Part shown: piece after piece, positions 1-64,000 of the stretch
Position numbering within the stretch: the stretch's first letter is position 1
How the letters are laid out: each line of letters starts with the position of its first letter
Source: Bacteroidia bacterium
GTDB taxonomy: Bacteria > Bacteroidota > Bacteroidia > J057
NCBI GenBank assembly: GCA_033391075.1
Contig: JAWPMV010000001.1
Span: 6,138,001 to 6,202,000, forward strand
Direction: 5' to 3'
DNA length: 64,000 nucleotides
The notes under the pieces: model-generated
What the model was told of the DNA's origin: nothing
Database searches by the model: none
Seen by the model: the letters and a program-made list of their open reading frames with translations, nothing else
Translations under genes and position numbers: made by a program

Positions 1-826
1 TTCGAATGTTTGCATTGATCAGGGAAGTGAGAAAATTTCGTAACTCTTCCTGCGTCCACTGGCCTTCGGTTTTGCGGATGCGATCCAGCAGAATTTCCAG
101 GCCATCTTTGACTTTCCCGCTCAATAAGCGATAAACCTGTACATATACCTGAATTCGATCATTTGCCTGCCAATAGGTTTCCTCTCTGAGCTTTTCCAAG
201 AGTTCATCCAGCAAGAGTTCCTGTGCCTGAATTTTCTCTTGCTGCTTCATATTAATTTTCCCCAAAGCTAATTCAAGCTTTTCTTCTGCCCACCAACTAT
301 CAAAACTATCCATCATCTGCCCATACTGGTTGGGAAACAGTTTCTCGCGCTCCAGATTACTACGCACGTATTTACTGAGATACCTTTGTATCTCCAGCTC
401 CAGTTCAAAGCAATATCGATAGTAAGCAGCATCTTTGCCTTTTACCCGGGCTGCACTACGTTTTATCTTTCTGCTGGTTTTAAGGAAAAGGTCGGATGCT
501 TCTCGATGATTCAACTCTTTGAGCAAAGCAATTTCCAGACCTCTCTGATCTGTTTTAAAGTTTTGATAGGCTAAAAAAGATTCTAACTGACTGCAGAGGT
601 CTCTGCAGAGTTTTCGAAGGCGAGCATCATCATAAGGGTCAGAAAGATACAAGACTTCCCATACCTCCTGCATCGAGGGTGCAGAAGATTGTTTCAGTAA
701 ACAGGCATAGAGCTTTTGTACGTATTGTTGCTTATCCCCGTATTCAAGCAACAACCATTTTTGAAAGTCTAGTTTTTCGGTACTCCTGAGCAAGCTGAAT
801 AATTTCCAGACTTTTCTTTCCCGCAT
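1..826 (-). CDS. Hypothetical protein, 3' end outside the window
   Basis: This reading frame starts at an ATG at 826 and stays open for 275 codons to the window edge, so the C-terminus is missing. The product begins MRERKVWKLFSLLRSTEKLD and is soluble, with no signal peptide or membrane segment. It is rich in Leu, Lys, Glu and aromatic residues and looks all-helical, with a heptad-like stretch after residue 195. I do not recognise the family; similar Leu/Lys-rich helical proteins of unknown role are common in Bacteroidota. The long uninterrupted frame and codon use like its neighbours support a real gene. Confidence 0.7.
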   Translation of the reverse strand, partial: MRERKVWKLFSLLRSTEKLDFQKWLLLEYGDKQQYVQKLYACLLKQSSAPSMQEVWEVLYLSDPYDDARLRKLCRDLCSQLESFLAYQNFKTDQRGLEIALLKELNHREASDLFLKTSRKIKRSAARVKGKDAAYYRYCFELELEIQRYLSKYVRSNLEREKLFPNQYGQMMDSFDSWWAEEKLELALGKINMKQQEKIQAQELLLDELLEKLREETYWQANDRIQVYVQVYRLLSGKVKDGLEILLDRIRKTEGQWTQEELRNFLTSLINANIR

Positions 827-966
827 TACCTATACAATATGGCATCTATCGCGGAATTTTTGAATCCCATTTTCGTCAAACTTATTCATTTTCTTACATG
901 CGGGATTCCTGCTTTGTTTGATATGAGGGAAATTTTAGGTATTTGAACTATCTGATTTTTGGGCAA

Positions 967-1000
967 AGGAAAAGGGCAACTTAGGAAGCTGCCCCTTCTT
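967..1000 (-). terminator. Rho-independent terminator of the 1023-1382 gene
   Basis: Read on the minus strand, GGGCAGC pairs with GTTGCCC across a 7-base loop (974-994, one G-U pair) and is followed by TTTTCC. It lies about 30 bases past the stop codon of the gene at 1023-1382. Confidence 0.7.
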
Positions 1001-1022
1001 GTTTTCATTTCATACGACGAGT

Positions 1023-1382
1023 TTAGCTCGCTGAGCCAGGCTCAGGGGAACCCATACTTGATGCAATCAGAGAATAATCTCTGAACTTGCTAGGGTTTTC
1101 GGACCAAATCCTACGGCCTAACTCACAGATCGCGCCAATGGAATCTTTGATTTCCTGCTCGATCTTCTTTGAATCTGTCGATTGCTGGAGAGGACTAGCG
1201 GTATCCAGGGTAGATTCATAAAGCTCACACTTATGGGCTAACGCAACGATGAAATTGGCATTAATCCCATTTTTGGTGAATTCAGCAAGGTCTCTGGCTG
1301 CACAAACCAGTTTCTCATTACAAAACTGAATAAGTTCCTTGCGTGATAGTCCAAAAAGCTTCCGTTTAATCTGAGATTTCAT
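1023..1382 (-). CDS. Small hypothetical protein, about 119 aa
   Basis: The ATG at 1382 gives a product beginning MKSQIKRKLFGLSRKELIQF; an in-frame TTG at 1418 would add 12 residues (ELFFFRSKYYS) encoded by a poly-T stretch, which I consider untranslated leader. The protein is predicted to be soluble and mostly helical, with a Ser/Pro/Gly-rich tail. It contains Cys in FCNEKLVCAARDL. No family is recognised. A good terminator follows the gene, so it is probably a single-gene transcript. Confidence 0.55.
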   Translation of the reverse strand: MKSQIKRKLFGLSRKELIQFCNEKLVCAARDLAEFTKNGINANFIVALAHKCELYESTLDTASPLQQSTDSKKIEQEIKDSIGAICELGRRIWSENPSKFRDYSLIASSMGSPEPGSAS

Positions 1383-1748
1383 AGAATAATATTTAGACCT
1401 AAAAAAAAATAACTCCAACCCGATTACACGAGTGGAGCTTCGATAGTATCCCTTAAGTAGTATAGTACCTTTTTTACTCCGCCCATGTTCTTATAGAACT
1501 TTTATGAAAAACTAGAGTAAAAAACAGTAATTCTGTAATAAAAGAATTGCCGATTGATTTTCATACGTATACAATTGTACCGAAAAAAACGGAAAAATAC
1601 AAGGCAAAATTCCGTAAAAACGGCCCTTAACAGGAGGAATCTTACCTGAAATTCCAGTTCTTTATCTCCAATTATTTATAGCTTGTATAGGTAATTTATA
1701 ACATCACTCTGTTTACACTCTGTTATACGATTATATCATAACCTAGTT
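1383..1748. other. Gene-free AT-rich stretch
   Basis: This 366-base gap separates two divergent genes and is AT-rich. It contains a weak inverted repeat ACGGAA/TTCCGT near 1589-1615. No coding frame or RNA gene is evident. A TAnnTTTG match (TAGTTTTG, 1744-1751) overlaps the presumed TTG start of the next gene and is therefore probably fortuitous. Confidence 0.4.
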
Positions 1749-2870
1749 TTGAAAACTTTAATTTGCTCTTTCATTATCGCCCTACTGTCCTTTAGTTTCC
1801 TTTTCGCCCAAAATAATGAAGAGGATATCTTTACTGACAGATCAAGAACTTCCCTCAGCTGCGCATGGTCAAGCACCCATCTATATGCCGGACCGGGTAG
1901 AAAATACCGCAGGAAAACTCGAATCAAATTCGGAGAGGTCGTTGAACGGCTGGGACAAAAGGCCTATAATAGCGCCGATCGCAGAAAATACATCGAAGTA
2001 AAAACCACAGATGGTAAATCCGGATGGATTTATGACTATCATTTCGTCAACAATGGCCTGACAGCTATTGTCCAGGAAAGAAGTCGCATTTATCCTGAAC
2101 CCAGAAGCAGAACCGCAAGTACCGGGGATTATTTCCGGGCGGGAGAAATGGTCATCCGAGGAAATGTAAGTGGGGACTGGATAGAACTCTACTCTGAAGA
2201 CAAAAAGATCAGAGGATGGGTAAAAGGCAGAGACAGGATAAGCGCGCAAGAGGAACAATTTAATTCTCGCGTCCTTAGCCAAAGAACCGGGGCAAGAACT
2301 TATTATGGACAGAGAAACTCCTCTGATAGCTCTGATGAAAGATTTACGGATACGAGAGATGCCGATAACTATAACAGTCGAAGCACCGATTTTTCGCCCA
2401 ATACTTCCCGTAGCAGCAATCTGGATAGGGGCGTAATTGTCGGCCATATGAGTGCTTTCCGAGAGCAAGATAACAGGGACCAAAGAAATCGGAGCGGAAG
2501 TTCCCGGGGAAGTAGTAGCAGCGCTTCCTCTGATGATTACAGATCCAATCCCAGGGTCAGAAGCAGCAGCAATAGCCAGACTTCCGGGCAGAACTATGCC
2601 CCAGCACTCTCCAAAGAGAAAGGACCCGTTTATCGCGTCAATTTCCCTAATGAAAGTAAAAGCCTATTCGTGGGCTACCATAAAAGCCTGCCTATCGGTA
2701 GCAAAGTCCGGGTGTATTTCCCAGATAATCCTGGCTTTGTTGAGGTAGAGATTATTGGTCAAATGCGCAAAACCCGTCCGGAAGTAATCGGACTTTATCC
2801 CGAATGTATTGAGCTGATCTTTGGAAATCAGCGCCCTTCACGCATAGAAATTGCTTATCTGAAAAAATAA
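1749..2870 (+). CDS. Secreted SH3-like plus degenerate RlpA-like (DPBB) protein, copy A
   Basis: The product of 373 aa has a signal peptide (residues 1-21, ending FLFAQ), a bacterial SH3-like domain at about 36-100 (CAWSSTHLYAGPGRKYRRKT then GWIYDYHF), a second SH3-like segment to about 165, a Ser/Arg/Asp-rich low-complexity region at about 175-285, and a C-terminal domain (about 300-373) with YHKSLPIGSKVRV. That C-terminal motif is what RlpA-type double-psi beta barrels show, but the usual NDRGP catalytic-Asp segment is replaced by IIGQMRK. SH3 plus DPBB proteins usually act at the cell wall, so a periplasmic, non-enzymatic peptidoglycan-binding role is my inference. Translation probably starts at TTG, because no ATG precedes the signal peptide. 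A paralog follows directly (3039-4214). Confidence 0.7.
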   Translation: MKTLICSFIIALLSFSFLFAQNNEEDIFTDRSRTSLSCAWSSTHLYAGPGRKYRRKTRIKFGEVVERLGQKAYNSADRRKYIEVKTTDGKSGWIYDYHFVNNGLTAIVQERSRIYPEPRSRTASTGDYFRAGEMVIRGNVSGDWIELYSEDKKIRGWVKGRDRISAQEEQFNSRVLSQRTGARTYYGQRNSSDSSDERFTDTRDADNYNSRSTDFSPNTSRSSNLDRGVIVGHMSAFREQDNRDQRNRSGSSRGSSSSASSDDYRSNPRVRSSSNSQTSGQNYAPALSKEKGPVYRVNFPNESKSLFVGYHKSLPIGSKVRVYFPDNPGFVEVEIIGQMRKTRPEVIGLYPECIELIFGNQRPSRIEIAYLKK

Positions 2871-3008
2871 TTTTTCAAATCTCAGATTGGATACAACAAA
2901 TTGATCTTCTGATTCGTACGTAAAGTATTACTATAAGACAAAGACCCTAAGTAATACATTATCAGGCCTTAACAATAAAAAATAATTTTCAGTTTTGAAG
3001 ATTTGTTT

Positions 3009-3016
3009 TATATTTG
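3009..3016 (+). promoter_or_regulatory. Candidate -7 box for the second SH3/DPBB gene
   Basis: TATATTTG matches the Bacteroidota sigma factor -7 consensus TAnnTTTG, 22 bases before the ATG at 3039. A good TTTG -33 box at the usual 19-20 bp spacing is not visible, so the call is tentative. Confidence 0.3.
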
Positions 3017-3038
3017 TGAAGGTTCACAAATCCAATTA

Positions 3039-4214
3039 ATGATGAATTTGAAAAAACGTACTTCTGTATTATTCATAGGATTCCTGGCGCTCTACTCTTT
3101 TACGTTTGCTCAGAAAAGAGTGATTTATGATGATTATGCACCTAAAGGTGACTTCTCAGTATGCGCCTGGGATCGTGCGCAACTCTATGCGGATCCAGGA
3201 AACAGCTCTGACGTACTTTCGACCATCCATTTTTCAGAAGAGGTAATGCATTTGGGCAGAGAAGCCTTTGTAAGAGGCGGTGAAAACAGCAATTACATTT
3301 GGGTTGAAACCGAAGATGGGAAAGAAGGCTGGATAAATGACGAATATTTTGTTTCCGGTGGGGGAAATGTAGTCCTCCTGAAGAATACGTCCATTTTTGA
3401 AAAGCCCTCCACGCCAAATTCTATCTCTAAAAGAAGCTTTGTAGCGGGCGATCTCGCTATTTTGACTGAATTTGCCAATGGTTGGGTGAAACTAACCGGC
3501 AAAGAGAAAAAGAAAATGGGATGGGTTCAGGGATATGATGCCATTTCTACTGAAGATTATGACATCGAAACAGCTTCCCTGATCGATCAGGCATTGGCAG
3601 AAAAGAATGTTGATGCTAGGAGAGATGAATTAAGAAGGATCAGAGACGGTCGTTCTTTCCTTAGCCCGCAGATGAGAGAAGTGATTGACATTCGTCTGGA
3701 GCAAACCTATCGTTCCAATCGTCCACGTAAAAATGATGTGGATGATGATAGAGATTATTATGTAGATGATGACGATTATTTTCCAGGAGGAGAAGATGAT
3801 ATTGCCGGAAATGGAGGCCTGGGAAGAGATAGAGGACAGGATTTTGACAACAATTCAGGCTCTCTCGATCGACTCAATAGAGAAGGATCTTATATCACAG
3901 AACGTGAAGTGATTGATGCTAATACTGGTGAGTCCTACATTCGTGTAACGGAAACCGGAACCATTCAACCCGTAAAAGCTAAAAAACCAAGAACCATCTA
4001 TTATGCTTATCACAAATCATTGCCGGTAGGTTCTACCGTTCTACTGGAAGTGCCCGGTACCAAGAAATTTGTGAAACTTGAAATCATAGCACCCTTGAAG
4101 AGTTCCAATAAGCATATGATTGGATTAGGTTCTGAAGTGATCAAAGCAGTTTATGGAGAAACGCAGGCGAAAAACGTGCCTAGCGTAACCATCAGCTATC
4201 CCAAGTACTACTAA
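3039..4214 (+). CDS. Secreted SH3-like plus degenerate RlpA-like (DPBB) protein, copy B
   Basis: I start at the ATG pair at 3039/3042 (MMNLKKRT), because the upstream in-frame TTG at 3003 would place charged residues before the signal peptide (ending FTFAQ). The product of about 391 aa parallels its upstream neighbour: SH3-like domain (CAWDRAQLYADPG and GWINDEYFV), a second SH3-like segment, an Asp-rich stretch (DVDDDRDYYVDDDDYF) and a C-terminal YHKSLPVGSTVLLEV domain resembling an RlpA barrel without the NDRGP motif. The two genes are tandem duplicates that diverged mainly in their linkers, one Ser/Arg-rich and basic, the other strongly acidic. A role in cell-wall binding is inferred. A strong terminator follows. 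Confidence 0.72.
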   Translation: MMNLKKRTSVLFIGFLALYSFTFAQKRVIYDDYAPKGDFSVCAWDRAQLYADPGNSSDVLSTIHFSEEVMHLGREAFVRGGENSNYIWVETEDGKEGWINDEYFVSGGGNVVLLKNTSIFEKPSTPNSISKRSFVAGDLAILTEFANGWVKLTGKEKKKMGWVQGYDAISTEDYDIETASLIDQALAEKNVDARRDELRRIRDGRSFLSPQMREVIDIRLEQTYRSNRPRKNDVDDDRDYYVDDDDYFPGGEDDIAGNGGLGRDRGQDFDNNSGSLDRLNREGSYITEREVIDANTGESYIRVTETGTIQPVKAKKPRTIYYAYHKSLPVGSTVLLEVPGTKKFVKLEIIAPLKSSNKHMIGLGSEVIKAVYGETQAKNVPSVTISYPKYY

Positions 4215-4240
4215 GTTAGATATAGTATTTATACATTAGG

Positions 4241-4284
4241 AAAGCCTTAAAGGCCCGGGATCCTATCCTGGGCCTTTGGCTTTT
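4241..4284 (+). terminator. Strong hairpin terminator after the SH3/DPBB pair
   Basis: A stem of AAAGCC plus AAAGGCCC pairs with GGGCCTTT plus GGCTTT around a short GGATCC-type loop and ends in TTTTA. It closes the tandem pair at 1749-4214. Confidence 0.75.
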
Positions 4285-4380
4285 ATAAGATAAAAACCAC
4301 GACAGTCAGCCCTACCCCGGCGAATAGGCATCAACCCCTTAGCCTTGGCTCAGCCAATACACATGAAGAATCTATAATTG

Positions 4381-4432
4381 ATAGCACGATATGTAGGTCC
4401 CTCGACTTCGCCCGGGACGACACATGTTTGTG
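4381..4432. repeat. Fragment of a dispersed intergenic palindromic repeat
   Basis: The segment contains GTCCC-TCGACTTCGC-CCGGGAC followed by GACACATG. This wording (CTCGACTTCG...GGGA.GACA) resembles the dispersed intergenic elements at 12.4-12.8 kb. It is not coding. Confidence 0.35.
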
Positions 4433-4454
4433 TTAATTTTACATTTCTTTTGGT

Positions 4455-5744
4455 CTACACGGGCTTCCCTACCACAATCTCACTTAGCGAATCAGGTTTT
4501 AAATAGACCTGAGCCAATCTCTGGACTTCAGAAGCACTGATTCCATCAATCAGCTGAAACTTCCGGTCTATCTCCTCAAAGCTGATCCCCATACTCAGAG
4601 AAAACCTAAGCAGATCGCCCAATTGAAAAGGCGTTTCTCTTTGACTAATGCCTTGTCCCAGCATATAATTTTTGACGAGTTGCAATTCCTCTTCACCTAC
4701 TCCTTCCTCGCACAATAATCGCATCTCCTTTTTCACTTCTGTTATGGTCGCCTCCACATATTCATTGCCTATATCTGCCTGAACCACAAAGAAGCCATTG
4801 TGCTTGAGACCTAGCCAGCCCGAATAAATGCCATAGGTATAACCTTTCTCTTCCCGAATATTATGCATTAAACGGGAACCGAAGTATCCCCCGAGAATAG
4901 TATTTACCACCTGCATCCCATAATAATCCGGATGTGCACGCGACATACCCAAATGCCCCAATCGCAAGCTTGATTGCATGCCTTCCTGTTCTGTCAGAAA
5001 ACGTCCTCCCTGGGGAGCAACTTCTGGAAGGGTAAGTTCAGGGGGAATTGAGCCTTCAATTTTCAAAGAGCCAAATTCTTTCTCCAACAAACCCAAACAA
5101 GCTTCCTGATCATATTTACCTGTCACCAGCAGTTTCAGATTGGCAGTATTGATATAGCTGTTGTAATAAGCTTTCAATTCCTCCAGCTCAATCATTTCCA
5201 ACTCTGCCGACCCAAAACTCAGGCCATAGGGATGATCCCCTCCAAATAGTTGCTTTCGAAAACTTCTACTGGCTTTATGAGATGTCTTTTGCTCTGCGAC
5301 ATGCATTTTCTGCAAGGTCCGGGTCTTCAGGGTATTAAATTCCTCCGACGAATAAGCAGGCTCTGTAAGGACTTCCCGAAAAAGATGAAGGGTATGCTTC
5401 AAATTTTTACTTATGGTAGCCAGGGTAAGCGCCAGGCACTCTTCTTCAGCTTGCTGTCCCAACCAGGAACCATAGGCATCCAGTTCCTGAGCCAATTCCA
5501 GACTGTTATGATGCATACTGGCTTCCACCATATTTTGCATACTAAACTTGGCAATACCGGAACGTGCCTGAAAATTGCTTCCTCCTCTACAGATAGCCTG
5601 AACTTCGATGACATCAGCAGTTCCATAAGGGAGAAAATAAACGGGAATTCCATTACTGAGCTTTATTTGCTCAACAGCAGGCAAGGGAATATGGCGAAAT
5701 GACGAGGCCTGAGGGGCCTGGGTTCTATCAAGCACTTGCGACAT
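4455..5744 (-). CDS. M16 peptidase family protein, zinc site lost
   Basis: The product of 429 aa has the two-halved M16 (pitrilysin/insulinase) fold. The C-terminal half is well conserved, with RLMHNIREEKGYTYG, the R/Y region that contacts substrate. The N-terminal half lacks the HxxEH zinc motif: the equivalent segment reads SGIAKFSMQNMVEAS. Such inactive partners form heterodimers with active M16 subunits. Its start overlaps the end of the upstream M16 gene (5728-6981), which does carry HxxEH, so the two are translationally coupled and very probably make one heterodimeric peptidase. No signal peptide is visible on either, which suggests a cytoplasmic complex. Confidence 0.9.
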   Translation of the reverse strand: MSQVLDRTQAPQASSFRHIPLPAVEQIKLSNGIPVYFLPYGTADVIEVQAICRGGSNFQARSGIAKFSMQNMVEASMHHNSLELAQELDAYGSWLGQQAEEECLALTLATISKNLKHTLHLFREVLTEPAYSSEEFNTLKTRTLQKMHVAEQKTSHKASRSFRKQLFGGDHPYGLSFGSAELEMIELEELKAYYNSYINTANLKLLVTGKYDQEACLGLLEKEFGSLKIEGSIPPELTLPEVAPQGGRFLTEQEGMQSSLRLGHLGMSRAHPDYYGMQVVNTILGGYFGSRLMHNIREEKGYTYGIYSGWLGLKHNGFFVVQADIGNEYVEATITEVKKEMRLLCEEGVGEEELQLVKNYMLGQGISQRETPFQLGDLLRFSLSMGISFEEIDRKFQLIDGISASEVQRLAQVYLKPDSLSEIVVGKPV

Positions 5745-6981
5745 AATTTTCGGGCAGATAATAAAGGGTAGAACAATTTTCCGGAGCCAGGTATTTGGCA
5801 GCTGCTGCCTTTACTTCGTCTAGCTGGATTCCCTGGTAAATATCCGGCGTAGTATTGATTAGGTCCACATCCCCCAGACTATCTGAAATAGCCAGGGTCA
5901 TTGTTTTGGAAAGGAGGCGGGTTTGTTGCATCACAAAACTGGCTTCCAGCTTGCCTTTGATCCGATTCAGGTCTTCTTCTGTAAGTTCCTGGATCTTCTC
6001 CAGACTTTCAGCCAAAGCATCTTCATAGGTCTTCAGGCTTACCCCTTCAGCCACACGTCCATCAATAGAAACTACTCCCGGATGATGCAAGCCCCAGGAA
6101 TAGGCATTTACTTGTGGACTTACTTTTTTATCCTTCACGAGGGATTGGAAGAGCAATGCACTCTTTCCATTGGATAAAAGATCTGTAATGATATCTGCCA
6201 CATAATAGCCTCTTTCCGTATGAGCCGGAACATGAAACATTTTATAAACGGCTGCATAGGGAACTTCAGCATGAACTGTCATTTCCTTTGCGGCTTTTTG
6301 TACCCCTTCCTGAGGCAATACTTTTTTCTTTAAGTCTCTGGAATCAATAGGCCCAAACCACTTTTCGCACAAGGTTTTAACCTGATCCATCTTCACATCC
6401 CCTGCAACGATCAAGGTCGCATTGTTTGGAGCATAAAAACTAAAGAAGAAGTCTTTCACTTCATCCAGAGTCGCATCTTCTACATGCGAAATGTCTTTAC
6501 CGATAGTCGGCCATTTATAAGGATGTGTATCATAATGAAGTGCACGCAATTTGAGGTGCGCATCCCCATATGGCTGATTGAGATATCGTTGCTTATACTC
6601 TTCGATGACCACACTTTTCTGGATATCCAGCTTTTCCTGAGAAAAAGCCAGTTCCAACATACGGTCAGACTCCAGCCAGAAACCCGTTTCCAATTGATTG
6701 GAAGGGAGACTGAGGTAATAATTGGTGATATCCGCGGTCGTAAAGGCATTGTTCTGACCACCTACTCTTTGCAAAGGACGATCGTAATTGGGGATGTGTT
6801 TACTCCCCTCAAACATCAGGTGCTCAAATAAATGGGCAAAACCGGTCCGGTGTTCCTGTTCATCTTTTGAACCCACCCTATAGAGGACATCCATCACGGC
6901 AAAGGGGATTGAGGGGTCTTCATGAACAATTACTTTTAAACCATTGTCAAGGATAAAGCTTTCATAGCTTATTTTATTCAT
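5728..6981 (-). CDS. M16 zinc peptidase, catalytic subunit
   Basis: The product of 417 aa carries the inverted zinc motif HLFEH (H50, E53, H54) in GFAHLFEHLMFEGS and the downstream zinc-ligand region VVIEEYKQRY (Glu127/128), as in processing-peptidase and pitrilysin-type enzymes. It should cleave short unfolded peptides. The inactive partner gene follows with a 17-base overlap. Upstream, the Lys/Pro-repeat gene and obg are only about 25 bases away, so it probably sits at the end of the adk-obg transcription unit. No signal peptide is present. Confidence 0.92.
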   Translation of the reverse strand: MNKISYESFILDNGLKVIVHEDPSIPFAVMDVLYRVGSKDEQEHRTGFAHLFEHLMFEGSKHIPNYDRPLQRVGGQNNAFTTADITNYYLSLPSNQLETGFWLESDRMLELAFSQEKLDIQKSVVIEEYKQRYLNQPYGDAHLKLRALHYDTHPYKWPTIGKDISHVEDATLDEVKDFFFSFYAPNNATLIVAGDVKMDQVKTLCEKWFGPIDSRDLKKKVLPQEGVQKAAKEMTVHAEVPYAAVYKMFHVPAHTERGYYVADIITDLLSNGKSALLFQSLVKDKKVSPQVNAYSWGLHHPGVVSIDGRVAEGVSLKTYEDALAESLEKIQELTEEDLNRIKGKLEASFVMQQTRLLSKTMTLAISDSLGDVDLINTTPDIYQGIQLDEVKAAAAKYLAPENCSTLYYLPENYVASA

Positions 6982-7006
6982 ATCTGGTATTAGTCAGGAT
7001 GTGGGC

Positions 7007-7582
7007 TTAGTCTTTGGGCTTTCGAGGCTTCATGATTGGCTTTTTCAGCGGCGGCTTTTTCGGTTTCTTATCTTCATCGCCTTCCGTTTTGGGTTTCATG
7101 ATAGGCCTTTTCAATGGAGGAGGTTTCGGTCGATCCTTTTCCTCTTCCTTTCCCTCACTTTTGCGTTTCATAATCGGGCGTTTTAGAGGAGGTGCTTTCG
7201 CAGGCTTTTTTCCTGCTTCTCCTTCTTTGACAGCCTTTTTCATCAATGGCTTTTTTAAAGGAGGAGCTTTCCGCTTTTTGGTTTCAGCTTCAACAGCTGA
7301 TTTGTCTTTGTTTGGCAGGGGAATTTTCTTCTTTGGCAGCAGCTTCCCTTTTTTAGGCAGCAGCTTCCCTTTTTTAGGCTTTGCCTTCTCCTCTAGCGGT
7401 AAATCCAGAGGAAAGTCCAGCCTGAGTGGATTAAAGATAAATTTCTTTTGTTGGTCAAAAGATTGAGCGCCGATCTGTAAAAAAGTCTGTTCGAGTTCAT
7501 CATATAAAACTTCCCGGGACTTTTTCAACGCCTCGATATCTATGCGCTTTTCCCGAAAAAATATGATAAAGTCTTCATTCAT
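7007..7582 (-). CDS. Obg-linked small protein with Lys/Pro-rich repeat tail
   Basis: The product of 191 aa has a folded-looking N-terminus (about residues 1-65, [20 protein letters not shown]) and a long basic tail. The tail contains two KKGKLLP units and four copies of a PPLKKPIMK-type nonapeptide separated by charged linkers. The start ATG overlaps the obg stop by 8 bases, so the two are translationally coupled. The tail is strongly cationic, and binding to RNA or ribosomes is a reasonable inference given the ribosome-assembly GTPase upstream, but it is not shown. The antisense strand is also open because the repeat lacks stops; the minus frame is preferred because of the operon structure. 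Confidence 0.72.
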
Positions 7583-8561
7583 GAATCAATTCCCACAATT
7601 TATCTTTTAATACCTCCATTCCCTGATTGGCCAGAGAAGATATAAAGACAATGGGTAAATCTGAAAGCATTTCCCGGATTTCTTCCTCCAATTCCTCATC
7701 TATCATGTCACATTTGCTGATTGCGATCAGCCGGGGTTTATGCAAGAGGTCCTTATTAAATAAGCGTACTTCTTCTAAAAGTGTTTCGTATTCTTTGCGA
7801 ATATCATCTGCATCTACGGCAATCAGGAAGAGGAGCACGCTATTTCGCTCAATATGTCTGAGAAAATGGGTCCCCAGTCCCTTGCCTTTGTGAGCCCCTT
7901 CGATGATCCCGGGAATATCCGCCATCACGAATGATGAAAAACCCCGATATTTTACTATGCCCAAATTGGGTACCAGAGTTGTAAAAGCATAATCTCCGAT
8001 CTTGGGTTTGGCGGAACTAACTACAGATAGGAGGGTAGATTTTCCGGCATTGGGAAAGCCGACAAGGCCCACATCTGCCAGAATTTTCAATTCGATGATT
8101 CCCGCCATTTCCTGAGCATTCCCCCCAGGCGTTGAAAAATCAGGTGCCTGCCGGGTTGCAGAGCGAAATTGCCAGTTTCCCCTTCCTCCATTTCCTCCTT
8201 CCAATATGATAAGCTCCTGTTTGTCCTCCAGAATTTCACCTATCACCTCCAGGGTTTCGGCATTTCGGATCACCGTACCCAGCGGAACTTCCAGGACTTC
8301 ATCTCTTCCGGTTTTTCCCTTTTTTTTAGCCCCACTTCCACTTTCCCCATGTCCGGCTTTAATGAACTTCCTGTATTTCAGATCCAGTAAGGTCCACAAT
8401 TGAGAATTCCCTTTCAGAATCACATGTCCTCCTCTGCCTCCATCTCCACCATCAGGTCCCCCTTTAGGGACATGGCTTTCTCTTCGCCATGCTACCGCTC
8501 CATTTCCTCCTCTTCCGCTGGTGAAATAGATCTTTACATAATCTACAAACTGGTTTTGCAT
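7575..8561 (-). CDS. obg: Obg family GTPase (ribosome assembly)
   Basis: The product of 328 aa has the glycine-rich Obg fold ([25 protein letters not shown]) at residues 1-158, then a G domain with P-loop GFPNAGKST, switch region DIPGI and SKCD as the G4 motif. Obg proteins bind the large ribosomal subunit and couple its maturation to guanine nucleotide levels. The chain ends soon after the G domain, without the C-terminal OCT extension of some Gram-positive homologs. It lies 109 bases after adk and overlaps the next gene, which suggests one operon. Confidence 0.97.
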
Positions 8562-8670
8562 GGATATGATCCTAAAATCAAAATGAGGTATACGAAATCA
8601 AGCCCTTATGCTTTTATCTCTGGGCTTTCATAAAAAAAACTCAAGTTCTGCTCAATGCTTCCCGAAGGAA

Positions 8671-9237
8671 TTAGGGATTCAAGACTCTCGCAATCCGTGC
8701 CTCTATATCATCTATCCCTCCCATGCCGTCAATCTCGTGAAGTTTGCTTTGTGCCTTATAATAATCAGCTACCGGCAGGGTTTTGGCATTGTATTCCCCA
8801 ATTCTTTTGCGGATGGTCGTCTCATTATCATCTGCTCTGCCTTGCTCCTGTCCTCTCTTCACCAGACGACTCACAAGCTCTTCTTCTGCAACACTCAAGC
8901 TTACCATATAGGTTATGGAAGTATCTTTCTCTTCCAAAAGCTTATCAAGCGCCTCTGCCTGAGGTACTGTACGGGGAAATCCATCAAAGATAAATCCATT
9001 GGCATCCGGATTTCCATCCAGTCTTTTCGCGATGAGTTCAATCACGATCTCATCACTTACCAACAATCCCTGATCCATGATGTTCTTTACCCTCTCTCCC
9101 AATTCCGAACCGGAAGCCTTTTCAGCTCTCAGCATATCACCAGTAGAAAGGTGGATCAAACCATAGTTTTCGATAATACTCTTTGACTGGGTCCCTTTAC
9201 CCGCTCCGGGAGGGCCAAATAGTACAATATTTAGCAT
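8671..9237 (-). CDS. adk: Adenylate kinase (short form)
   Basis: Starting at ATG 9237 ([16 protein letters not shown]) gives 188 aa, the normal length of short adenylate kinases; upstream in-frame codons would add a non-conserved tail. P-loop [13 protein letters not shown]-binding STGDMLRAE and [11 protein letters not shown] are all present. The LID is the short type ([16 protein letters not shown]) without zinc-binding cysteines. The enzyme interconverts AMP, ADP and ATP in the cytoplasm. It probably heads the adk-obg unit, and a promoter-like box lies about 45 bases upstream. Confidence 0.97.
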
Positions 9238-9279
9238 AAATGTCTTTTTATTAGTTGCACAAGGATTTTGCGCCGGCCG

Positions 9280-9310
9280 CAAAAATACATAATATCTCTC
9301 GCCAGAAAAA
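9280..9310 (-). promoter_or_regulatory. adk: Candidate promoter of the adk-obg unit
   Basis: On the minus strand TATTTTTG (9287 down to 9280) matches the Bacteroidota -7 consensus TAnnTTTG, and a TTTT lies about 19 bases upstream in place of TTTG. This would give a leader of roughly 35 bases before the adk ATG. Confidence 0.4.
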
Positions 9311-9509
9311 GGGAGTAGGCAGGATTTCAAAATTTAGCTTAAATATACATTCAAATTCCTCTATGGATGGCATGACTATTGCGTATTCCGTCTTATTAAG
9401 GAATCGCAAAAGTGTGTAACATCGAGATAATTATTGAATTGGAAATAACCACTTCCTGTAATTAATTTTATCTCATCTCTCAACACTCACACGTGCAATC
9501 TTGGGTATT

Positions 9510-10643
9510 ATGGTATTAAGGAAGTTAATTTTTCCTGCTCTTGTGTTATTCCAAATCCCGATCCTTCTTTTTGCTTCTGATCCCAAACCCAAACTCCAGT
9601 GGGAAGAACTTATCAATCATCACATCCATGCATATGGATTGACGGAAGATATTGAGTTTAAATTAGCTGCTTATACGGAGCTGAAAGGTCAATATACCTC
9701 TACGCACAACCAGCTGCACCTCGATTTCGGAGGACTGGGCTCACTAACCTTTTATGAGCAAAATTGTATTCTGAAATCTGGTGGCAAAGTATTTCACCTG
9801 AACAGAGGCGACTTTGATCCGGGCCAGGTAGAGTTTATGAATGAGAAGATCGACGAAATGTTTGAAGTTATTCCGCTACTGGGAAATCATGGAGCGGAAA
9901 AGAAAGTAGTGGATTTCGTAGATAAAAACCTCGCAAAAAAGAATATTGAGCCCTTTGATAAACTCTTTATTCGTCATATCCTTATCAGACATGGCAAATA
10001 TGATGAAGAAAGAAAAATCATAGAATTTCACACAGACGACCTCCCGGATTACAAGGTTTATCGCAATGCAAAAGGAGAACAAATCATCAGACGTTATAAA
10101 ACTCCTTTGAAAATTCGTCTGGATGAGCGTATGCTCAGAGGATATTATATCCGGGCAGGAGGCACTGTTTATGTTGAGGATGTCGACAGACCCGTATCCT
10201 TTGCGACTAGCGAAGAGTACACCCACAATGTAACAGCTTTCAAGGTCTTTGTTCAGAAATTGCTGGTTCAGTCGGTACAATATATCAGTCATGCTGAGAC
10301 AGCGAGGATTTCAAAAAAGCCTCAGACTTTTGAAGTAAAAAAACCAGGAGAGAATGCAGAAGAGTCGCAATCAACTTTCTTCGCAGCACAAGGGAGCGCG
10401 GGCTCAAGAAAAGCCTTACCGGGCGAAGATCAGGTAAAAGGAGCCCTCTACAATCCCGATAACTGGATGATCATGATGCTAGGCATACTTCGCACGCAGA
10501 AAATCAATATCGGTGATCCGCAAATTCTTCCTTATTTCATCAATCAACCCTATTTCTCATCGATCTATGAGTTGTTGACACCCGAAGAAAGGAATATGGT
10601 AAACAAAAATTCCGGAAGCGGACAAGGATCAGGCTCAGAGTAA
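9510..10643 (+). CDS. Secreted protein of unknown function
   Basis: The ATG at 9510 (MVLRKLIFPALVLFQIPILL) begins a signal peptide; an in-frame TTG lies three codons earlier. The mature protein of about 350 aa has no recognised domain. Its first half reads like an alpha/beta domain (LKGQYTSTHNQLHLDFGGLG), with RGYYIRAGGTVYVED around residue 215. The last 100 residues include a low-complexity linker and a Gly/Ser-rich end (NSGSGQGSGSE). The last 9 bases overlap the convergent HAD gene. An outer-membrane or periplasmic location is inferred from the signal peptide only. Confidence 0.7.
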   Translation: MVLRKLIFPALVLFQIPILLFASDPKPKLQWEELINHHIHAYGLTEDIEFKLAAYTELKGQYTSTHNQLHLDFGGLGSLTFYEQNCILKSGGKVFHLNRGDFDPGQVEFMNEKIDEMFEVIPLLGNHGAEKKVVDFVDKNLAKKNIEPFDKLFIRHILIRHGKYDEERKIIEFHTDDLPDYKVYRNAKGEQIIRRYKTPLKIRLDERMLRGYYIRAGGTVYVEDVDRPVSFATSEEYTHNVTAFKVFVQKLLVQSVQYISHAETARISKKPQTFEVKKPGENAEESQSTFFAAQGSAGSRKALPGEDQVKGALYNPDNWMIMMLGILRTQKINIGDPQILPYFINQPYFSSIYELLTPEERNMVNKNSGSGQGSGSE

Positions 10644-11243
10644 TTCTGCCAATTCTTCTCTCATTTGCATAGGGGAGCGAAAGTGGATGGCATGCATGCC
10701 CACCGCTTTTGCTCCTTCTACATTTTTGAGCGAATCATCAATGAAAATGGCTTTCTCAGGATCAATATTAAATCGCTCAAATAAGAGTTTATAAATAGCC
10801 GGGTCCGGCTTGATGAGTTTCTCTTTACCCGAAACCAGTATTCCTTCAAACCATTGTAGAAAATCATAGCGCCCTAAAGCGACGGGAAAGGTTTCATCCG
10901 ACCAGTTCGTCAAAGCGTAGAGCCGATAATTCTTCCCCACCTTCAAACTCTCCAAAATATCTACCGATCCCTGAATAGGTCCTCCCAGCATTTCAGGCCA
11001 TCTGTCATAAAAAGCCCGAATCTCTTTTTCCCATTCCGGATGTTTTGCTAACAAAATCTCTGTCCCCTCTTTCAAAGAGCGCCCTCTATCCTGTTCTTCG
11101 TTCCATGAGGATACACAGACATTCGCCAGAAAGGATTCTACTTTTTCTTCCGAATCAAAAATAGTTCTATACACATAGCGCGGGTTCCAGTCAATCAGGA
11201 CGCCGCCCAGGTCAAATACGATGGTGTCTATGGGATTTTTCAT
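10635..11243 (-). CDS. HAD superfamily hydrolase (subfamily IA)
   Basis: I start at ATG 11243 (MKNPIDTIVFDLGGVLIDW), 21 codons inside the longest frame, because the HAD motif I normally lies at the very N-terminus. Motif I is DLGGVLIDW, motif II ALTNWS, motif III Lys in LIKPDP and motif IV FIDDSLKN. The protein resembles small-molecule phosphatases of the YihX type, probably acting on sugar or nucleotide phosphates, but the substrate cannot be assigned. The product is 202 aa. Confidence 0.88.
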   Translation of the reverse strand: MKNPIDTIVFDLGGVLIDWNPRYVYRTIFDSEEKVESFLANVCVSSWNEEQDRGRSLKEGTEILLAKHPEWEKEIRAFYDRWPEMLGGPIQGSVDILESLKVGKNYRLYALTNWSDETFPVALGRYDFLQWFEGILVSGKEKLIKPDPAIYKLLFERFNIDPEKAIFIDDSLKNVEGAKAVGMHAIHFRSPMQMREELAELL

Positions 11244-11340
11244 GGGGGAAGATAGGAAAAAGTGTTGTAGTGTTATGGTGTTATAGTTAGGAATAGATCG
11301 AACCAACTACCGAACTACAACACTAAAACACCTCCGCACC

Positions 11341-12249
11341 TTAAAATAGGCTCATCTGATCCCCTTCCATCTTTTGAATACCGGGAGTACTGAGTTTAAG
11401 GGAAAATTTCTCATTGAGTTTTTTCGCCCAATAAGCTCCCAAGTCCATAGCCATTACATCTCCGGGCTCATGGGGAAAGAGATAGAGCTTTTCCAGGCCT
11501 TGCTTTCGCCAGTAATCAATCCGCTCAAGCCAGGCATCACTTCTTTCGAAATCCGTGGAGTCCAGAGAATTGCCTACCAGACGAATCATCGCAAATTTAC
11601 TTGTGAGGCTATTATGCGAGACATCTCGACGGCCCGCCACATCCGTTATCACCGCTCCTATTCCTTTTTCACTAAGCAGTCTCACCAGTTCAGGCCGAAG
11701 GCTTCTTTCTTCAAACCAGTCTGCATGCCGAAATTCTATGGCGAGGTCCAGATCTCCGGGCCATTTAGCCAGAAAATCTACCAGATTCTGAAAATGCGAA
11801 GGCCCAAAGGATTCATGCATTTGCATAAAGGAACATCCATACTTGGGACCAAATTCCCGAATGGAATCGGTAAACTGTTCAAGTTCTGCATCCACATTTA
11901 GCAGCTTGCGATAGTGTGAAATGACTTGTGGGATTTTAGGGCAAAAGACAAAACTTTCGTCTGCCATATCCCTCCACTTTATCACTTGTTCGGGATTGGG
12001 GATGCGGTAATGAGTAGTATTGAGTTCGATGGTATTGAAGGAGCGAGAATAATAGGAAAGGAATTCTGCCTGTTTGGTCCCTTTAGGATACAACTTATCG
12101 ATCCACTCCTTGCTCGACCAGCGGGGTAGGCCAATAAAGGCTTCAAATGAAGCCGCAGGTTTTCCCCCTAAGAGTTCTGTATTCAGGGGATTGATGGGAG
12201 GGAGAGAAAAATCCACTCCACTTATGTCCGGTAACTTTCCAAACTTCAT
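11341..12249 (-). CDS. DUF72 family protein (YecE-like)
   Basis: The product of 302 aa has typical DUF72 features: IGLPRWSSKEWIDKLYPKGT near the N-terminus, the FNTIELNTTHYRIP segment, and IEFRHADWF and ITDVAGRRDV further on. DUF72 proteins adopt a TIM-barrel fold, and their biochemical role is not established. The first 35 residues precede the usual family start, but the ATG at 12249 is the only good one. It stands next to the HAD gene on the same strand with a roughly 100-base gap. Confidence 0.9.
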   Translation of the reverse strand: MKFGKLPDISGVDFSLPPINPLNTELLGGKPAASFEAFIGLPRWSSKEWIDKLYPKGTKQAEFLSYYSRSFNTIELNTTHYRIPNPEQVIKWRDMADESFVFCPKIPQVISHYRKLLNVDAELEQFTDSIREFGPKYGCSFMQMHESFGPSHFQNLVDFLAKWPGDLDLAIEFRHADWFEERSLRPELVRLLSEKGIGAVITDVAGRRDVSHNSLTSKFAMIRLVGNSLDSTDFERSDAWLERIDYWRKQGLEKLYLFPHEPGDVMAMDLGAYWAKKLNEKFSLKLSTPGIQKMEGDQMSLF

Positions 12250-12826
12250 AGGATTTCCTTAAGAACAAGCATCAGGCTCTCGGCCGGAGAGTTCTTAAAG
12301 AAACCCAAAAAATCTAAAAAAGTTAAGAGGTGCGGCCGGATTTCTTGGGATATCTACCTAAACAAAGAAATACAGCAGGAGACTCACGCTAACTGTCATT
12401 CTGAGCCATGTCGAGGAATCTCAATAAAGTTCTCCAATAATCCATTCAACAGAGTAAATGGCAAAGCCTGAAGCAAGTATTTTAGCCCCTTCCGCTTTGG
12501 TCAGGGGGACAATTTGATTAAAGTCGGATAGTTAAGCCCCTAACAAAGCGTATCATCCTGAGCGAAGCGAAGGACTTAAATATTTCAGCCTGCTTCCTTT
12601 CCACTACATATGAAGAATTGAAGGAAAGGCTATTGAATAAAGGCGTAGGCCTCTCGACGGAGCTCCGGGAGACACCCATGGTCCAGCTCCGACTAAGCCT
12701 TGGCATCCCGGCCTTAAGCCAAGACCCGGGCTCTCTCTCAAGCAAACAGAATAGCTAGAGATCCCGGACATCTGATAGATTCCGGAATGACAGATTTTGA
12801 CTTATTTTTTGTAAATACCTCTATCA
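12250..12826. repeat. Composite intergenic region with dispersed repeat fragments
   Basis: This 577-base gap has no credible gene. It holds several phrases typical of dispersed intergenic repeats: TGTCATTCTGAG then GAGGAATCTC near 12394-12422, TATCATCCTGAGCGAAGCGA near 12550-12569, CTCTCGACGGAGCTCCGGGA near 12651, and ATTCCGGAATGACAG near 12778. The first and last read in opposite orientation (TGTCATTC against GAATGACA), as if they bound one composite element. A small inverted repeat CTCTCGGCCGGAGAG lies near 12274. Confidence 0.5.
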
Positions 12827-13531
12827 CTACAGCAACTCATGCGCATAAAACTCCTGCGTCAGTTTTTTATAGGCCTCACTATAATGGTTCGCTGCGCCTA
12901 TTTGAATGATGAGTTCTTCTTCTATCAGGGATTTGGCCTCCTTACCCAGCTCCATCAAAAAACGATGAGGCTCCTTTTCAGGCCTTGGCCGGACCATACA
13001 GATTCTATGAGCATGGAGCTTATTAAGACTCAGGAGGCTGTTTAAGGCATGCATTTTATCAATAGGGAGAATAATATGCGCCTGACCATTGTCTGTCAGT
13101 AAACGCCCTAGATGCTTCAAGAGACTTTCCAGGTCCAGGTTTTTTCCCTGACGGGCTTTTATGCGAGCATCTCCTTTAGCTTTCAGATCTCCTGGGAAAT
13201 AGGGAGGATTAGAAATGATGAGATCGTAAGATTTATTTTCCCCGAAATACTGAATACTCTGCTGGAAAATCTGAATCCGATTAGGCCAGGGACTGGCTGC
13301 TATATTCTCTCTTGCCTGTTCGCAGGCATCTTGATCAGGTTCTACTCCTTCTATTTCTGCCTCTGCAAATTTCTGCGCCATCATCAAACTCAAAAGCCCG
13401 CTCCCACTTCCTATATCCAGGATCTTTTGGGGGCTCCTTGATTCTACCCAGGCACCCAGCAAAATGCTATCCGTTCCTACCTTCATGGCGGTCCGATCCT
13501 GGGCGATGCTGAATTGGCGAAAGTGGAACAT
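12827..13531 (-). CDS. yfiC: tRNA1(Val) adenine-N6 methyltransferase family (TrmN6/YfiC)
   Basis: The product of 234 aa has the TrmN6/HemK-like arrangement: N-terminal FSIAQDRTAMKVGTDSILLG (family hallmark), SAM-binding ILDIGSGSGLLSLMMAQ and the catalytic ISNPPYFPGD (NPPY, amino-methyltransferase). The C-terminal half carries MVRPRPEKEPHRFLMELG. In E. coli this enzyme makes m6A37 in tRNA1(Val). The assignment within the family rests on the overall layout and the FSIAQDRTAMKVGTD motif. Confidence 0.9.
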   Translation of the reverse strand: MFHFRQFSIAQDRTAMKVGTDSILLGAWVESRSPQKILDIGSGSGLLSLMMAQKFAEAEIEGVEPDQDACEQARENIAASPWPNRIQIFQQSIQYFGENKSYDLIISNPPYFPGDLKAKGDARIKARQGKNLDLESLLKHLGRLLTDNGQAHIILPIDKMHALNSLLSLNKLHAHRICMVRPRPEKEPHRFLMELGKEAKSLIEEELIIQIGAANHYSEAYKKLTQEFYAHELL

Positions 13532-13750
13532 AGGAATGCTGGCTGTAAAAAAGCCAGAGACCCCAAAGATTTGATCTAAGGGGCCTCAGGGAAGTAAATG
13601 AAAATCTTGAAATCAGATTCGCGACTTATATGCAATTGCATACACATCGCAAAGAATCATTATGATCTATTTGATGATTTATCATGTGCAATTTCAATAC
13701 CTAATATGCAATTTTTCTTTCGGAAAAGCACAATTGTTGATAAAATTCAT

Positions 13751-14113
13751 CTAGACAGTCAGGCTTTCCGGAAGTCTGTTGTATTCATCAGGAAAAATGA
13801 CGGTAGGCTTGTACTGTTTTGCTTCTTCAACTGTCATTCGGGCATAGCATATAATGATCACCGTATCTCCGACCTGCACTTTGCGCGCTGCTGGACCATT
13901 GAGACATACAACTCCACTCCCTCTTTCTCCTGCAATGGTATAGGTTTCCAGCCTTTCGCCATTATTGACATTTACAATCTGCACTCGTTCACCTTCCAGG
14001 ATGTCGGCTGCTTCCAGCAAATCAGCATCCAGGGTGATGCTTCCTACATAATTCAGTTCTGCCTGGGTTACCTTGACCCGGTGGATCTTGGATTTGAACA
14101 TTTCTAATAACAT
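13751..14113 (-). CDS. panD: Aspartate 1-decarboxylase
   Basis: The product of 120 aa begins [20 protein letters not shown] and contains the self-cleavage site G24-S25 in NYVGSITLD; cleavage creates the pyruvoyl cofactor on Ser25. Conserved NGERLETY and LNGPAARKV follow. The enzyme converts aspartate to beta-alanine for pantothenate. It lies 121 bases downstream of panC on the same strand, so both beta-alanine supply and its condensation with pantoate are encoded together. Confidence 0.97.
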
Positions 14114-14234
14114 AAAGATCTTTTAACTGTGTGTTTGAATAAATCGGGAAAAAATCCCCTTTTTCGGCATTAAAAGCAGGCAGCACAAAAAAGCGCATTT
14201 TACTCTCATGCTTCAATATTTAGACGAAAATGGT

Positions 14235-15080
14235 CTAGGAAAGTGACATATTGTCAATTAGGCGGGTTTTGCCCAGAAAAGCAGCTACAAAAAGGTGGCC
14301 TTGCTTAGCTTGTTGGAAATCTTCAATTTCTGAAAGATCACGGGCTTCCAGTACATCAAAATAATCCAGCTGTACCAAAGGATAATCCTTCATCCTTTCT
14401 TTAACCCTATCCAGTACTTCAGTTTTTGATCCAAATTGAGAAAAGTCCTTGCGGATCTCTTTCAAGGTCTTATTGAGAAAAAGGGCTTGCTCCCGTTCTT
14501 GAAGATTCAGATATCTGTTACGGGAACTCATAGCCAGACCATCCGATTCTCTTATGATAGGACATCCAACTGCCTCCAGCGGGAAATGCAATTCCTGGAT
14601 CATACGACGGATGATCATGAGTTGCTGAAAATCTTTTTCTCCGAAATAGGCCTTATCAGGCTGAACGAGATTAAAAAGGATAGAAACGATTTGTACAACT
14701 CCATTGAAGTGTCCGGGCCTTTTGGCTCCGCAAAGTTTTCGATCCATCTCTTCGATCTGAAAACTGATCAGGTTCCGGCCATCTCCATATACATCTGCAA
14801 TATTGGGAGCAAGCACTGCCGATATCCCGATATCTTCCAGCAATTTGAGATCCGCTTCCAGGGTACGTGGATATTTATCCAGGTCCTCATTGGGCCCAAA
14901 TTGCGTAGGATTAACAAAAATGGTGGCTATGGTATACGGATTGTCTGCGACAGCTCTTTCTGCAAGACTTGCATGTCCGGCATGCAGAGCGCCCATAGTA
15001 GGGACCAGACCTATGCTAGAGACTGATACTAAATCCTTTCTGGCTTTTTTGAATTCGTCCAGGGAGCGAAAGACCTGCAT
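14235..15080 (-). CDS. panC: Pantothenate synthetase
   Basis: The product of 281 aa has the nucleotidyl-transferase motif PTMGALHAGH, the FVNPTQFGPNEDLDKYPRT pantoate-binding region, FGEKDFQQL and the ATP-binding RESDGLAMSSRN. It condenses pantoate with beta-alanine using ATP in the cytoplasm. Its length is normal. It is divergent from the starch-synthase-like gene at 15222, and panD follows. Confidence 0.97.
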   Translation of the reverse strand: MQVFRSLDEFKKARKDLVSVSSIGLVPTMGALHAGHASLAERAVADNPYTIATIFVNPTQFGPNEDLDKYPRTLEADLKLLEDIGISAVLAPNIADVYGDGRNLISFQIEEMDRKLCGAKRPGHFNGVVQIVSILFNLVQPDKAYFGEKDFQQLMIIRRMIQELHFPLEAVGCPIIRESDGLAMSSRNRYLNLQEREQALFLNKTLKEIRKDFSQFGSKTEVLDRVKERMKDYPLVQLDYFDVLEARDLSEIEDFQQAKQGHLFVAAFLGKTRLIDNMSLS

Positions 15081-15125
15081 AAATGCAATAAGGAAGGTAC
15101 AAAAGCGGCTAATATAAGGAGTCTC

Positions 15126-15157
15126 ATTGTTAATGCAAATGATTTTTTGTATTTTTG
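15126..15157 (+). promoter_or_regulatory. Candidate promoter for the GT5/DUF4270 genes
   Basis: ATTG (15126-15129) and TATTTTTG (15150-15157) match the Bacteroidota TTTG/TAnnTTTG pattern with a 20-base spacer. They lie in the panC-GT5 divergent intergenic region, about 65 bases before the ATG at 15222. Confidence 0.45.
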
Positions 15158-15221
15158 TGCTTCTTATTGAACTGGCCTACTATACGCAATCTTAGGCAAA
15201 ATGAAATAAATCGACCAGAAT

Positions 15222-16040
15222 ATGGATAAAAAATTGAGAATCCTCTACGTAACATCAGAAATTGATCCATTTCTAAAAATGAGTTCTGCTGCTGATCTCA
15301 TTCGTTTACTACCTCAAAAACTTCAAGAAAAAGGACACGAAATTCGCATTTTTATGCCAAAATTTGGTGTCATCAACGAGCGCAGGAATAGACTCCATGA
15401 GGTTGTTCGCCTTTCTGGAATCAATATCCGTGTTGGCGGCGAAGAAAAACCCCTTACCATCAAGGTAGCTTCTATTCCCAATGCCAAACTACAGGTTTAC
15501 TTTTTAGATAATGAGGATTATTTCAAACGCAAATCTGTTCTGACCGATCCAAATAACAATACTTTCCATATTGATAATGATGAGCGTGCTATCTTCTTCT
15601 GTAAGGGAGTGATAGAAACAGTCAAGAAATTAGGCTGGGCTCCAGATATTATTCACTGTCATGACTGGATGACTTCATTTATTCCCTTATATTTGCGCAC
15701 GCAATATAAAGATGATCCTCTCTTCAAGCGTACCAAAACAGTATTCACCGTTTATAATAATGGCTTTGAATCTGAACTCGCAAACAACTATTTGGACAAA
15801 GTTCGCGTCGATGGTATAGCAGATGAGAAATTAGACAACTATACGGGAAATAATTACGTTGGAGTTGTCAAAGGAGGAATCGCCTTATCTGATATTGCAA
15901 CAAAGGGTCACCCAGAGGTAGATGCGACACTCGAGAAGTATCTTGAGGAGACGCAATCTGAAAAGATCTATTTCGATAGCAGTGACAAAGAATCTTATGT
16001 TGAAGGATATCACAAATTGTACGCAGACATTTCAAACTAA
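15222..16040 (+). CDS. Starch/glycogen synthase catalytic-domain protein (GT5 N-terminal half only)
   Basis: The product of 272 aa corresponds to the N-terminal Rossmann half of GT5 glycogen synthases: ILYVTSEIDPFLKMSSAADL takes the place of the K-x-G-G-L-A/D motif, and IIHCHDWMTSFIPLYL matches the conserved HxHDWQ region. The C-terminal GT-B half that binds ADP-glucose is absent, and no frameshifted remainder follows because the DUF4270 gene begins at once. In Bacteroidota this short form is regularly found next to panC and DUF4270, so it is a stable family rather than a broken gene. The usual K-T-G-G-L motif reads LKMSSAAD, which makes glycogen synthesis doubtful. Confidence 0.85.
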   Translation: MDKKLRILYVTSEIDPFLKMSSAADLIRLLPQKLQEKGHEIRIFMPKFGVINERRNRLHEVVRLSGINIRVGGEEKPLTIKVASIPNAKLQVYFLDNEDYFKRKSVLTDPNNNTFHIDNDERAIFFCKGVIETVKKLGWAPDIIHCHDWMTSFIPLYLRTQYKDDPLFKRTKTVFTVYNNGFESELANNYLDKVRVDGIADEKLDNYTGNNYVGVVKGGIALSDIATKGHPEVDATLEKYLEETQSEKIYFDSSDKESYVEGYHKLYADISN

Positions 16041-16047
16041 ATTAACT

Positions 16048-17370
16048 TTGTATAATTTAAGGAACACGTGGCTGTCCGTAATTTTAATAGCGGCAGCCAC
16101 ACTTTTTTTTGCCGGATGTGAAGAAGATGGACAGGGGATAGGAGCAGAGGTATTGCCCCCCGAAGACATCATTAATTTTACCTTCACCGATACTATAAGT
16201 ATCGAGATCGAGACCATCGTTCAGGATAGTATCAATACTTACAGAGCCACAGATCTCCTCTTTGGAAATTATGCGGATCCTGAATTTGGTCGAATAAAAG
16301 CAACGATTTATACAGAATTTATCGCCCGATCAGGCCTCGACTTTGGAGAAGCTGATGATCTGATTTTGGATTCTGTAGTCCTCGCTCTGGGTATCCGTGA
16401 TTCTTATGGACGCCTGGATCTGGAAAACAATATGGAAGTCTTCGAATTGGATGAAGATATTCCCGAACCAGATTTAGCAAATTCAGATGTCCCTTTGATT
16501 ATAAAAGGAGACAATCTCGCTCAGGGAGTCAGGTTTACCTATGACTCAGCAGGAAGAGCACAGCTCGTTCGTGTTCAATTAGATAGGGCTTTCGGAGAAA
16601 GACTTCTGAAAGCAGGGGTGGAAAATCTAGGAGATGCACTCGCTTTCCGAGAGTTCTTCAAAGGTTTTGCCATCAGCACAGAAGATGTACAGTTCCTGAA
16701 TCGCGAACCGGGAGCAATCTTTTCAATTGACGTTTTGGATGGGACTCCCCAGCTCCAGATGTATTATAAGAAAAGAGAAAGTGGGCAATTTACTGTCCAA
16801 ACTCCTGAGCCTTTCCTCGTTACAGGCTCTACGCCCAGATATACTGGCATCGCACGTACGGCAACCGAAGGGAAACTGATACAACAGGCCATTGATAGAG
16901 AAGACCTGAAAGATCAACTCGAACTCATCCAGGCAGGGGCCTTTGTCAAGAATTTTGTCAAGTTCCCCCATGTAGATAAAATGGATTTGGTCGCTGTAAG
17001 TCGTGCAGAACTCCTACTCTCTGTTGACACCAGCCTTTTGGGATCAACCGGCGCTTTTCTACCTCCTGCTCAGATTGCTCCCATTCTTGCAGATGCAGAT
17101 GGGAACGAGGAATTGAACGAAAATGGGTTTCCTGTTGATGTAGAATTTAACCTGAGTGCTGTAGCTTCTTATGATGCTTCCACTGGTACTTACAGTTTTG
17201 ACCTCACGGGTTATATCCAGCGTTTGATTAGTGGGCAAATAGAAAATAATGGGATTCTTTTGCATCCCGCTTCCCGCGCCTTCACAATGAATCGGGCTGT
17301 ATTTGGAGGGATTTTACATCCTACCTTAAAAGCAAAATTGAATCTGACTTATACCAGTCTTCCGCGTTAA
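16048..17370 (+). CDS. DUF4270 outer-membrane-type lipoprotein
   Basis: The longest frame opens at 15922 inside the upstream gene, but the sequence before the signal peptide is out-of-frame shadow. A TTG at 16048 gives LYNLRNTWLSVILIAAATLF followed by lipobox FFAGC, so I take it as the start (441 codons including the stop). After the lipid Cys comes EEDGQGIGAEVLPPEDIINF, the usual opening of DUF4270. The rest is beta-rich, ending in an LTYTSLP strand. DUF4270 proteins are lipoproteins of unknown role found across Bacteroidota. The gene starts 7 bases after the GT5 stop, so the two form an operon ended by a strong hairpin. Confidence 0.85.
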   Translation: MYNLRNTWLSVILIAAATLFFAGCEEDGQGIGAEVLPPEDIINFTFTDTISIEIETIVQDSINTYRATDLLFGNYADPEFGRIKATIYTEFIARSGLDFGEADDLILDSVVLALGIRDSYGRLDLENNMEVFELDEDIPEPDLANSDVPLIIKGDNLAQGVRFTYDSAGRAQLVRVQLDRAFGERLLKAGVENLGDALAFREFFKGFAISTEDVQFLNREPGAIFSIDVLDGTPQLQMYYKKRESGQFTVQTPEPFLVTGSTPRYTGIARTATEGKLIQQAIDREDLKDQLELIQAGAFVKNFVKFPHVDKMDLVAVSRAELLLSVDTSLLGSTGAFLPPAQIAPILADADGNEELNENGFPVDVEFNLSAVASYDASTGTYSFDLTGYIQRLISGQIENNGILLHPASRAFTMNRAVFGGILHPTLKAKLNLTYTSLPR

Positions 17371-17394
17371 TTGGAGGATTAGGATAGATAAAAT

Positions 17395-17429
17395 AAAAGC
17401 CCTGAGCTATGTTAAGCTCAGGGCTTTTT
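17395..17429 (+). terminator. Rho-independent terminator after DUF4270
   Basis: AAAAGCCCTGAGCT pairs with AGCTCAGGGCTTTT around ATGTTA and runs into a T tract. This is one of the strongest terminators in the window. Confidence 0.9.
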
Positions 17430-17587
17430 CTTATTTTGCCCATCGTATTAGGTACTCACTACTCTCATTTTGTTCGGCTACCTGTGTAGCGTTTTATAGT
17501 TAATGGTATTTTTTTCCTCTGCCATGAGGACGAAATTGCCATACCGTCGTTTTTACATTCTTTAACAAGCAAAATAATCATACCCAT

Positions 17588-19420
17588 ATGTGTGGAATTG
17601 TAGGATATATCGGCTATAGGGAAGCATATCCCATCCTTATAAAAGGTCTGAAAAGACTGGAATACAGAGGATATGACTCTGCCGGAGTTGCCTTGATGAA
17701 TTCAACAGCCAACGTTTTTAAGAAAAAAGGAAAGGTTTCCGATTTGGAAGAACATGTCGGCCCTGAGCCTTTAGGCTTTAATATCGGAATGGGGCATACC
17801 CGCTGGGCAACACATGGAGAACCCAGCGATATCAACTCCCATCCTCATAAATCTCAATCAGGTAAGTTTATCATTATCCACAACGGAATCATTGAGAACT
17901 ATGCCAGTCTGAAAAACAGACTCCTGGATGAAGGGTATGAGTTCACCAGTGCTACCGATACGGAGATTTTAGCTCAATTTATCGACTTCATGTACCAAAG
18001 GGAGGATGTCAGCGCTGAAGAAGCTGTACGACTCGCTTTGAATCAGGTAGTAGGTGCTTATGGAATCATCGTGATGTGCGAAGATGAACCTGAGCAATTG
18101 ATCGTAGCCAGAAAAAGTAGTCCCATCGTAGTAGGAATAGGCGAAAATGAATACATCATTGCTTCCGATGCCTCACCGATCATCGCTTATACCAAGGATG
18201 TCATCTATTTGAATGACAATGAAATGGCGATCCTGACGAAAACTTCTCATACAATCAAAACCATTGAGAATGAGATTAAAACCCCCTTACTGACTCGGGT
18301 TGAGATGGAATTGGAGGAATTGGAGAAAGGCGGTTACGAGCATTTCATGCTCAAAGAAATTTTTGAACAGCCGACATCTATTGCAGACAGCTTGAGAGGG
18401 AGAGTTAAATTGGAAACAGGAGAAGTCTTTCTGGGGGGATTGGATGAAGTCAGGCCTCAATTAGCCGCAGCCAGAAGGATCATTATGGTCGCTTGTGGTA
18501 CCAGTTGGCATGCAGGTTTGGTAGGGGAATATCTCTTTGAAGAGTTTGCCAGAGTTCCCGTGGAAGTAGAATATGCATCAGAGTTTCGCTATAGAAATCC
18601 CCTGATTTTCCCGGATGATGTTGTTATAGCTATCAGCCAGAGTGGAGAAACGGCAGATACCCTGGCAGCTGTAAAAATTGCCAAGGAAAAAGGTGCCCTC
18701 GTATTGGGGGTGGTAAATGCCGTAGGTTCCAGCATCGCCAGAGAAACGGATGCAGGGGTTTATATCCATGCCGGACCGGAAATCGGAGTTGCTTCTACCA
18801 AAGCTTTTACTTCTCAGGTAGCCGTTTTATCGCTGATGGCCGTTCATGTGGCCCAATTGAAATGGCAATTGACCAAGAAATCCAAAGAGGTGGTTGAAGA
18901 AATCGTGAACATCCCGGAGAAAGTAGCTCAGATCCTGAAAACCAATGATCAGATCAAATACATCTCTGAGCTATTCAAAGACGCAGAAAACTTCTTATAC
19001 CTTGGTCGTGGATTCAACTTCCCCGTAGCCCTGGAGGGAGCACTGAAACTCAAAGAAATCTCTTATATCCATGCTGAGGGTTATCCTGCTGCAGAAATGA
19101 AGCACGGACCAATCGCCTTGATTGATGAGAATATGCCGGTGGTATTCATCGCTACCCATGATGAATCTTATGAAAAGGTGGTGAGCAATATCGAAGAGGT
19201 AGTTTCTCGTTCAGGACGTGTGATTGCCATCGTAACTGAAGGGGATGAACGCTTGAAAGAGCTTTGCGAATTTGTCATAGAAATTCCCAAAACCAGCGAT
19301 TCGATCATGCCGCTGCTATCGGTGATTCCTCTGCAACTGCTTTCTTATCATATCGCATTGATGAGAGGATGCAATGTAGACCAGCCCAGGAATTTGGCGA
19401 AGTCAGTGACTGTGGAATAA
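17588..19420 (+). CDS. glmS: Glutamine-fructose-6-phosphate aminotransferase (isomerizing)
   Basis: The product of 610 aa starts MCGIVGYIG, so the nucleophilic Cys2 is in place after Met removal. The glutaminase domain (about 1-235) has HTRWATHGEPSDINSHPH. Two SIS isomerase domains follow, with ACGTSWHAG, ISQSGETADT, YLGRGFNFPVALEGALKLKE and the C-terminal PRNLAKSVTVE. It makes glucosamine-6-phosphate, the first step of UDP-GlcNAc synthesis. The 160-base upstream region shows no obvious glmS ribozyme, in keeping with that element being a Firmicutes feature. Confidence 0.98.
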   Translation: MCGIVGYIGYREAYPILIKGLKRLEYRGYDSAGVALMNSTANVFKKKGKVSDLEEHVGPEPLGFNIGMGHTRWATHGEPSDINSHPHKSQSGKFIIIHNGIIENYASLKNRLLDEGYEFTSATDTEILAQFIDFMYQREDVSAEEAVRLALNQVVGAYGIIVMCEDEPEQLIVARKSSPIVVGIGENEYIIASDASPIIAYTKDVIYLNDNEMAILTKTSHTIKTIENEIKTPLLTRVEMELEELEKGGYEHFMLKEIFEQPTSIADSLRGRVKLETGEVFLGGLDEVRPQLAAARRIIMVACGTSWHAGLVGEYLFEEFARVPVEVEYASEFRYRNPLIFPDDVVIAISQSGETADTLAAVKIAKEKGALVLGVVNAVGSSIARETDAGVYIHAGPEIGVASTKAFTSQVAVLSLMAVHVAQLKWQLTKKSKEVVEEIVNIPEKVAQILKTNDQIKYISELFKDAENFLYLGRGFNFPVALEGALKLKEISYIHAEGYPAAEMKHGPIALIDENMPVVFIATHDESYEKVVSNIEEVVSRSGRVIAIVTEGDERLKELCEFVIEIPKTSDSIMPLLSVIPLQLLSYHIALMRGCNVDQPRNLAKSVTVE

Positions 19421-19427
19421 AATAATT

Positions 19428-19451
19428 ATGGGCAGCTTATAAGCTGCCCAT
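19428..19451. terminator. Perfect palindrome after glmS
   Basis: ATGGGCAGCTTA followed by its exact reverse complement TAAGCTGCCCAT forms a 24-base palindrome 8 bases after the glmS stop. It has no T run directly after it, so it may be an mRNA 3' end stabiliser or part of a double terminator with the hairpin at 19473. Confidence 0.6.
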
Positions 19452-19472
19452 ACAGATAAAATATATTTTTGA

Positions 19473-19511
19473 ATAGGGACAGATGTTTATCTGTCCCTAT
19501 ATTTTTTATTT
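19473..19511. terminator. Bidirectional terminator between glmS and the S46 peptidase gene
   Basis: ATAGGGACAGAT pairs with ATCTGTCCCTAT around GTTT. On the plus strand it is followed by ATTTTTTATTT, and on the minus strand by TCAAAAATATATTTT. It overlaps the stop codon region of the convergent S46 gene and can serve both. Confidence 0.8.
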
Positions 19512-21656
19512 CACCAGTTCCATTTCATCCAATAGATATCCTGCACCTGCCATCTTATCCATGATGAAAAGTACATAGCGGACATCCACACTGATATTTC
19601 TACATTGATTGATATCATAATTGATATCGCTCATGGTTCCTTCCCAGTTTCGGTCGAAATTTAGCCCTAAAAGATGTCCATTTGCATCCAAAAGGGGACT
19701 TCCACTATTTCCCCCGGAAGTATGATTAGATGCGATGAAACAGACCCGCATACTTCCATCTTTGTGGGCATACTGACCATAGTCTTTCTTTTCATACAAC
19801 TCAATCAATTTCTCCGGAAGGTCAAATTCGCTATCTCCGGGAACGTACTTCGCCATGACTCCATCCAAAGTCGTATAATGCTTGTACTGTATTCCATCAC
19901 TGGGAGCCATTCCCTCTGCCTTTCCATAAGTCAGCCTGAGGGTAAAGTTTGCATCCGGATAGAAATTTTTATCCTTAAACACCTCCCGCTGCGCCTGCAT
20001 ATAGGTTCGATTCAAAGCATTGATCTGGTCATTGACGGCCTGGTAGCGGGGACGCATGATGATATAGGAATTGATGATATCACTCATCAAGACATAAGCT
20101 GGATCACGCAGCACTTCGCCAACATCCAAATTATTGAGTAAGGCCTCAAATTTAGCCTCCGTCGATATCTTCGAATTTTCAAACACATAGGCAGCATAGG
20201 CATCAAAATCCCCCTGATACTTGTCATGTATCGTTTGTAAGCTTTGAGGTCTCTGATTGGGTTTTATATCCGTATAATAGGATTTTAGCAATTTGCCCAT
20301 GATTTCCTGATCGATAGGCGGATAAAAATCTTTAAAGAAAGAGGCTCCCTGTCTTCTCAATTTGTCAAGTTCGGCACTTTTGGCCTGCTCACTCATGGAT
20401 TCATCTATGCGGGAAACAGCTCCTCCTACCTGATTGGCAAACCGAACCAATTCAATCGAATAACCTGCTTCACTGAAATACTCCACTCCAGTCAGTAAGG
20501 GAGCTTGTTTTTCATACAGTTCTCCAAACTGGGCCAAAAGGTTTCCATATTTTTCCTTCCACTCCGGGTTTTCATTTACCCGCTTCTGAAACTCAGCTTC
20601 ATAGGCTTGCTTTTTGGCTATAGCCGCATCCCGTTTTAAACCCCTGATTTCCCCTTTCCATTTTTTCCATCCATTGCTAATTCCAGACTGCTTGGAGGCA
20701 TATTGAATGCGGACTTTATCGCTTTTCAGCATTTCTCTATCTATGGTTTCCAGACGTTGAGTTCGCAATTTGATCCGAATCGGATCCTGGATATTCATGA
20801 TGTTGTCTACCGCATAAGAAGTCAGGTACTCCTGGGTTCTGGCAGGAAAGCCAAATACCATAGTGAAGTCATCCTTTTCTGCTCCTTTCAAGGAAATCGG
20901 AAAAAAATGCTTGGGTTTCAGGGGAATATTATTCTCCGAATATTCAGCGGGCTTTCCATCGGGTCCGGTGTATACCCTCCACATGGAAAAGTCCCCGGTA
21001 TGTCTGGGCCATACCCAGTTATCTGTATCGCCTCCATATTTCCCAATGGAAGAAGGAGGGGCTCCTACCAGACGAACGTCCAGGTATTTCTCTGTAACGA
21101 TCATGTAGTATTCATTGCCATAGAAGAAAGGCTTTATTTCCGCCTCATAATGTGTTCCTTCTACCGCCTCTGCATTCAAGCTGGCTATTCGAGATTCGAT
21201 TTCGGCATTTCTATCTGATTCACTCATGCTTTCGTCCAATCCTCCCAGTACTTTCTCCGTCATATCCTCTATCCGAACAATAAAAGTTACTGTCAATCCG
21301 GGATTTACCAGTTCCTGCGACCCACTCATGGCCCAGAAACCATCCTTGAGGTAGTCATTTTCCAGAGAACTCAGCTTCTGGATACTTCCATATCCACAGT
21401 GGTGATTGGTAAGTAAAAGGCCATTTCGGGAAATGATTTCTCCCGTACAACCTCCGCCAAATTTCACAATGGCATCCTTCAGGCTGGATTTGTTTACACT
21501 GTATATATCCTCTGCACTCAGCTTCAATCCCATGGCCTGCATATCTCCTTCAAGAGCTTTCAACAGAGTGGGTATCCACATACCTTCTTTCGCCGGTGCA
21601 AAAGAAAGAGAGATCAACAGAACGAATAGACAAGCAGTCCGTAGCATAGTCAACAT
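19506..21656 (-). CDS. S46 dipeptidyl peptidase, DPP11-like
   Basis: The product of 716 aa has a signal peptide (FVLLISLSFAPAKEGMW) and the family's chymotrypsin-fold landmarks: His85 in LLTNHHCGYGS, the GGDTDNWVWPRHTGDF segment with the catalytic Asp, and Ser651 in SGGNSGSPLLD. Arg669, 18 residues after Ser651 in GLNFDRNWEG, sits where Porphyromonas gingivalis DPP11 has Arg673; that Arg gives preference for Asp/Glu at P1, whereas DPP7-type enzymes have Gly. I therefore infer removal of Xaa-Asp/Glu dipeptides from peptides in the periplasm. The gene is monocistronic, with its own terminator. Confidence 0.93.
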   Translation of the reverse strand: MLTMLRTACLFVLLISLSFAPAKEGMWIPTLLKALEGDMQAMGLKLSAEDIYSVNKSSLKDAIVKFGGGCTGEIISRNGLLLTNHHCGYGSIQKLSSLENDYLKDGFWAMSGSQELVNPGLTVTFIVRIEDMTEKVLGGLDESMSESDRNAEIESRIASLNAEAVEGTHYEAEIKPFFYGNEYYMIVTEKYLDVRLVGAPPSSIGKYGGDTDNWVWPRHTGDFSMWRVYTGPDGKPAEYSENNIPLKPKHFFPISLKGAEKDDFTMVFGFPARTQEYLTSYAVDNIMNIQDPIRIKLRTQRLETIDREMLKSDKVRIQYASKQSGISNGWKKWKGEIRGLKRDAAIAKKQAYEAEFQKRVNENPEWKEKYGNLLAQFGELYEKQAPLLTGVEYFSEAGYSIELVRFANQVGGAVSRIDESMSEQAKSAELDKLRRQGASFFKDFYPPIDQEIMGKLLKSYYTDIKPNQRPQSLQTIHDKYQGDFDAYAAYVFENSKISTEAKFEALLNNLDVGEVLRDPAYVLMSDIINSYIIMRPRYQAVNDQINALNRTYMQAQREVFKDKNFYPDANFTLRLTYGKAEGMAPSDGIQYKHYTTLDGVMAKYVPGDSEFDLPEKLIELYEKKDYGQYAHKDGSMRVCFIASNHTSGGNSGSPLLDANGHLLGLNFDRNWEGTMSDINYDINQCRNISVDVRYVLFIMDKMAGAGYLLDEMELVK

Positions 21657-21958
21657 AAAATATTATCGAATGGGTTTGTGAAAGTAAAAATATGAAGTTA
21701 GCAATTCTTTAGCTTCAAGCGTAATTTTCCTCGGAGAATAGCTAGTAGGCCCTGACAGGATTTATAGGAAAAATAGATTACATTTTTGCTAAGCAAAGAT
21801 CATTTTTCTTGTACAATTTTTAAGGAATCCTATACGAATTTATCATTCGAGCAAGGGTTATAAAATGCTATATTTTTTTCTTAAGCTTGGGCTTTGCATC
21901 CCATTTCAGACACAAAAAAAACCGACCCTCTTAACCGGCATTTTTATCTGAATAGAAC
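21657..21958. other. Divergent intergenic region, no gene seen
   Basis: These 302 bases separate the S46 gene from the threonine dehydrogenase gene. They are AT-rich and should contain promoters for both. I see no convincing operator, RNA gene or repeat. Confidence 0.4.
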
Positions 21959-22927
21959 ATGATATCAGAGACCTCCACTGAAAAGATCCTTGTCATAGGC
22001 GCCTTAGGGCAGATCGGAAAAGAACTTACCGAAGCGCTGAGAAATAAGTACGGGAAAGAACGCGTAATCGCATCCGACATCCGTGAACCCGATTTTGATA
22101 ATGCTCCTCACATTACCCTAAATGTTTTGGATAAAGAGGCTTTAATCAGCTGCATCCGAGAACATGAGATCAAGGTAATCTTCAATCTGGCGGCTATCCT
22201 TTCCGCCAAAGGAGAGGAAAATCCACAGATGGCCTGGCAGATCAATATGGATGGCTTACTCAATAGCCTCGAAGCTGCAAGAGAAACCGATATTAGCAGG
22301 ATTTTCTGGCCGAGTTCGATTGCGGTCTTTGGTCCTGGCTCTCCTCGTCAAAACACGCCACAGGATTGTATCATGGACCCCAATACAGTTTATGGGATTA
22401 GTAAGCTGGCTGGGGAAAGATGGTGTGCTTATTACACGGAGAAATACGGACTCGACATTCGCAGCCTTCGGTATCCAGGCCTGATTGGCTACAAAGGAGC
22501 TGCCGGAGGGGGAACGACTGATTATGCCGTAGATATTTTTCATGAAGCCCTGAAAAGTGGAAATTTCACTTCCTTCCTCGACAAAGGCACATATCTGCCC
22601 ATGATGTATATGCCAGATGCCATCAATGCCACTCTGAGGCTCATGGAGGCTCCCAGGGAAACCTTAAAGGTCAGGACATCCTATAATCTTGCGGGCATCA
22701 GCTTTAGTCCTGATGAGATAGCAGCGGCCATACAAAGGCATATTCCTGAGTTTAAAATGGCTTACGGCCCGGATTATCGCCAGGCCATTGCCGATTCCTG
22801 GCCACAAAGTGTAGATGACTCCGCGGCTCAGAAAGATTGGAATTGGGAAGCTGCCTATGATTTGGAAAGCATGGTGAAAGATATGCTATTACATCTGCGG
22901 GAAAGATATAAGGCAGTCGGAGCTTGA
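21959..22927 (+). CDS. tdh: SDR-type L-threonine 3-dehydrogenase
   Basis: The product of 322 aa has an N-terminal NAD-binding motif (VIGALGQIGKEL), a Ser/Tyr/Lys catalytic set (PSSIAVFGP, YGISK) and the RYPGLIGYKGAAGGGTTDYA segment that is characteristic of the short-chain threonine dehydrogenases of Bacteroidota, unlike the zinc-type E. coli enzyme. It oxidises L-threonine to 2-amino-3-ketobutyrate with NAD+. The usual partner kbl is not in this window. It is cytoplasmic and of normal length. Confidence 0.92.
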   Translation: MISETSTEKILVIGALGQIGKELTEALRNKYGKERVIASDIREPDFDNAPHITLNVLDKEALISCIREHEIKVIFNLAAILSAKGEENPQMAWQINMDGLLNSLEAARETDISRIFWPSSIAVFGPGSPRQNTPQDCIMDPNTVYGISKLAGERWCAYYTEKYGLDIRSLRYPGLIGYKGAAGGGTTDYAVDIFHEALKSGNFTSFLDKGTYLPMMYMPDAINATLRLMEAPRETLKVRTSYNLAGISFSPDEIAAAIQRHIPEFKMAYGPDYRQAIADSWPQSVDDSAAQKDWNWEAAYDLESMVKDMLLHLRERYKAVGA

Positions 22928-22977
22928 ATTGAGGAATATAGCCCATAGATACACTCTTTAGGAGCTTTTTTAGTATA

Positions 22978-24240
22978 ATGAATAGAATTGTTCTATTCTT
23001 TCTACTACCATTAAGTCTTCCTGGGCATATGTTGAAAATTCTATCTCTATTCCTCATCCTTTTGAATTTGCACATGAGCGATATATATGCACAGGAAGTA
23101 ACTGTTGTAAGGGGATTATTATACAGCGATGAAAGAGCTGTAGAAATTGAAATCCGCGGAGGAATCATCTCAAGGATAAGCGACTTAGGCAATGAGCATG
23201 AAATCCCGAATCTATATATCGCTCCGGGTTTAATTGACCTGCAAATCAATGGCTATGTCGGGATTGATTTCTCAGGACCTGATTTGAATGAAAAGGATTT
23301 AATCAAAGCAACTCAGGCTTTATGGGAAGTCGGCGTAACCACTTACTATCCTACCCTGATCACAAGTGAACTCCAGCGGCTACATGACAACTTCGCTATA
23401 ATGGCTCGGGCAATAGAAGCGCCTGAAATACGCTCATCGATTCCGGGCTTTCATCTGGAAGGTCCCTACATTTCTCCCCTTCCGGGCTTTCGGGGAGCAC
23501 ATTTGGAAAAATATATCAGAGCCCCTGATTGGGAAGAATTTGAGCAAATCCAGCAATCTGCCAATCATCATATAAAGATTCTTACCCTCGCTCCGGAACG
23601 AAAAGGAGCCATTCCCTTTATCAAAAACTGTGTGCTAAGTGGCGTACTTGTTTCAATCGGACATCACAATGCGAATCCATCGGAAATACAAGCTGCGGTA
23701 GATGCCGGCGTGAGAATGTCTACCCATTTAGGCAATGGCTGTGCAAATGAAATTCATCGCCACAACAATCCTCTCTGGCCCCAGCTTTCTCAGGATTTAC
23801 TCAGTCCGACGATCATTGCGGATGGGTATCACCTGACAAAGGAAGAGCTAAGAACTTTTTTTAAAGTAAAGGGAGTAGAAAAGACGATACTCGTTTCTGA
23901 TGCCCTGGATTTGGCAGGCCTTGAGGAGGGTGAATACATTCGCGGAGAAAGAAAACTGCTGCTTACTCCTCATGTAGTCAAACTGCCCGAACAGGATGTT
24001 CTCGCCGGAGCTGCATCTCCCATAAGTAAGTGTGTAGGGAATATGATCAGATTTACCCAATGCAGTCTGGGGGAAGCCATACAAATGGCAAGTACAAATC
24101 CTGCACGCATGCTGTCCTTGCATGATAGGGGAGAAATACAAGTCGGTAAACGCGCTGATCTTATCCTGTTTCAAATGCGCGATCATGAAATGGACATTCG
24201 CAGTACTTATGTGGCCGGAGAATTGGTCTATACGCAATGA
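22978..24240 (+). CDS. nagA: N-acetylglucosamine-6-phosphate deacetylase family protein with an apparent signal peptide
   Basis: After residue 40 the protein is a complete NagA-type amidohydrolase: LYIAPGLIDLQINGYVGIDF, GFHLEGPYISP, SIGHHNANPSEI, MSTHLGNGCAN, TIIADGYHL and the catalytic Asp in LVSDALDLAGL. NagA removes the acetyl group from GlcNAc-6-P and is normally cytoplasmic. Here the N-terminus is MNRIVLFFLLPLSLPGHMLK then ILSLFLILLNLHMSDIYAQE, which looks like a signal peptide ending in YAQ; translation may start at the first ATG (22978) or at the internal Met18. Export to the periplasm would suggest a non-phosphorylated N-acetyl substrate. The gene may share a transcript with tdh (50-base gap). 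Confidence 0.8.
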   Translation: MNRIVLFFLLPLSLPGHMLKILSLFLILLNLHMSDIYAQEVTVVRGLLYSDERAVEIEIRGGIISRISDLGNEHEIPNLYIAPGLIDLQINGYVGIDFSGPDLNEKDLIKATQALWEVGVTTYYPTLITSELQRLHDNFAIMARAIEAPEIRSSIPGFHLEGPYISPLPGFRGAHLEKYIRAPDWEEFEQIQQSANHHIKILTLAPERKGAIPFIKNCVLSGVLVSIGHHNANPSEIQAAVDAGVRMSTHLGNGCANEIHRHNNPLWPQLSQDLLSPTIIADGYHLTKEELRTFFKVKGVEKTILVSDALDLAGLEEGEYIRGERKLLLTPHVVKLPEQDVLAGAASPISKCVGNMIRFTQCSLGEAIQMASTNPARMLSLHDRGEIQVGKRADLILFQMRDHEMDIRSTYVAGELVYTQ

Positions 24241-24376
24241 TCGCTAAGCTTGTACGATAAACTTTTGTGAACGGCTATCTTGCTGAATAAAAGAACTCCA
24301 TTCATCTATTGAATACAGAATCTGAGCTGACTGGTTTCTTCTACTCATAAAATCCTGACAGAAAGCTAAATTCTTT

Positions 24377-24955
24377 TCAATCCAACTCATCCAGCGTCAA
24401 GCGCATACTCGGCGTAAAGGTCTGCATGAAATACTTTACTTCCGGCAGGTCCATTTCTTCAATGCTTCTTTTAATCACGCTCTTGGCCTGGGAAAATTCC
24501 TGATTACCCTGCTTCAATTCTTCCAGGCATTTCAGATAAGCAGAAATCTTGTCTGCCGCTTTTACCAGGACCCAATGTTCTTTTTCTTCCTCCTCAGTAA
24601 AGAGGATATTTTTATAGTGTTTGCGAATGGCCTCTGGAAGCATAGAAAACAGCCTTTCATTTGCGATTTCCTCGATCTCATGATAGGCTTTTTTGATTTC
24701 TGGGCTAAAATATTTGATAGGCGTCGGCAGATCCCCTGTAATCACTTCGCTTGCGTCATGATACATAGCCAGAACAGCAACCCGATCAGGATTTACCTTT
24801 CCTCCATAAATCTCATTTCTAACAACTGCCAGAATATGGGCAATCATACTTACCTGAAGGCTATGTTCCTGTATATTTTCTTCGTGCACATTGTACATCA
24901 AACTCCAACGCTGTATAAGACGCATGCGAGAGAGGTAGGCAAAAAAGTGGCTCAT
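24377..24955 (-). CDS. yfbR: YfbR-like HD-domain 5'-deoxynucleotidase
   Basis: The product of 192 aa starts MSHFFAYLSRMRLIQRWSLM, the conserved N-terminal helix of YfbR. The HD-type metal site is formed by His31 in EHSLQVSMIAH, the MYHDASEVITGDLPTPIKYF segment and Asp in VKAADKISAYL. YfbR dephosphorylates deoxynucleoside 5'-monophosphates. It lies 13 bases after the DUF1801-like gene on the same strand, so the two are probably co-transcribed. Confidence 0.93.
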   Translation of the reverse strand: MSHFFAYLSRMRLIQRWSLMYNVHEENIQEHSLQVSMIAHILAVVRNEIYGGKVNPDRVAVLAMYHDASEVITGDLPTPIKYFSPEIKKAYHEIEEIANERLFSMLPEAIRKHYKNILFTEEEEKEHWVLVKAADKISAYLKCLEELKQGNQEFSQAKSVIKRSIEEMDLPEVKYFMQTFTPSMRLTLDELD

Positions 24956-24968
24956 TTAATATAAATTC

Positions 24969-25334
24969 TTATGCTTTTTCGAGGGCAATTTGGGTGATCT
25001 GTTCGAGGGCGAAGTTTATGCTTTCCCGATCCATCTCATGAAGATTTCTGATCCAAAGGGTTTTGGCATGTTTGCCTTTTCCCTGTAAGACCAATTCCCT
25101 CGTATCTATCTTATCCGTATGATGCAGGTATAATTTGCAATGATCTTTCCCCATACCAATAACCGCCAGCACATTATCCTTCCTCCCAATGCTATATAAG
25201 GTCATCTTTACTTTGGCCCCTCCTCCGACATCTTCCACAATTTGATCAGATTGACTCAGGATCAATTTCTGTAGCTCCTGAGCGACGTCCATAAGGAGTT
25301 GATCTATATCCGGCCAGAGATTTCCAAGGTCCAT
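24969..25334 (-). CDS. DUF1801-like small protein
   Basis: The product of 121 aa contains MTLYSIGRKDNVLAVIGMGK then KDHCKLYLHH and LQGKGKHAKTLWIRN, the pattern of the DUF1801 (YdhG-type) fold. Family members are small cytoplasmic proteins without an established activity. It precedes yfbR in a likely two-gene transcript. Confidence 0.75.
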   Translation of the reverse strand: MDLGNLWPDIDQLLMDVAQELQKLILSQSDQIVEDVGGGAKVKMTLYSIGRKDNVLAVIGMGKDHCKLYLHHTDKIDTRELVLQGKGKHAKTLWIRNLHEMDRESINFALEQITQIALEKA

Positions 25335-25415
25335 AAGGAAGTTTTTGATAAGCTAAAGATAGTACCCTTAGGCATCTGAAAAAAAATTCCCATATTGGCT
25401 TTTCTAAAAACCATT

Positions 25416-26873
25416 ATGATGCGGAACTACTCCCTACTATTCAGCATAATATTATGTTTATGTTTTTCCTTTTTAAGCTGTAATCAAACAGAAGAGAAAA
25501 AGGAAGCTCCTCGTAAGCCAAATTTCATTATCATTTTCACCGATGACCAGGGCTATGCTGACCTGGGGGTGTATGGTGCCAAAGATTTTGATACTCCTCA
25601 TCTGGACAAAATGGCCAGCGAAGGCCTGAAGTTCAATAGATTTTATGTTTCTCAACCGGTTTGCTCAGCAAGTAGGGCTTCCCTTATGACGGGTTCTTAC
25701 TCCAATCGTTTGGGTATCCATGGTGCCTATTTCCCATATTCTAAAAAAGGCCTGAATCTCGAAGAAGAGACCATTGCCGAGATTCTCAAACCTCTGGGAT
25801 ATAAAACGGCTATCTTTGGGAAATGGCATTTGGGAGATCATCCGGATCAATTGCCCACCAATCATGGCTTTGACGAATATTATGGGATTCCTTTTTCCAA
25901 TGATATGTGGCCCCAACATCCAGCCAATGAGCATTTCAAATTTGAGCCCCTTCCCCTAATCGAAGGCAATGAAAAAATCCATGAAATCACGGATCAATCC
26001 CTGATGACGGGAAAATACAGCAATCGAGCTGTTGATTTCATCCGAAAAAATAAAGACAATCCCTTTTTGCTCTACCTTCCACATCCTATGCCTCATGCAC
26101 CTTTAGCAGCATCTCCGGACTTCTCGGGTAAAACAGCCCGGGGACTATATGGAGATGTGATTTCTGAGATAGATGCAGGTGTAGGAGCCATCCTGAAAAC
26201 CCTCAAGGAACAGGGGATTGATGAGCATACTATGGTCCTCTTTGCTTCTGATAATGGCCCCTGGTTAAATTATGGAGGTCATTCGGGTTCGGCCCTGCCA
26301 TTGAGAGAAGGCAAAGGAACTGCCTGGGAAGGAGGTGTGAGAGTGCCTGGGATTGTGAGATGGCCGGGAAAAATCCCAGCAGGTAAAGTGACGGATATTC
26401 CAGCTATGACCATAGATATACTTCCTACGATTGCTGCCCTTGCAGGAGCAGAGCCTCCCAAAGCCAAAATTGATGGAAAGGACATCCGTCCGATTTTATT
26501 TCAGGAAGAGGGTGCAAAAAGTCCCCAGGAAGGATATGCTTTTTACTATAAGCAAAATGAACTGCATGCTGTCATGAAAGGCGATTGGAAGCTTTATTTT
26601 CCCCATACCTATCGTTCCCTCAATGGAAGAGTGGGTACCAATGATGGTTTGCCGATTCAATACGATCAAAACAAAGTTGAAGCTCCCGAATTATACAATG
26701 TCGCTACCGACATCAGTGAAACAGAAAATGTCATTGATCAGCATCCGGATATTGTTGCGGATTTGATGGATTTTGCGGAACGAACGCGTGCAGCTTTAGG
26801 GGATAAACTGACAGAGCGAGAAGGCGCAGAAAATCGTCCGGTAGGAGAAGTCCTTTGGGAAGGCAGAGAATAA
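25416..26873 (+). CDS. Lipoprotein sulfatase (alkaline phosphatase superfamily)
   Basis: The ATG at 25416 (or 25419) begins a signal peptide with lipobox FSFLSC, so the mature protein is probably lipid-anchored facing the periplasm. The metal site starts at FIIIFTDDQGYADLG. The formylglycine motif reads VCSASRASLMTG (Cys83), a C-x-A-x-R variant of the usual C-x-P-x-R. GKWHLGDHP and ASDNGPWLNYGGHSGS complete the active site. It should hydrolyse sulfate esters, probably of algal or host polysaccharides; the substrate is unknown. It needs an FGE-type maturase, which is not in this window. Confidence 0.92.
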   Translation: MMRNYSLLFSIILCLCFSFLSCNQTEEKKEAPRKPNFIIIFTDDQGYADLGVYGAKDFDTPHLDKMASEGLKFNRFYVSQPVCSASRASLMTGSYSNRLGIHGAYFPYSKKGLNLEEETIAEILKPLGYKTAIFGKWHLGDHPDQLPTNHGFDEYYGIPFSNDMWPQHPANEHFKFEPLPLIEGNEKIHEITDQSLMTGKYSNRAVDFIRKNKDNPFLLYLPHPMPHAPLAASPDFSGKTARGLYGDVISEIDAGVGAILKTLKEQGIDEHTMVLFASDNGPWLNYGGHSGSALPLREGKGTAWEGGVRVPGIVRWPGKIPAGKVTDIPAMTIDILPTIAALAGAEPPKAKIDGKDIRPILFQEEGAKSPQEGYAFYYKQNELHAVMKGDWKLYFPHTYRSLNGRVGTNDGLPIQYDQNKVEAPELYNVATDISETENVIDQHPDIVADLMDFAERTRAALGDKLTEREGAENRPVGEVLWEGRE

Positions 26874-26905
26874 GACCGTCGAAAACAAAGAAGAAATATA
26901 ATAGC

Positions 26906-27385
26906 ATGAATAAACTACTTGCATTCATTTTTACTTGCCTGTTATTATGTAGTAATTTCTCTAAGCTTCATGCCCAGAATGAGGAATTTTCAAATTCTGT
27001 CGCTTATGCTGAAGTAGGAGTCGTTGGCTTGTTTGGTTTCCTCGCAGGATTGAACCTCAGTTATGAGCATAGACTATATTCAAACACAGACAACAATCTC
27101 CATATCTATGGTCGAGGAGGAGTTGCGGCATCCGGAGTACTCTTTGGTTCTGGCGGTTTTGGAGGTCTGCTTGGAGGAAGTTTGCTAACCGGAAGTGGCA
27201 ATCATCATTTTGAAGCTGATCTGGGAGTCATTGTAGGGAAAAATGATGGATCAGGCGGCAATGATGTTTTTGCCCAGGCAATAGGAGAGATAGGGTATCG
27301 TTTTCAAAAACCCGGAGGAGGCTTCCTCTTTAAAATAAAAGCCGGCATCACAGGAATAGGGGGTGCATTAGGCTATGCATTTTAA
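26906..27385 (+). CDS. Small secreted beta-barrel-like protein
   Basis: ATG 26906 gives a signal peptide (MNKLLAFIFTCLLLCSNFSK, cleavage after LHAQ) and a mature protein of about 137 aa. The mature part is rich in Gly and in alternating hydrophobic residues (VGVVGLFGFLAGLNLSYEHRL, GFLFKIKAGITGIGGALGYAF) and ends in Phe, as outer-membrane barrels do. No family is assigned. It lies 32 bases after the sulfatase gene and may be co-transcribed with it. Confidence 0.65.
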   Translation: MNKLLAFIFTCLLLCSNFSKLHAQNEEFSNSVAYAEVGVVGLFGFLAGLNLSYEHRLYSNTDNNLHIYGRGGVAASGVLFGSGGFGGLLGGSLLTGSGNHHFEADLGVIVGKNDGSGGNDVFAQAIGEIGYRFQKPGGGFLFKIKAGITGIGGALGYAF

Positions 27386-27404
27386 TCAAAAACACAGAAA
27401 AATT

Positions 27405-27602
27405 ATGAACAATAGTAATAGCAAATACCTCGTAAGAAATCTCTTCATCATAATTGCCCTTATTATTCCAATTCTAGGGATTTACATGGCAGTATCAGCT
27501 TATGCTGCTCGCCATTATGCAGACGCAGGGATAATTCTGGCGGCTGTTTCGATACCCGTTAGCGTTGCTTTATACAGAATAATGGCCCAGGCGGGTTCCT
27601 AA
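27405..27602 (+). CDS. Small two-helix membrane protein
   Basis: The frame from ATG 27405 (MNNSNSKYLVRNLF) encodes 65 aa with two hydrophobic segments, IIIALIIPILGIYMAVSAYA and AGIILAAVSIPVSVALY. An earlier in-frame ATG at 27375 would overlap the preceding gene. Function is unknown. The close packing between two genes and the clear membrane pattern support a real gene. Confidence 0.55.
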   Translation: MNNSNSKYLVRNLFIIIALIIPILGIYMAVSAYAARHYADAGIILAAVSIPVSVALYRIMAQAGS

Positions 27603-28180
27603 ACCTGCGCCCGGTCGATCCATTTCTCTACATCCGGAGGCTGGTAAGCATCCATCAGCCGAAGCAATTCAATGGGATTTTCGTGGCTGATGATCATGTC
27701 GCGGTTTTTCTGATGGAGAAAGCGTTTCTCTACCATTTCGTCAAAGAAATTCAGGAGGGAATCAAAATATCCGTTTACATTTAGTACACCAACCGGACAG
27801 TTATGCAAACCTAATTGAGCCCAGGTCAGGATTTCGCACATCTCATCCATGGTTCCCATTCCTCCGGGCATAGAAATAAAGCCATCTGAACGATCCGCCA
27901 TGATCTGCTTGCGTTCGTGCATAGTATCCGTTTTGATCAATTCGCTGACACCTGTATGTCCGACTTCTTTCGCCATCAGAAAATGAGGGATCACTCCTAT
28001 GACATGTCCGTTTTTCTCCAGACAGGCATCTGCAATTACTCCCATCAGGCCTACATTGCCCGCACCATAAACGAGGCTGATCTCTTTTTCTGCTAGGATC
28101 TTTCCTAGTTCCTGAGCAGCAGTAATAAAAACAGGTTCGGATCCTACATTGGAACCGCAAAAGACACAAACTGATTTCAT
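27599..28180 (-). CDS. LOG family protein (TIGR00730 Rossmann fold)
   Basis: ATG 28180 (MKSVCVFCGSNVGSEPVFI) gives 193 aa of normal length; the longer frame adds an unconserved leader. The family's nucleotide-binding motif PGGMGTMDEMCEILTWAQLG is present, as is the YGAGNVGLMG loop. LOG proteins release cytokinin-type bases from their riboside monophosphates, or act as AMP/nucleotide nucleosidases in bacteria. The convergent small membrane gene overlaps its 3' end by 4 bases. Confidence 0.92.
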   Translation of the reverse strand: MKSVCVFCGSNVGSEPVFITAAQELGKILAEKEISLVYGAGNVGLMGVIADACLEKNGHVIGVIPHFLMAKEVGHTGVSELIKTDTMHERKQIMADRSDGFISMPGGMGTMDEMCEILTWAQLGLHNCPVGVLNVNGYFDSLLNFFDEMVEKRFLHQKNRDMIISHENPIELLRLMDAYQPPDVEKWIDRAQV

Positions 28181-28250
28181 AGCCAAAATTTTGATTGAGC
28201 TCAAAATTAGGCAGCTGTGGGAAAAAGACAAGGGAAGAGGAAAATTTTGT

Positions 28251-29480
28251 CTATATCTCTTTTTTAAGCTTGAAGCGAATCTTCATGGTTTTATCCCCAC
28301 GCTTGATTTTGAGGTGAATATATCGACCTGCTCTGCGGGTCAGCGTGGCATAAACAGAATTGATGTCATACTTGATCAGAGGAAAGCCATTCATGGCAAT
28401 CAATTTATCATTGATCTTTAGGCCTGCTTTAGCAGCGGGGGAATTGGGGCGAACGTAATTGATGATAAAGTTGTCAAAATTGTCGCCATGACTGATAATC
28501 TCCAGCCCTGATACATTGTAATCAAAGGGAGCTTTATAATCCTTATTTTTCTTCAAATAAAGTTTTCTGTCTTTATAATTAAAGATCACTGTGAATCGGG
28601 AAAGGATCTCCGAACCTAAATTGCCATACCAGGGGATGTTTTCCGGGAGCATAATCAAAGAGGCTGAGTCGGGATAGCCCGTAATGACCGATGAAAACTC
28701 AAATTCGCCTAATTGCAGACCATTGGCTCTTGCCAATTTCCCATATACATCACCATTTAACCCTCTGCCCAAAAAAGCATCTATAGAAGAAGAAGGAACC
28801 GGCAATTCACCATTGAAGAGGGTAATCGCATTGCTGGCTCCTGTATCCAGCAGCCAGCGTCTTTCAAATTTCTGGCCGCGATAATCCGTCAATGTTGCCC
28901 GTACATAAGGTTTACTTCGGATGATCTCTATCGGAATTTCAGTGAATTTTTTTCTGGGCTTGAACTTGAAGGGATCATAGAGTCTGATGTATTTTTCCTT
29001 ATAGTTGATTTCAACAGCAAATTGCCCAAAGATCTGGTAGCCCAGAATTCCATAAACGGGTTTGCCAAACATACCGGAATAAGAGATCAAACCTTTAGGG
29101 AGAATGAGCATTTGCAGTCCTACCCCTTTAATTCCATTGGGCAAGGCGATCTGAACATTCGGGGCGACTTTGGCATCTATTTCTTCACCACCTCCTAATC
29201 CTCTTACTTTGATATTTCGCAAAGAATCCAGGGATAAAAACTCTTGCAAAAAAGGTTCGGTAAGAATGGTGCGTTTGGCACCTGTGTCCAAAATGAAATT
29301 CATTTCGAATGATCCGTTGATCCTTATGGGAAGCAAGACGACATTATGCTGAATTTCCACAGGAATTTTTACCGAACGGACTCCTTTTGGCAAGACAAAT
29401 CCGTTAACCTTGGAAAAGGCTGTATTTTGTAAAAAAAGCCCCAGGAATAATAATATTAGCACGTATATCCGGGTTATCAT
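28251..29480 (-). CDS. Secreted single-chain retropepsin-like aspartyl protease with PDZ domain
   Basis: ATG 29480 (MITRIYVLILLFLGLFLQNT) begins a signal peptide; the longer frame upstream is untranslated. The mature protein has two aspartyl-protease lobes, each with a hydrophobic-hydrophobic-DTGA motif: FILDTGAKRTIL (Asp65) and WLLDTGASNAITL (Asp212). A PDZ-like domain follows at about 325-405 (VRPNSPAAKAGLKINDKLIA). Two DTGA lobes in one chain can form a complete intramolecular active site. Location is periplasmic or surface; substrates are unknown. Confidence 0.85.
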   Translation of the reverse strand: MITRIYVLILLFLGLFLQNTAFSKVNGFVLPKGVRSVKIPVEIQHNVVLLPIRINGSFEMNFILDTGAKRTILTEPFLQEFLSLDSLRNIKVRGLGGGEEIDAKVAPNVQIALPNGIKGVGLQMLILPKGLISYSGMFGKPVYGILGYQIFGQFAVEINYKEKYIRLYDPFKFKPRKKFTEIPIEIIRSKPYVRATLTDYRGQKFERRWLLDTGASNAITLFNGELPVPSSSIDAFLGRGLNGDVYGKLARANGLQLGEFEFSSVITGYPDSASLIMLPENIPWYGNLGSEILSRFTVIFNYKDRKLYLKKNKDYKAPFDYNVSGLEIISHGDNFDNFIINYVRPNSPAAKAGLKINDKLIAMNGFPLIKYDINSVYATLTRRAGRYIHLKIKRGDKTMKIRFKLKKEI

Positions 29481-29621
29481 AAAACTAGGTTTTAGTTCGG
29501 ATAGTAGTAATAGCTGGGAATCCTTAAATTTGAATGCATTTATCAAAATATACGCCTTTCCATTTTTATTTTCAATAGAAAGGTTGCTTTTTAAGCAAGA
29601 GACACTCACAATCTGATCCCT

Positions 29622-30671
29622 ATGATACGTCATTTTTTTAGCTGTATTTTAGCGCTTTTACTCTGTACTCAGCTTTTCGCCCAAAAGAAATTATTCAGAT
29701 CTGACGAGCTCCTGGAAGTAAAATTGAGTTTTGACTATGACGCTCTTCAAAAAGATCGTGGATATAAGCCCTCTTACCACGATGCAAGCCTTTCTTATAT
29801 AAACGATGGAGATGCGGAAGAGATGCCTGTGCGCATTCGGGTACGTGGAGCTTATCGAAGAGATCCCGAAACTTGTAATTTCCCTCCTATTCATATGAAG
29901 TTTGACAAGGATGAGATTCCCAAGGGGAGTATTTTTAAAGGGCAGAAAAAAATGAAAATCGTTACGCACTGCCGATTGGAAAAAGAGATTCTCAAGGAAT
30001 ACTATGTGTACAAGATGTACAATATGTTTACGGAACTCAGTTTCAATGTCCGTCTCCTGAAAATCACCTATATTGACAGCAAAGGAACACGTCCGGATGA
30101 AACGAAATATGCTTTTTTCATCGAGTCCACCAAGCATATGGCTGAGCGCAACGGAGGAAAAGAACTTAACGAAATGATTCCTCTCCTTCCAGAAGATGTA
30201 GAGCGCGAGCAAATGACCCTTACCACAGTATTCAATTATATGGTGGCTAATAAAGATTTCCGGGTAAATAAATCTACTCGTAAAAACCTGAAAATAATCA
30301 CGAATAAGGAGCTTGGAGGAAAACCTATACCAATCCCCTATGATTATGATTGGTCTGGAATCGTAAATGCCTCTTACCTGAACCGGGAAAGTAAATTTAG
30401 TAAAGCCCTTTCCCCCATGGCTTATTACTTAAAACAGAGAGAAGTTTTCAATCCCAATAAGATATGCAGGAGTGCAGAAGAATATAAAGCTGTAATTGCC
30501 AAATTTCAGGAATTGCAGCCGGCCATATTTGAGATGTATAAAAATTCTCCCTATCTGGATAAAACCAGTATAAAAGAAATCCTGAAAGCCTATAAGAACT
30601 TTTATAAGTTTATCAAGAGTTCTAAAAATATAGAATCGACTTTTGTGGGCAGTTGCCCCAATGAGGCCTAG
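29622..30671 (+). CDS. Secreted CotH-kinase-like protein (tentative)
   Basis: The product of 349 aa has a signal peptide (ALLLCTQLFAQ). The pattern of IRVRGAYRR, LKEYYVYKMYN, FNYMVANKDFRVN and PIPYDYDWSGIVN recalls the atypical CotH protein kinase fold, in which an N-terminal RG motif, a conserved helix before a D-x-N segment, and a late acidic metal-binding motif are arranged in this order. The match is by eye and the family could be different. It is divergent from the retropepsin-PDZ gene and converges on the histone-deacetylase gene (4-base overlap). Confidence 0.6.
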   Translation: MIRHFFSCILALLLCTQLFAQKKLFRSDELLEVKLSFDYDALQKDRGYKPSYHDASLSYINDGDAEEMPVRIRVRGAYRRDPETCNFPPIHMKFDKDEIPKGSIFKGQKKMKIVTHCRLEKEILKEYYVYKMYNMFTELSFNVRLLKITYIDSKGTRPDETKYAFFIESTKHMAERNGGKELNEMIPLLPEDVEREQMTLTTVFNYMVANKDFRVNKSTRKNLKIITNKELGGKPIPIPYDYDWSGIVNASYLNRESKFSKALSPMAYYLKQREVFNPNKICRSAEEYKAVIAKFQELQPAIFEMYKNSPYLDKTSIKEILKAYKNFYKFIKSSKNIESTFVGSCPNEA

Positions 30672-31570
30672 CTGTAGAGTTCGATTGCCTGCCGAAAGGT
30701 ATTGCAGTGCGCTTCTACCGTGTCAGCCACTCTGAGAGAATATCCTCCTCCCATACAAACTGCGAGGGGGATATTTTTTGTTTTGCAAAGCTCAAGGACT
30801 TTGCGATCTCTTTCCTTTACACCAGCTCTACTCAAGGAGAGTTTCCCCAAACGATCACTTTCCAATACATCTACCCCTGCTTGAAAATAAATAAAGTCAG
30901 GTTTTACCTCCGAAATCAGGCGCTCCAGGCTTTTATCCAGTTTCTCATGGTACTCTCTATCTCCACTCCCCGTTTGCATAGGGAGATCGAGATTTGATGC
31001 TTCTTTATGCAGAGGATAATTGTCTTTTCCATGCATACTAAAGGTAAATACACGATCCTCCTTCTGAAATATATCTGCATTGCCATTTCCCTGATGTACA
31101 TCCAGATCAATGATGAGGATCTGCCCGACCAATTGCTGCTCCAGGAGATAGGTGGCACTGATGGCAATATCATTGAGCAGGCAAAAGCCTTCTCCCCGAT
31201 CTCGATAGGCGTGATGGGTTCCTCCGGCGATGTTCATTCCGATTCCGTGTTTCAGGGCCCATTTTGCAGCTTCGAAAGTTCCATTTACACTTCGCCTTGA
31301 ACGATCCACCAAAGTAGCCGATTGAGGAAAGCCAATTTTTCGCATGGCACGGGGCTGGACTTTGAGTTCGCGTATGGAGTCCCAATATTCGGCTGTATGC
31401 AGATTGCGAATATGCGCTTCAGCGATGGGTTCACTTTCTTCCAGGACATCTTCCTCTATACTTCCTTCATAGAGTAGCTGTTCGCGGATGAGCCGATATT
31501 TATCTATAGGAAAGCGATGCCCTTCCGGCAAAGTCGGCACAAAGCGATCGGAATGAAAGATGCGTAGCAT
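30668..31570 (-). CDS. Histone deacetylase superfamily protein (AcuC/class II-like)
   Basis: The product of 300 aa has the family's metal and catalytic sites: IAGGTHHAYRDRGEGFCLLN (the His-His pair), IIDLDVHQGNG (Asp and His ligands) and FQAGVDVLESDRLG (Asp ligand), and ends with CMGGGYS. Bacterial members deacetylate acetyl-CoA synthetase-type proteins or small amides such as acetylpolyamines. The adjoining upstream gene (DUF2797) ends at the next base, so the two are translationally coupled. Confidence 0.93.
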   Translation of the reverse strand: MLRIFHSDRFVPTLPEGHRFPIDKYRLIREQLLYEGSIEEDVLEESEPIAEAHIRNLHTAEYWDSIRELKVQPRAMRKIGFPQSATLVDRSRRSVNGTFEAAKWALKHGIGMNIAGGTHHAYRDRGEGFCLLNDIAISATYLLEQQLVGQILIIDLDVHQGNGNADIFQKEDRVFTFSMHGKDNYPLHKEASNLDLPMQTGSGDREYHEKLDKSLERLISEVKPDFIYFQAGVDVLESDRLGKLSLSRAGVKERDRKVLELCKTKNIPLAVCMGGGYSLRVADTVEAHCNTFRQAIELYS

Positions 31571-32368
31571 TTAGACCTCCAGATCTATCCAGTAACCGGT
31601 ATGTTTGCGGACATTGAGTACGCGGCCCGCATCAAAAATCAGGTATTGTCCCCGGATTCCAAGCAGGGTGCCTTCGATTTCAGGCATTTTTTCGAAGGAA
31701 AGGCTTTTCACTTTCTCTGGATAAGCTTCCACGGGATAGTGAATTTCTGTTACCTCATCATTGGAACTCTGGTACTCGGCATACTCAGCTGGGAGCAAGT
31801 CCAGCAAACGCGTTTTTTCTTCCAGAATATCCAGGTCCATATTCATCTGATTCTTGAGCATGCGTTGCCAATTGGTTTTATCAGAGAGGTGATCCTTCAT
31901 AGCAACCTCTATCACACCGGCCAAATAGCGATTGGGGGTTTCGGCGAACTTAACGGCTTTCCAGGCTCCCTGATCAATCCAACGCGTAGGAACTTGCTGC
32001 TCGCGGGTTACGCCCACTTTCATCCCATTTGTCAGGGCGAGGTAGACGATATGCGGCTGCACATGATGCGCTTGTTCCCATTCGACATCCCGACCTTTGC
32101 CCAAATGTCCTTCGCATACTTCCGGACGAATGATGCAGGGAGAAGCTTCGGGTGCATTCATGAAGTGGCGGTAACAAAATCCCTGAGCAAAAGACTTTTT
32201 GGTTTTATCTCCACAAATGATGCAATTGATCCGGCCTTCGTAAGAAAACTTGAGTTCTTTGCCAATCAGTTCATTCATGGGAACTGCCTCTTCTCCCAAA
32301 TGGAGTTCATAACTTACCGGCGAATCGAGTTTCACCCGCATTTTGGAAAGGTTACCGCTGTATTTCAT
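31571..32368 (-). CDS. DUF2797 family protein
   Basis: The product of 265 aa has a probable zinc-binding segment INCIICGDKTKKSFAQGFCY then RHF, and HIVYLALTNGMKVGVTRE, which resembles the start of a GIY-YIG-like fold. These are hallmarks of DUF2797, whose role is unknown. It is immediately upstream of the histone-deacetylase-like gene with no gap, implying a shared function or at least coordinated synthesis. The antisense frame of the same length is a shadow. Confidence 0.85.
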   Translation of the reverse strand: MKYSGNLSKMRVKLDSPVSYELHLGEEAVPMNELIGKELKFSYEGRINCIICGDKTKKSFAQGFCYRHFMNAPEASPCIIRPEVCEGHLGKGRDVEWEQAHHVQPHIVYLALTNGMKVGVTREQQVPTRWIDQGAWKAVKFAETPNRYLAGVIEVAMKDHLSDKTNWQRMLKNQMNMDLDILEEKTRLLDLLPAEYAEYQSSNDEVTEIHYPVEAYPEKVKSLSFEKMPEIEGTLLGIRGQYLIFDAGRVLNVRKHTGYWIDLEV

Positions 32369-32425
32369 CTATCAATTAATTTGGGCAAAAATACATGATA
32401 AAAATGGGAAAGAATACCCGATGTT

Positions 32426-32938
32426 TTATTTCTTGAGCTTCTGCAAAATATGGGATTTACCACGGATTAGGCTTTTGAGAACTTCCATATCCGCTTCATC
32501 TTCAAAACTCTCCTTTTTCAGGTAAATGGCATTGATACGGTTGGTGAATATCAGAAACCAGTTTTTCGTTTCCTCCACCTTATAAATCAAGTCCCAGGAC
32601 TGACGGAAGTCGTATTTATCCGCTTTAGCAGAAACCCATTCATCCGAAAACTCATAAGTTACCGGCTCACGAATCGCATGACTACTTTTGAATACTGATC
32701 TGGCAGAAAAGAAGACTACCAAGGGCAAAAAGATCAGAATTCCCAGAAAAGGGTAAATAAAGGATAGGTCCGGATCATTGCCCTGCAATTCGACATAAGC
32801 CATAAAAGCAGCGAAAAGAATAAATAGGGAATAGATGATCAGGATGACAGGTCTGCGGAAGTACCTCAGAAATGAGAAACGAACAAACTCCTCCTGACTG
32901 AGGCTTTGAGAAACACTGATTTTGTCCATGAGCAGCAT
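32426..32938 (-). CDS. YcxB-like membrane protein
   Basis: The product of 170 aa has two transmembrane helices (PVILIIYSLFILFAAFMAYV and FIYPFLGILIFLPLVVFF) followed by a cytoplasmic beta-rich domain (VTYEFSDEWVSAKADKYDFR to NRINAIYLKKESF), the layout of YcxB-like proteins. The function is unknown. It lies 57 bases upstream of the DUF2797 gene on the same strand and may be in the same transcription unit. Confidence 0.75.
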   Translation of the reverse strand: MLLMDKISVSQSLSQEEFVRFSFLRYFRRPVILIIYSLFILFAAFMAYVELQGNDPDLSFIYPFLGILIFLPLVVFFSARSVFKSSHAIREPVTYEFSDEWVSAKADKYDFRQSWDLIYKVEETKNWFLIFTNRINAIYLKKESFEDEADMEVLKSLIRGKSHILQKLKK

Positions 32939-33502
32939 TGGTAGGGGAGTAAATTAAGAACAAGGAAGAAGAAATGGAAAAGTGAGAAGTCATATTCATC
33001 TCTAATCCGCCCATTCGTCAAGAGGTCGTATAGATAGGCAGCTAAAAAATACAGGCCCGACAGTCCTATTATTGCGAGCCCAAATATTGGGCGAAGCAAT
33101 CTCCTTGAATGCAAATTATCTGAGTTAAGGAGATTGCTTCGCCGGAGATTCCGGCTCGCAATGACAGGCAAAGTCTATTCTTCTCATCACGAGAATTTTT
33201 CGCAGCTCCATTACAAAGGGTAATTATTTTTGAATGTAAGTAGAAGTCGTTTTTCTCGATATTAATTGTCTGCTTATAAACAATTTCTGATTGAAACGCT
33301 TTTGAACTTTAGGAATCCTTACAGTCTGATTGTCACGCTGGTTACCCTTTGGGCAAAATCCTTAGGTGGCTTTAGGGTCTGTTAGCTTTTAAACTGTATT
33401 CATGGTAAAAGTTTTTGTAAATTAACATAAACTTAGGTGGGAAATGTGAAATCTTGCTGACACAGTAATCCTTGTATTGAGAGCAATTCCAATTTGACCT
33501 TT
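32939..33502. other. Intergenic region with an inverted-repeat element
   Basis: This 564-base gap carries the dispersed inverted repeat described at 33071-33162, and the rest is AT-rich leader for the gene at 33503. Short open frames across the repeat (for example 32866-33171 minus) are artefacts of the palindrome. Nothing else is identified. Confidence 0.45.
33071..33162. repeat. Dispersed inverted-repeat element, copy 1
   Basis: Nested arms: ATTGCGAGCC pairs with GGCTCGCAAT, and GCGAAGCAATCTCCTT pairs perfectly with AAGGAGATTGCTTCGC, around a 20-base loop; the arms are 36 bases each. A second copy with the same sequence words is at 61921-62023. No coding capacity is evident. It resembles the short palindromic intergenic elements seen in many Bacteroidota and could be a non-autonomous mobile element (MITE) or REP-like sequence. 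Confidence 0.85.
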
Positions 33503-36500
33503 ATGATCCGATCCATCCTACTCGCACTTTGCCTTAGCAGTGCTGTATATATAGCCTCCGCACAGTCTTTCAAGACTTTCCCCAATAGCTCATGGGAATC
33601 CGTTTCCTCTGAGAATTTTGATGTATTCTATACTGGAAATAATCGTTCGGGTGCAATCCTTACGGCCCGCTATGCAGAATTGGCGCGATATGAGATCGGG
33701 GTTCTTTTTGATTTCAAGCCTGAATTTCGCTATCCCCTGATTTATGGAGGAAATGAAGGAGAATTGGCTTATTCCAATTTCGAAGACATAGCCGCAAGAG
33801 AATATCCTGGTATTTTCAATCTTCCCGACCTTAAAGGTATGGTCATTCACCCCGGATCAGCTAATGGCCATTTCAAAAGAACCAAGGAACAAGTTGCGGA
33901 GCTTATCATCAATGAATTTAGTTATGGAGATCGGGTAGGAAATATTTTGCAAACTCAATTGCTCTATCATCATGCGAACTGGTATGCAGAAGGATTAGCG
34001 GAATTTGTCGCACATGGATGGACCTACTCGGATGAAACCTGGCTCAATAGCATAAGAAGTACAAAACAGAATCTGGTCCAATTGGCGCTTGAAGGTGATG
34101 AAAAAATTAACCGGGTCGTAAGAAAATCCATCTGGAGATATATCGCCCTTGATTATGGCGAGTCCAAGCTTTCAGAGATCCTTTATCTTTCCTCTATCCA
34201 ACATTCCATAGAGAGCGGAATTATTTCCGTTTTGGGCATCAACCTCAACACCCTCACTCAACGCTGGAGAGAGTACGTAAATTCCTCTGGCGATACCCAG
34301 GTCGAGGGTCGCATCTTTTTGAATCAATTAGAAGGAGCCAGAGCCGTGGAGATTCCCGGAGGGCAGAAACTTATTTCTTTTGCCTATAATGAATCGAAAT
34401 CACAGCTGGCACTTTACCTCGACAAAAAAGGGAAACATAGCCTATATCTATACGACATAGAAAACGATGAATATAAAGATTTGGGGATCAATGGCGGATA
34501 TGCAGGCATGCAACGCTATCCTGACCTCAATCTTCCAATGGCCTGGTCTAAGGATGGTTCTGAATTAGCAACCACCGTTTATAATAAAGGCGGATATCAG
34601 ATTGTCATTTATGATGCAGTCAATGAGGAAAGCAGCTTTACCCGGGTCCCAGACAATATTCAGCAAATCAGCCATATGGACTGGTCTCATGATGGGAAGA
34701 AACTGGTATTTTCAGGATTAAATGGAGGGAAGACAGATTTATTTACTCATAGAGTGGGTTCTGCTGATTTTAATCAAATCACGGATGACTTATTCGACAA
34801 TCTGGAACCTGCCTGGAGTCTGGACGATAATATGATCCTTTTCAGCTCTAACAGGCTACAGGGATTGAGTCAGGAGAAAATTAGCCCTGAGATTTATCAG
34901 GACAATTTTGACCTCTTTAGCTGGAAATATGAGAATAACAGAGGGCAAATAGATAGAATCACCAATACGCCTACGATTAGCGAACGGGCACCTGTTCCCA
35001 TAAGCAGCTTTGAGGCCATTTACAAAACGGATGAAAGTGGAATAGAAAACCTGGGGCGGATCAATATTTTTCAAAAAGCTGAAAGCCCTTTGACCGATTT
35101 GGAACAAGGCCTGGAAAAGTTTGAAGCCAGCGAAAAAACCATCAGCTTCTCTACTCCTGTGGATGGTGATGCTTTGGTTTATGTGGTGCCTTTTGCCTCC
35201 ATGAACCATAGAAGAAAACCAGAGACAACGCTATATAGGTTGGAGTACCTGAGCAAATTTCAGGATCGTTTGGAGCCTCCGAAGAAAAAAGAAGCTGAGG
35301 CCGAATTACAAGAAGAGGAATTGAGTGAAGAAGAGGCTGCAGAAGAAAAAATGCTGAATGAAGAAGAGGATGAAGTAGAAGAAGAAGATAAGCAGGTTCG
35401 CTACTATATCTTCGATGAAGAAGAAACCTACGAATCCAAAAAAGCCAATAAAAAAGATCTCACTCGTAAGAAGAGAAAGTCAAAGCTGATCCAAACAGTC
35501 TTTGGAGACGAACCCAAACCTCAGATTGGCGATATAGAAGTCACGAAAACAGGGAATAAATCTCCCTGGGCGGCTGATTATATGGGTTTAGGACTTATAT
35601 GGGATCCCCTTCCCCACAATTTTAAATATGGACTGGATTTGAGTGTCGGATACAGTGATCTCTTGAAAAATCATAAAGTGGACGTTCGAATCCGACCTTT
35701 CCTCAATTTGAAGAATGCTTTTGGGGATGTTCGCTATGAATACTTGAAAGGAAAGATCGACTTATTTGCAGAAGCTAGCTATAGAGCCCGGACCTTTAGA
35801 GAAACCAGTCCGATCAATAATGATACTTCTTTCTTCCGTTTCGATAGAGTAGGATTAAATGTAGGAGCCCGATATCCCATCAATTCTTTTGCCGCAGTTT
35901 CTCTCTTTGGGGGCGGGTATATGCTCAGTCGAAAAGACCAGCAATTGAGAAGGGCAGAAAACCTAAGTGAAGATGATATTTATGCCCACGCAGGTATTCT
36001 TTTTGAATTTGATAATGTATTGGAAGAAGAAGGTTTTGAATATCACGGCACACGGGTAAAACTGGGAGCAGACAGCTATTTCTCTCAGAATGCGGAGGAT
36101 TTTGCTTTCCATAATGTACATGCGCAAGTATCTCACTTTCAGGAAGTCTATGGAAAGATCGTATTGGCTTCGAAGGTTTCAGCTTCCTTTAACCTTCCCA
36201 ATACAGCCACACAGTTCTATTTAGGAAGTGTAGCCAACCAGTTGGCCTTGATTGAGTTTGCCAATAATAATGGTCAACCCATTCGCAATAATTCGGTCGA
36301 TACCAGTCTCCAGAACTTCAATTTTATTGATTTTGTCATGCCTATGCGAGGCTTCTATCCAAATACTCGCCAGGGCTCTCGCTATATCGTCGGTAATTTC
36401 GAAATGAGAATTCCTCTTTCACGCTTGTTGAGAAGCACCCTGAATACCAATCCCCTCTACAATCTGGAAATCATTCCTTTCCTAGATGCCGGAACGGTTT

Positions 36501-36733
36501 GGGTAGACGGAAACCCTTTCTCGCAAAAGAAACCTACCGACACCCAATTCATTTCTACCGGAAATATATCGGTCAAATTGCAGACCCTCAAAAGTCCTTT
36601 CCTCATCGGCTTTGGCACCGGCCTCAGAACCAATATTCTGAGTTATTCGGTAAGAACCGATATCGCCTGGGGCCTGGATGATGGCACCTTGCAGCGGCCG
36701 ATTCTTACGGTAAGTTTGGGCAAGAAATTTTGA
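33503..36733 (+). CDS. Large secreted protein: degenerate peptidase domain, TolB-like propeller, acidic linker, outer-membrane barrel
   Basis: ATG 33503 gives 1076 aa with a signal peptide (IRSILLALCLSSAVYIASAQ). Residues 25-270 look like a gluzincin-type metallopeptidase fold: ELIINEFSY (137-141) stands where HExxH is expected, and WYAEGLAEF follows with a Glu 22 residues later, but both zinc His are replaced. Residues about 290-590 contain WSKDGSEL, WSHDGKKL and WSLDDNMI blades of a TolB/PD40-type propeller. An acidic Glu-rich linker (about 593-630) precedes a beta-rich C-terminal half (from about 690) ending ILTVSLGKKF, typical of an outer-membrane barrel. I infer a surface protein anchored by its own barrel. 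Confidence 0.75.
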   Translation: MIRSILLALCLSSAVYIASAQSFKTFPNSSWESVSSENFDVFYTGNNRSGAILTARYAELARYEIGVLFDFKPEFRYPLIYGGNEGELAYSNFEDIAAREYPGIFNLPDLKGMVIHPGSANGHFKRTKEQVAELIINEFSYGDRVGNILQTQLLYHHANWYAEGLAEFVAHGWTYSDETWLNSIRSTKQNLVQLALEGDEKINRVVRKSIWRYIALDYGESKLSEILYLSSIQHSIESGIISVLGINLNTLTQRWREYVNSSGDTQVEGRIFLNQLEGARAVEIPGGQKLISFAYNESKSQLALYLDKKGKHSLYLYDIENDEYKDLGINGGYAGMQRYPDLNLPMAWSKDGSELATTVYNKGGYQIVIYDAVNEESSFTRVPDNIQQISHMDWSHDGKKLVFSGLNGGKTDLFTHRVGSADFNQITDDLFDNLEPAWSLDDNMILFSSNRLQGLSQEKISPEIYQDNFDLFSWKYENNRGQIDRITNTPTISERAPVPISSFEAIYKTDESGIENLGRINIFQKAESPLTDLEQGLEKFEASEKTISFSTPVDGDALVYVVPFASMNHRRKPETTLYRLEYLSKFQDRLEPPKKKEAEAELQEEELSEEEAAEEKMLNEEEDEVEEEDKQVRYYIFDEEETYESKKANKKDLTRKKRKSKLIQTVFGDEPKPQIGDIEVTKTGNKSPWAADYMGLGLIWDPLPHNFKYGLDLSVGYSDLLKNHKVDVRIRPFLNLKNAFGDVRYEYLKGKIDLFAEASYRARTFRETSPINNDTSFFRFDRVGLNVGARYPINSFAAVSLFGGGYMLSRKDQQLRRAENLSEDDIYAHAGILFEFDNVLEEEGFEYHGTRVKLGADSYFSQNAEDFAFHNVHAQVSHFQEVYGKIVLASKVSASFNLPNTATQFYLGSVANQLALIEFANNNGQPIRNNSVDTSLQNFNFIDFVMPMRGFYPNTRQGSRYIVGNFEMRIPLSRLLRSTLNTNPLYNLEIIPFLDAGTVWVDGNPFSQKKPTDTQFISTGNISVKLQTLKSPFLIGFGTGLRTNILSYSVRTDIAWGLDDGTLQRPILTVSLGKKF

Positions 36734-36744
36734 TCCTTCAGACT

Positions 36745-37905
36745 CTTCCGCTACAAGCCCGTTTCCCTCAAAAAGGAAACGACCCCCATATGGTATTTTG
36801 TACTCTTCTTTGGGCAGATTGTAATCTGCCCCTACAACGCATAATTTCTCTCTTTGGACCGGCGCGCACTCCTTTGGACAATTTAGGCAAGGGAGTGTGG
36901 GCTTTGAGGCGGTGGCTTGACCCTTCCGCTACAAGCCCGTTTCCCTTACAAGAGAAACAACCCACTTGCCAGACCACAGGTCATCTCGAAGCTTGAATGC
37001 GTGATGGCAGGTGGGCTGAGAGATCCTGTATTATTTCATAAATCCTTAAAGACAAGGTCTCTCGGTACGTAGGAACCCTTCCGCTGCAAGCCCGTTTCCC
37101 TCAAAAAGGAAACGACCCCCATATGGCATTTTATTCTTCTTTGGCAGATTGTAATCTGCCCCTACAACGCATAATTTCTCTCTTTGGACCAGCGTGCACT
37201 CCTTTGGACAATTTGGGCAAGGGAGTGTGGGCTTTGAGGCGGTGGCTTGACCCTTCCGCTACAAGCCCGTTTCCCTTACAAGAGAAACAACCCACTTGCC
37301 AGACCACAGGTCATCTCGAAGCTTGAATGCGTGATGGCAAGTGGGCTGAGAGATCCTGTATTATTTCATAAATCCTTAAAGACAAGGTCTCTCGGTACGC
37401 AGGAACCCTTCCGCTGAAAGCCCGTTTCCCTCAAAAAGGAAACGACCCCCATATGGCATTTTATTCTTCTTTGGCAGATTGTAATCTGCCCCTACAACGC
37501 ATAATTTCTCTCTTTGGACCAGCGTGCACTCCTTTGGACAATTTGGGCAAGGGAGTGTGGGCTTTGAGGCGGTGGCTTGACCCTTCCGCTACAAGCCCGT
37601 TTCCCTTACAAGAGAAACAACCCACTTGCCAGACCACAGGTCATCTCGAAGCTTGAATGCGTGATGGCAAGTGGGCTGAGATATCCTGTATTATTTCATA
37701 AATCCTTAAAGACAAGGTCTCTCGGTACGCAGGAACCCTTCCGCTGCAAGCCCGTTTCCCTCAAAAAGGAAACGACCTCCATATGGCATTTTATTCTTCT
37801 TTGGCAGATTGTAATCTGCCCCTACAACGCATAATTTCTCTCTTTGGACCAGCGTGCACTCCTTTGGACAATTTGGGCAAGGGAGTGTGGGCTTTGAGGC
37901 GGTGG
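36745..37905. repeat. 330-bp tandem repeat array, about 3.5 copies, hairpin-rich
   Basis: Copies: 36745-37077 (333 bp, most diverged), 37078-37407 and 37408-37737 (330 bp each, nearly identical), and a partial copy at 37738-37905. Each unit holds several inverted repeats: GGCAGATT/AATCTGCC, CACTCCTTTG/CAAGGGAGTG, CCCACTTGCCA/TGGCAAGTGGG, a GTTTCC/GGAAAC stem and GAGAGATCC/GGTCTCTC. The phrase CTTCCGCTACAAGCCCGTTT occurs twice per unit. Short open frames of 67 and 85 codons recur but shift with the repeat and show no protein features. There is no CRISPR-like repeat/spacer pattern. The array fills the gap between the barrel protein and the glycosyltransferase. Confidence 0.9.
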
Positions 37906-37961
37906 GTCAAGAGAGTCGAAAAAGACTTGCATCATAAAGCCTGCGAATCGTAATATCGTCC

Positions 37962-39161
37962 ATGCATTTCGCAGTCCTATCCGATCCTAATCATTTTCAC
38001 ACCCAGAAGTGGGTGAAAGGTCTCCTCGAAGCGGGCCAGGAGGTAAGTGTATTTTCTTTTGAGGAAGGGGAAATTGAAGGGGCGAATTGTGTGAGGATCA
38101 ATCCTCGCTTTAGCAGAAAAGGGCAGGCGACCTATTTGAGCTTTCTATTTTCGGGCAAAGCTTTATTGAAAGCCTTGCAAGAACATCAGATTGATATCCT
38201 CAATCCTATCAATATGACACCTTATGGAGTCTGGGGGAGAAATGCACATTTCACGCCTATGGTCTCTATCGCTATGGGCGCGGACATCCTCGAATATCCT
38301 CCTAAGGACCTAGACCTTCTTCCTGAGTCCAGACGCTGGGAGAAACAAACTACAGAGGTTTATGGCCCATTGCAGGGATTTATTAGCCGACTCAAGCGCA
38401 GGTTCTTTCGGGGACAGGTACAAAAAGCCCTGGATGCTTCTTCCCTTATCACTGGAGATAACCTGCTTCTGGTTCATGCGGTCAGAGAATGGTTTGGGAT
38501 AGCGGAGGAAAGGGTGCATCTCAATCGATGGGGCATAGAAGAGGAACTTTTCAAAATGAGTGAAGTAGAGGAGAAAGGCTTGAAGGAGAAATTCGGGATA
38601 GCCGACGGGCAAAGAGTTGTACTAAGTCCACGAGGCTTGAAACCCATTTATCAGGGCGATATCATAATAGCTGCTTTTGAAAAACTTCTGAAAGCGGGTA
38701 GAAAAGAGAAATACATTTTGCTATCTGCAGGCTATGAAATTCCGCAGGAGGTGGATGAAAAAGCGCAGCGACTTTCGCAGGCTTATCCCAATTTCCACTA
38801 TGTAAGAGGCCTGATCCCCCGAGAAGAGGCTTGCAAACTTTGGAATCTGACAGATGCCTTCATTTCGGCCCCCATCTATGACGGCTACAGCAATGCCCTC
38901 AGCGAAGGCAGGTTTATGGGGGCTGTCCCCATCGTCAATGATATACCGGCTACGCAGGAGCTTTTGGTCCATAAAAAAAATGGGTGGATCGTGGACCCTT
39001 TTGAGCCGCAAAAACTGGCTGAAGAATTAGAAATTGTCCTGGAGGATGTGGATGAATGGAAGGAGACCTTTTCCGCTAAAAACCGGGAATGGATACTTGC
39101 AAATGCCCACTTGAAATCAAACATGAAAGCTTTTGTTGAAGCTTGTGAAAAATTGTTGTAG
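37962..39161 (+). CDS. GT-B glycosyltransferase (family 4-like)
   Basis: The product of 399 aa begins MHFAVLSDPNHFHTQKWVKG, a typical N-terminal start of GT4-type enzymes. The C-terminal donor-binding half has VLSPRGLKPIYQGDIIIAAF, HYVRGLIPREEACKLWNLTD and the E-x7-E signature region in ISAPIYDGYSNALSEGRFMG. It should transfer a sugar from an NDP-sugar in the cytoplasm; acceptor and sugar are not predictable. There are no neighbouring sugar genes, and no signal or membrane segment. The 330-bp repeat array ends 56 bases before its start. Confidence 0.88.
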   Translation: MHFAVLSDPNHFHTQKWVKGLLEAGQEVSVFSFEEGEIEGANCVRINPRFSRKGQATYLSFLFSGKALLKALQEHQIDILNPINMTPYGVWGRNAHFTPMVSIAMGADILEYPPKDLDLLPESRRWEKQTTEVYGPLQGFISRLKRRFFRGQVQKALDASSLITGDNLLLVHAVREWFGIAEERVHLNRWGIEEELFKMSEVEEKGLKEKFGIADGQRVVLSPRGLKPIYQGDIIIAAFEKLLKAGRKEKYILLSAGYEIPQEVDEKAQRLSQAYPNFHYVRGLIPREEACKLWNLTDAFISAPIYDGYSNALSEGRFMGAVPIVNDIPATQELLVHKKNGWIVDPFEPQKLAEELEIVLEDVDEWKETFSAKNREWILANAHLKSNMKAFVEACEKLL

Positions 39162-39284
39162 TTTCGAAAAATTCGTGGCGTATAGGATCTGAAGCGTAAT
39201 TTCACTCGATAAGGTTATGATTTCCTTTCGATCCTGCCCGTTAAAAATCATTCGTTCAATTATTGCTAAAAAACTCAAAAAAAG

Positions 39285-39665
39285 ATGAGCATCCCCGAAG
39301 GTTTACTATACTCAGACGATCACGAATGGATTCGTATCGAGGGAAATATTGCAACCGTTGGTATTACACATTTCGCCCAATCCGAACTGGGTGATATTGT
39401 ATATGTAGAAATTGAAAGCCTGGATCAAAATGTCGAGAATGGAGAAGTCTTTGGTTCTGTTGAGGCCGTAAAGACGGTTTCTGATCTCTTGATGCCCGTA
39501 AGTGGGACGATCACAGAGGTGAATGACAAACTCGAGGCTGAGCCTGAACTGGTAAATTCCGATCCCTACGGAGACGGTTGGATGATTAAAATCGAGTTGG
39601 ACGGAGAGCCTGACACCGCTCATCTGAAAAATGCAGCTGCTTATGGCGAGCACATCGGTGCTTAG
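39285..39665 (+). CDS. gcvH: Glycine cleavage system H protein
   Basis: The product of 126 aa begins MSIPEGLLYSDDHEWIRIEG and has the lipoylation site Lys63 in SVEAVKTVSDL, followed by NDKLEAEPELVNSDPYGDGW. The protein shuttles the aminomethyl group between P, T and L proteins of the glycine cleavage complex. The other gcv genes are not nearby. It appears to be a single-gene transcript. Confidence 0.98.
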   Translation: MSIPEGLLYSDDHEWIRIEGNIATVGITHFAQSELGDIVYVEIESLDQNVENGEVFGSVEAVKTVSDLLMPVSGTITEVNDKLEAEPELVNSDPYGDGWMIKIELDGEPDTAHLKNAAAYGEHIGA

Positions 39666-40006
39666 CTTTAGCACTTATCGTTTTTATTTAGGCATTTGCA
39701 GCGAATTAGGTCTACCTTAAATCTTTTTTAGGTGGGTTTTCGTTAGTATTACATACAGTCTTTTCCTATTAGACTTTTTAGGACTGTTTTGGGTTGTTAT
39801 TTCCATCTTTTTTAGAAAAAGATGGAGTCAAAAATCGCAGAGCCCAAAGCCAGCCTCACATGCCGCCCCTTTTCCAGATGGGCTCTGCAGGGCCTCCGCG
39901 CTTTTTAGGGAACGGTATGCAGTATTTTTTTAGTAAAAGCCTGATTTATGTAGTAGAAAGGAATTTCTCTATTGTGGAATCTTTCTTCTCTTTATATCTT
40001 CTCAAT
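39666..40006. other. Intergenic region with two hairpins
   Basis: These 341 bases contain a perfect hairpin CCATCTTTTT-TAG-AAAAAGATGG (39803-39825) and a 9-base inverted repeat GCAGAGCCC/GGGCTCTGC (39837-39888) around a 34-base loop. The open frame that runs from 39794 into the TPR gene is repeat sequence and not part of the protein. The first hairpin shares its T-run/CTA/A-run design with the elements at 47425, 59932 and 60951. Confidence 0.5.
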
Positions 40007-41809
40007 ATGAAGCGAACCATCCTCTTTTGCCTTGTGGCTCTTTTGAGCACTTTGTTATGGGCACAACCTTCTCAGGAAGCCGAACTGGCTGATAAGTATT
40101 TTCAGGACGAAGAATTTGAACCCGCACTGGAATTATACCTAAAACTCAACCAGAAAGCACCTACCGAAAAGAATGTTCAGCGCATTGTTGCCTGTTATCA
40201 GAACCTCGGGCAGCTGGATGATGCCTTGAAGTATTTGGATAAAAGCATCAAAAAGAAAAACTCTTCGATCCTCTTTCCGGTCATGAAGGCCAATATCCTC
40301 GAACAGCTCGGGGAGATCAAGGAATCGGATAAACTTTACGAGGATGTCATCAATAAGAATCTGCGCAATGATTTCGACTTCATCAAAGTAGGTTCTTTCC
40401 TCTACCAAAACGGCAAACTGGAACTTGCACGCAAAGCCTATCTCCAAGGGAGGAAGCGAGCCAAAATCCCTTACTTATTTGCCAATGAAATTGCCAATAT
40501 CAGCCAGCAGTTGGGCGAATTTCAAAATGCCACCCAGGAATACCTGAATCTCTATTATGATGATTTCAGCAATCAGTCTTCCGCCAATCTTTCTATCCTC
40601 AATATGGTCAGTCCTCAATCGCAGGACGATATAGAGAAAGCCTTGCTTTCTGCTGTAGATAAGCGGCAGAGCGATTTGGGTTTGCGGGCTATGCTGTATG
40701 AGTATTATGTGTTGGTTGAAAACTTCTTCGAAGCCTTTGTACAGGTAAAATCCATTGACCGCCTCTTTCAGGAAGATGGCAGCCGCGTGATGAATTTCGG
40801 AGAAACCATGCGGAATAATAAAGATTATGCCCTCTCCAATAAGGCTTATGATTATGTGATTGATCGTAAGAAGAATTCGCCTTACCTCTATCAGGCGCAT
40901 ATTGAAAAAGCTGTAAATGGAGAACTCAAGGCCTTTGATCAGATACCGGTTGATCTGGTTTCCATCCAGGCGGCTGTGGCAGATTATGATGCTTTGTTGA
41001 AAGAATTTGGCTATCGCCCGCAGTACTTCAATGCCATCTATCGCAAGTCCAATTTGATGGTCTTTTACCTCAATGATCTGGAGCCGGCTTTGAAAGACCT
41101 GTCACAGTTGGTAGATCAGAAGCAGTTTTTGCGTTTGGAGGATTGGGCGAAAGCCATGTTGCTCATTGGAGACATTCAGCTCATCCAGCAGGAGTACAAC
41201 AAATCCAAGTTGACCTATAATGAAGTGAGCGAATCTTTCAAGGATCGTCAATTGGGCGCCTTGGCAAAATTCAAGCTCGCACAATTGGCCTATTATAAAG
41301 GAGAGTTCAAGCTTTCGCAGGCTTTGTTGAGCGCCATCAAAGACAATACTTCCAATGACATCTCCAATGATGCCATCAAACTGAATCTGCTCATCATTGA
41401 CAATACCGGCCTGGACTCTACCACCACGGCTTTGGAAATCTTTGCCCAGGCACAATTGCTCAATTACCAGCGTCTATATCCCGAGGCATTGGACCTGCTC
41501 GATTCCCTCGCCTTCAAATTCCCCAATCACGAATTGGCCGACGAAATCCTCTGGGAAAAAGCCAATGTTTACCTCAAACAGAACGACATCAATACGGCCC
41601 TGACCTTCATTGACAGAATTCTGAATAACTTCAAACTGGATATCTATGGGGACGATGCCCTCTTTACCAAAGCCCGCATCTACGACTACACCCTCAAAGA
41701 TCAGGAATCTGCCATGAAGCATTACCTGGAGTTTTTGACCCTATTTCCGGGGAGTTTGTATTCGGTGGAAGTGAGGAAGCGGATACGCGAGATGCGGCAG
41801 GCGGGATAG
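40007..41809 (+). CDS. Secreted TPR-repeat protein
   Basis: ATG 40007 begins a signal peptide (MKRTILFCLVALLSTLLWAQ); the longer frame upstream is repeat-derived. The 600-aa product is almost entirely helical with TPR-like units, for example ADKYFQDEEFEPALELYLKL at 35-54, RIVACYQNLGQLDDALKYLD after it, and AKFKLAQLAYYKGEFKLSQ and VYLKQNDINTALTFIDRIL towards the end. TPR proteins of this kind in Bacteroidota act as periplasmic scaffolds, for example in gliding or secretion machineries, but nothing here identifies the partner. The last codons overlap no other gene. Confidence 0.8.
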   Translation: MKRTILFCLVALLSTLLWAQPSQEAELADKYFQDEEFEPALELYLKLNQKAPTEKNVQRIVACYQNLGQLDDALKYLDKSIKKKNSSILFPVMKANILEQLGEIKESDKLYEDVINKNLRNDFDFIKVGSFLYQNGKLELARKAYLQGRKRAKIPYLFANEIANISQQLGEFQNATQEYLNLYYDDFSNQSSANLSILNMVSPQSQDDIEKALLSAVDKRQSDLGLRAMLYEYYVLVENFFEAFVQVKSIDRLFQEDGSRVMNFGETMRNNKDYALSNKAYDYVIDRKKNSPYLYQAHIEKAVNGELKAFDQIPVDLVSIQAAVADYDALLKEFGYRPQYFNAIYRKSNLMVFYLNDLEPALKDLSQLVDQKQFLRLEDWAKAMLLIGDIQLIQQEYNKSKLTYNEVSESFKDRQLGALAKFKLAQLAYYKGEFKLSQALLSAIKDNTSNDISNDAIKLNLLIIDNTGLDSTTTALEIFAQAQLLNYQRLYPEALDLLDSLAFKFPNHELADEILWEKANVYLKQNDINTALTFIDRILNNFKLDIYGDDALFTKARIYDYTLKDQESAMKHYLEFLTLFPGSLYSVEVRKRIREMRQAG

Positions 41810-41846
41810 GATAAAATCTAACTAGGTTTACATTTATCGGTATAAA

Positions 41847-41975
41847 ATGTTTTTATACGCAGGCATTCAGGAGTTCTTCTGGATTTGTGTGGCTGGAACG
41901 ATCTTGAATCTGCTCATTATTCCCTGGGGATATGTGTATCGGGAATTCTTTCAAAACTTCCTCAAATTTAGTTGA
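41847..41975 (+). CDS. Possible 42-aa membrane protein
   Basis: A short ATG frame encodes MFLYAGIQEFFWICVAGTIL followed by NLLIIPWGYVYREFFQNFL. It has one strongly hydrophobic segment flanked by aromatic and charged residues, the pattern of small single-span proteins. It is too short to judge by composition alone, and function is unknown. Confidence 0.35.
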   Translation: MFLYAGIQEFFWICVAGTILNLLIIPWGYVYREFFQNFLKFS

Positions 41976-42071
41976 GCAAGAGGGGAACTATCCTTGAAAA
42001 GAGCTTGGAAAAAACCTGAAAATTCGTCTTTATGAAATCCAGTTTTCTCTATTTTCAAATTCCCCTTTTTT

Positions 42072-42218
42072 ATGGCCGAAAAGAAAAACAGCAAGTTTAA
42101 GCTTACTGCTTTCATTATTGCTCTACTCATCATAGTCCTCGCTATTCTGGATCTAACCTACAAAACCAATATATTCTTTGATAGCCGAGATCCTGCTACC
42201 CTCATTCAAGACAATTGA
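42072..42218 (+). CDS. Possible 48-aa single-span membrane protein
   Basis: The frame encodes MAEKKNSKFKLTAFIIALLI then IVLAILDLTYKTNIFFDSRD and a short tail. A basic N-terminus, a clean 18-residue hydrophobic helix and a polar tail give a convincing N-in single-span protein. Its function is unknown. Confidence 0.45.
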   Translation: MAEKKNSKFKLTAFIIALLIIVLAILDLTYKTNIFFDSRDPATLIQDN

Positions 42219-42388
42219 ATTAACCAGACTCTTTTCGCTAAAGAACGGGCTGGAAATTCTCCTTCTTACATAATACTCCCCAGGCCTTATTCATTATTTT
42301 GGAATAAAAGCTTAGCTTGTAACTAAGTTCCCACAGCCAGAAATTCGACAATGGGAATTCATTTGGAAAAGCTAAGCTAACTAAGTCC

Positions 42389-44491
42389 ATGAAAAAGAAA
42401 ATTGCCCACACTACACGGCCAATTCTGAAAGATATTTGGCTCACTACTACATTACTCTTATTCCTTTCCCTTACCTTAAGCATCACTTCCTGTTCAACGA
42501 AAGCAGAAAATCCCTATAGCCCTCACAACCTCATGGGAAGAGGCTTTGGCTTGAGTTCTTCCAGCCTATTGGTTCAGAACCTGGACAGTGCGAGCACCTA
42601 CTTTCAAGAGGTACTCGGATTTAATGTGGCGAAGAAAGACAGCTTCGAAAAGGGATTCTATGAAGGGAGTAGAAACCTCATGATCTCTTTCGCAGATATG
42701 TCCTCCATCGAATTGCTTTCCCTGGAAGATTCGATCAGCAAAACAGATGCTAATGCCTTTATACAGGATTTTCTGGAAAAACAAGAAGGCGTAGGCATGT
42801 ACTCCCTTTCCAGTTCGGCGACAGATAGTACAAAAGCCTGGTTGGGAAGTCAGGGATTCATGATGGATTCCATCCAATCTCATTCGATTCCCAGTCAATT
42901 TGGCAGCGGAAACTCTAAATGGGAAGATGGCAAGAGTCAGGTTTTCCATCTGACTTTGAATGACAGTGTGAAAGCAGGATATATGCCGGACTTTATGGAA
43001 GCAGCGGATTTCCCCTTTCAGCGCATGCATGAGTGGAATAGCTTCTACCACATGCAGAGGGAATTTCTGGGGCAGCCGAATGGCGTTTTAGGAATCATTG
43101 CCTTGCACATCGCCGTTGAGGACCTGGGGATTGCGAGAAAAGAGTTTGCGAAGATGGGATTAAGTGAGTTGGATTCTATTCCCTCAGATAAAGAAGCTCG
43201 CTTTAAGGTGAAAGGGAATCAGCTGCTTCACCTGCAAACGCCCCTTTCGCCGGATGATGAAGTCTTCCAATTTCTCGATCAAAGAGGCCCAGGCGTCTTT
43301 GCCATTACATTCGAAGTAAAAGATCTGGATGCGACCTATGAGTTTTTGCAAGATAAATTGGAAGAAGGGGGCTTACTCAGAGATACTGTCGCGGGGCGCA
43401 TAACTATCCCCGCAGACTTTGCCTTTGGTGTCCAATTGGAATTTGTAGAGGAATCCGAAACTCAGGCCCAACTGGCAGAAAAAATAAAAATGAATTTCGG
43501 AGGAAAGTTGGACAGCACAGCTTCTGCTTATGCCGAGGAAATCTACATAAAATACTGTGCGCTTTGTCATGGAGAAAATCGCGAAGGATATGCTGCCGAT
43601 AATGCTCCATCCCTCAAATCAAAATCTTTGATGGCAACTGCCAAGACCTCCAATTTCCTCCGATACACCATTCAATACGGCAGGGCCAATACAGCCATGG
43701 CAGGTTATTATTCGGAGCAGGGCGGACCTTTGGAACTAATTGAAGTCGAAATCCTCTTGAAATGGCTACACGAACAAAGTGGGGTGGAAGAACCCATCAA
43801 TTTATCCCGAGAAACGGTCGCAGGTGATCCTGAATTGGGGGGCGAAATCTATGCAGCAAAATGTGCCGTATGCCATGGAAAAGATGGAGAAGGAATTTCT
43901 GCACCTGCATTGGGCAACAATATGCTACTGGCAACTGCTACAGATGAATTCTTAAAATATGCCATCAAAGAAGGTCGGGACGGAACGCCTATGGTCGCCT
44001 TCAAGGATAGCCTGAAAGAAGAAGAAATAGATGGATTGACTGCCTTTCTCAGAAGTCGTTCTTCGGGTTGGGATGTACCGAAGGGGGATAGTGTGAAAGT
44101 GCCCGAAGCAGAAGAGTACGTCCTGAATCCGAACAATAAAAATCCCGACTTTGAGCTCCGCGATGGACTCTACCTTTCTGCCGAACAATTGAATAAAGCC
44201 ATGGGAGATAGTGCACGTATGGTATTGCTGGATGCCCGTTCGACCGTGGCCTGGAAACAGACACATATCCCGGGTTCGATTCCCGTTCCTTACTATGAAG
44301 AACCCGAAGCCTTTGTGGAGAACATCCCTAATGACAGTACCTGGATTGTGGCATATTGCGCTTGTCCGCATGCGGCTTCAGGCAGAGTCATCAAAAAGCT
44401 AAAGAAATATGGCTACAAGAATCTGGCAATTCTGGATGAAGGCATACTCGTTTGGGCTGAAATGGGATTTCCAGTTCGACATGGGAATTAG
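42389..44491 (+). CDS. Lipoprotein fusion: VOC-like, two cytochrome c domains and rhodanese
   Basis: The product of 700 aa has a lipobox SITSC (Cys35). Residues about 50-355 contain VOC (glyoxalase/bleomycin-resistance-like) modules: SLLVQNLDSASTYFQEVLGF, LHIAVEDLGIARKEFAKMGL and FAITFEVKDLDATYEFLQDK. Two class I cytochrome c domains follow, with heme motifs CALCH (390-394) and CAVCH (492-496) and candidate axial Met in NTAMAGY and DGTPMVAF. The last 110 residues are a rhodanese domain: LLDARSTVAWKQTHIPGSIP and the active-site loop YCACPHAASGR (Cys657, Cys659). The combination suggests periplasmic redox chemistry on a sulfur or small-molecule substrate, with electrons passing through the hemes; the substrate is unknown. 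Confidence 0.85.
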   Translation: MKKKIAHTTRPILKDIWLTTTLLLFLSLTLSITSCSTKAENPYSPHNLMGRGFGLSSSSLLVQNLDSASTYFQEVLGFNVAKKDSFEKGFYEGSRNLMISFADMSSIELLSLEDSISKTDANAFIQDFLEKQEGVGMYSLSSSATDSTKAWLGSQGFMMDSIQSHSIPSQFGSGNSKWEDGKSQVFHLTLNDSVKAGYMPDFMEAADFPFQRMHEWNSFYHMQREFLGQPNGVLGIIALHIAVEDLGIARKEFAKMGLSELDSIPSDKEARFKVKGNQLLHLQTPLSPDDEVFQFLDQRGPGVFAITFEVKDLDATYEFLQDKLEEGGLLRDTVAGRITIPADFAFGVQLEFVEESETQAQLAEKIKMNFGGKLDSTASAYAEEIYIKYCALCHGENREGYAADNAPSLKSKSLMATAKTSNFLRYTIQYGRANTAMAGYYSEQGGPLELIEVEILLKWLHEQSGVEEPINLSRETVAGDPELGGEIYAAKCAVCHGKDGEGISAPALGNNMLLATATDEFLKYAIKEGRDGTPMVAFKDSLKEEEIDGLTAFLRSRSSGWDVPKGDSVKVPEAEEYVLNPNNKNPDFELRDGLYLSAEQLNKAMGDSARMVLLDARSTVAWKQTHIPGSIPVPYYEEPEAFVENIPNDSTWIVAYCACPHAASGRVIKKLKKYGYKNLAILDEGILVWAEMGFPVRHGN

Positions 44492-44626
44492 AGGTGAATG
44501 AAGATCTGGCAGGGGAAAGGATTCATGCCTCATGAAACTTTCCCCTATCAGAGTCGTACCCCTAGCAAACACAATTTTATCTGATTGCTGATTCCATCTC
44601 ATTTCCAGCAATCACAAACGTAACGC

Positions 44627-45562
44627 ATGACCGAAAAACATATCTACGAGATTTCTCAATTAGTATTTAAGCAAAGTCCCTCCAGAATCATCCGTCAAAC
44701 CATAGGCAGATGCAATGAAGTTTTTGAATTGGTTTTCGATTCAGAAAGCTATATCCTGAGGGTACATGAACTGAAAGTCATCCTCTATGGGACCCACAAA
44801 TCACTACCAATTTTCAAAGACTTAGGAATAAGAACCCCGGAAATCGTTGCCGAGGATTATTCCAAAAGTAACTTCCCTTTCTGCTACCAAATCCTGACCA
44901 AATTAGAAGGTAAAGATTTGGGCGTAGTCATTGATTCCCTGAGCCCAACAGAGCTTAGGGGAATAGCCGCTGAGGTATCCAATATCTTTGACAAGTTTAA
45001 ATCTCTTCCTCCCAAAGAAGATTTCGGCAGTGTTTTCGGAACCCGAGAAGACAGCATTCCCAATATGTATGAAGTGGTGATGCAGAAGAAAGAAGGAGCG
45101 CTGAAAAATAGTGCTTCCTCTCAGGTACTGAATAAAGACGTTCAACGTATCCTGCATGAATTGATTGATACTTACAGGGATTATTTTCATCAAGTTCAAC
45201 CCATCCTCTACTATGATGACATCAATGCAAAAAATGTGATGATCCATGAGGGAAAATTCTCAGGATTGGTGGACCTGGATTTTATGATGAAAGGAGATTA
45301 TCTGGAGGCCATTGGATGCATGATGGCTTGCTGGTACGGGGAAGACTATGGAGAAATTTATCTATCCGAGATCTTCAAACAGCAAAATCTAAACGACCTG
45401 CAGCAAAATATCGTTCGCCTGTATGCCATCCTTAATTTGGCCAGCTGGACCTCAGAAGCAGGAGTCAAAACCAATAGCAATACCACAGCTGAGATCAATT
45501 GGGAGAGGGTACGAAAGTCAAATGAACGTATCATGAGCATCTATGCGAGTATGAAGAAGTAG
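44627..45562 (+). CDS. Aminoglycoside phosphotransferase (APH)-fold kinase
   Basis: The product of 311 aa has the APH/choline-kinase catalytic loop YYDDINAKNVMI, with Asp and Asn in place although the usual leading His is Tyr, followed by the metal motif LVDLDFM. The N-terminal lobe includes FDSESYILRVHE (candidate ATP-binding lysine/arginine strand). It probably phosphorylates a small molecule; antibiotic resistance cannot be assumed. It is transcribed in the same direction as the cytochrome/rhodanese gene with a 135-base gap. Confidence 0.8.
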   Translation: MTEKHIYEISQLVFKQSPSRIIRQTIGRCNEVFELVFDSESYILRVHELKVILYGTHKSLPIFKDLGIRTPEIVAEDYSKSNFPFCYQILTKLEGKDLGVVIDSLSPTELRGIAAEVSNIFDKFKSLPPKEDFGSVFGTREDSIPNMYEVVMQKKEGALKNSASSQVLNKDVQRILHELIDTYRDYFHQVQPILYYDDINAKNVMIHEGKFSGLVDLDFMMKGDYLEAIGCMMACWYGEDYGEIYLSEIFKQQNLNDLQQNIVRLYAILNLASWTSEAGVKTNSNTTAEINWERVRKSNERIMSIYASMKK

Positions 45563-45604
45563 GTTTGATATGTTAAAGCTGTTCGGGATATTTTTATAGA
45601 TTAA

Positions 45605-45625
45605 CAGGCAAAGCGAGTTTGCCTG
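45605..45625. other. Short hairpin
   Basis: CAGGCAAA pairs with TTTGCCTG around GCGAG between the APH-like and DUF4440-like genes. There is no T tract, so terminator function is uncertain. Confidence 0.35.
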
Positions 45626-45664
45626 AAAAGATGCATTCAATGATTTTATCTAATTCCTTGTCTT

Positions 45665-46111
45665 ATGAAGAGTTTTCTGTATTCAGTTAGCCTATCCTTT
45701 TTTCTATTTTCTGCATGCAGCACTTCTACAAGCGGAGAAGAGATGGGAAAATGGAAAGCGGAAGTGAAAGCGGCCGAAAAAGCCTTCAATGACATGGCTC
45801 AAACGGAGGGCCTGGCAAAAGCCTTTGCTCATTTCGCAGCAGAGGAAGGTGTCATAAAACGGAGAAATAAAATCATCAAAGGAAAAGTTGATATTGGCCG
45901 ATGGTATGAGGCAGATACAAAGCCCGGCGAAAGTCTAAGCTGGGAACCGACCTATATTGAGGTGAGCAAATCGGGAGATTTAGCCTATACTTATGGAGAC
46001 TTTATTTTTAGTTCGCCTGATAGCCTGGGAAACATTCAAAGCAATACAGGGATTTTTCACACCGTCTGGAAACGACAAAGCGATGGAAGCTGGAAATTTG
46101 TTTGGGATTAA
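45665..46111 (+). CDS. DUF4440/SnoaL-like lipoprotein
   Basis: The product of 148 aa has a lipobox (FSAC, Cys18) and a cone-shaped NTF2-like fold suggested by VKAAEKAFNDMAQTEGLAKA, then GDLAYTYGDFIF and IFHTVWKRQSDGSWKFVWD, which is the typical ending of DUF4440 proteins. These bind small hydrophobic molecules or are enzyme-like; no specific role can be assigned. Confidence 0.75.
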   Translation: MKSFLYSVSLSFFLFSACSTSTSGEEMGKWKAEVKAAEKAFNDMAQTEGLAKAFAHFAAEEGVIKRRNKIIKGKVDIGRWYEADTKPGESLSWEPTYIEVSKSGDLAYTYGDFIFSSPDSLGNIQSNTGIFHTVWKRQSDGSWKFVWD

Positions 46112-46145
46112 ATCATGAGTATAATTATTCTTTTACCCCCGAAGC

Positions 46146-46664
46146 ATGAACATGAATGAAGCCAGCCCCCTTGCTCAATCGATATTTGATGAAAGTGATT
46201 TCTGGGATCTCTCACATCCCCTATGCCCACTTTCTTCTCCTAAGGGCTTAGAAGGATTTAATTTCTTCCTCCAATGGAGAAAAAAATATGAATTAGCACC
46301 TGCACATCTTTCGGTCTATGAATACCTTTCTGATCACGGATATGAATGGGGAAATTTACGAAGTGAAGTATGCACGGATCATCCTTATTTCATTGAACGG
46401 AAATTAGATAGACTCCGTGAAATTGACCAGTTCCTTATAGGTGTTTCATTTGCTCAAATCTATCTTGAGAATAAACTTGACCACGTACAAAAACAAGCTT
46501 GTCTGGCAACGCTGAAAAGACGAATGGATCCTAAAATTCTTGAGAATGAAGAACAGCTTAAAAGCCTATCGGTCTTATATCAAAAATTCGAATCAATAAA
46601 GCTGCTTGGAATTCATACGGATATGGAAAAGACCTATTGGGATGTAAAATATCCTCCCAAATAA
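46146..46664 (+). CDS. Hypothetical soluble protein
   Basis: The product of 172 aa starts MNMNEASPLAQSIFDESDFW and is soluble, rich in aromatic and acidic residues and predicted helical after residue 90. No family is recognised. It lies 32 bases before the next gene, which is also of unknown function, so they may act together. Confidence 0.6.
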   Translation: MNMNEASPLAQSIFDESDFWDLSHPLCPLSSPKGLEGFNFFLQWRKKYELAPAHLSVYEYLSDHGYEWGNLRSEVCTDHPYFIERKLDRLREIDQFLIGVSFAQIYLENKLDHVQKQACLATLKRRMDPKILENEEQLKSLSVLYQKFESIKLLGIHTDMEKTYWDVKYPPK

Positions 46665-46696
46665 AAGCAGTTGCAATTCCGACAATCAATGTCCGC

Positions 46697-47293
46697 ATGC
46701 TCGCAAATAAATACAATAGCCTTTACGAAGCATACCTCTTTGGAAATCGAGAGGGTTCTGGCTACGCTATTTTCGAAACCCATAAGGAGTGGTTCCGAGA
46801 AGAACTACATAGCGGGCGACTAAAGCTTTACCTAAAAGCGCATCTGGAAGAAGTACTTGAAAGCCGGGATGCACGAAAATATGATTACTCAATTCTCCTC
46901 ATTCAGGCAATAGGGATTGAATTAGAGCCGGAAGATGATCATTTCGAATTGCTATTCAAGATCGCGCTTGGATTATTTACGGATCAACCGAATAAAAACA
47001 TGGGCTGGTTGATGTACCAACTCATGGATATCTCTATACATCATGGAGAAGAGATCGAAAAATTGAATCAGGGAAGCCCTTCTTTAGCCTATGAGGTATT
47101 TGCAGAAATAGGGAAACAGAAATACACATCTACACAAAGCGGACCTAATATGTACTTCGCTGCTTACAAAGCCATTTGGCTCTTTCAATATCTAAGGCAG
47201 GAAGAATCCAAAAAGCTGCTGGAAGAAATCTATATGAAACACTTTGATAGTCGAGTGGCTGAGGATGCAATTGAGGAGTATGAAGGGATGTAG
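46697..47293 (+). CDS. Hypothetical helical protein
   Basis: ATG 46697 (MLANKYNSLYEAYLFGNREG) gives 198 aa; a TTG in the same frame at 46637 overlaps the previous gene and looks less likely. The protein is helical and acidic with no signal peptide. No domain is recognised. It is next to another unknown gene of similar size in the same direction. Confidence 0.6.
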   Translation: MLANKYNSLYEAYLFGNREGSGYAIFETHKEWFREELHSGRLKLYLKAHLEEVLESRDARKYDYSILLIQAIGIELEPEDDHFELLFKIALGLFTDQPNKNMGWLMYQLMDISIHHGEEIEKLNQGSPSLAYEVFAEIGKQKYTSTQSGPNMYFAAYKAIWLFQYLRQEESKKLLEEIYMKHFDSRVAEDAIEEYEGM

Positions 47294-47324
47294 CTATAGC
47301 CATAAGTAAAATTTCCCCGTAAGA

Positions 47325-47460
47325 AAATGTATGCCCCAATTGGCGCGCTGGAGATAAAATCCCGATAATCGGGACGTGAGGATGGATAAGAGCGAGGGTC
47401 TTGCTTGGGTCGTTTCGATTTTGCGCCACTTTTCTAAAAAGGGGCAAAAGAATCCACCTT
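47325..47460. repeat. Dispersed hairpin element, copy upstream of 47487
   Basis: The core hairpin GCCACTTTT-CTA-AAAAGGGGC is at 47425-47445. It is preceded by GGATGGATA...GAGCGAGGG and TTTTGCG, which also precede the copy at 60951. It ends 41 bases before the next start codon. Confidence 0.65.
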
Positions 47461-47486
47461 AATACTCAAAAAATACATCTACACTC

Positions 47487-48020
47487 ATGAATCGACTCTA
47501 CTTATTCCTCTTAATCCTCCTTTTCTCCTGCCAAGCTCAAATTCCCACTCAGGCAGGCTGGCAAAAGGTCTTTCAAAACGATGCGGAAGGAAATGCAGTT
47601 TTCGGCAATAAAGCCCAACTCATGGATGCCGTACGACTCGGTTATCCTATACGCATAGGCTGGGGAAGCAATCGCATCGAACATGTAGCTGATGCAGACT
47701 TCCTGACCATATTCGAAGGCGAAGAAGTCTTTGCCCAAATCAGAAGTATCATCGGACAAGCTCCCCGCATAGATGGAGACTCTCTCAAAGTCCGATTTCG
47801 TAGCCAAAATCACTGGACCAAAATAGCGGGAACCAATGGGTATTCGACGGGCATGATGACGGATTACTTCAAGGATAGCCTGGTAGGTGGGGGAATAGAC
47901 AGATATACGGCCACCACCTGGTATGTGCTTTACCCTGCCCATAAAAAGGATATAGAAGCTCGACCTTTGTGGAGAAAAGAATCTCCGAATTGGGAAAAAT
48001 GGGAAAAAACTGCTAACTAA
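47487..48020 (+). CDS. Lipoprotein of unknown function
   Basis: The product of 177 aa has a lipobox (LLILLFSC, Cys15). The mature part carries AVRLGYPIRIGWGSNRIEHV and VRFRSQNHWTKIAGTNGYST, beta-rich and well formed, but of no family I can name. The gene is preceded by the dispersed hairpin element and followed after 40 bases by another lipoprotein gene. Confidence 0.7.
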   Translation: MNRLYLFLLILLFSCQAQIPTQAGWQKVFQNDAEGNAVFGNKAQLMDAVRLGYPIRIGWGSNRIEHVADADFLTIFEGEEVFAQIRSIIGQAPRIDGDSLKVRFRSQNHWTKIAGTNGYSTGMMTDYFKDSLVGGGIDRYTATTWYVLYPAHKKDIEARPLWRKESPNWEKWEKTAN

Positions 48021-48060
48021 TCATCCCTCCCTAATTTGTATAACACACAATCAGCCTAAG

Positions 48061-48696
48061 ATGAAAAAAATCCCTTTTTTCCTTGGCATGATCCTGCTAT
48101 TGGGAGCCTGCCAAACGCCAACTTCTTCCAGAGAAAAGAAAGCTTCAAGCGAAAGTATTACTCCGGCAGTCAAGACTGCTTTTGACAAACAGCTGGAATT
48201 GCAGGGTTCGGAATTGCTCTATGCCTATTATTGTTTGGGTAATGAAGCAGATATAGCAGCCATCAGCCAAAAGCTGGGCTATACCATGATGGGAGATATC
48301 CTTTACATGCTGCGCCATGACTTTAATCCGGAAGAATATGCGACCCTCAAATCAGAAATCGCTGCACAAGTCGATGCCATGAGCGAAGAGGAAAGAAAAG
48401 CACGTTCTCAGGAAGCAGCTCTCTTCTTAAAAGTCATGCATACCATCAATGGAGAAACTTGTGGAATTGATGGAGAGACCTATTCCGAAATCCTCTACGA
48501 AATTCCAGAAACGCAGGCCATCATAGACAAATACATTGATCCCCAAATGGGGCAAAGCACCTCCAGCCTTGCATCTGGACAGGCACAGGAAATTGACGTG
48601 GAAAGCTGGGTCTTCATTACAAGAGCTGAGAAAAGCCTGAGATTAAGGATTATGTCGGACTTTTTGGAGAAATGTTCGCGACTCTCAGAATTATAA
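48061..48696 (+). CDS. Lipoprotein of unknown function
   Basis: The product of 211 aa has a lipobox (LLLGAC, Cys16) followed by a Thr/Ser-rich linker and an all-helical domain with ELLYAYYCLGNEADIAAISQ and an isolated Cys in GETCGIDGETYSEI. No family is recognised. It probably belongs to the same small transcript as the preceding lipoprotein. Confidence 0.65.
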   Translation: MKKIPFFLGMILLLGACQTPTSSREKKASSESITPAVKTAFDKQLELQGSELLYAYYCLGNEADIAAISQKLGYTMMGDILYMLRHDFNPEEYATLKSEIAAQVDAMSEEERKARSQEAALFLKVMHTINGETCGIDGETYSEILYEIPETQAIIDKYIDPQMGQSTSSLASGQAQEIDVESWVFITRAEKSLRLRIMSDFLEKCSRLSEL

Positions 48697-48809
48697 GCCG
48701 CATATAAAATAATGCTCCTCATTTTAAGGGAAAATCCTAATAAGCTTGCTTGTTGGGTATAGGAAGATTTTAGTAATATTGATTCCTGAAAATCACAATT
48801 ATCCATCCC

Positions 48810-49283
48810 ATGAGTACGACAAATCCCATTGCCAAAAGATTTAGAGAAGTCATCTTTGACGGTAAATTTGTAGCCTATACCAATTATAAAGACCAACTTT
48901 CGCAAGTAAAACTGGCAGAAGCCACCAAAAAAATCGGACCGCTCAATACCATCGCGGCCCTGACCTACCACATCAATTATTATGTCGCAGGTGTATTGAA
49001 TGTATTTGAAGGAGGCGAACTGGAAATCCGGGACAAATTCAGCTATGACCTGCCTCCGCTTGAGTCGGAAGAGGATTGGGATACGCTAAAAAACGAGCTT
49101 TTCAGCAATGGCGAGAAGTTTGCAGCTCATCTGGATGGCTTCTCTGAGGAAAAATTCAAGGGCGCTTTCGTAGTCGAAAAATACGGCACCTACCGCAGAA
49201 ATATGGATGGGATGATTGAGCATTGCTATTACCACCTGGGGCAGATATCGATTATCAGGAAGATGATTGCAGAAGGGATGTAG
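48810..49283 (+). CDS. DinB/DUF1572-like protein
   Basis: The product of 157 aa has a four-helix layout with three metal-ligand candidates: His in ALTYHINYYVAG and the His pair in IEHCYYHLGQISIIR. This His arrangement is typical of DinB-superfamily proteins, which bind a divalent metal and often carry out thiol-dependent reactions. Its specific role is unknown. Confidence 0.8.
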   Translation: MSTTNPIAKRFREVIFDGKFVAYTNYKDQLSQVKLAEATKKIGPLNTIAALTYHINYYVAGVLNVFEGGELEIRDKFSYDLPPLESEEDWDTLKNELFSNGEKFAAHLDGFSEEKFKGAFVVEKYGTYRRNMDGMIEHCYYHLGQISIIRKMIAEGM

Positions 49284-49480
49284 GGGACAATCAGGATAAG
49301 CTTTCTGGAGTTTTTCCTTTAAATCAAAGAAAGCTCAGGGCAATTCACGAATTATCACCCAAGCGGCGGTGGCCCTCAAAATTCGGTGGGCGGGGAGGAC
49401 TTGCGAGATGGATTTAGAAACGAATAGTTCACGAATACCTTTAAAAGCTGTATTCCATTCGTAATTTTTACGGTTTTTGC

Positions 49481-49505
49481 GCCAATTTTTACGGAAAAAA
49501 GTGGC
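49481..49505. repeat. Degenerate copy of the short hairpin element
   Basis: GCCAATTTTT-ACGG-AAAAAAGTGGC resembles the GCCACTTTT-CTA-AAAAGTGGC element but has unpaired positions. It lies at the 3' end of the winged-helix gene (minus strand) and may work as its terminator. Confidence 0.35.
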
Positions 49506-50425
49506 TAAACCCTTAGGACTAACTTATATCCAATCCCTCTCACATTCACAATCTTCACCGTCGAATCCGCTTCCAGCTTTTTGCGCAATTTAGAGATGAA
49601 TACATCCAGGGTACGACCGATATAGTCGCCTTCATCTCCCCAGACTTTATTCAGCATTTCTTCGCGCTTCAGGGTTTCATTGGCAGAAGAATATAGCAAG
49701 CTCAGCAAATCAGCCTCTTTGCTTGTCAATTCCTGCACTTGCCCTCCCAGAGAAAGCTCCATCGTCCTTTTGTCAAAACGATATTTCCCCAATGAAATAA
49801 GGTGAGGATTATCTGTCTCTTCGGATTCCGGGGCTTTCTTGCGGAAATACAGAAAGCCAATTACGATTAAACTCAGGAAGACGATGAGAGAAATGGTGGT
49901 TACATCCTTCCCGCCACGAAAACCGCTGGCATTTTCCAGGGAAGAATCCGTGAGGGAATTACTATTTTTTTGGGTCAAAGATTCCTCAGGATCCAAAATG
50001 GTAAGTAGCACACTATAGCAATCGAGAGGTTGGCCACGACCCCTACAGGGAATGATATCCTGATAGCCCAAATTTCGGATTACATAACTATAAACGATCT
50101 CTTCGGACTCACACTGTTCAACTTCAACGATATAGGCCTTTACCAACTTGCTTTCCTTTATTACCTCATCTACTGTTGCGGAAAGTTCTTCTGGTGAAAA
50201 TGAAAATTCTGTTTCAAAGCTGATCCGATATCTGTCGTCCACTCTCTTTATCGGTAAAACCCGCGAGCTACTATCTCCCGATAGCCTTAAAATTTCATCC
50301 CCGATCATACGCATTACTACCTGCATCTCACGGTTGACCTTCTCATCCTGTGCATGACTTTTATGGGCCATAGAGAATATCGCCAGGAAGGCAAGGGAAA
50401 TGCATGTAAGTTGTCTGCAAAGCAT
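49505..50425 (-). CDS. Membrane-spanning winged-helix transcription regulator
   Basis: The product of 306 aa has an N-terminal signal peptide (residues 1-25, ending HKSHAQ), a periplasmic domain (26-174) with a candidate disulfide Cys127-Cys136, one transmembrane helix (175-194, TISLIVFLSLIVIGFLYF) and a cytoplasmic OmpR/PhoB-type winged helix (208-306: LTSKEADLLSLLYSSANETL and TLDVFISKLRKKLEADS then NVRGIGYKL). This is the reverse order of ToxR/CadC, which have the DNA-binding domain at the N-terminus. It should sense a periplasmic signal and bind DNA directly. The divergent neighbour (50573) is a TonB-like protein and a likely target. Confidence 0.85.
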   Translation of the reverse strand: MLCRQLTCISLAFLAIFSMAHKSHAQDEKVNREMQVVMRMIGDEILRLSGDSSSRVLPIKRVDDRYRISFETEFSFSPEELSATVDEVIKESKLVKAYIVEVEQCESEEIVYSYVIRNLGYQDIIPCRGRGQPLDCYSVLLTILDPEESLTQKNSNSLTDSSLENASGFRGGKDVTTISLIVFLSLIVIGFLYFRKKAPESEETDNPHLISLGKYRFDKRTMELSLGGQVQELTSKEADLLSLLYSSANETLKREEMLNKVWGDEGDYIGRTLDVFISKLRKKLEADSTVKIVNVRGIGYKLVLRV

Positions 50426-50572
50426 AATACAAATCTACCTGATTCAAGAGGGATAAGAAATCTTTTTACAGTGATTTTACATTAATTTACACGCTTTTTA
50501 GCTCAAATAGAAGACATGAAAGCTAGCTTTGTTAAAAAGAATTCCGAACTTATCTCTTAAGAACAGAAATTC

Positions 50573-51271
50573 ATGAGACATTTTTTCAGCATAATCGCTT
50601 GCATTTTCCTCCCCCTGGCCTTGCTATCTCAAAACCTCGGCTATGAGGTTCAATCGACCTACAAAAAAGCAGTCAAAGAAGAACAACTGCATGGGGCCAG
50701 AACTATGCTTGACATCAATCCCGGCTATCCTCAAAATTGGATTAAAGAAACTGATTATATTTCCTCCGAGCTGGTTTTAAATGATCAGGGGAAAGTCATC
50801 AAAGCTTTGGGAAACAATGATATCCTCAATTCTGAGCAACAATCTGTGCTCAAGATGGCTGAAATCGGTTCCAATATTGATGTTGCAATCAAGTACTACT
50901 CAGAAAATGTGGTTACCAAAGAGCGCGTAGTAAATACCATGAGTTTTCGGCTGAGTCTGATCCCGGAAATTGAAGCTTCATATCCCGGCGGCTATGATGA
51001 ACTAAAAGCCTACCTCAAAAAACAGGTAATAGATGTGATAGGAGAGGAAAAGGGGAAGAAAATTGATCTTGCGAAAGTAAAATTTGCGATCAACACCCAT
51101 GGTAAAGCTTGTGATGCCCGTATTAGTGAAAGTTCGGGAAGTCAGGAAATCGATCGTCTTTTACTGGAATCTGTAGCAAGAATGCCTGCATGGAAACCTG
51201 CTCAGGATGTAAATGGAAAAAAGATCAAACAGGAATTTGAGTTTATCATGGGCATGAAAGCGGGTTGTTAA
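50573..51271 (+). CDS. TonB C-terminal-domain secreted protein
   Basis: The product of 232 aa has a signal peptide (IIACIFLPLALLSQ). Residues about 130-228 show the TonB C-terminal fold: ASYPGGYDELKAYLKKQV, VKFAINTHGKACDARISESS and ARMPAWKPAQDVNGKKIKQE. It lacks the N-terminal membrane anchor and Pro-rich spacer of true TonB, so it is probably a periplasmic TonB-domain protein. It is divergent from the winged-helix regulator, with a 147-base shared promoter region, and ends at a strong terminator. Confidence 0.82.
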   Translation: MRHFFSIIACIFLPLALLSQNLGYEVQSTYKKAVKEEQLHGARTMLDINPGYPQNWIKETDYISSELVLNDQGKVIKALGNNDILNSEQQSVLKMAEIGSNIDVAIKYYSENVVTKERVVNTMSFRLSLIPEIEASYPGGYDELKAYLKKQVIDVIGEEKGKKIDLAKVKFAINTHGKACDARISESSGSQEIDRLLLESVARMPAWKPAQDVNGKKIKQEFEFIMGMKAGC

Positions 51272-51297
51272 AAACTTATTGAAAGTACACTTTGAAT

Positions 51298-51330
51298 AAA
51301 AAATCCCCATCCAAGGATGGGGGTTTTTTA
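51298..51330 (+). terminator. Rho-independent terminator of the TonB-like gene
   Basis: AATCCCCATCC pairs with GGATGGGGGTT around AA and is followed by TTTTT. It lies 27 bases after the stop codon at 51271. Confidence 0.9.
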
Positions 51331-51349
51331 TTAGAAAGATATCTCAAAC

Positions 51350-51380
51350 AAAAAAAGGTGGTCCTGAAAGAACCACCTTC
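51350..51380 (-). terminator. Rho-independent terminator of katG
   Basis: On the minus strand AAGGTGGT pairs with ACCACCTT around a 9-base loop and is followed by TTTTTG. It lies about 35 bases past the katG stop codon. Confidence 0.85.
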
Positions 51381-51414
51381 TTTGTATGAACTGATTTACC
51401 TTAAGGTAAAAGAT

Positions 51415-53598
<2,184 letters not shown>

Positions 53599-53836
53599 TT
53601 ATTAATTTCTGATTTCTTGGGATAAATATTGTTCGAAAGAATTGAGGATATCAAAAACTCAAAGGCTTCAACTAGCTATTATTCTGGTTTTGAAACCTTA
53701 GAAATAGGCTTCAGTACACCTATGGGAGTGAAGAGCTTTTCGAGGAATCCATCTTTGCCAGTTTGTTTCTCAAAAATTTTCTTATCAAATATAGAATCAA
53801 TCACTCATAGTTTCCATCGATTCTTTCTATAAGAAA

Positions 53837-53851
53837 ATAGATATTATCTAT
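53837..53851. promoter_or_regulatory. katG: Candidate OxyR-type dyad between katG and the GNAT gene
   Basis: ATAGATATTATCTAT fits the OxyR half-site ATAGnTnnnAnCTAT at every position. A second, incomplete half-site ATAGATAGTTATATA begins 20 bases downstream rather than the usual 7. It lies about 250 bases upstream of katG and 110 upstream of the GNAT gene, so the regulated gene is uncertain. Confidence 0.35.
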
Positions 53852-53892
53852 AATCATCCTCTACGTATCGTATAGATAGTTATATAAAATTC

Positions 53893-53909
53893 GACATATT
53901 CTATATGTC
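53893..53909. promoter_or_regulatory. Palindromic site upstream of the GNAT gene
   Basis: GACATAT-TCT-ATATGTC is a perfect 7-3-7 dyad 53 bases before the GNAT start codon, so it could be an operator. The binding protein is unknown. Confidence 0.35.
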
Positions 53910-53961
53910 TCAAAAAATTTAACAACAGAGGCAGAACTACCTCTAAAAAGCCTACTAATCC

Positions 53962-54780
53962 ATGCCCAAACAGATAGATTTTTTTCGTGCCAGTGGAGAT
54001 CAGGACATTGACTCACTCAAAAAAGCCTGGCTACAGACCCTGTCTCGTCCACAAGATGGTATGTGGGAGGCTTTTCGGGATATGGCGATACTTTGGGGAA
54101 TCAAGGAAGAAGATAAATTGATCGGTTATGCATGTATGAATGCAGACCATCAATTGATTCAGTTTTACATTTCTCCTGAACACCTGGACCAGGGTCCTTC
54201 CATTTTACAGTCCTTCCTTCGGGAACTTATGATCAAAACAGCTATTGTAGGGACCAATAATCCGGTATTCTTATCTCTGGCTACTCCCTTTATCCAGGAG
54301 ATCAAGCCGCATAGCTATCTCTATGAAAAATTCCTGGAGGTAGAAATGGGAGAAAGAGAGGCAGAATTCAGGATCTGTCACTCAGAGGATCTGGAAGCTA
54401 TAGTAAGATATTGTCATCTAGCAACTGGAGGACCTGAAGCATGGCTGGAGGGATATATTGGAAATCTGATAGAAAAAGGAGAGATTTTCATGCTCAGAAA
54501 TGAGGAGGAGATCATCGGAACTTGTGAAGTAAGAAAAAGTATTTCTGCCCCGGATTATGTAGACATAGGCATGATCGTTTCCCCCAATCACCGGAAGAAG
54601 GGCTATGGGAGTTTTTTATTAAATCGCGCAAAGGAGATTGCTATAAGTTGGGGGAAGGAACCTATTTGTTCGACCACCATCGACAATTTGGGTTCTCAAA
54701 AAGCAATCAGGAATTGCGGATTTAGAAGTATGCATCAGTTATTGGAGGTACATTTTGACAATCACAAACTGCAGCAATGA
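53962..54780 (+). CDS. GNAT-family acetyltransferase with tandem domains
   Basis: The product of 272 aa has an N-terminal degenerate GNAT-like half (LIGYACMNADHQLIQFYISP) and a C-terminal intact one with the acetyl-CoA pyrophosphate loop HRKKGYGSFLLNRA and DNLGSQKAIRNCGF. It should transfer an acetyl group to an amine; the substrate is unknown. The next gene starts inside its stop codon (ATGA overlap), so the two are translationally coupled. Confidence 0.85.
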   Translation: MPKQIDFFRASGDQDIDSLKKAWLQTLSRPQDGMWEAFRDMAILWGIKEEDKLIGYACMNADHQLIQFYISPEHLDQGPSILQSFLRELMIKTAIVGTNNPVFLSLATPFIQEIKPHSYLYEKFLEVEMGEREAEFRICHSEDLEAIVRYCHLATGGPEAWLEGYIGNLIEKGEIFMLRNEEEIIGTCEVRKSISAPDYVDIGMIVSPNHRKKGYGSFLLNRAKEIAISWGKEPICSTTIDNLGSQKAIRNCGFRSMHQLLEVHFDNHKLQQ

Positions 54781-55361
54781 ACAAAGGTATCCTGATACAG
54801 CTGATTTTTTGCCTACTTTTTCTGCCACTTCTTCCTGCTCAGTCCGAGGAAGAGTTTGAGCATCCGGAATGGGAATTTCAGGAGATCACGCAGAAGCAAT
54901 ATGAAGCATTTCAAAAAATCTATTTCTCCCAAATCCGTCAAATCCATCCTTTCAAGGAATTAGGACTTATTCTGGACCATAGCTGTGATGAAATTTGTGA
55001 ATCCTTTTTAAAAGATGAAACAGAAAAGGATAGTATGTATTTGCCCTCAAATTATGATGCAGGTATCATAGGGATTGCGCATGCTGTTTCCGGAAACAGT
55101 TTTCTTATTTACTCTGCCTATGATGGACCCGATTATGAGGAATACTATGACTTTCGTTCTGAAGTTATTGCTTATAAAATTTCCTCTGAGAAAGGACTCG
55201 CAGCCATAATACCCTGGTTCAGTTGGACTACAAGGGATTGGTCCATTGAAGAACTCATCTGGATAGATGATACTCAGATTGCACTAAAAATTTACGAAGA
55301 AGGTCGATGGGGAGATGGCAGTGAGCTGGATTTTAAATATCTCAAAACCCAGATTAATTGA
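54777..55361 (+). CDS. Secreted protein of unknown function
   Basis: The product of 194 aa has a signal peptide (LIFCLLFLPLLPAQ) and an acidic mature part with one Cys pair (DHSCDEICESF) and YDAGIIGIAHAVSGNSFLIY. No family is recognised. It is translationally coupled to the GNAT gene. Confidence 0.6.
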   Translation: MNKGILIQLIFCLLFLPLLPAQSEEEFEHPEWEFQEITQKQYEAFQKIYFSQIRQIHPFKELGLILDHSCDEICESFLKDETEKDSMYLPSNYDAGIIGIAHAVSGNSFLIYSAYDGPDYEEYYDFRSEVIAYKISSEKGLAAIIPWFSWTTRDWSIEELIWIDDTQIALKIYEEGRWGDGSELDFKYLKTQIN

Positions 55362-55412
55362 TATTTTCGTATCTCTACAGCTAGAGAAAAACACAACTAC
55401 ACACATTACATC

Positions 55413-56030
55413 ATGAGCGAATTCAAAAAAGACCTAATCAAATACCTCCTGGAATTTCTGATTGTTGTTTTCGGAGTATTTCTGGGCATGTATGTAAACG
55501 AAAGCGTAGCCCAGAACAAGATCAATCGGGAAGTAAAAAAATCGCTGAGTTATATCTTGGATGAATTGGAAGGCAATAGCCAACAACTCGAATTCACCAT
55601 CAGCTATCATGAGAAAGTAAAAACCGCCTTTAAGGCTTTCAAAGAAGAAATACCAGAAGAAGAATTCTTCAAGCCCTATTTTTCTACCATTGACTATAAA
55701 TTCAATAAAATAGAAGGCTGGACCGGCGTTCATCTTCCGAGTTACGAAAACATAGCCTTCGAGAGGGCTAAGATCAGTGGACTGACTCGTGAGTTTGACA
55801 TCGAAACCGTCCAAAGGCTCTCACAAATTTACAAGATGTTGGACTTTAATGCTGAGTTTGGGAAGACGACTTTGGATAAAATGTTGGACATGAATTCCGA
55901 GTCAAAAGTGGTGGACGGACTTAGCATAATATCTTTGCTTACGGGTGATGTACTAGGTTCTGAAATTTACCTAAAAAAGAGGCTGGATGAAGCGATAGAA
56001 GAATTGAAGGCCCGACATACACAGAGTTAA
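55413..56030 (+). CDS. DUF6090-type single-span membrane protein
   Basis: The product of 205 aa begins with a cytoplasmic stretch and one membrane helix (YLLEFLIVVFGVFLGMYVNE), then a long helical domain (KSLSYILDELEGNSQQLEFT and LPSYENIAFERAKISGL). This N-terminal pattern, with the helix running into NES, is the signature of the DUF6090 family, which is found in Bacteroidota and has no known role. A gene for another membrane protein follows after 3 bases. Confidence 0.75.
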   Translation: MSEFKKDLIKYLLEFLIVVFGVFLGMYVNESVAQNKINREVKKSLSYILDELEGNSQQLEFTISYHEKVKTAFKAFKEEIPEEEFFKPYFSTIDYKFNKIEGWTGVHLPSYENIAFERAKISGLTREFDIETVQRLSQIYKMLDFNAEFGKTTLDKMLDMNSESKVVDGLSIISLLTGDVLGSEIYLKKRLDEAIEELKARHTQS

Positions 56031-56033
56031 TTT

Positions 56034-56528
56034 ATGTTGCAATCCACCATAATTATCAAGGTAAAATCCAGCTGGCCTAAACATATTTTCTTAACGATTT
56101 GGTCTCTTGGATGCTTATTCTTCGCCAGTACCATATTCGTGGGGATTTACTTTCAGCCTGTTCGAATGGGATTATTAATCCCAGGGATACTGGCTGCAAT
56201 TGCAGGAATTCTTGTCCTCAATCATGCTATCTGGAACCTTTGGGGTTATACACAAATTGACCTCAGTGGGCGAAGAATCGTTATCCGGGATATACGAAAC
56301 CTCTTCAAACATACAGAGATCATAGACATAGATGATTGGATAGCGGCCAGCTACGAAAAAGAAAAACTGGGGATGGCCTTTCGTTTTTGGGAATTTAATT
56401 TCGGAGACATACTCATTCGACATGAAAAGGGGGAAAGAAGAATAGGGAAAGGCCTGAGCCAAAATGAAAGTGAAGAATGGATAGAGAAAATAAATCAAGT
56501 CATAAGTAATCAAGCAAGTCTTTTTTAG
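56034..56528 (+). CDS. Small membrane protein with PH-like cytoplasmic domain
   Basis: The product of 164 aa has two membrane helices (FLTIWSLGCLFFASTIFVGI and GLLIPGILAAIAGILVLNHA) and a cytoplasmic beta-rich domain (YTQIDLSGRRIVIRDIRNLF) resembling bacterial PH-like domains. It begins 3 bases after the DUF6090 gene, so co-expression is likely. Function is unknown. Confidence 0.65.
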   Translation: MLQSTIIIKVKSSWPKHIFLTIWSLGCLFFASTIFVGIYFQPVRMGLLIPGILAAIAGILVLNHAIWNLWGYTQIDLSGRRIVIRDIRNLFKHTEIIDIDDWIAASYEKEKLGMAFRFWEFNFGDILIRHEKGERRIGKGLSQNESEEWIEKINQVISNQASLF

Positions 56529-56570
56529 TAAAGGCTCGTATGAAGATATGTAAGCCTTATCCACCTTCTC

Positions 56571-57116
56571 ATGAAACAAGCCTCAGTTATTGCCCTAAGT
56601 AAAAGCGCCAGCCACACCTTCAATAAATACAAGGAAGAATCCATCACCTTGCTAGCTGGCCTGGGGGTAGAAGGAGATGCCCATATGGGCGAAAGAGTGA
56701 AACATCGTTCCCGTGTAGCCAAAGACCCCAGCCAACCCAACCTAAGACAGGTTCACCTTATCCATTCAGAACTTTTTGATGAGTTGGCAGAAAAAGGATT
56801 TAGGGTAAATCCCGGGCAGATGGGGGAAAACATTACTAGCAGAGGAATCGAGCTTTTATCCTTACCCACGCATACTATCCTGAAAATCGGAGCAGAAGTC
56901 GAAATTCAAATCACAGGTTTGAGAAATCCCTGTTATCAAATTGATTCCATTCAGGAGGGATTGATGAAGGCAGTTTTGGACAAAGATGAGGAGGGAAATT
57001 TGGTTCGAAAGGCAGGAATCATGGGTATCGTTTTGAAAGGAGGCCAAATAAATGTCGGAGATCCAATAGAGATAAAATTACCTGCAGAACCTCATCTAAA
57101 GTTGGAAAAAGTGTAG
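56571..57116 (+). CDS. MOSC-domain protein
   Basis: The product of 181 aa has a MOSC-type start (GLGVEGDAHMGERVKHRSR) and the motifs RQVHLIHSELFDEL, PGQMGENITSRGIELL and LRNPCYQIDSIQEGL with the conserved Cys. MOSC domains handle sulfur attached to the molybdenum cofactor; stand-alone members act in reduction of N-hydroxylated compounds or remain unassigned. Confidence 0.9.
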   Translation: MKQASVIALSKSASHTFNKYKEESITLLAGLGVEGDAHMGERVKHRSRVAKDPSQPNLRQVHLIHSELFDELAEKGFRVNPGQMGENITSRGIELLSLPTHTILKIGAEVEIQITGLRNPCYQIDSIQEGLMKAVLDKDEEGNLVRKAGIMGIVLKGGQINVGDPIEIKLPAEPHLKLEKV

Positions 57117-57268
57117 CAAAAAGGAAAAGCGAAACAGCAACCTATGCCAATTTTTCCTATCTTTAATCTAACTCCCTGAAAAATTTATCCTGACTAAGCC
57201 GTTAAACCTCCTGTCAATTGCAGGCGGTCAATTAGATTTTATATAACACACAAAACGCTTAAAAAGCC

Positions 57269-58099
57269 ATGAGCATCTTAAACAAGTTTTTCAAAGATAA
57301 AAAAGGGCCATCCATATTTGAAGAGTACCTACATTCAGAGATCAGTTTCATCCAGGCATTAAACGTTCGGGAAGCAGAAGAACCTAAAAACTTTTACCAG
57401 GACCAGAAATCAGACATCCAATCCTTTCTAGCAGGTTGGCAGCTGAATCCGGTAGATGATTTTGGCAGATGTGGGTATGACTATACCATCAAGCTTTTTA
57501 GTGGAGATACTTTCGCCACTTACGCCAGTCTCTGTTTTCATTGCGAGAGGATAAAGATCGATAAAATGATATATCAGCTAGAAAGGGAGGTAATTCTAAA
57601 TCAGTTTAATAACTATTTGAAAGAAGCAAAAACTATCATCCACTCCTTCCAAGGCAGAAAAGAAGGAAGGCTGTTCTGGGCCCAGGAAAAATCAAACCCC
57701 CTATTGATAAATGCTGAATTTCAAGCCCCTGCATGGGAAATTTTCGATGGGAGTTTTAATGTTCCTGTCATTTTCCCAAATGTCGATGATCTCAGCTCAG
57801 AAGATATCGAAGCGAGACTGAATGAAGAAGAAGAAAAACTGGATAAAAAGCTTAAAGAATTGCGCAAAAAAAGAGGCCCAGATGGCGAAGAACCATATCA
57901 ATCGGAAAGCTCATACCTCAACCATAGCCAATATGATATCGGAAGAGGAAGTATGCAATTCCGAACAGGTTCTGAACTTACCACCTTCCTTTCCGTGGAT
58001 TGTTCCAAGGGATTTTATGATGACATCCAGGATATTGAAATGGAGTCTTTTCAGCGATTCAGAGACCTAAGACTGGAATTACTTTACCGCTCAGAATAA
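57269..58099 (+). CDS. Hypothetical soluble protein
   Basis: The product of 276 aa starts MSILNKFFKDKKGPSIFEEY. A charged helical segment (residues 182-200, ARLNEEEEKLDKKLKELRKK) separates a mixed N-terminal domain from a C-terminal one. There is no signal peptide and no family is recognised. The reading frame stays open beyond the TAA stop to 58270, see the separate entry. Confidence 0.65.
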   Translation: MSILNKFFKDKKGPSIFEEYLHSEISFIQALNVREAEEPKNFYQDQKSDIQSFLAGWQLNPVDDFGRCGYDYTIKLFSGDTFATYASLCFHCERIKIDKMIYQLEREVILNQFNNYLKEAKTIIHSFQGRKEGRLFWAQEKSNPLLINAEFQAPAWEIFDGSFNVPVIFPNVDDLSSEDIEARLNEEEEKLDKKLKELRKKRGPDGEEPYQSESSYLNHSQYDIGRGSMQFRTGSELTTFLSVDCSKGFYDDIQDIEMESFQRFRDLRLELLYRSE

Positions 58100-58270
58100 A
58101 ACCAAATCTTTACTCTATCCTGTGTAATAGGGGAAAAACAAGGCCATAGAGGCCTGGATGTCGGTATAGGGGATTTTTTAGGAATTCCTATTATTTCACT
58201 GGCCAGAATGGAAGATATTTATGAATTGGGGGAAAGCTTAGCGAAAAAATACTTAACTAGTAATTTCTGA
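58100..58270 (+). pseudogene. In-frame 56-codon extension after the TAA stop
   Basis: Directly after the TAA of the 57269-58099 gene the same frame stays open to a TGA at 58270. The translation contains GHRGLDVGIGDFLGIPIISL then ARMEDIYELGESLAKKYL, which looks like genuine protein sequence. There is no start codon of its own. It may be the C-terminal part of a longer gene broken by a nonsense mutation, or a remnant of another gene. The identity of this fragment is unknown to me. Confidence 0.35.
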
Positions 58271-58299
58271 ATCAGGAAGTATAAGTTAAAACCGCTACT

Positions 58300-59241
58300 A
58301 TGTTCACACCCATAAAAAAACTGACGATTGCAGGATATGTCTTGCTTTCATTCCTTTTCCTTTCCCCTCTCCTTTCACATGCACAGGATTCTCCCATCCA
58401 GCTCAAATACCTCGGTACCGCTGGCTGGGTGATACAAGATGGTACAATCACTGTTTTAGTTGATCCCTATATATCTCGGGTAAAGTTGGGAAGAGGGCCC
58501 AGCATCCATCCTGATGATAATAGAGAAACGGTAGAAAGATCTGACTACTTCGTTTCAGACACGGCCAGTATTGATAGCATCATTACAGAAGCTGACTTTA
58601 TTCTGGTGCATCATTCTCATTTCGACCACCTTTCTGATGTCCCATATATCGCAAAAAAAACCGGAGCCAAAGTCATCGGTACAGAAACTACCATCAATAT
58701 CCTGAAAGCCTATGGAATACCCACTGAGCAATTGTATCCGGTAAAAGGAGGAGAAGATTATCAATTCGAAAACTTTGCTGTTCAAGTCATTCCTTCTATT
58801 CATTCAGCCCTCAATGAAAAGCACTATATCGATTCAAGAACCTATACAGAGCCGCCCAAAGTTCCCTTAAAAGTTTCTGAATTTATCGAAGGGGGATCTC
58901 TTATGTTCCTCGCTCGCTTTCAGAATCATCATGTCATGACTATGGGCTCCATGAATTTTGTGGAAAGAGAATTGTTTGGACAAAAGCCGGATATCCTGCT
59001 CGCTGGAGTGAATCGTTCTCAACTGGGACTCTATCGCTACAATGAACGCCTATTGTCCGTAACCAATTATCCGCGCATTATCATTCCCACCCATTGGGAC
59101 AACTTTCGCCTACCTTATGGATTTTCTCAGGAATCTGCAGTCGAACAAAAACTCATGCCCTTCAAGGAAGATGTAAAACGCCTTTCACCCAGAACCAAAG
59201 TCATTATCCCTAAGCATTTAGGAATCATCACGATTGAATAA
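58300..59241 (+). CDS. Secreted metallo-beta-lactamase-fold hydrolase
   Basis: The product of 313 aa has a signal peptide (SFLFLSPLLSHAQD) and the MBL zinc motif HHSHFDHLSDVPY (H-x-H-x-D-H). Further conserved points are the early YLGTAGWVIQDG strand, a His in IPSIHSALN and IIPTHWDNF. It should be a periplasmic or outer-membrane-linked zinc hydrolase with lactonase- or phosphodiesterase-like activity, but the substrate is unknown. Confidence 0.88.
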   Translation: MFTPIKKLTIAGYVLLSFLFLSPLLSHAQDSPIQLKYLGTAGWVIQDGTITVLVDPYISRVKLGRGPSIHPDDNRETVERSDYFVSDTASIDSIITEADFILVHHSHFDHLSDVPYIAKKTGAKVIGTETTINILKAYGIPTEQLYPVKGGEDYQFENFAVQVIPSIHSALNEKHYIDSRTYTEPPKVPLKVSEFIEGGSLMFLARFQNHHVMTMGSMNFVERELFGQKPDILLAGVNRSQLGLYRYNERLLSVTNYPRIIIPTHWDNFRLPYGFSQESAVEQKLMPFKEDVKRLSPRTKVIIPKHLGIITIE

Positions 59242-59263
59242 TTCATTTTCATAGCAAGATAAG

Positions 59264-59896
59264 ATGAACTGGTACAACCTATTTTCTTCTTTCTATGATC
59301 TTTCTATAGAAGGCATTTACAAAAAGTCGAGACAGGAAGTATTCTCCATGCTTGCGACAGAGCATGTATCCTGCGTCCTGGATCTCGCTTGTGGAACTGG
59401 TCAGAACTTTCCGCATTTGGTCGAAAGATTTGGGACAGAAACCCAAATTCTCGGCATAGATCTTTCTCCAGGTATGCTGGCCAAAGCCCAAAAACGAATC
59501 GATAAAAAAGGCTGGGAAAATGTATCCTTGCTGGAAGTGGATGCCCGGCAATTGAATCAGGAGGCCATCGATGCACATTTGGGGAAAGCGACTCCGATCC
59601 ATTGTATTGTATCAACGCTGGCTTTGGTTGTGATCCCGAATTGGGAAAAAGTCTTCCATACTCTCTTTGATCTCCTAAGTCCAGGTGGTCAATTCCTCAT
59701 GATGGAAGTCTATGCAAAGCGAAAAGTTCCACAAACTTATTATACAGACCTGATTGCCCGAGCGGACCTTAAACGAAAAGTCTGGGAGCCTTTGGAAAAA
59801 GTCTCTGAAAGGTTTGATCGCAAAGAACTCAAAGGATCGCCACACCTTCATGGTGGGACGCTTTATGTGGCCAGTGGGTTTAAGAAGGTTTTGTGA
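59264..59896 (+). CDS. Class I SAM-dependent methyltransferase
   Basis: The product of 210 aa has SAM motif I VLDLACGTGQNFPHL, motif II ILGIDLSPGMLAKAQKR and the post-motif LEVDARQLNQE. It is of the small-molecule (UbiE-like) type. It begins 22 bases after the MBL gene, so it probably shares its transcript. Its substrate is unknown. Confidence 0.88.
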   Translation: MNWYNLFSSFYDLSIEGIYKKSRQEVFSMLATEHVSCVLDLACGTGQNFPHLVERFGTETQILGIDLSPGMLAKAQKRIDKKGWENVSLLEVDARQLNQEAIDAHLGKATPIHCIVSTLALVVIPNWEKVFHTLFDLLSPGGQFLMMEVYAKRKVPQTYYTDLIARADLKRKVWEPLEKVSERFDRKELKGSPHLHGGTLYVASGFKKVL

Positions 59897-59931
59897 TATT
59901 CTTTTAAGGTGTGTTGGATCGGTTTTTCGTT

Positions 59932-59950
59932 CCACTTTTCTAAAAAGGGG
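59932..59950. repeat. Short hairpin element, copy upstream of the MerR gene
   Basis: CCACTTTT-CTA-AAAAGGGG lies 36 bases after the methyltransferase stop and about 100 before the MerR start. It matches the copies at 47425 and 60951. Confidence 0.6.
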
Positions 59951-59990
59951 CAAAGAAATTCTACAAAGAAGAAAAAAAATGAAAAAAATA

Positions 59991-60024
59991 CTTGACCCTA
60001 ACCTAAGGTCATAGCCTAGCTTTG
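59991..60024 (+). promoter_or_regulatory. MerR-type operator overlapping a Bacteroidota promoter
   Basis: The interrupted dyad TGACC-N9-GGTCA lies at 59993-60011, between a CTTG -33-like box (59991-59994) and a TAGCTTTG -7 box (60017-60024). The spacer between the boxes is 22 bases, longer than the usual 19-20, which is the arrangement expected for a MerR-regulated promoter. It is 24 bases before the start codon of the MerR/TipAS gene, suggesting autoregulation. Confidence 0.55.
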
Positions 60025-60047
60025 TATCATCCAAAGAAAAGAAAGCG

Positions 60048-60815
60048 ATGAAGCAGTATGGCGTAAAGGAATTGTCTGACTTATCCGGAGTAACGGTTCG
60101 CACCTTGCACCACTACGATAAGATCGGCTTACTCAAACCCCTGAACAGAACGGAGGCCGGCTACCGTTTTTATGGGGAAGAAGAATTCCTGCGGCTTCAA
60201 CAAATCCTTTTCTACAAAGAACTGGATTTCTCTTTAAAGGAAATCTCAGACTTGCTGGATGATCCCGACTTCGACCTGATCCAGGCCCTCAAAAGCCACC
60301 GATCTGCACTCGAAGACAGAAGAAAAAGAATCTCAAATCTTCTTCACACCATTGACCACACCCTTGAACATTTAAACACAGGAGAAATCATGTCAAAACC
60401 GGAAAAATTATACGAAGGCCTTCCCAAAGAACTGGGTACCACTCAAAGACAGGAAGCCATAGATGCATATGGTAAAGAAGCTGTAGAACATGCCGAAAAT
60501 GAATTGCTCAAACTCGGCAAAGCAGACTTCAAAAAATTGCAGGCGGAGATGGATCAACTTCACGACTCTCTTTTTCAGCTAAAAGAAGAAGATCCCAAAA
60601 GTCCTCAAGTCCAGCAATTGATTGCTAAACATTATGTAGTCATCCGCATGTTCTGGGGCACTTCTAAAAAAGAAGACAAGCAAGCAGAAGCCTATGCCGG
60701 CCTGGGCGAGCTCTATGTCAGCGATCCTCGCTACATGAGCATGAACGGCAAACCTCAACCCGAATTCTCAGCCTTTATGAAAGAAGCTATGGCGCACTTT
60801 TCTAAAAGTCTTTAG
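60048..60815 (+). CDS. MerR-family regulator with TipAS domain
   Basis: The product of 255 aa has a MerR helix-turn-helix (VKELSDLSGVTVRTLHHYDK then IGLLKPLNRTEAGYRFYGEE) at 3-75, a helical dimer region, and a C-terminal TipAS-like drug-sensing domain from about 140 (ENELLKLGKADFKKLQAEMD, HYVVIRMFWGTSKKE and LYVSDPRYMSMN). TipAS proteins bind thiopeptides or other ligands and activate their own promoter, which fits the operator just upstream. Confidence 0.9.
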   Translation: MKQYGVKELSDLSGVTVRTLHHYDKIGLLKPLNRTEAGYRFYGEEEFLRLQQILFYKELDFSLKEISDLLDDPDFDLIQALKSHRSALEDRRKRISNLLHTIDHTLEHLNTGEIMSKPEKLYEGLPKELGTTQRQEAIDAYGKEAVEHAENELLKLGKADFKKLQAEMDQLHDSLFQLKEEDPKSPQVQQLIAKHYVVIRMFWGTSKKEDKQAEAYAGLGELYVSDPRYMSMNGKPQPEFSAFMKEAMAHFSKSL

Positions 60816-60867
60816 CATTCAAATCCCGACGATAACAATCTACAGTCTACAAATTTTCAAATCTCTG

Positions 60868-60990
60868 CTGAAAGCAGGCGGGCTGGATATGGACCGAATG
60901 TGGGCGGATGGATAGAAGCGAGGGCCTTGGTTGATTCGGTCCGATTTTGCGCCACTTTTCTAAAAAGTGGCAAAGAAAATCCATTAATAA
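60868..60990. repeat. Dispersed hairpin element, copy upstream of 60997
   Basis: The core GCCACTTTT-CTA-AAAAGTGGC (60951-60971) is a perfect 9-base stem. Sequence to its left (GGATGGATA, GAAGCGAGGGCCTTGG, TTTTGCG) matches the copy at 47425. The element ends 25 bases before the next start codon. Confidence 0.7.
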
Positions 60991-60996
60991 TCTCAA

Positions 60997-61833
60997 ATGA
61001 AACCAATAATAATACTCCTAACATTTCTCCTAATAAACCATTACCCAATGCAAGGAGAACCCATCAAAAAAGAACTCCAAACTCCAGAAGGGAAGTGGAG
61101 CTACCTCACAAGTCAGGAAGGAGAAAAAGCTCTGCTTTTCATTCACGGAGCCAGTTCCAGCAATAAAATCTGGAAGTACCAATACGGACTCAAAATAGAA
61201 GCATACAAAAATATCTTTGTGGACTTGTTGGGATATGGGGAAAGTGAAAAACCGGAAAGCGGATATACGCTTGCAAATTGGATCAGTGGCCTCCACGCCA
61301 TTTTGGAGCAAGAAAAAGTTGAAAAAGTAGCTATAGTCGCTCACAGCAATGGCGTCATTTTCGCCAAAGAATTTTACCGCCGATATCCGGATCAGGTAGA
61401 TCGGCTTATTCTCTTGGATGGTATGTTAAAACTCACGATTCCCAAACAAATGCTGGGCTGGATGAAAAACACCCTGGAGCGGAGCGACTATGAGGAGTAC
61501 ATGAAAAAGAATGTACAAATGATGCCCGTAGCCGGATTGCAGGAAGAAGATGCAGCAATTTTGCGTAAAGATGGTTTGGAAACTCCGAAACGAATCAGTC
61601 AGGCTGAATTTGAGTTGGTAAGTTCTGATGATACCTGGCAAGAAATTCTCATTTCCTGTCCAACCATGATTCTTCATTCCAATAATCCATTTTGGACGAA
61701 AGATTACCTTTCATGGCTGAAAACAGTCGCTCCTGATCATCACTTTAAAGTTTGGAAGGACAGTGGGCATTTTGTTCAATTGCAATATCCTGCGCGTTTG
61801 GAAAAGCTGATTAGAGAAGCGATGGGAGAATAG
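60997..61833 (+). CDS. Alpha/beta hydrolase, probably exported
   Basis: The product of 278 aa has a short hydrophobic N-terminus (IIILLTFLLINHYPMQG) and the fold LLFIHGASSSNKIW, DLLGYGESEKPESG, the nucleophile elbow AHSNG (Ser in a variant of G-x-S-x-G) and the catalytic His in KDSGHFVQLQYP. It should cleave an ester or a similar bond; the substrate is unknown. Confidence 0.85.
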   Translation: MKPIIILLTFLLINHYPMQGEPIKKELQTPEGKWSYLTSQEGEKALLFIHGASSSNKIWKYQYGLKIEAYKNIFVDLLGYGESEKPESGYTLANWISGLHAILEQEKVEKVAIVAHSNGVIFAKEFYRRYPDQVDRLILLDGMLKLTIPKQMLGWMKNTLERSDYEEYMKKNVQMMPVAGLQEEDAAILRKDGLETPKRISQAEFELVSSDDTWQEILISCPTMILHSNNPFWTKDYLSWLKTVAPDHHFKVWKDSGHFVQLQYPARLEKLIREAMGE

Positions 61834-62336
61834 AATGAAGAACAAGGATTGGAGAAGGGGGAAGTTTATGTGTTCTTGTGGAAAAAGGCCATTTCTAATT
61901 CACCAATACTCAAACACCTGTGTCATTGCGAGTCGGAATCTCCGGCGAAGCAATCTCCTTCACTCTAAATAATAATCGGAATCAAGGGGATTGCTTCGCC
62001 TGTAATACAGGCTCGCAATGACAGCTATACTGAGCATCTCAATAAATCCTTCCGCTCATGCCCTTTTCCTTTTTTTGTAAAAAAGAGAAACAACTCACCA
62101 GCCCATGGAAAAAAGGCCTAAGCGCATTTCCATTAATCGAGCATTAAGGAAAAAGGGGCTCGCGCGAAAAGGTTAAAGTGGAAATGAGTAAAATTACGAT
62201 CTCCCTTCTCCATTCCTGATTCCCTGTTCTGCCTTTATTCCTTCGAGATTCAAAAAATTCTTGAGCTTTTCGTATTTTTCCATTCAAAGGCCTCAACAAG
62301 AAGAAGCCTTTTCGGCAAATACAAGAAAGCACACAA
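61834..62336. other. Intergenic region with dispersed repeats
   Basis: These 503 bases hold the second copy of the inverted-repeat element (61921-62023). Just after it, at 62047-62100, the words CCTTCCGCTCATGCCC and GAGAAACAACTCACCAGCCC resemble the repeated unit of the 36.7-37.9 kb array. No gene is credible here. Confidence 0.5.
61921..62023. repeat. Dispersed inverted-repeat element, copy 2
   Basis: TGTCATTGCGAG pairs with CTCGCAATGACA at the ends, and GGCGAAGCAATCTCCTT pairs with AAGGGGATTGCTTCGCC (one G-T) around a 23-base AT-rich loop. The arms share sequence with the element at 33071-33162, but the loops do not match. Confidence 0.85.
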
Positions 62337-63074
62337 ATGAAATCACTAAGCCTAAGCTTTTTCCTCCTGCTCTTCCTCAATATCAATTTTGCTCAAGTCC
62401 GAGAACTTGAACCTCAAATTCAAGAAGGCTTCAACATTAGCCCTGCTGGCATTGCCCAGTTCGAAAAAGACAAGGCCACCTATCAAAAACTACTTAAGTC
62501 CGATATTCCCTTTGCAAATAGGAGTGAAGAGGAACAAAACATTCTCATGGATGAACTCAAATTTGAAGCTGGTCCCTTCTACTCAGGAGTTTTGGGCTGT
62601 AGTTGGTATTGCGCTACCGGACCCTCTGCTTATAAAGCCAGCTCAGAACTCACCGCTAGTAGAGTGTCGACCTATGCTGCCGCCAACATTCATGACTTCG
62701 ATCTCCAAACGGCCTGGGTAGAGGGCAAAAAAGACTATGGAATCGGAGAAGAAATCGACATCCGTTTTGATCACTTAGGAGACCGATTGAAAGTTACCCA
62801 TCTTGAGATTCACAATGGCTATTGCAAAAGCGAAAAAGCCTGGAAAGAAAATTCCCGGGTCAAACAGATGGCTTTTTATGTTAATGGGGAATTGTTTGGC
62901 AAACTCAATTTGGCAGACACCTACCAGAAACAGATTTTTGAGATCGGAAAGCTGGGCGGAAAAAGCGAAGAAAAACTGACCTTAACATTTCGTATTCTCG
63001 AAGTCTATCCCGGAGCCAAATACAAAGACACAGCCATTTCAGAAATCAATTTTGATGGCGAAGGCGATCATTAG
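62337..63074 (+). CDS. Secreted protein with NADase-type glycan-binding (discoidin-like) domain
   Basis: The product of 245 aa has a signal peptide (FFLLLFLNINFAQ). From about residue 85 it shows NIHDFDLQTAWVEGKKDYGI, IHNGYCKSEKAWKENSRVKQ and the ending LTFRILEVYPGAKYKDTAIS, the pattern of NADase-type glycan-binding domains, a discoidin-like beta sandwich. Two Cys in GCSWYCATGPSAYKAS may form a disulfide. A role in binding surface polysaccharide is inferred. Confidence 0.7.
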   Translation: MKSLSLSFFLLLFLNINFAQVRELEPQIQEGFNISPAGIAQFEKDKATYQKLLKSDIPFANRSEEEQNILMDELKFEAGPFYSGVLGCSWYCATGPSAYKASSELTASRVSTYAAANIHDFDLQTAWVEGKKDYGIGEEIDIRFDHLGDRLKVTHLEIHNGYCKSEKAWKENSRVKQMAFYVNGELFGKLNLADTYQKQIFEIGKLGGKSEEKLTLTFRILEVYPGAKYKDTAISEINFDGEGDH

Positions 63075-63098
63075 TATACAAGATCTATTTTCTCAATC

Positions 63099-63545
63099 AT
63101 GAATTTTCTATCTGAAGCCGATTTTCAGCAAGTCGAACATACACTCGGCATCCAATTACCTGCTCACTACAAAGCCTTTCACCTCCAACACAAAGCACTC
63201 ATCCAGGAATTAAAGGAACTTGTAAATGAAGTAGACCAAAGCATCAGCCTTGCGACAGATGTTGAGTCTATCCTCATGATCAATCAATTCCTGGAAGTCC
63301 CCAAAACAGAAGGACCTTTTCGTTTCAAATTTTCCATCGGTCAGGATGGTTGTGGGAACTTTGCCCTAATTGATCTAAAGAATACAGATAATACGAAAGT
63401 GTATTATTCTGACCACGATGAATACGGTTTTGAGGAAATTTTCGACCAAAGCATCAATGATTTCAAATGGGACAATTTTGAAGGCTTGTCTAGAGGAGAA
63501 AGTGTAGAGGAATATGTACGAGGAGAGATAGCTTGGAGGAAGTAG
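63099..63545 (+). CDS. SMI1/KNR4 (SUKH) family protein
   Basis: The product of 148 aa fits the SUKH fold: FQQVEHTLGIQLPAHYKAFH at the N-terminus, FSIGQDGCGNFALIDLKNTD, YYSDHDEYGFEEIFDQSIND and a C-terminal helix. Many bacterial SUKH proteins are immunity proteins for polymorphic toxins, but no toxin gene is visible here, so this is only a possibility. Confidence 0.8.
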   Translation: MNFLSEADFQQVEHTLGIQLPAHYKAFHLQHKALIQELKELVNEVDQSISLATDVESILMINQFLEVPKTEGPFRFKFSIGQDGCGNFALIDLKNTDNTKVYYSDHDEYGFEEIFDQSINDFKWDNFEGLSRGESVEEYVRGEIAWRK

Positions 63546-63589
63546 ACTTGGGTTTATGAAAAAACAGCTAATGCTGTCTCTTTAGATTA

Positions 63590-64000
63590 ATGAGCAAGCT
63601 ACACGAATTCTACAAGAAGCATATCGATTTTCTCATTGGAAGGAATACAATCCTCTTCTTCGCAATTATCGCCCATGTGATTCTGTTGAGGTCTTTCTTA
63701 GTACCTGATCCTTTTCACCTAAAACTCTCCCTCTTCTGTTTCCATGAAGATTCTCATGAGACGCCCATTCCCATGCATTTTCAGGTCAGCTCTACTATCT
63801 GGAAATCAGAACTGATCGTTTTTGAGGAAAGTCCCTTTCCACGAGATAAGCTCAGAAGAAAAATTCGTTCAAAAAAATACCCTTTATCCCTCTATAAAGC
63901 CACCCAAATCTATCACTTAACTCAGCAGAGATTTCCTATAAAGCCCGGATTTGAAGAATGTGAAAGATCCGAATGGATAGAAGTAGAATTTCGATATGGC
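63590..64000 (+). CDS. Membrane-anchored hypothetical protein, 3' end outside the window
   Basis: The ATG at 63590 begins MSKLHEFYKKHIDFLIGRNT and the frame stays open for 137 codons to the window edge. One hydrophobic segment (TILFFAIIAHVILLRSFLV) is followed by a beta-rich basic region with RDKLRRKIRSKKYPLSLYKA. No family is recognised. It lies 44 bases after the SUKH gene and may be co-transcribed with it. Confidence 0.6.
   Translation, partial: MSKLHEFYKKHIDFLIGRNTILFFAIIAHVILLRSFLVPDPFHLKLSLFCFHEDSHETPIPMHFQVSSTIWKSELIVFEESPFPRDKLRRKIRSKKYPLSLYKATQIYHLTQQRFPIKPGFEECERSEWIEVEFRYG

Follow-up and report, generated by a model that had tools for sequence, protein, structure and literature searches.

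A conserved lipoprotein family that joins tandem class I cytochrome c domains to a rhodanese with a C-x-C-P-H loop

What may a single lipoprotein do that carries VOC-like, cytochrome c, and rhodanese parts in one chain? The window, i.e., the whole stretch of 64,000 nucleotides analysed from a Bacteroidia bacterium, was found to contain a single open frame on the forward strand (nucleotides 42389–44491) in which a lipobox is followed by a VOC tandem, a pair of class I cytochrome c domains, and then a rhodanese domain (Table 1). The original prediction had placed the lipobox SITSC, the haem motifs CALCH and CAVCH, a VOC-like part, and the loop YCACPHAASGR in this frame, and all of them were found there, with VOC, cytochrome c, and rhodanese each above the Pfam cut-off in the domain search of the translation. 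In the protein, P0001, the motifs were located at C35 (SITSC), 390–394 (CALCH), 492–496 (CAVCH), and 656–666 (YCACPHAASGR). The Pfam matches were far above chance; these were Glyoxalase_3 at residues 60–251 (42.0 bits, cut-off 25.1), Glyoxalase_4 at residues 240–322 (33.8 bits, cut-off 27), Glyoxalase at residues 256–351 (23.7 bits, cut-off 20.6), Cytochrome_CBB3 in two stretches (63.4 bits, cut-off 27), and Rhodanese (PF00581) at residues 597–691 (48.9 bits, cut-off 22.2). Among the non-overlapping ORFs of the window of at least 150 aa, P0001 was the sole one to bear CxxCH motifs, of which it contained two. According to the lipobox rule for bacterial lipoproteins, with the Cys after the hydrophobic segment judged by eye, P0001 is predicted to be lipid-anchored. 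The structure predicted from a 12-row alignment had a mean pLDDT of 45 and gave no usable model of the whole protein; the block means were 59–93 at residues 481–560, 64–87 in the signal segment, and mostly below 60 elsewhere. The VOC region predicted alone had a mean pLDDT of 31.

Table 1. Positions of the lipoprotein gene and its parts in the window.
Feature	Nucleotides	Strand	Remarks
Whole gene, 700 aa lipoprotein (P0001)	42389–44491, including stop	+	ORF; full-length orthologues
Signal sequence and lipobox SITSC with predicted lipid-anchor Cys35	42389–42493	+	C35 invariant in 7/7 full-length orthologues
First VOC region, residues 50–229, Glyoxalase_3/MCE-like; presumed strand-1 His site is S57	42536–43075	+	
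Second VOC region, residues 230–365	43076–43483	+	
Cytochrome c domain 1, residues 376–466	43514–43786	+	CALCH 43556–43570; Met437 43697–43699
Cytochrome c domain 2, residues 481–562	43829–44074	+	CAVCH 43862–43876; Met535 43991–43993
Rhodanese domain, residues 596–697	44174–44479	+	Nearest NCBIfam rhodanese model NF041203, score below cut-off
Rhodanese loop YCACPHAASGR, residues 656–666; redox-candidate pair C657/C659 with H661	44354–44386	+	

Six other full-length orthologues (51–59% identity) and one copy cut by a contig end were found, all in another class of the window's phylum. The VOC, cytochrome, and rhodanese models of Pfam matched all six, and the cut copy matched the cytochrome and rhodanese models. 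An assembly or annotation artefact joining separate genes would account for the unusual domain order, and nothing else speaks for it; as the same order was present at full length in six other genomes, an assembly fusion was ruled out, in agreement with the original prediction, and the probability of an artefact of either kind is negligible. In the window's class, a full-length copy was found in 1/395 genomes, which was the window's own, and a sample of 395 genomes of the phylum contained five other carriers (51–57% identity, nearly full length); both searches scored no more than two candidates per genome, so that copies may have been missed there. The sample of 195 genomes of the other class contained six carriers, the best at 59% identity. 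The gene was carried by 3/114 genomes in the order of G606 and by 4/92 genomes in the family of G549, including the cut copy in G851; the phylum, class, order, and family samples overlap. The whole-protein search of 60 relatives and of 22 genomes of the window's order found no full-length relative besides the window's own copy, and partial matches at E ≤ 0.001 were present in 36 of the 60 relatives. The match in G459 began at query residue 2 with one internal TAA marked in the translated searches; its ORF used in the alignments was 675 aa without a stop inside. Scanning genome contigs with P0001 gave 61 stretches at 20 loci, all through the cytochrome part, and no full-length relative; a plasmid search gave five records for the cytochrome part only, and viral contigs searched with the haem-haem-rhodanese profile gave nine stretches and no relative.

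Each of the seven full-length proteins contained seven cysteines, no more and no fewer, always at C35, C390, C393, C492, C495, C657, and C659; the first is the predicted lipid anchor, the next four belong to the haem motifs, and the last two form the C-x-C of the rhodanese. M437, M535, H661, and R666 were likewise invariant in the seven, and both Met residues, the candidate haem ligands, were kept in 11/11 aligned rows. The invariant positions of the seven orthologues numbered 26/181 and 28/136 in the two VOC parts, 51/91 and 55/82 in the cytochromes, and 55/102 in the rhodanese. Sequence conservation was thus strongest in the cytochromes and in the rhodanese; of all domains, the VOC parts were the least conserved.

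Both CxxCH stretches of P0001 were above the profile cut-off for class I cytochrome c (PF00034/PF13442). The CcoP model TIGR00782 gave 47.7 bits, under its cut-off of 179.95. In the contig-cut orthologue at L070 in G851, whose genome is 82% complete, CALRH replaced the first CxxCH, which is either a sequencing error or a real loss of one haem cysteine. The diheme thiosulfate dehydrogenase TsdA and SoxA possess an axial Cys as haem ligand; the seven orthologues contained no Cys outside the anchor, the haem motifs, and C657/C659, and no TsdA or SoxA-type family was listed for P0001 at E ≤ 1 in Pfam and NCBIfam.

In rhodaneses the catalytic Cys sits at the start of the loop after a strand. C657 followed IVAY, at this same position, and was kept in all 11 aligned rows. 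These rows, drawn from two phyla, also contained invariant Y656, C659, P660, H661, A662, and S664, and the CxCPH loop was present in every one of them and in the split rhodanese of G1070. The CxCP(H) loop was found in none of 18 other rhodaneses inspected, and 9 of the 18 contained CS(V/I)GYRS. The top NCBIfam rhodanese model for P0001 was NF041203 (E 5e-13), whose cut-off of 115 was not reached at 48.8 bits; the six relatives with a match scored 37.7–52.8 bits against the same cut-off. NF041203 is rhodanese_LYCAU, a rhodanese-related selenoprotein form with the motif CxU, as given in the accessible part of PMC13188914; the accessible part of PMC2398784, on rhodanese selenoproteins, gave nothing further on CxU. 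The C-x-C of P0001 corresponds by motif to CxU, whereas the model describes a single rhodanese domain over 126 positions and contains Sec where P0001 contains Cys. A pair of this kind with Sec at its second position points to a redox-active site; since P0001 scored 48.8 bits against 115, the analogy is one of nearest model and motif only. From these residues we infer that C657-x-C659 may be a redox pair. A separate observation concerned Anaeromyxobacter (G872), where L091 contained a rhodanese frame with an in-frame TGA (YCRGLG*SLS), possibly a selenocysteine protein of the UxxS type, a rhodanese selenoprotein form that is listed in the accessible part of PMC13188914. L091 was rejected as a CxU form because its TGA lies at a different position, and this TGA elsewhere in the loop therefore has no bearing on C659.

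The VOC part of P0001 was found to be a tandem, with matches over residues 60–251 and 240–351, and PF13468, PF13669, and PF00903 of the VOC/glyoxalase superfamily were all above cut-off. In profile search, the two parts were related to methylmalonyl-CoA epimerases and glyoxalases. Position 57, which we take to be the strand-1 His site of VOC metalloenzymes, was S/R/N in the seven orthologues, and at the other presumed ligand positions E108 varied as E/D and E351 as E/T. No invariant His was found in residues 49–365 of the seven full-length proteins. A metal-dependent VOC enzyme (MCE, glyoxalase I, dioxygenases) was not supported, as the His/Glu ligands were not kept. The VOC part was seen joined to the diheme-rhodanese core solely in the window's phylum, and its relatives in Myxococcota were without it. 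Because this is the least conserved domain, lacks an invariant His, and accompanies the core in one phylum only, catalysis by it is unsupported, as is the VOC chemistry of the original prediction. A stand-alone Glyoxalase_3 lipoprotein of the window's family (G005, L028), 24.6% identical to VOC residues 18–155, shared the lipobox-like start and Glyoxalase_3 above cut-off; it differed in its length of 293 aa, the lack of cytochrome and rhodanese, and the presence of the strand-1 His (by eye).

The haem-haem-rhodanese part was taken as core profile A2 and searched in 195 genomes of Myxococcota, the phylum of Anaeromyxobacter, of which six matched at E ≤ 1e-14. Three (G1052, G1053, and G1054) contained a fused core without VOC that covered the whole profile at E 9e-58 or lower, in frames of 412–422 aa (401–418 aa from the start codons used). 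A fourth, G1070, contained a diheme lipoprotein (L104:8485–9129) adjoining a rhodanese lipoprotein (L104:9132–9662) as separate genes, and the remaining two matched through the second cytochrome only. P0001 aligned with the three fused forms from residue 377–385 to the C-terminus at 33–37% identity (E 6e-51 to 5e-67). The 11-row alignment of both phyla contained 64 invariant positions, including C390, H394, M437, C492, C495, H496, M535, D615, R617, C657, C659, P660, and H661; C393 failed in G851 alone and R666 in one Myxococcota row. The split rhodanese of G1070 reads YCACPH, and all four Myxococcota forms contained the YCxCPH loop. Parts that are fused in some genomes and encoded side by side in another are, classically, taken to work together. 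As P0001 detected the fused forms at E 6e-51 or better, VOC-less forms in the window's phylum would have shown if scored, and none was present among the matches listed there. The core profile was searched beyond the window's phylum in these Myxococcota and in the 19 mixed-phyla genomes behind loci L029–L048; the whole core was never found in the 19, 11 of which matched at E ≤ 1e-6, each over cytochrome or rhodanese alone. The core of the family is the tandem diheme part with the rhodanese. The original prediction had spoken of a self-contained machine, and this is doubtful, since haem part and rhodanese are two adjacent genes in one genome, G1070.

In the tree of full-length proteins, the window protein joined two f113 genomes, opposite f110 and f92, with support 100/100. 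The f113 and f110 genomes belong to the same order, and the f92 carriers and the window were absent among the matches in its 114 genomes. The grouping of the window with f113, with f110 and f92 apart despite the order shared by f113 and f110, suggests that the gene was transferred horizontally at least once. In the shorter core tree with Myxococcota rows, f110 and f92 were still together at 95/99, and the placement of the window was not resolved.

We propose tentatively, at a probability somewhat short of even, that P0001 is a thiol/persulfide:cytochrome c oxidoreductase on a lipid anchor, with two electrons passing from C657/C659 to the two haems. The protein would be a lipid-anchored extracytoplasmic electron-transfer enzyme with a core of tandem class I cytochrome c and a C-x-C-P-H rhodanese. 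At C657/C659 its rhodanese site may accept a thiol, a persulfide, or another substrate with sulfane sulfur, and dithiol oxidation (or sulfur removal) would release two electrons, which the two putative His/Met haems would take up and pass on, either to a cytochrome oxidase or to a soluble cytochrome c. Two haems would match the two electrons of one C-x-C dithiol. The N-terminal VOC tandem may be a non-metal binding or docking module. The presence of the haem and sulfur parts together in a second phylum suggests a sulfur/thiol redox device outside the inner membrane. Rhodaneses are usually regarded as carriers of sulfur that depend on another enzyme for redox chemistry. A wider claim would make the protein a new class of extracytoplasmic enzyme: the C-x-C-P-H pair of the rhodanese would be a true two-electron redox centre wired directly to two haems, through which the oxidation of thiols or sulfane sulfur would feed the cytochrome pool with no flavin, molybdenum, or non-haem iron involved, and in one phylum a VOC pair free of metal would receive the substrate. 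This claim is doubtful.

The genes around the carriers bear on the main rival. In the window, gcvH and a TPR protein lay on the upstream side of the gene and an APH-like kinase on the downstream side, with no obvious link, and no sulfur-oxidation genes were recognised among the carrier neighbours that were run against Pfam. The gene in G606 came after a TonB receptor, DUF1826, and two CobW genes, and a Peripla_BP_2/FecCD/ABC set followed two genes later. In G549, the gene came directly after a set of this type, whose FecCD was 66% identical to that of G606, and two Pyr_redox-type proteins lay near (L065:155–2250). G851 contained a metallophosphatase 78% identical to one of G549, with a Fur-family regulator and MerC close by and, beside these, a 220 aa frame that is FolE by eye. 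A fused Exo_endo_phos/acid phosphatase protein adjoined the gene in G549 and G505. G459 had a TonB receptor about 4.6 kb off on the other strand, which shared 21.5% identity with its counterpart in G606, and G459 and G575 contained comparable binding-protein/CobW sets elsewhere in the genome. The + strand genes alongside in G575 encode a low-molecular-weight phosphatase and, by eye, ArsR-like and aquaporin-like proteins. The recurring neighbours were metal-uptake genes and phosphatases, which, like the lack of recognised sulfur-oxidation genes and the CALRH of G851, counts against the oxidoreductase. These metal-type surroundings of several carriers make a role in metal limitation the main rival, in which C-x-C-P-H would bind a metal or a metal complex, or pass it on, and its redox state would be set by the haems. 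Besides the sets around the gene in G606 and G549 and the Fur-family regulator and MerC of G851, it is favoured by the occurrence of COG0523 with DUF1826 in Zur-regulated clusters, as given in the accessible part of PMC2770081. The binding protein was also found (E ≤ 1e-20) in 5/8 carriers and 2/24 non-carriers (Fisher p 0.005), in a post hoc test prompted by the link in G606 and G549, with hand-picked non-carriers and mutually related carriers; without G606 and G549 the counts were 3/6 and 2/24 (about p 0.04, by hand). Against it, the binding-protein matches in G000 (the window's genome) and G575 were just 31–32% identical, that of G000 (31%) lying among genes that are sugar-metabolism-like by eye, and no metal-type genes were recognised beside the gene in the window, G764 (an 8 kb contig), or G575, while G459 contained the distant TonB receptor only. 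A scan with three consensus patterns gave scattered weak matches and no shared Zur-like box in 10 carrier loci and upstream of the window gene. We consider the metal reading unlikely.

The residues that support an oxidoreductase would serve equally for flow in the reverse direction, in which the diheme part receives electrons and reduces a C-x-C disulfide, making the protein an anchored disulfide/persulfide reductase for thiol repair or sulfur release. G1070 gives a hint, and a hint only, of thiol chemistry: about 5.7 kb upstream of the split form, the same strand encodes AhpC/TSA-like and thioredoxin-like proteins (L104:1590–2761), but the thioredoxin-like genes are not adjacent to it. Class I His/Met cytochromes are usually of high potential and poor disulfide reductants, so that their potentials would be ill-suited to the task, and we regard a reductase as quite improbable. 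Alternatively, the protein may be an ordinary diheme electron carrier whose rhodanese and VOC parts serve for binding or as a scaffold and catalyse nothing. Rhodanese domains without activity are common, the VOC part is without an invariant His, and the cytochromes resemble ordinary CcoP/bc1-type diheme domains. However, the rhodanese falls little short of the haem domains in conservation, and its loop keeps both Cys and the His in two phyla, which argues against a scaffold, since lost function would free these residues; such a carrier is distinctly unlikely.

Several side observations were made. Recurring sets of Peripla_BP_2 and ABC ATPase, variously with FecCD, CobW, DUF5916, and NAD_binding_9, were seen at L063, L065, L083, and L084, and these sets of the carriers are perhaps a metal-limitation island. 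Fusions of Exo_endo_phos with class B acid phosphatase were found at L065:10262–11875, L068:6611–8383, and L083:14301–15926; they adjoin the gene in two carriers and stand beside the metal-type set in a third. The window itself contained two overlapping + frames of 272 and 482 aa at 15222–17370, the first glycogen-synthase-like by eye, and a frame of 723 aa on the − strand at 51415–53586 whose N-terminus is, presumably, catalase-peroxidase-like, as judged by eye.

If the oxidoreductase reading is true, a rhodanese C-x-C is physically coupled to two haems in two phyla, which would be a direct route for thiol or sulfur electrons to cytochromes and would assign a function to a family of multi-domain lipoproteins that is as yet uncharacterised. 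Since anchor, haems, and proposed active site account for every cysteine in the window protein and its full-length orthologues, these would form a clean test system.

The original prediction had called the order of VOC, cytochrome, and rhodanese unfamiliar, and this was confirmed as far as the open-licence literature goes, in which we found no published description of the VOC-diheme-rhodanese or core architecture, a search that does not prove absence. The multi-domain lipoprotein family is real, conserved, and built of known domains, and is undescribed as far as searched. The Myxococcota core proteins resemble P0001 in the haem-haem-rhodanese order, the Met candidates, the YCxCPH loop, and 33–37% identity, and differ in the lack of VOC and, in G1070, in being two lipoprotein genes. 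CcoP (TIGR00782; PDB 3mk7 chain C) shares the two CxxCH domains in tandem, and PDB 3mk7 chain C was the best PDB match of both P0001 and the core profile; P0001 differs in its score (47.7 bits against the cut-off of 180) and in its fused rhodanese and lipobox. CcoP is anchored by membrane helices, where P0001 has the lipobox. Rhodanese fusions are described in the cable-bacteria paper PMC13047784, in whose accessible part the rhodanese and cytochrome domains are in separate proteins. Its rhodanese-persulfide dioxygenase and SQR-rhodanese fusions differ from P0001 in that the partner is persulfide dioxygenase or SQR, with cytochrome and VOC unmentioned in them in that part of the text; like P0001, they join a rhodanese to a redox enzyme, which in their case is one of persulfide or sulfide oxidation.
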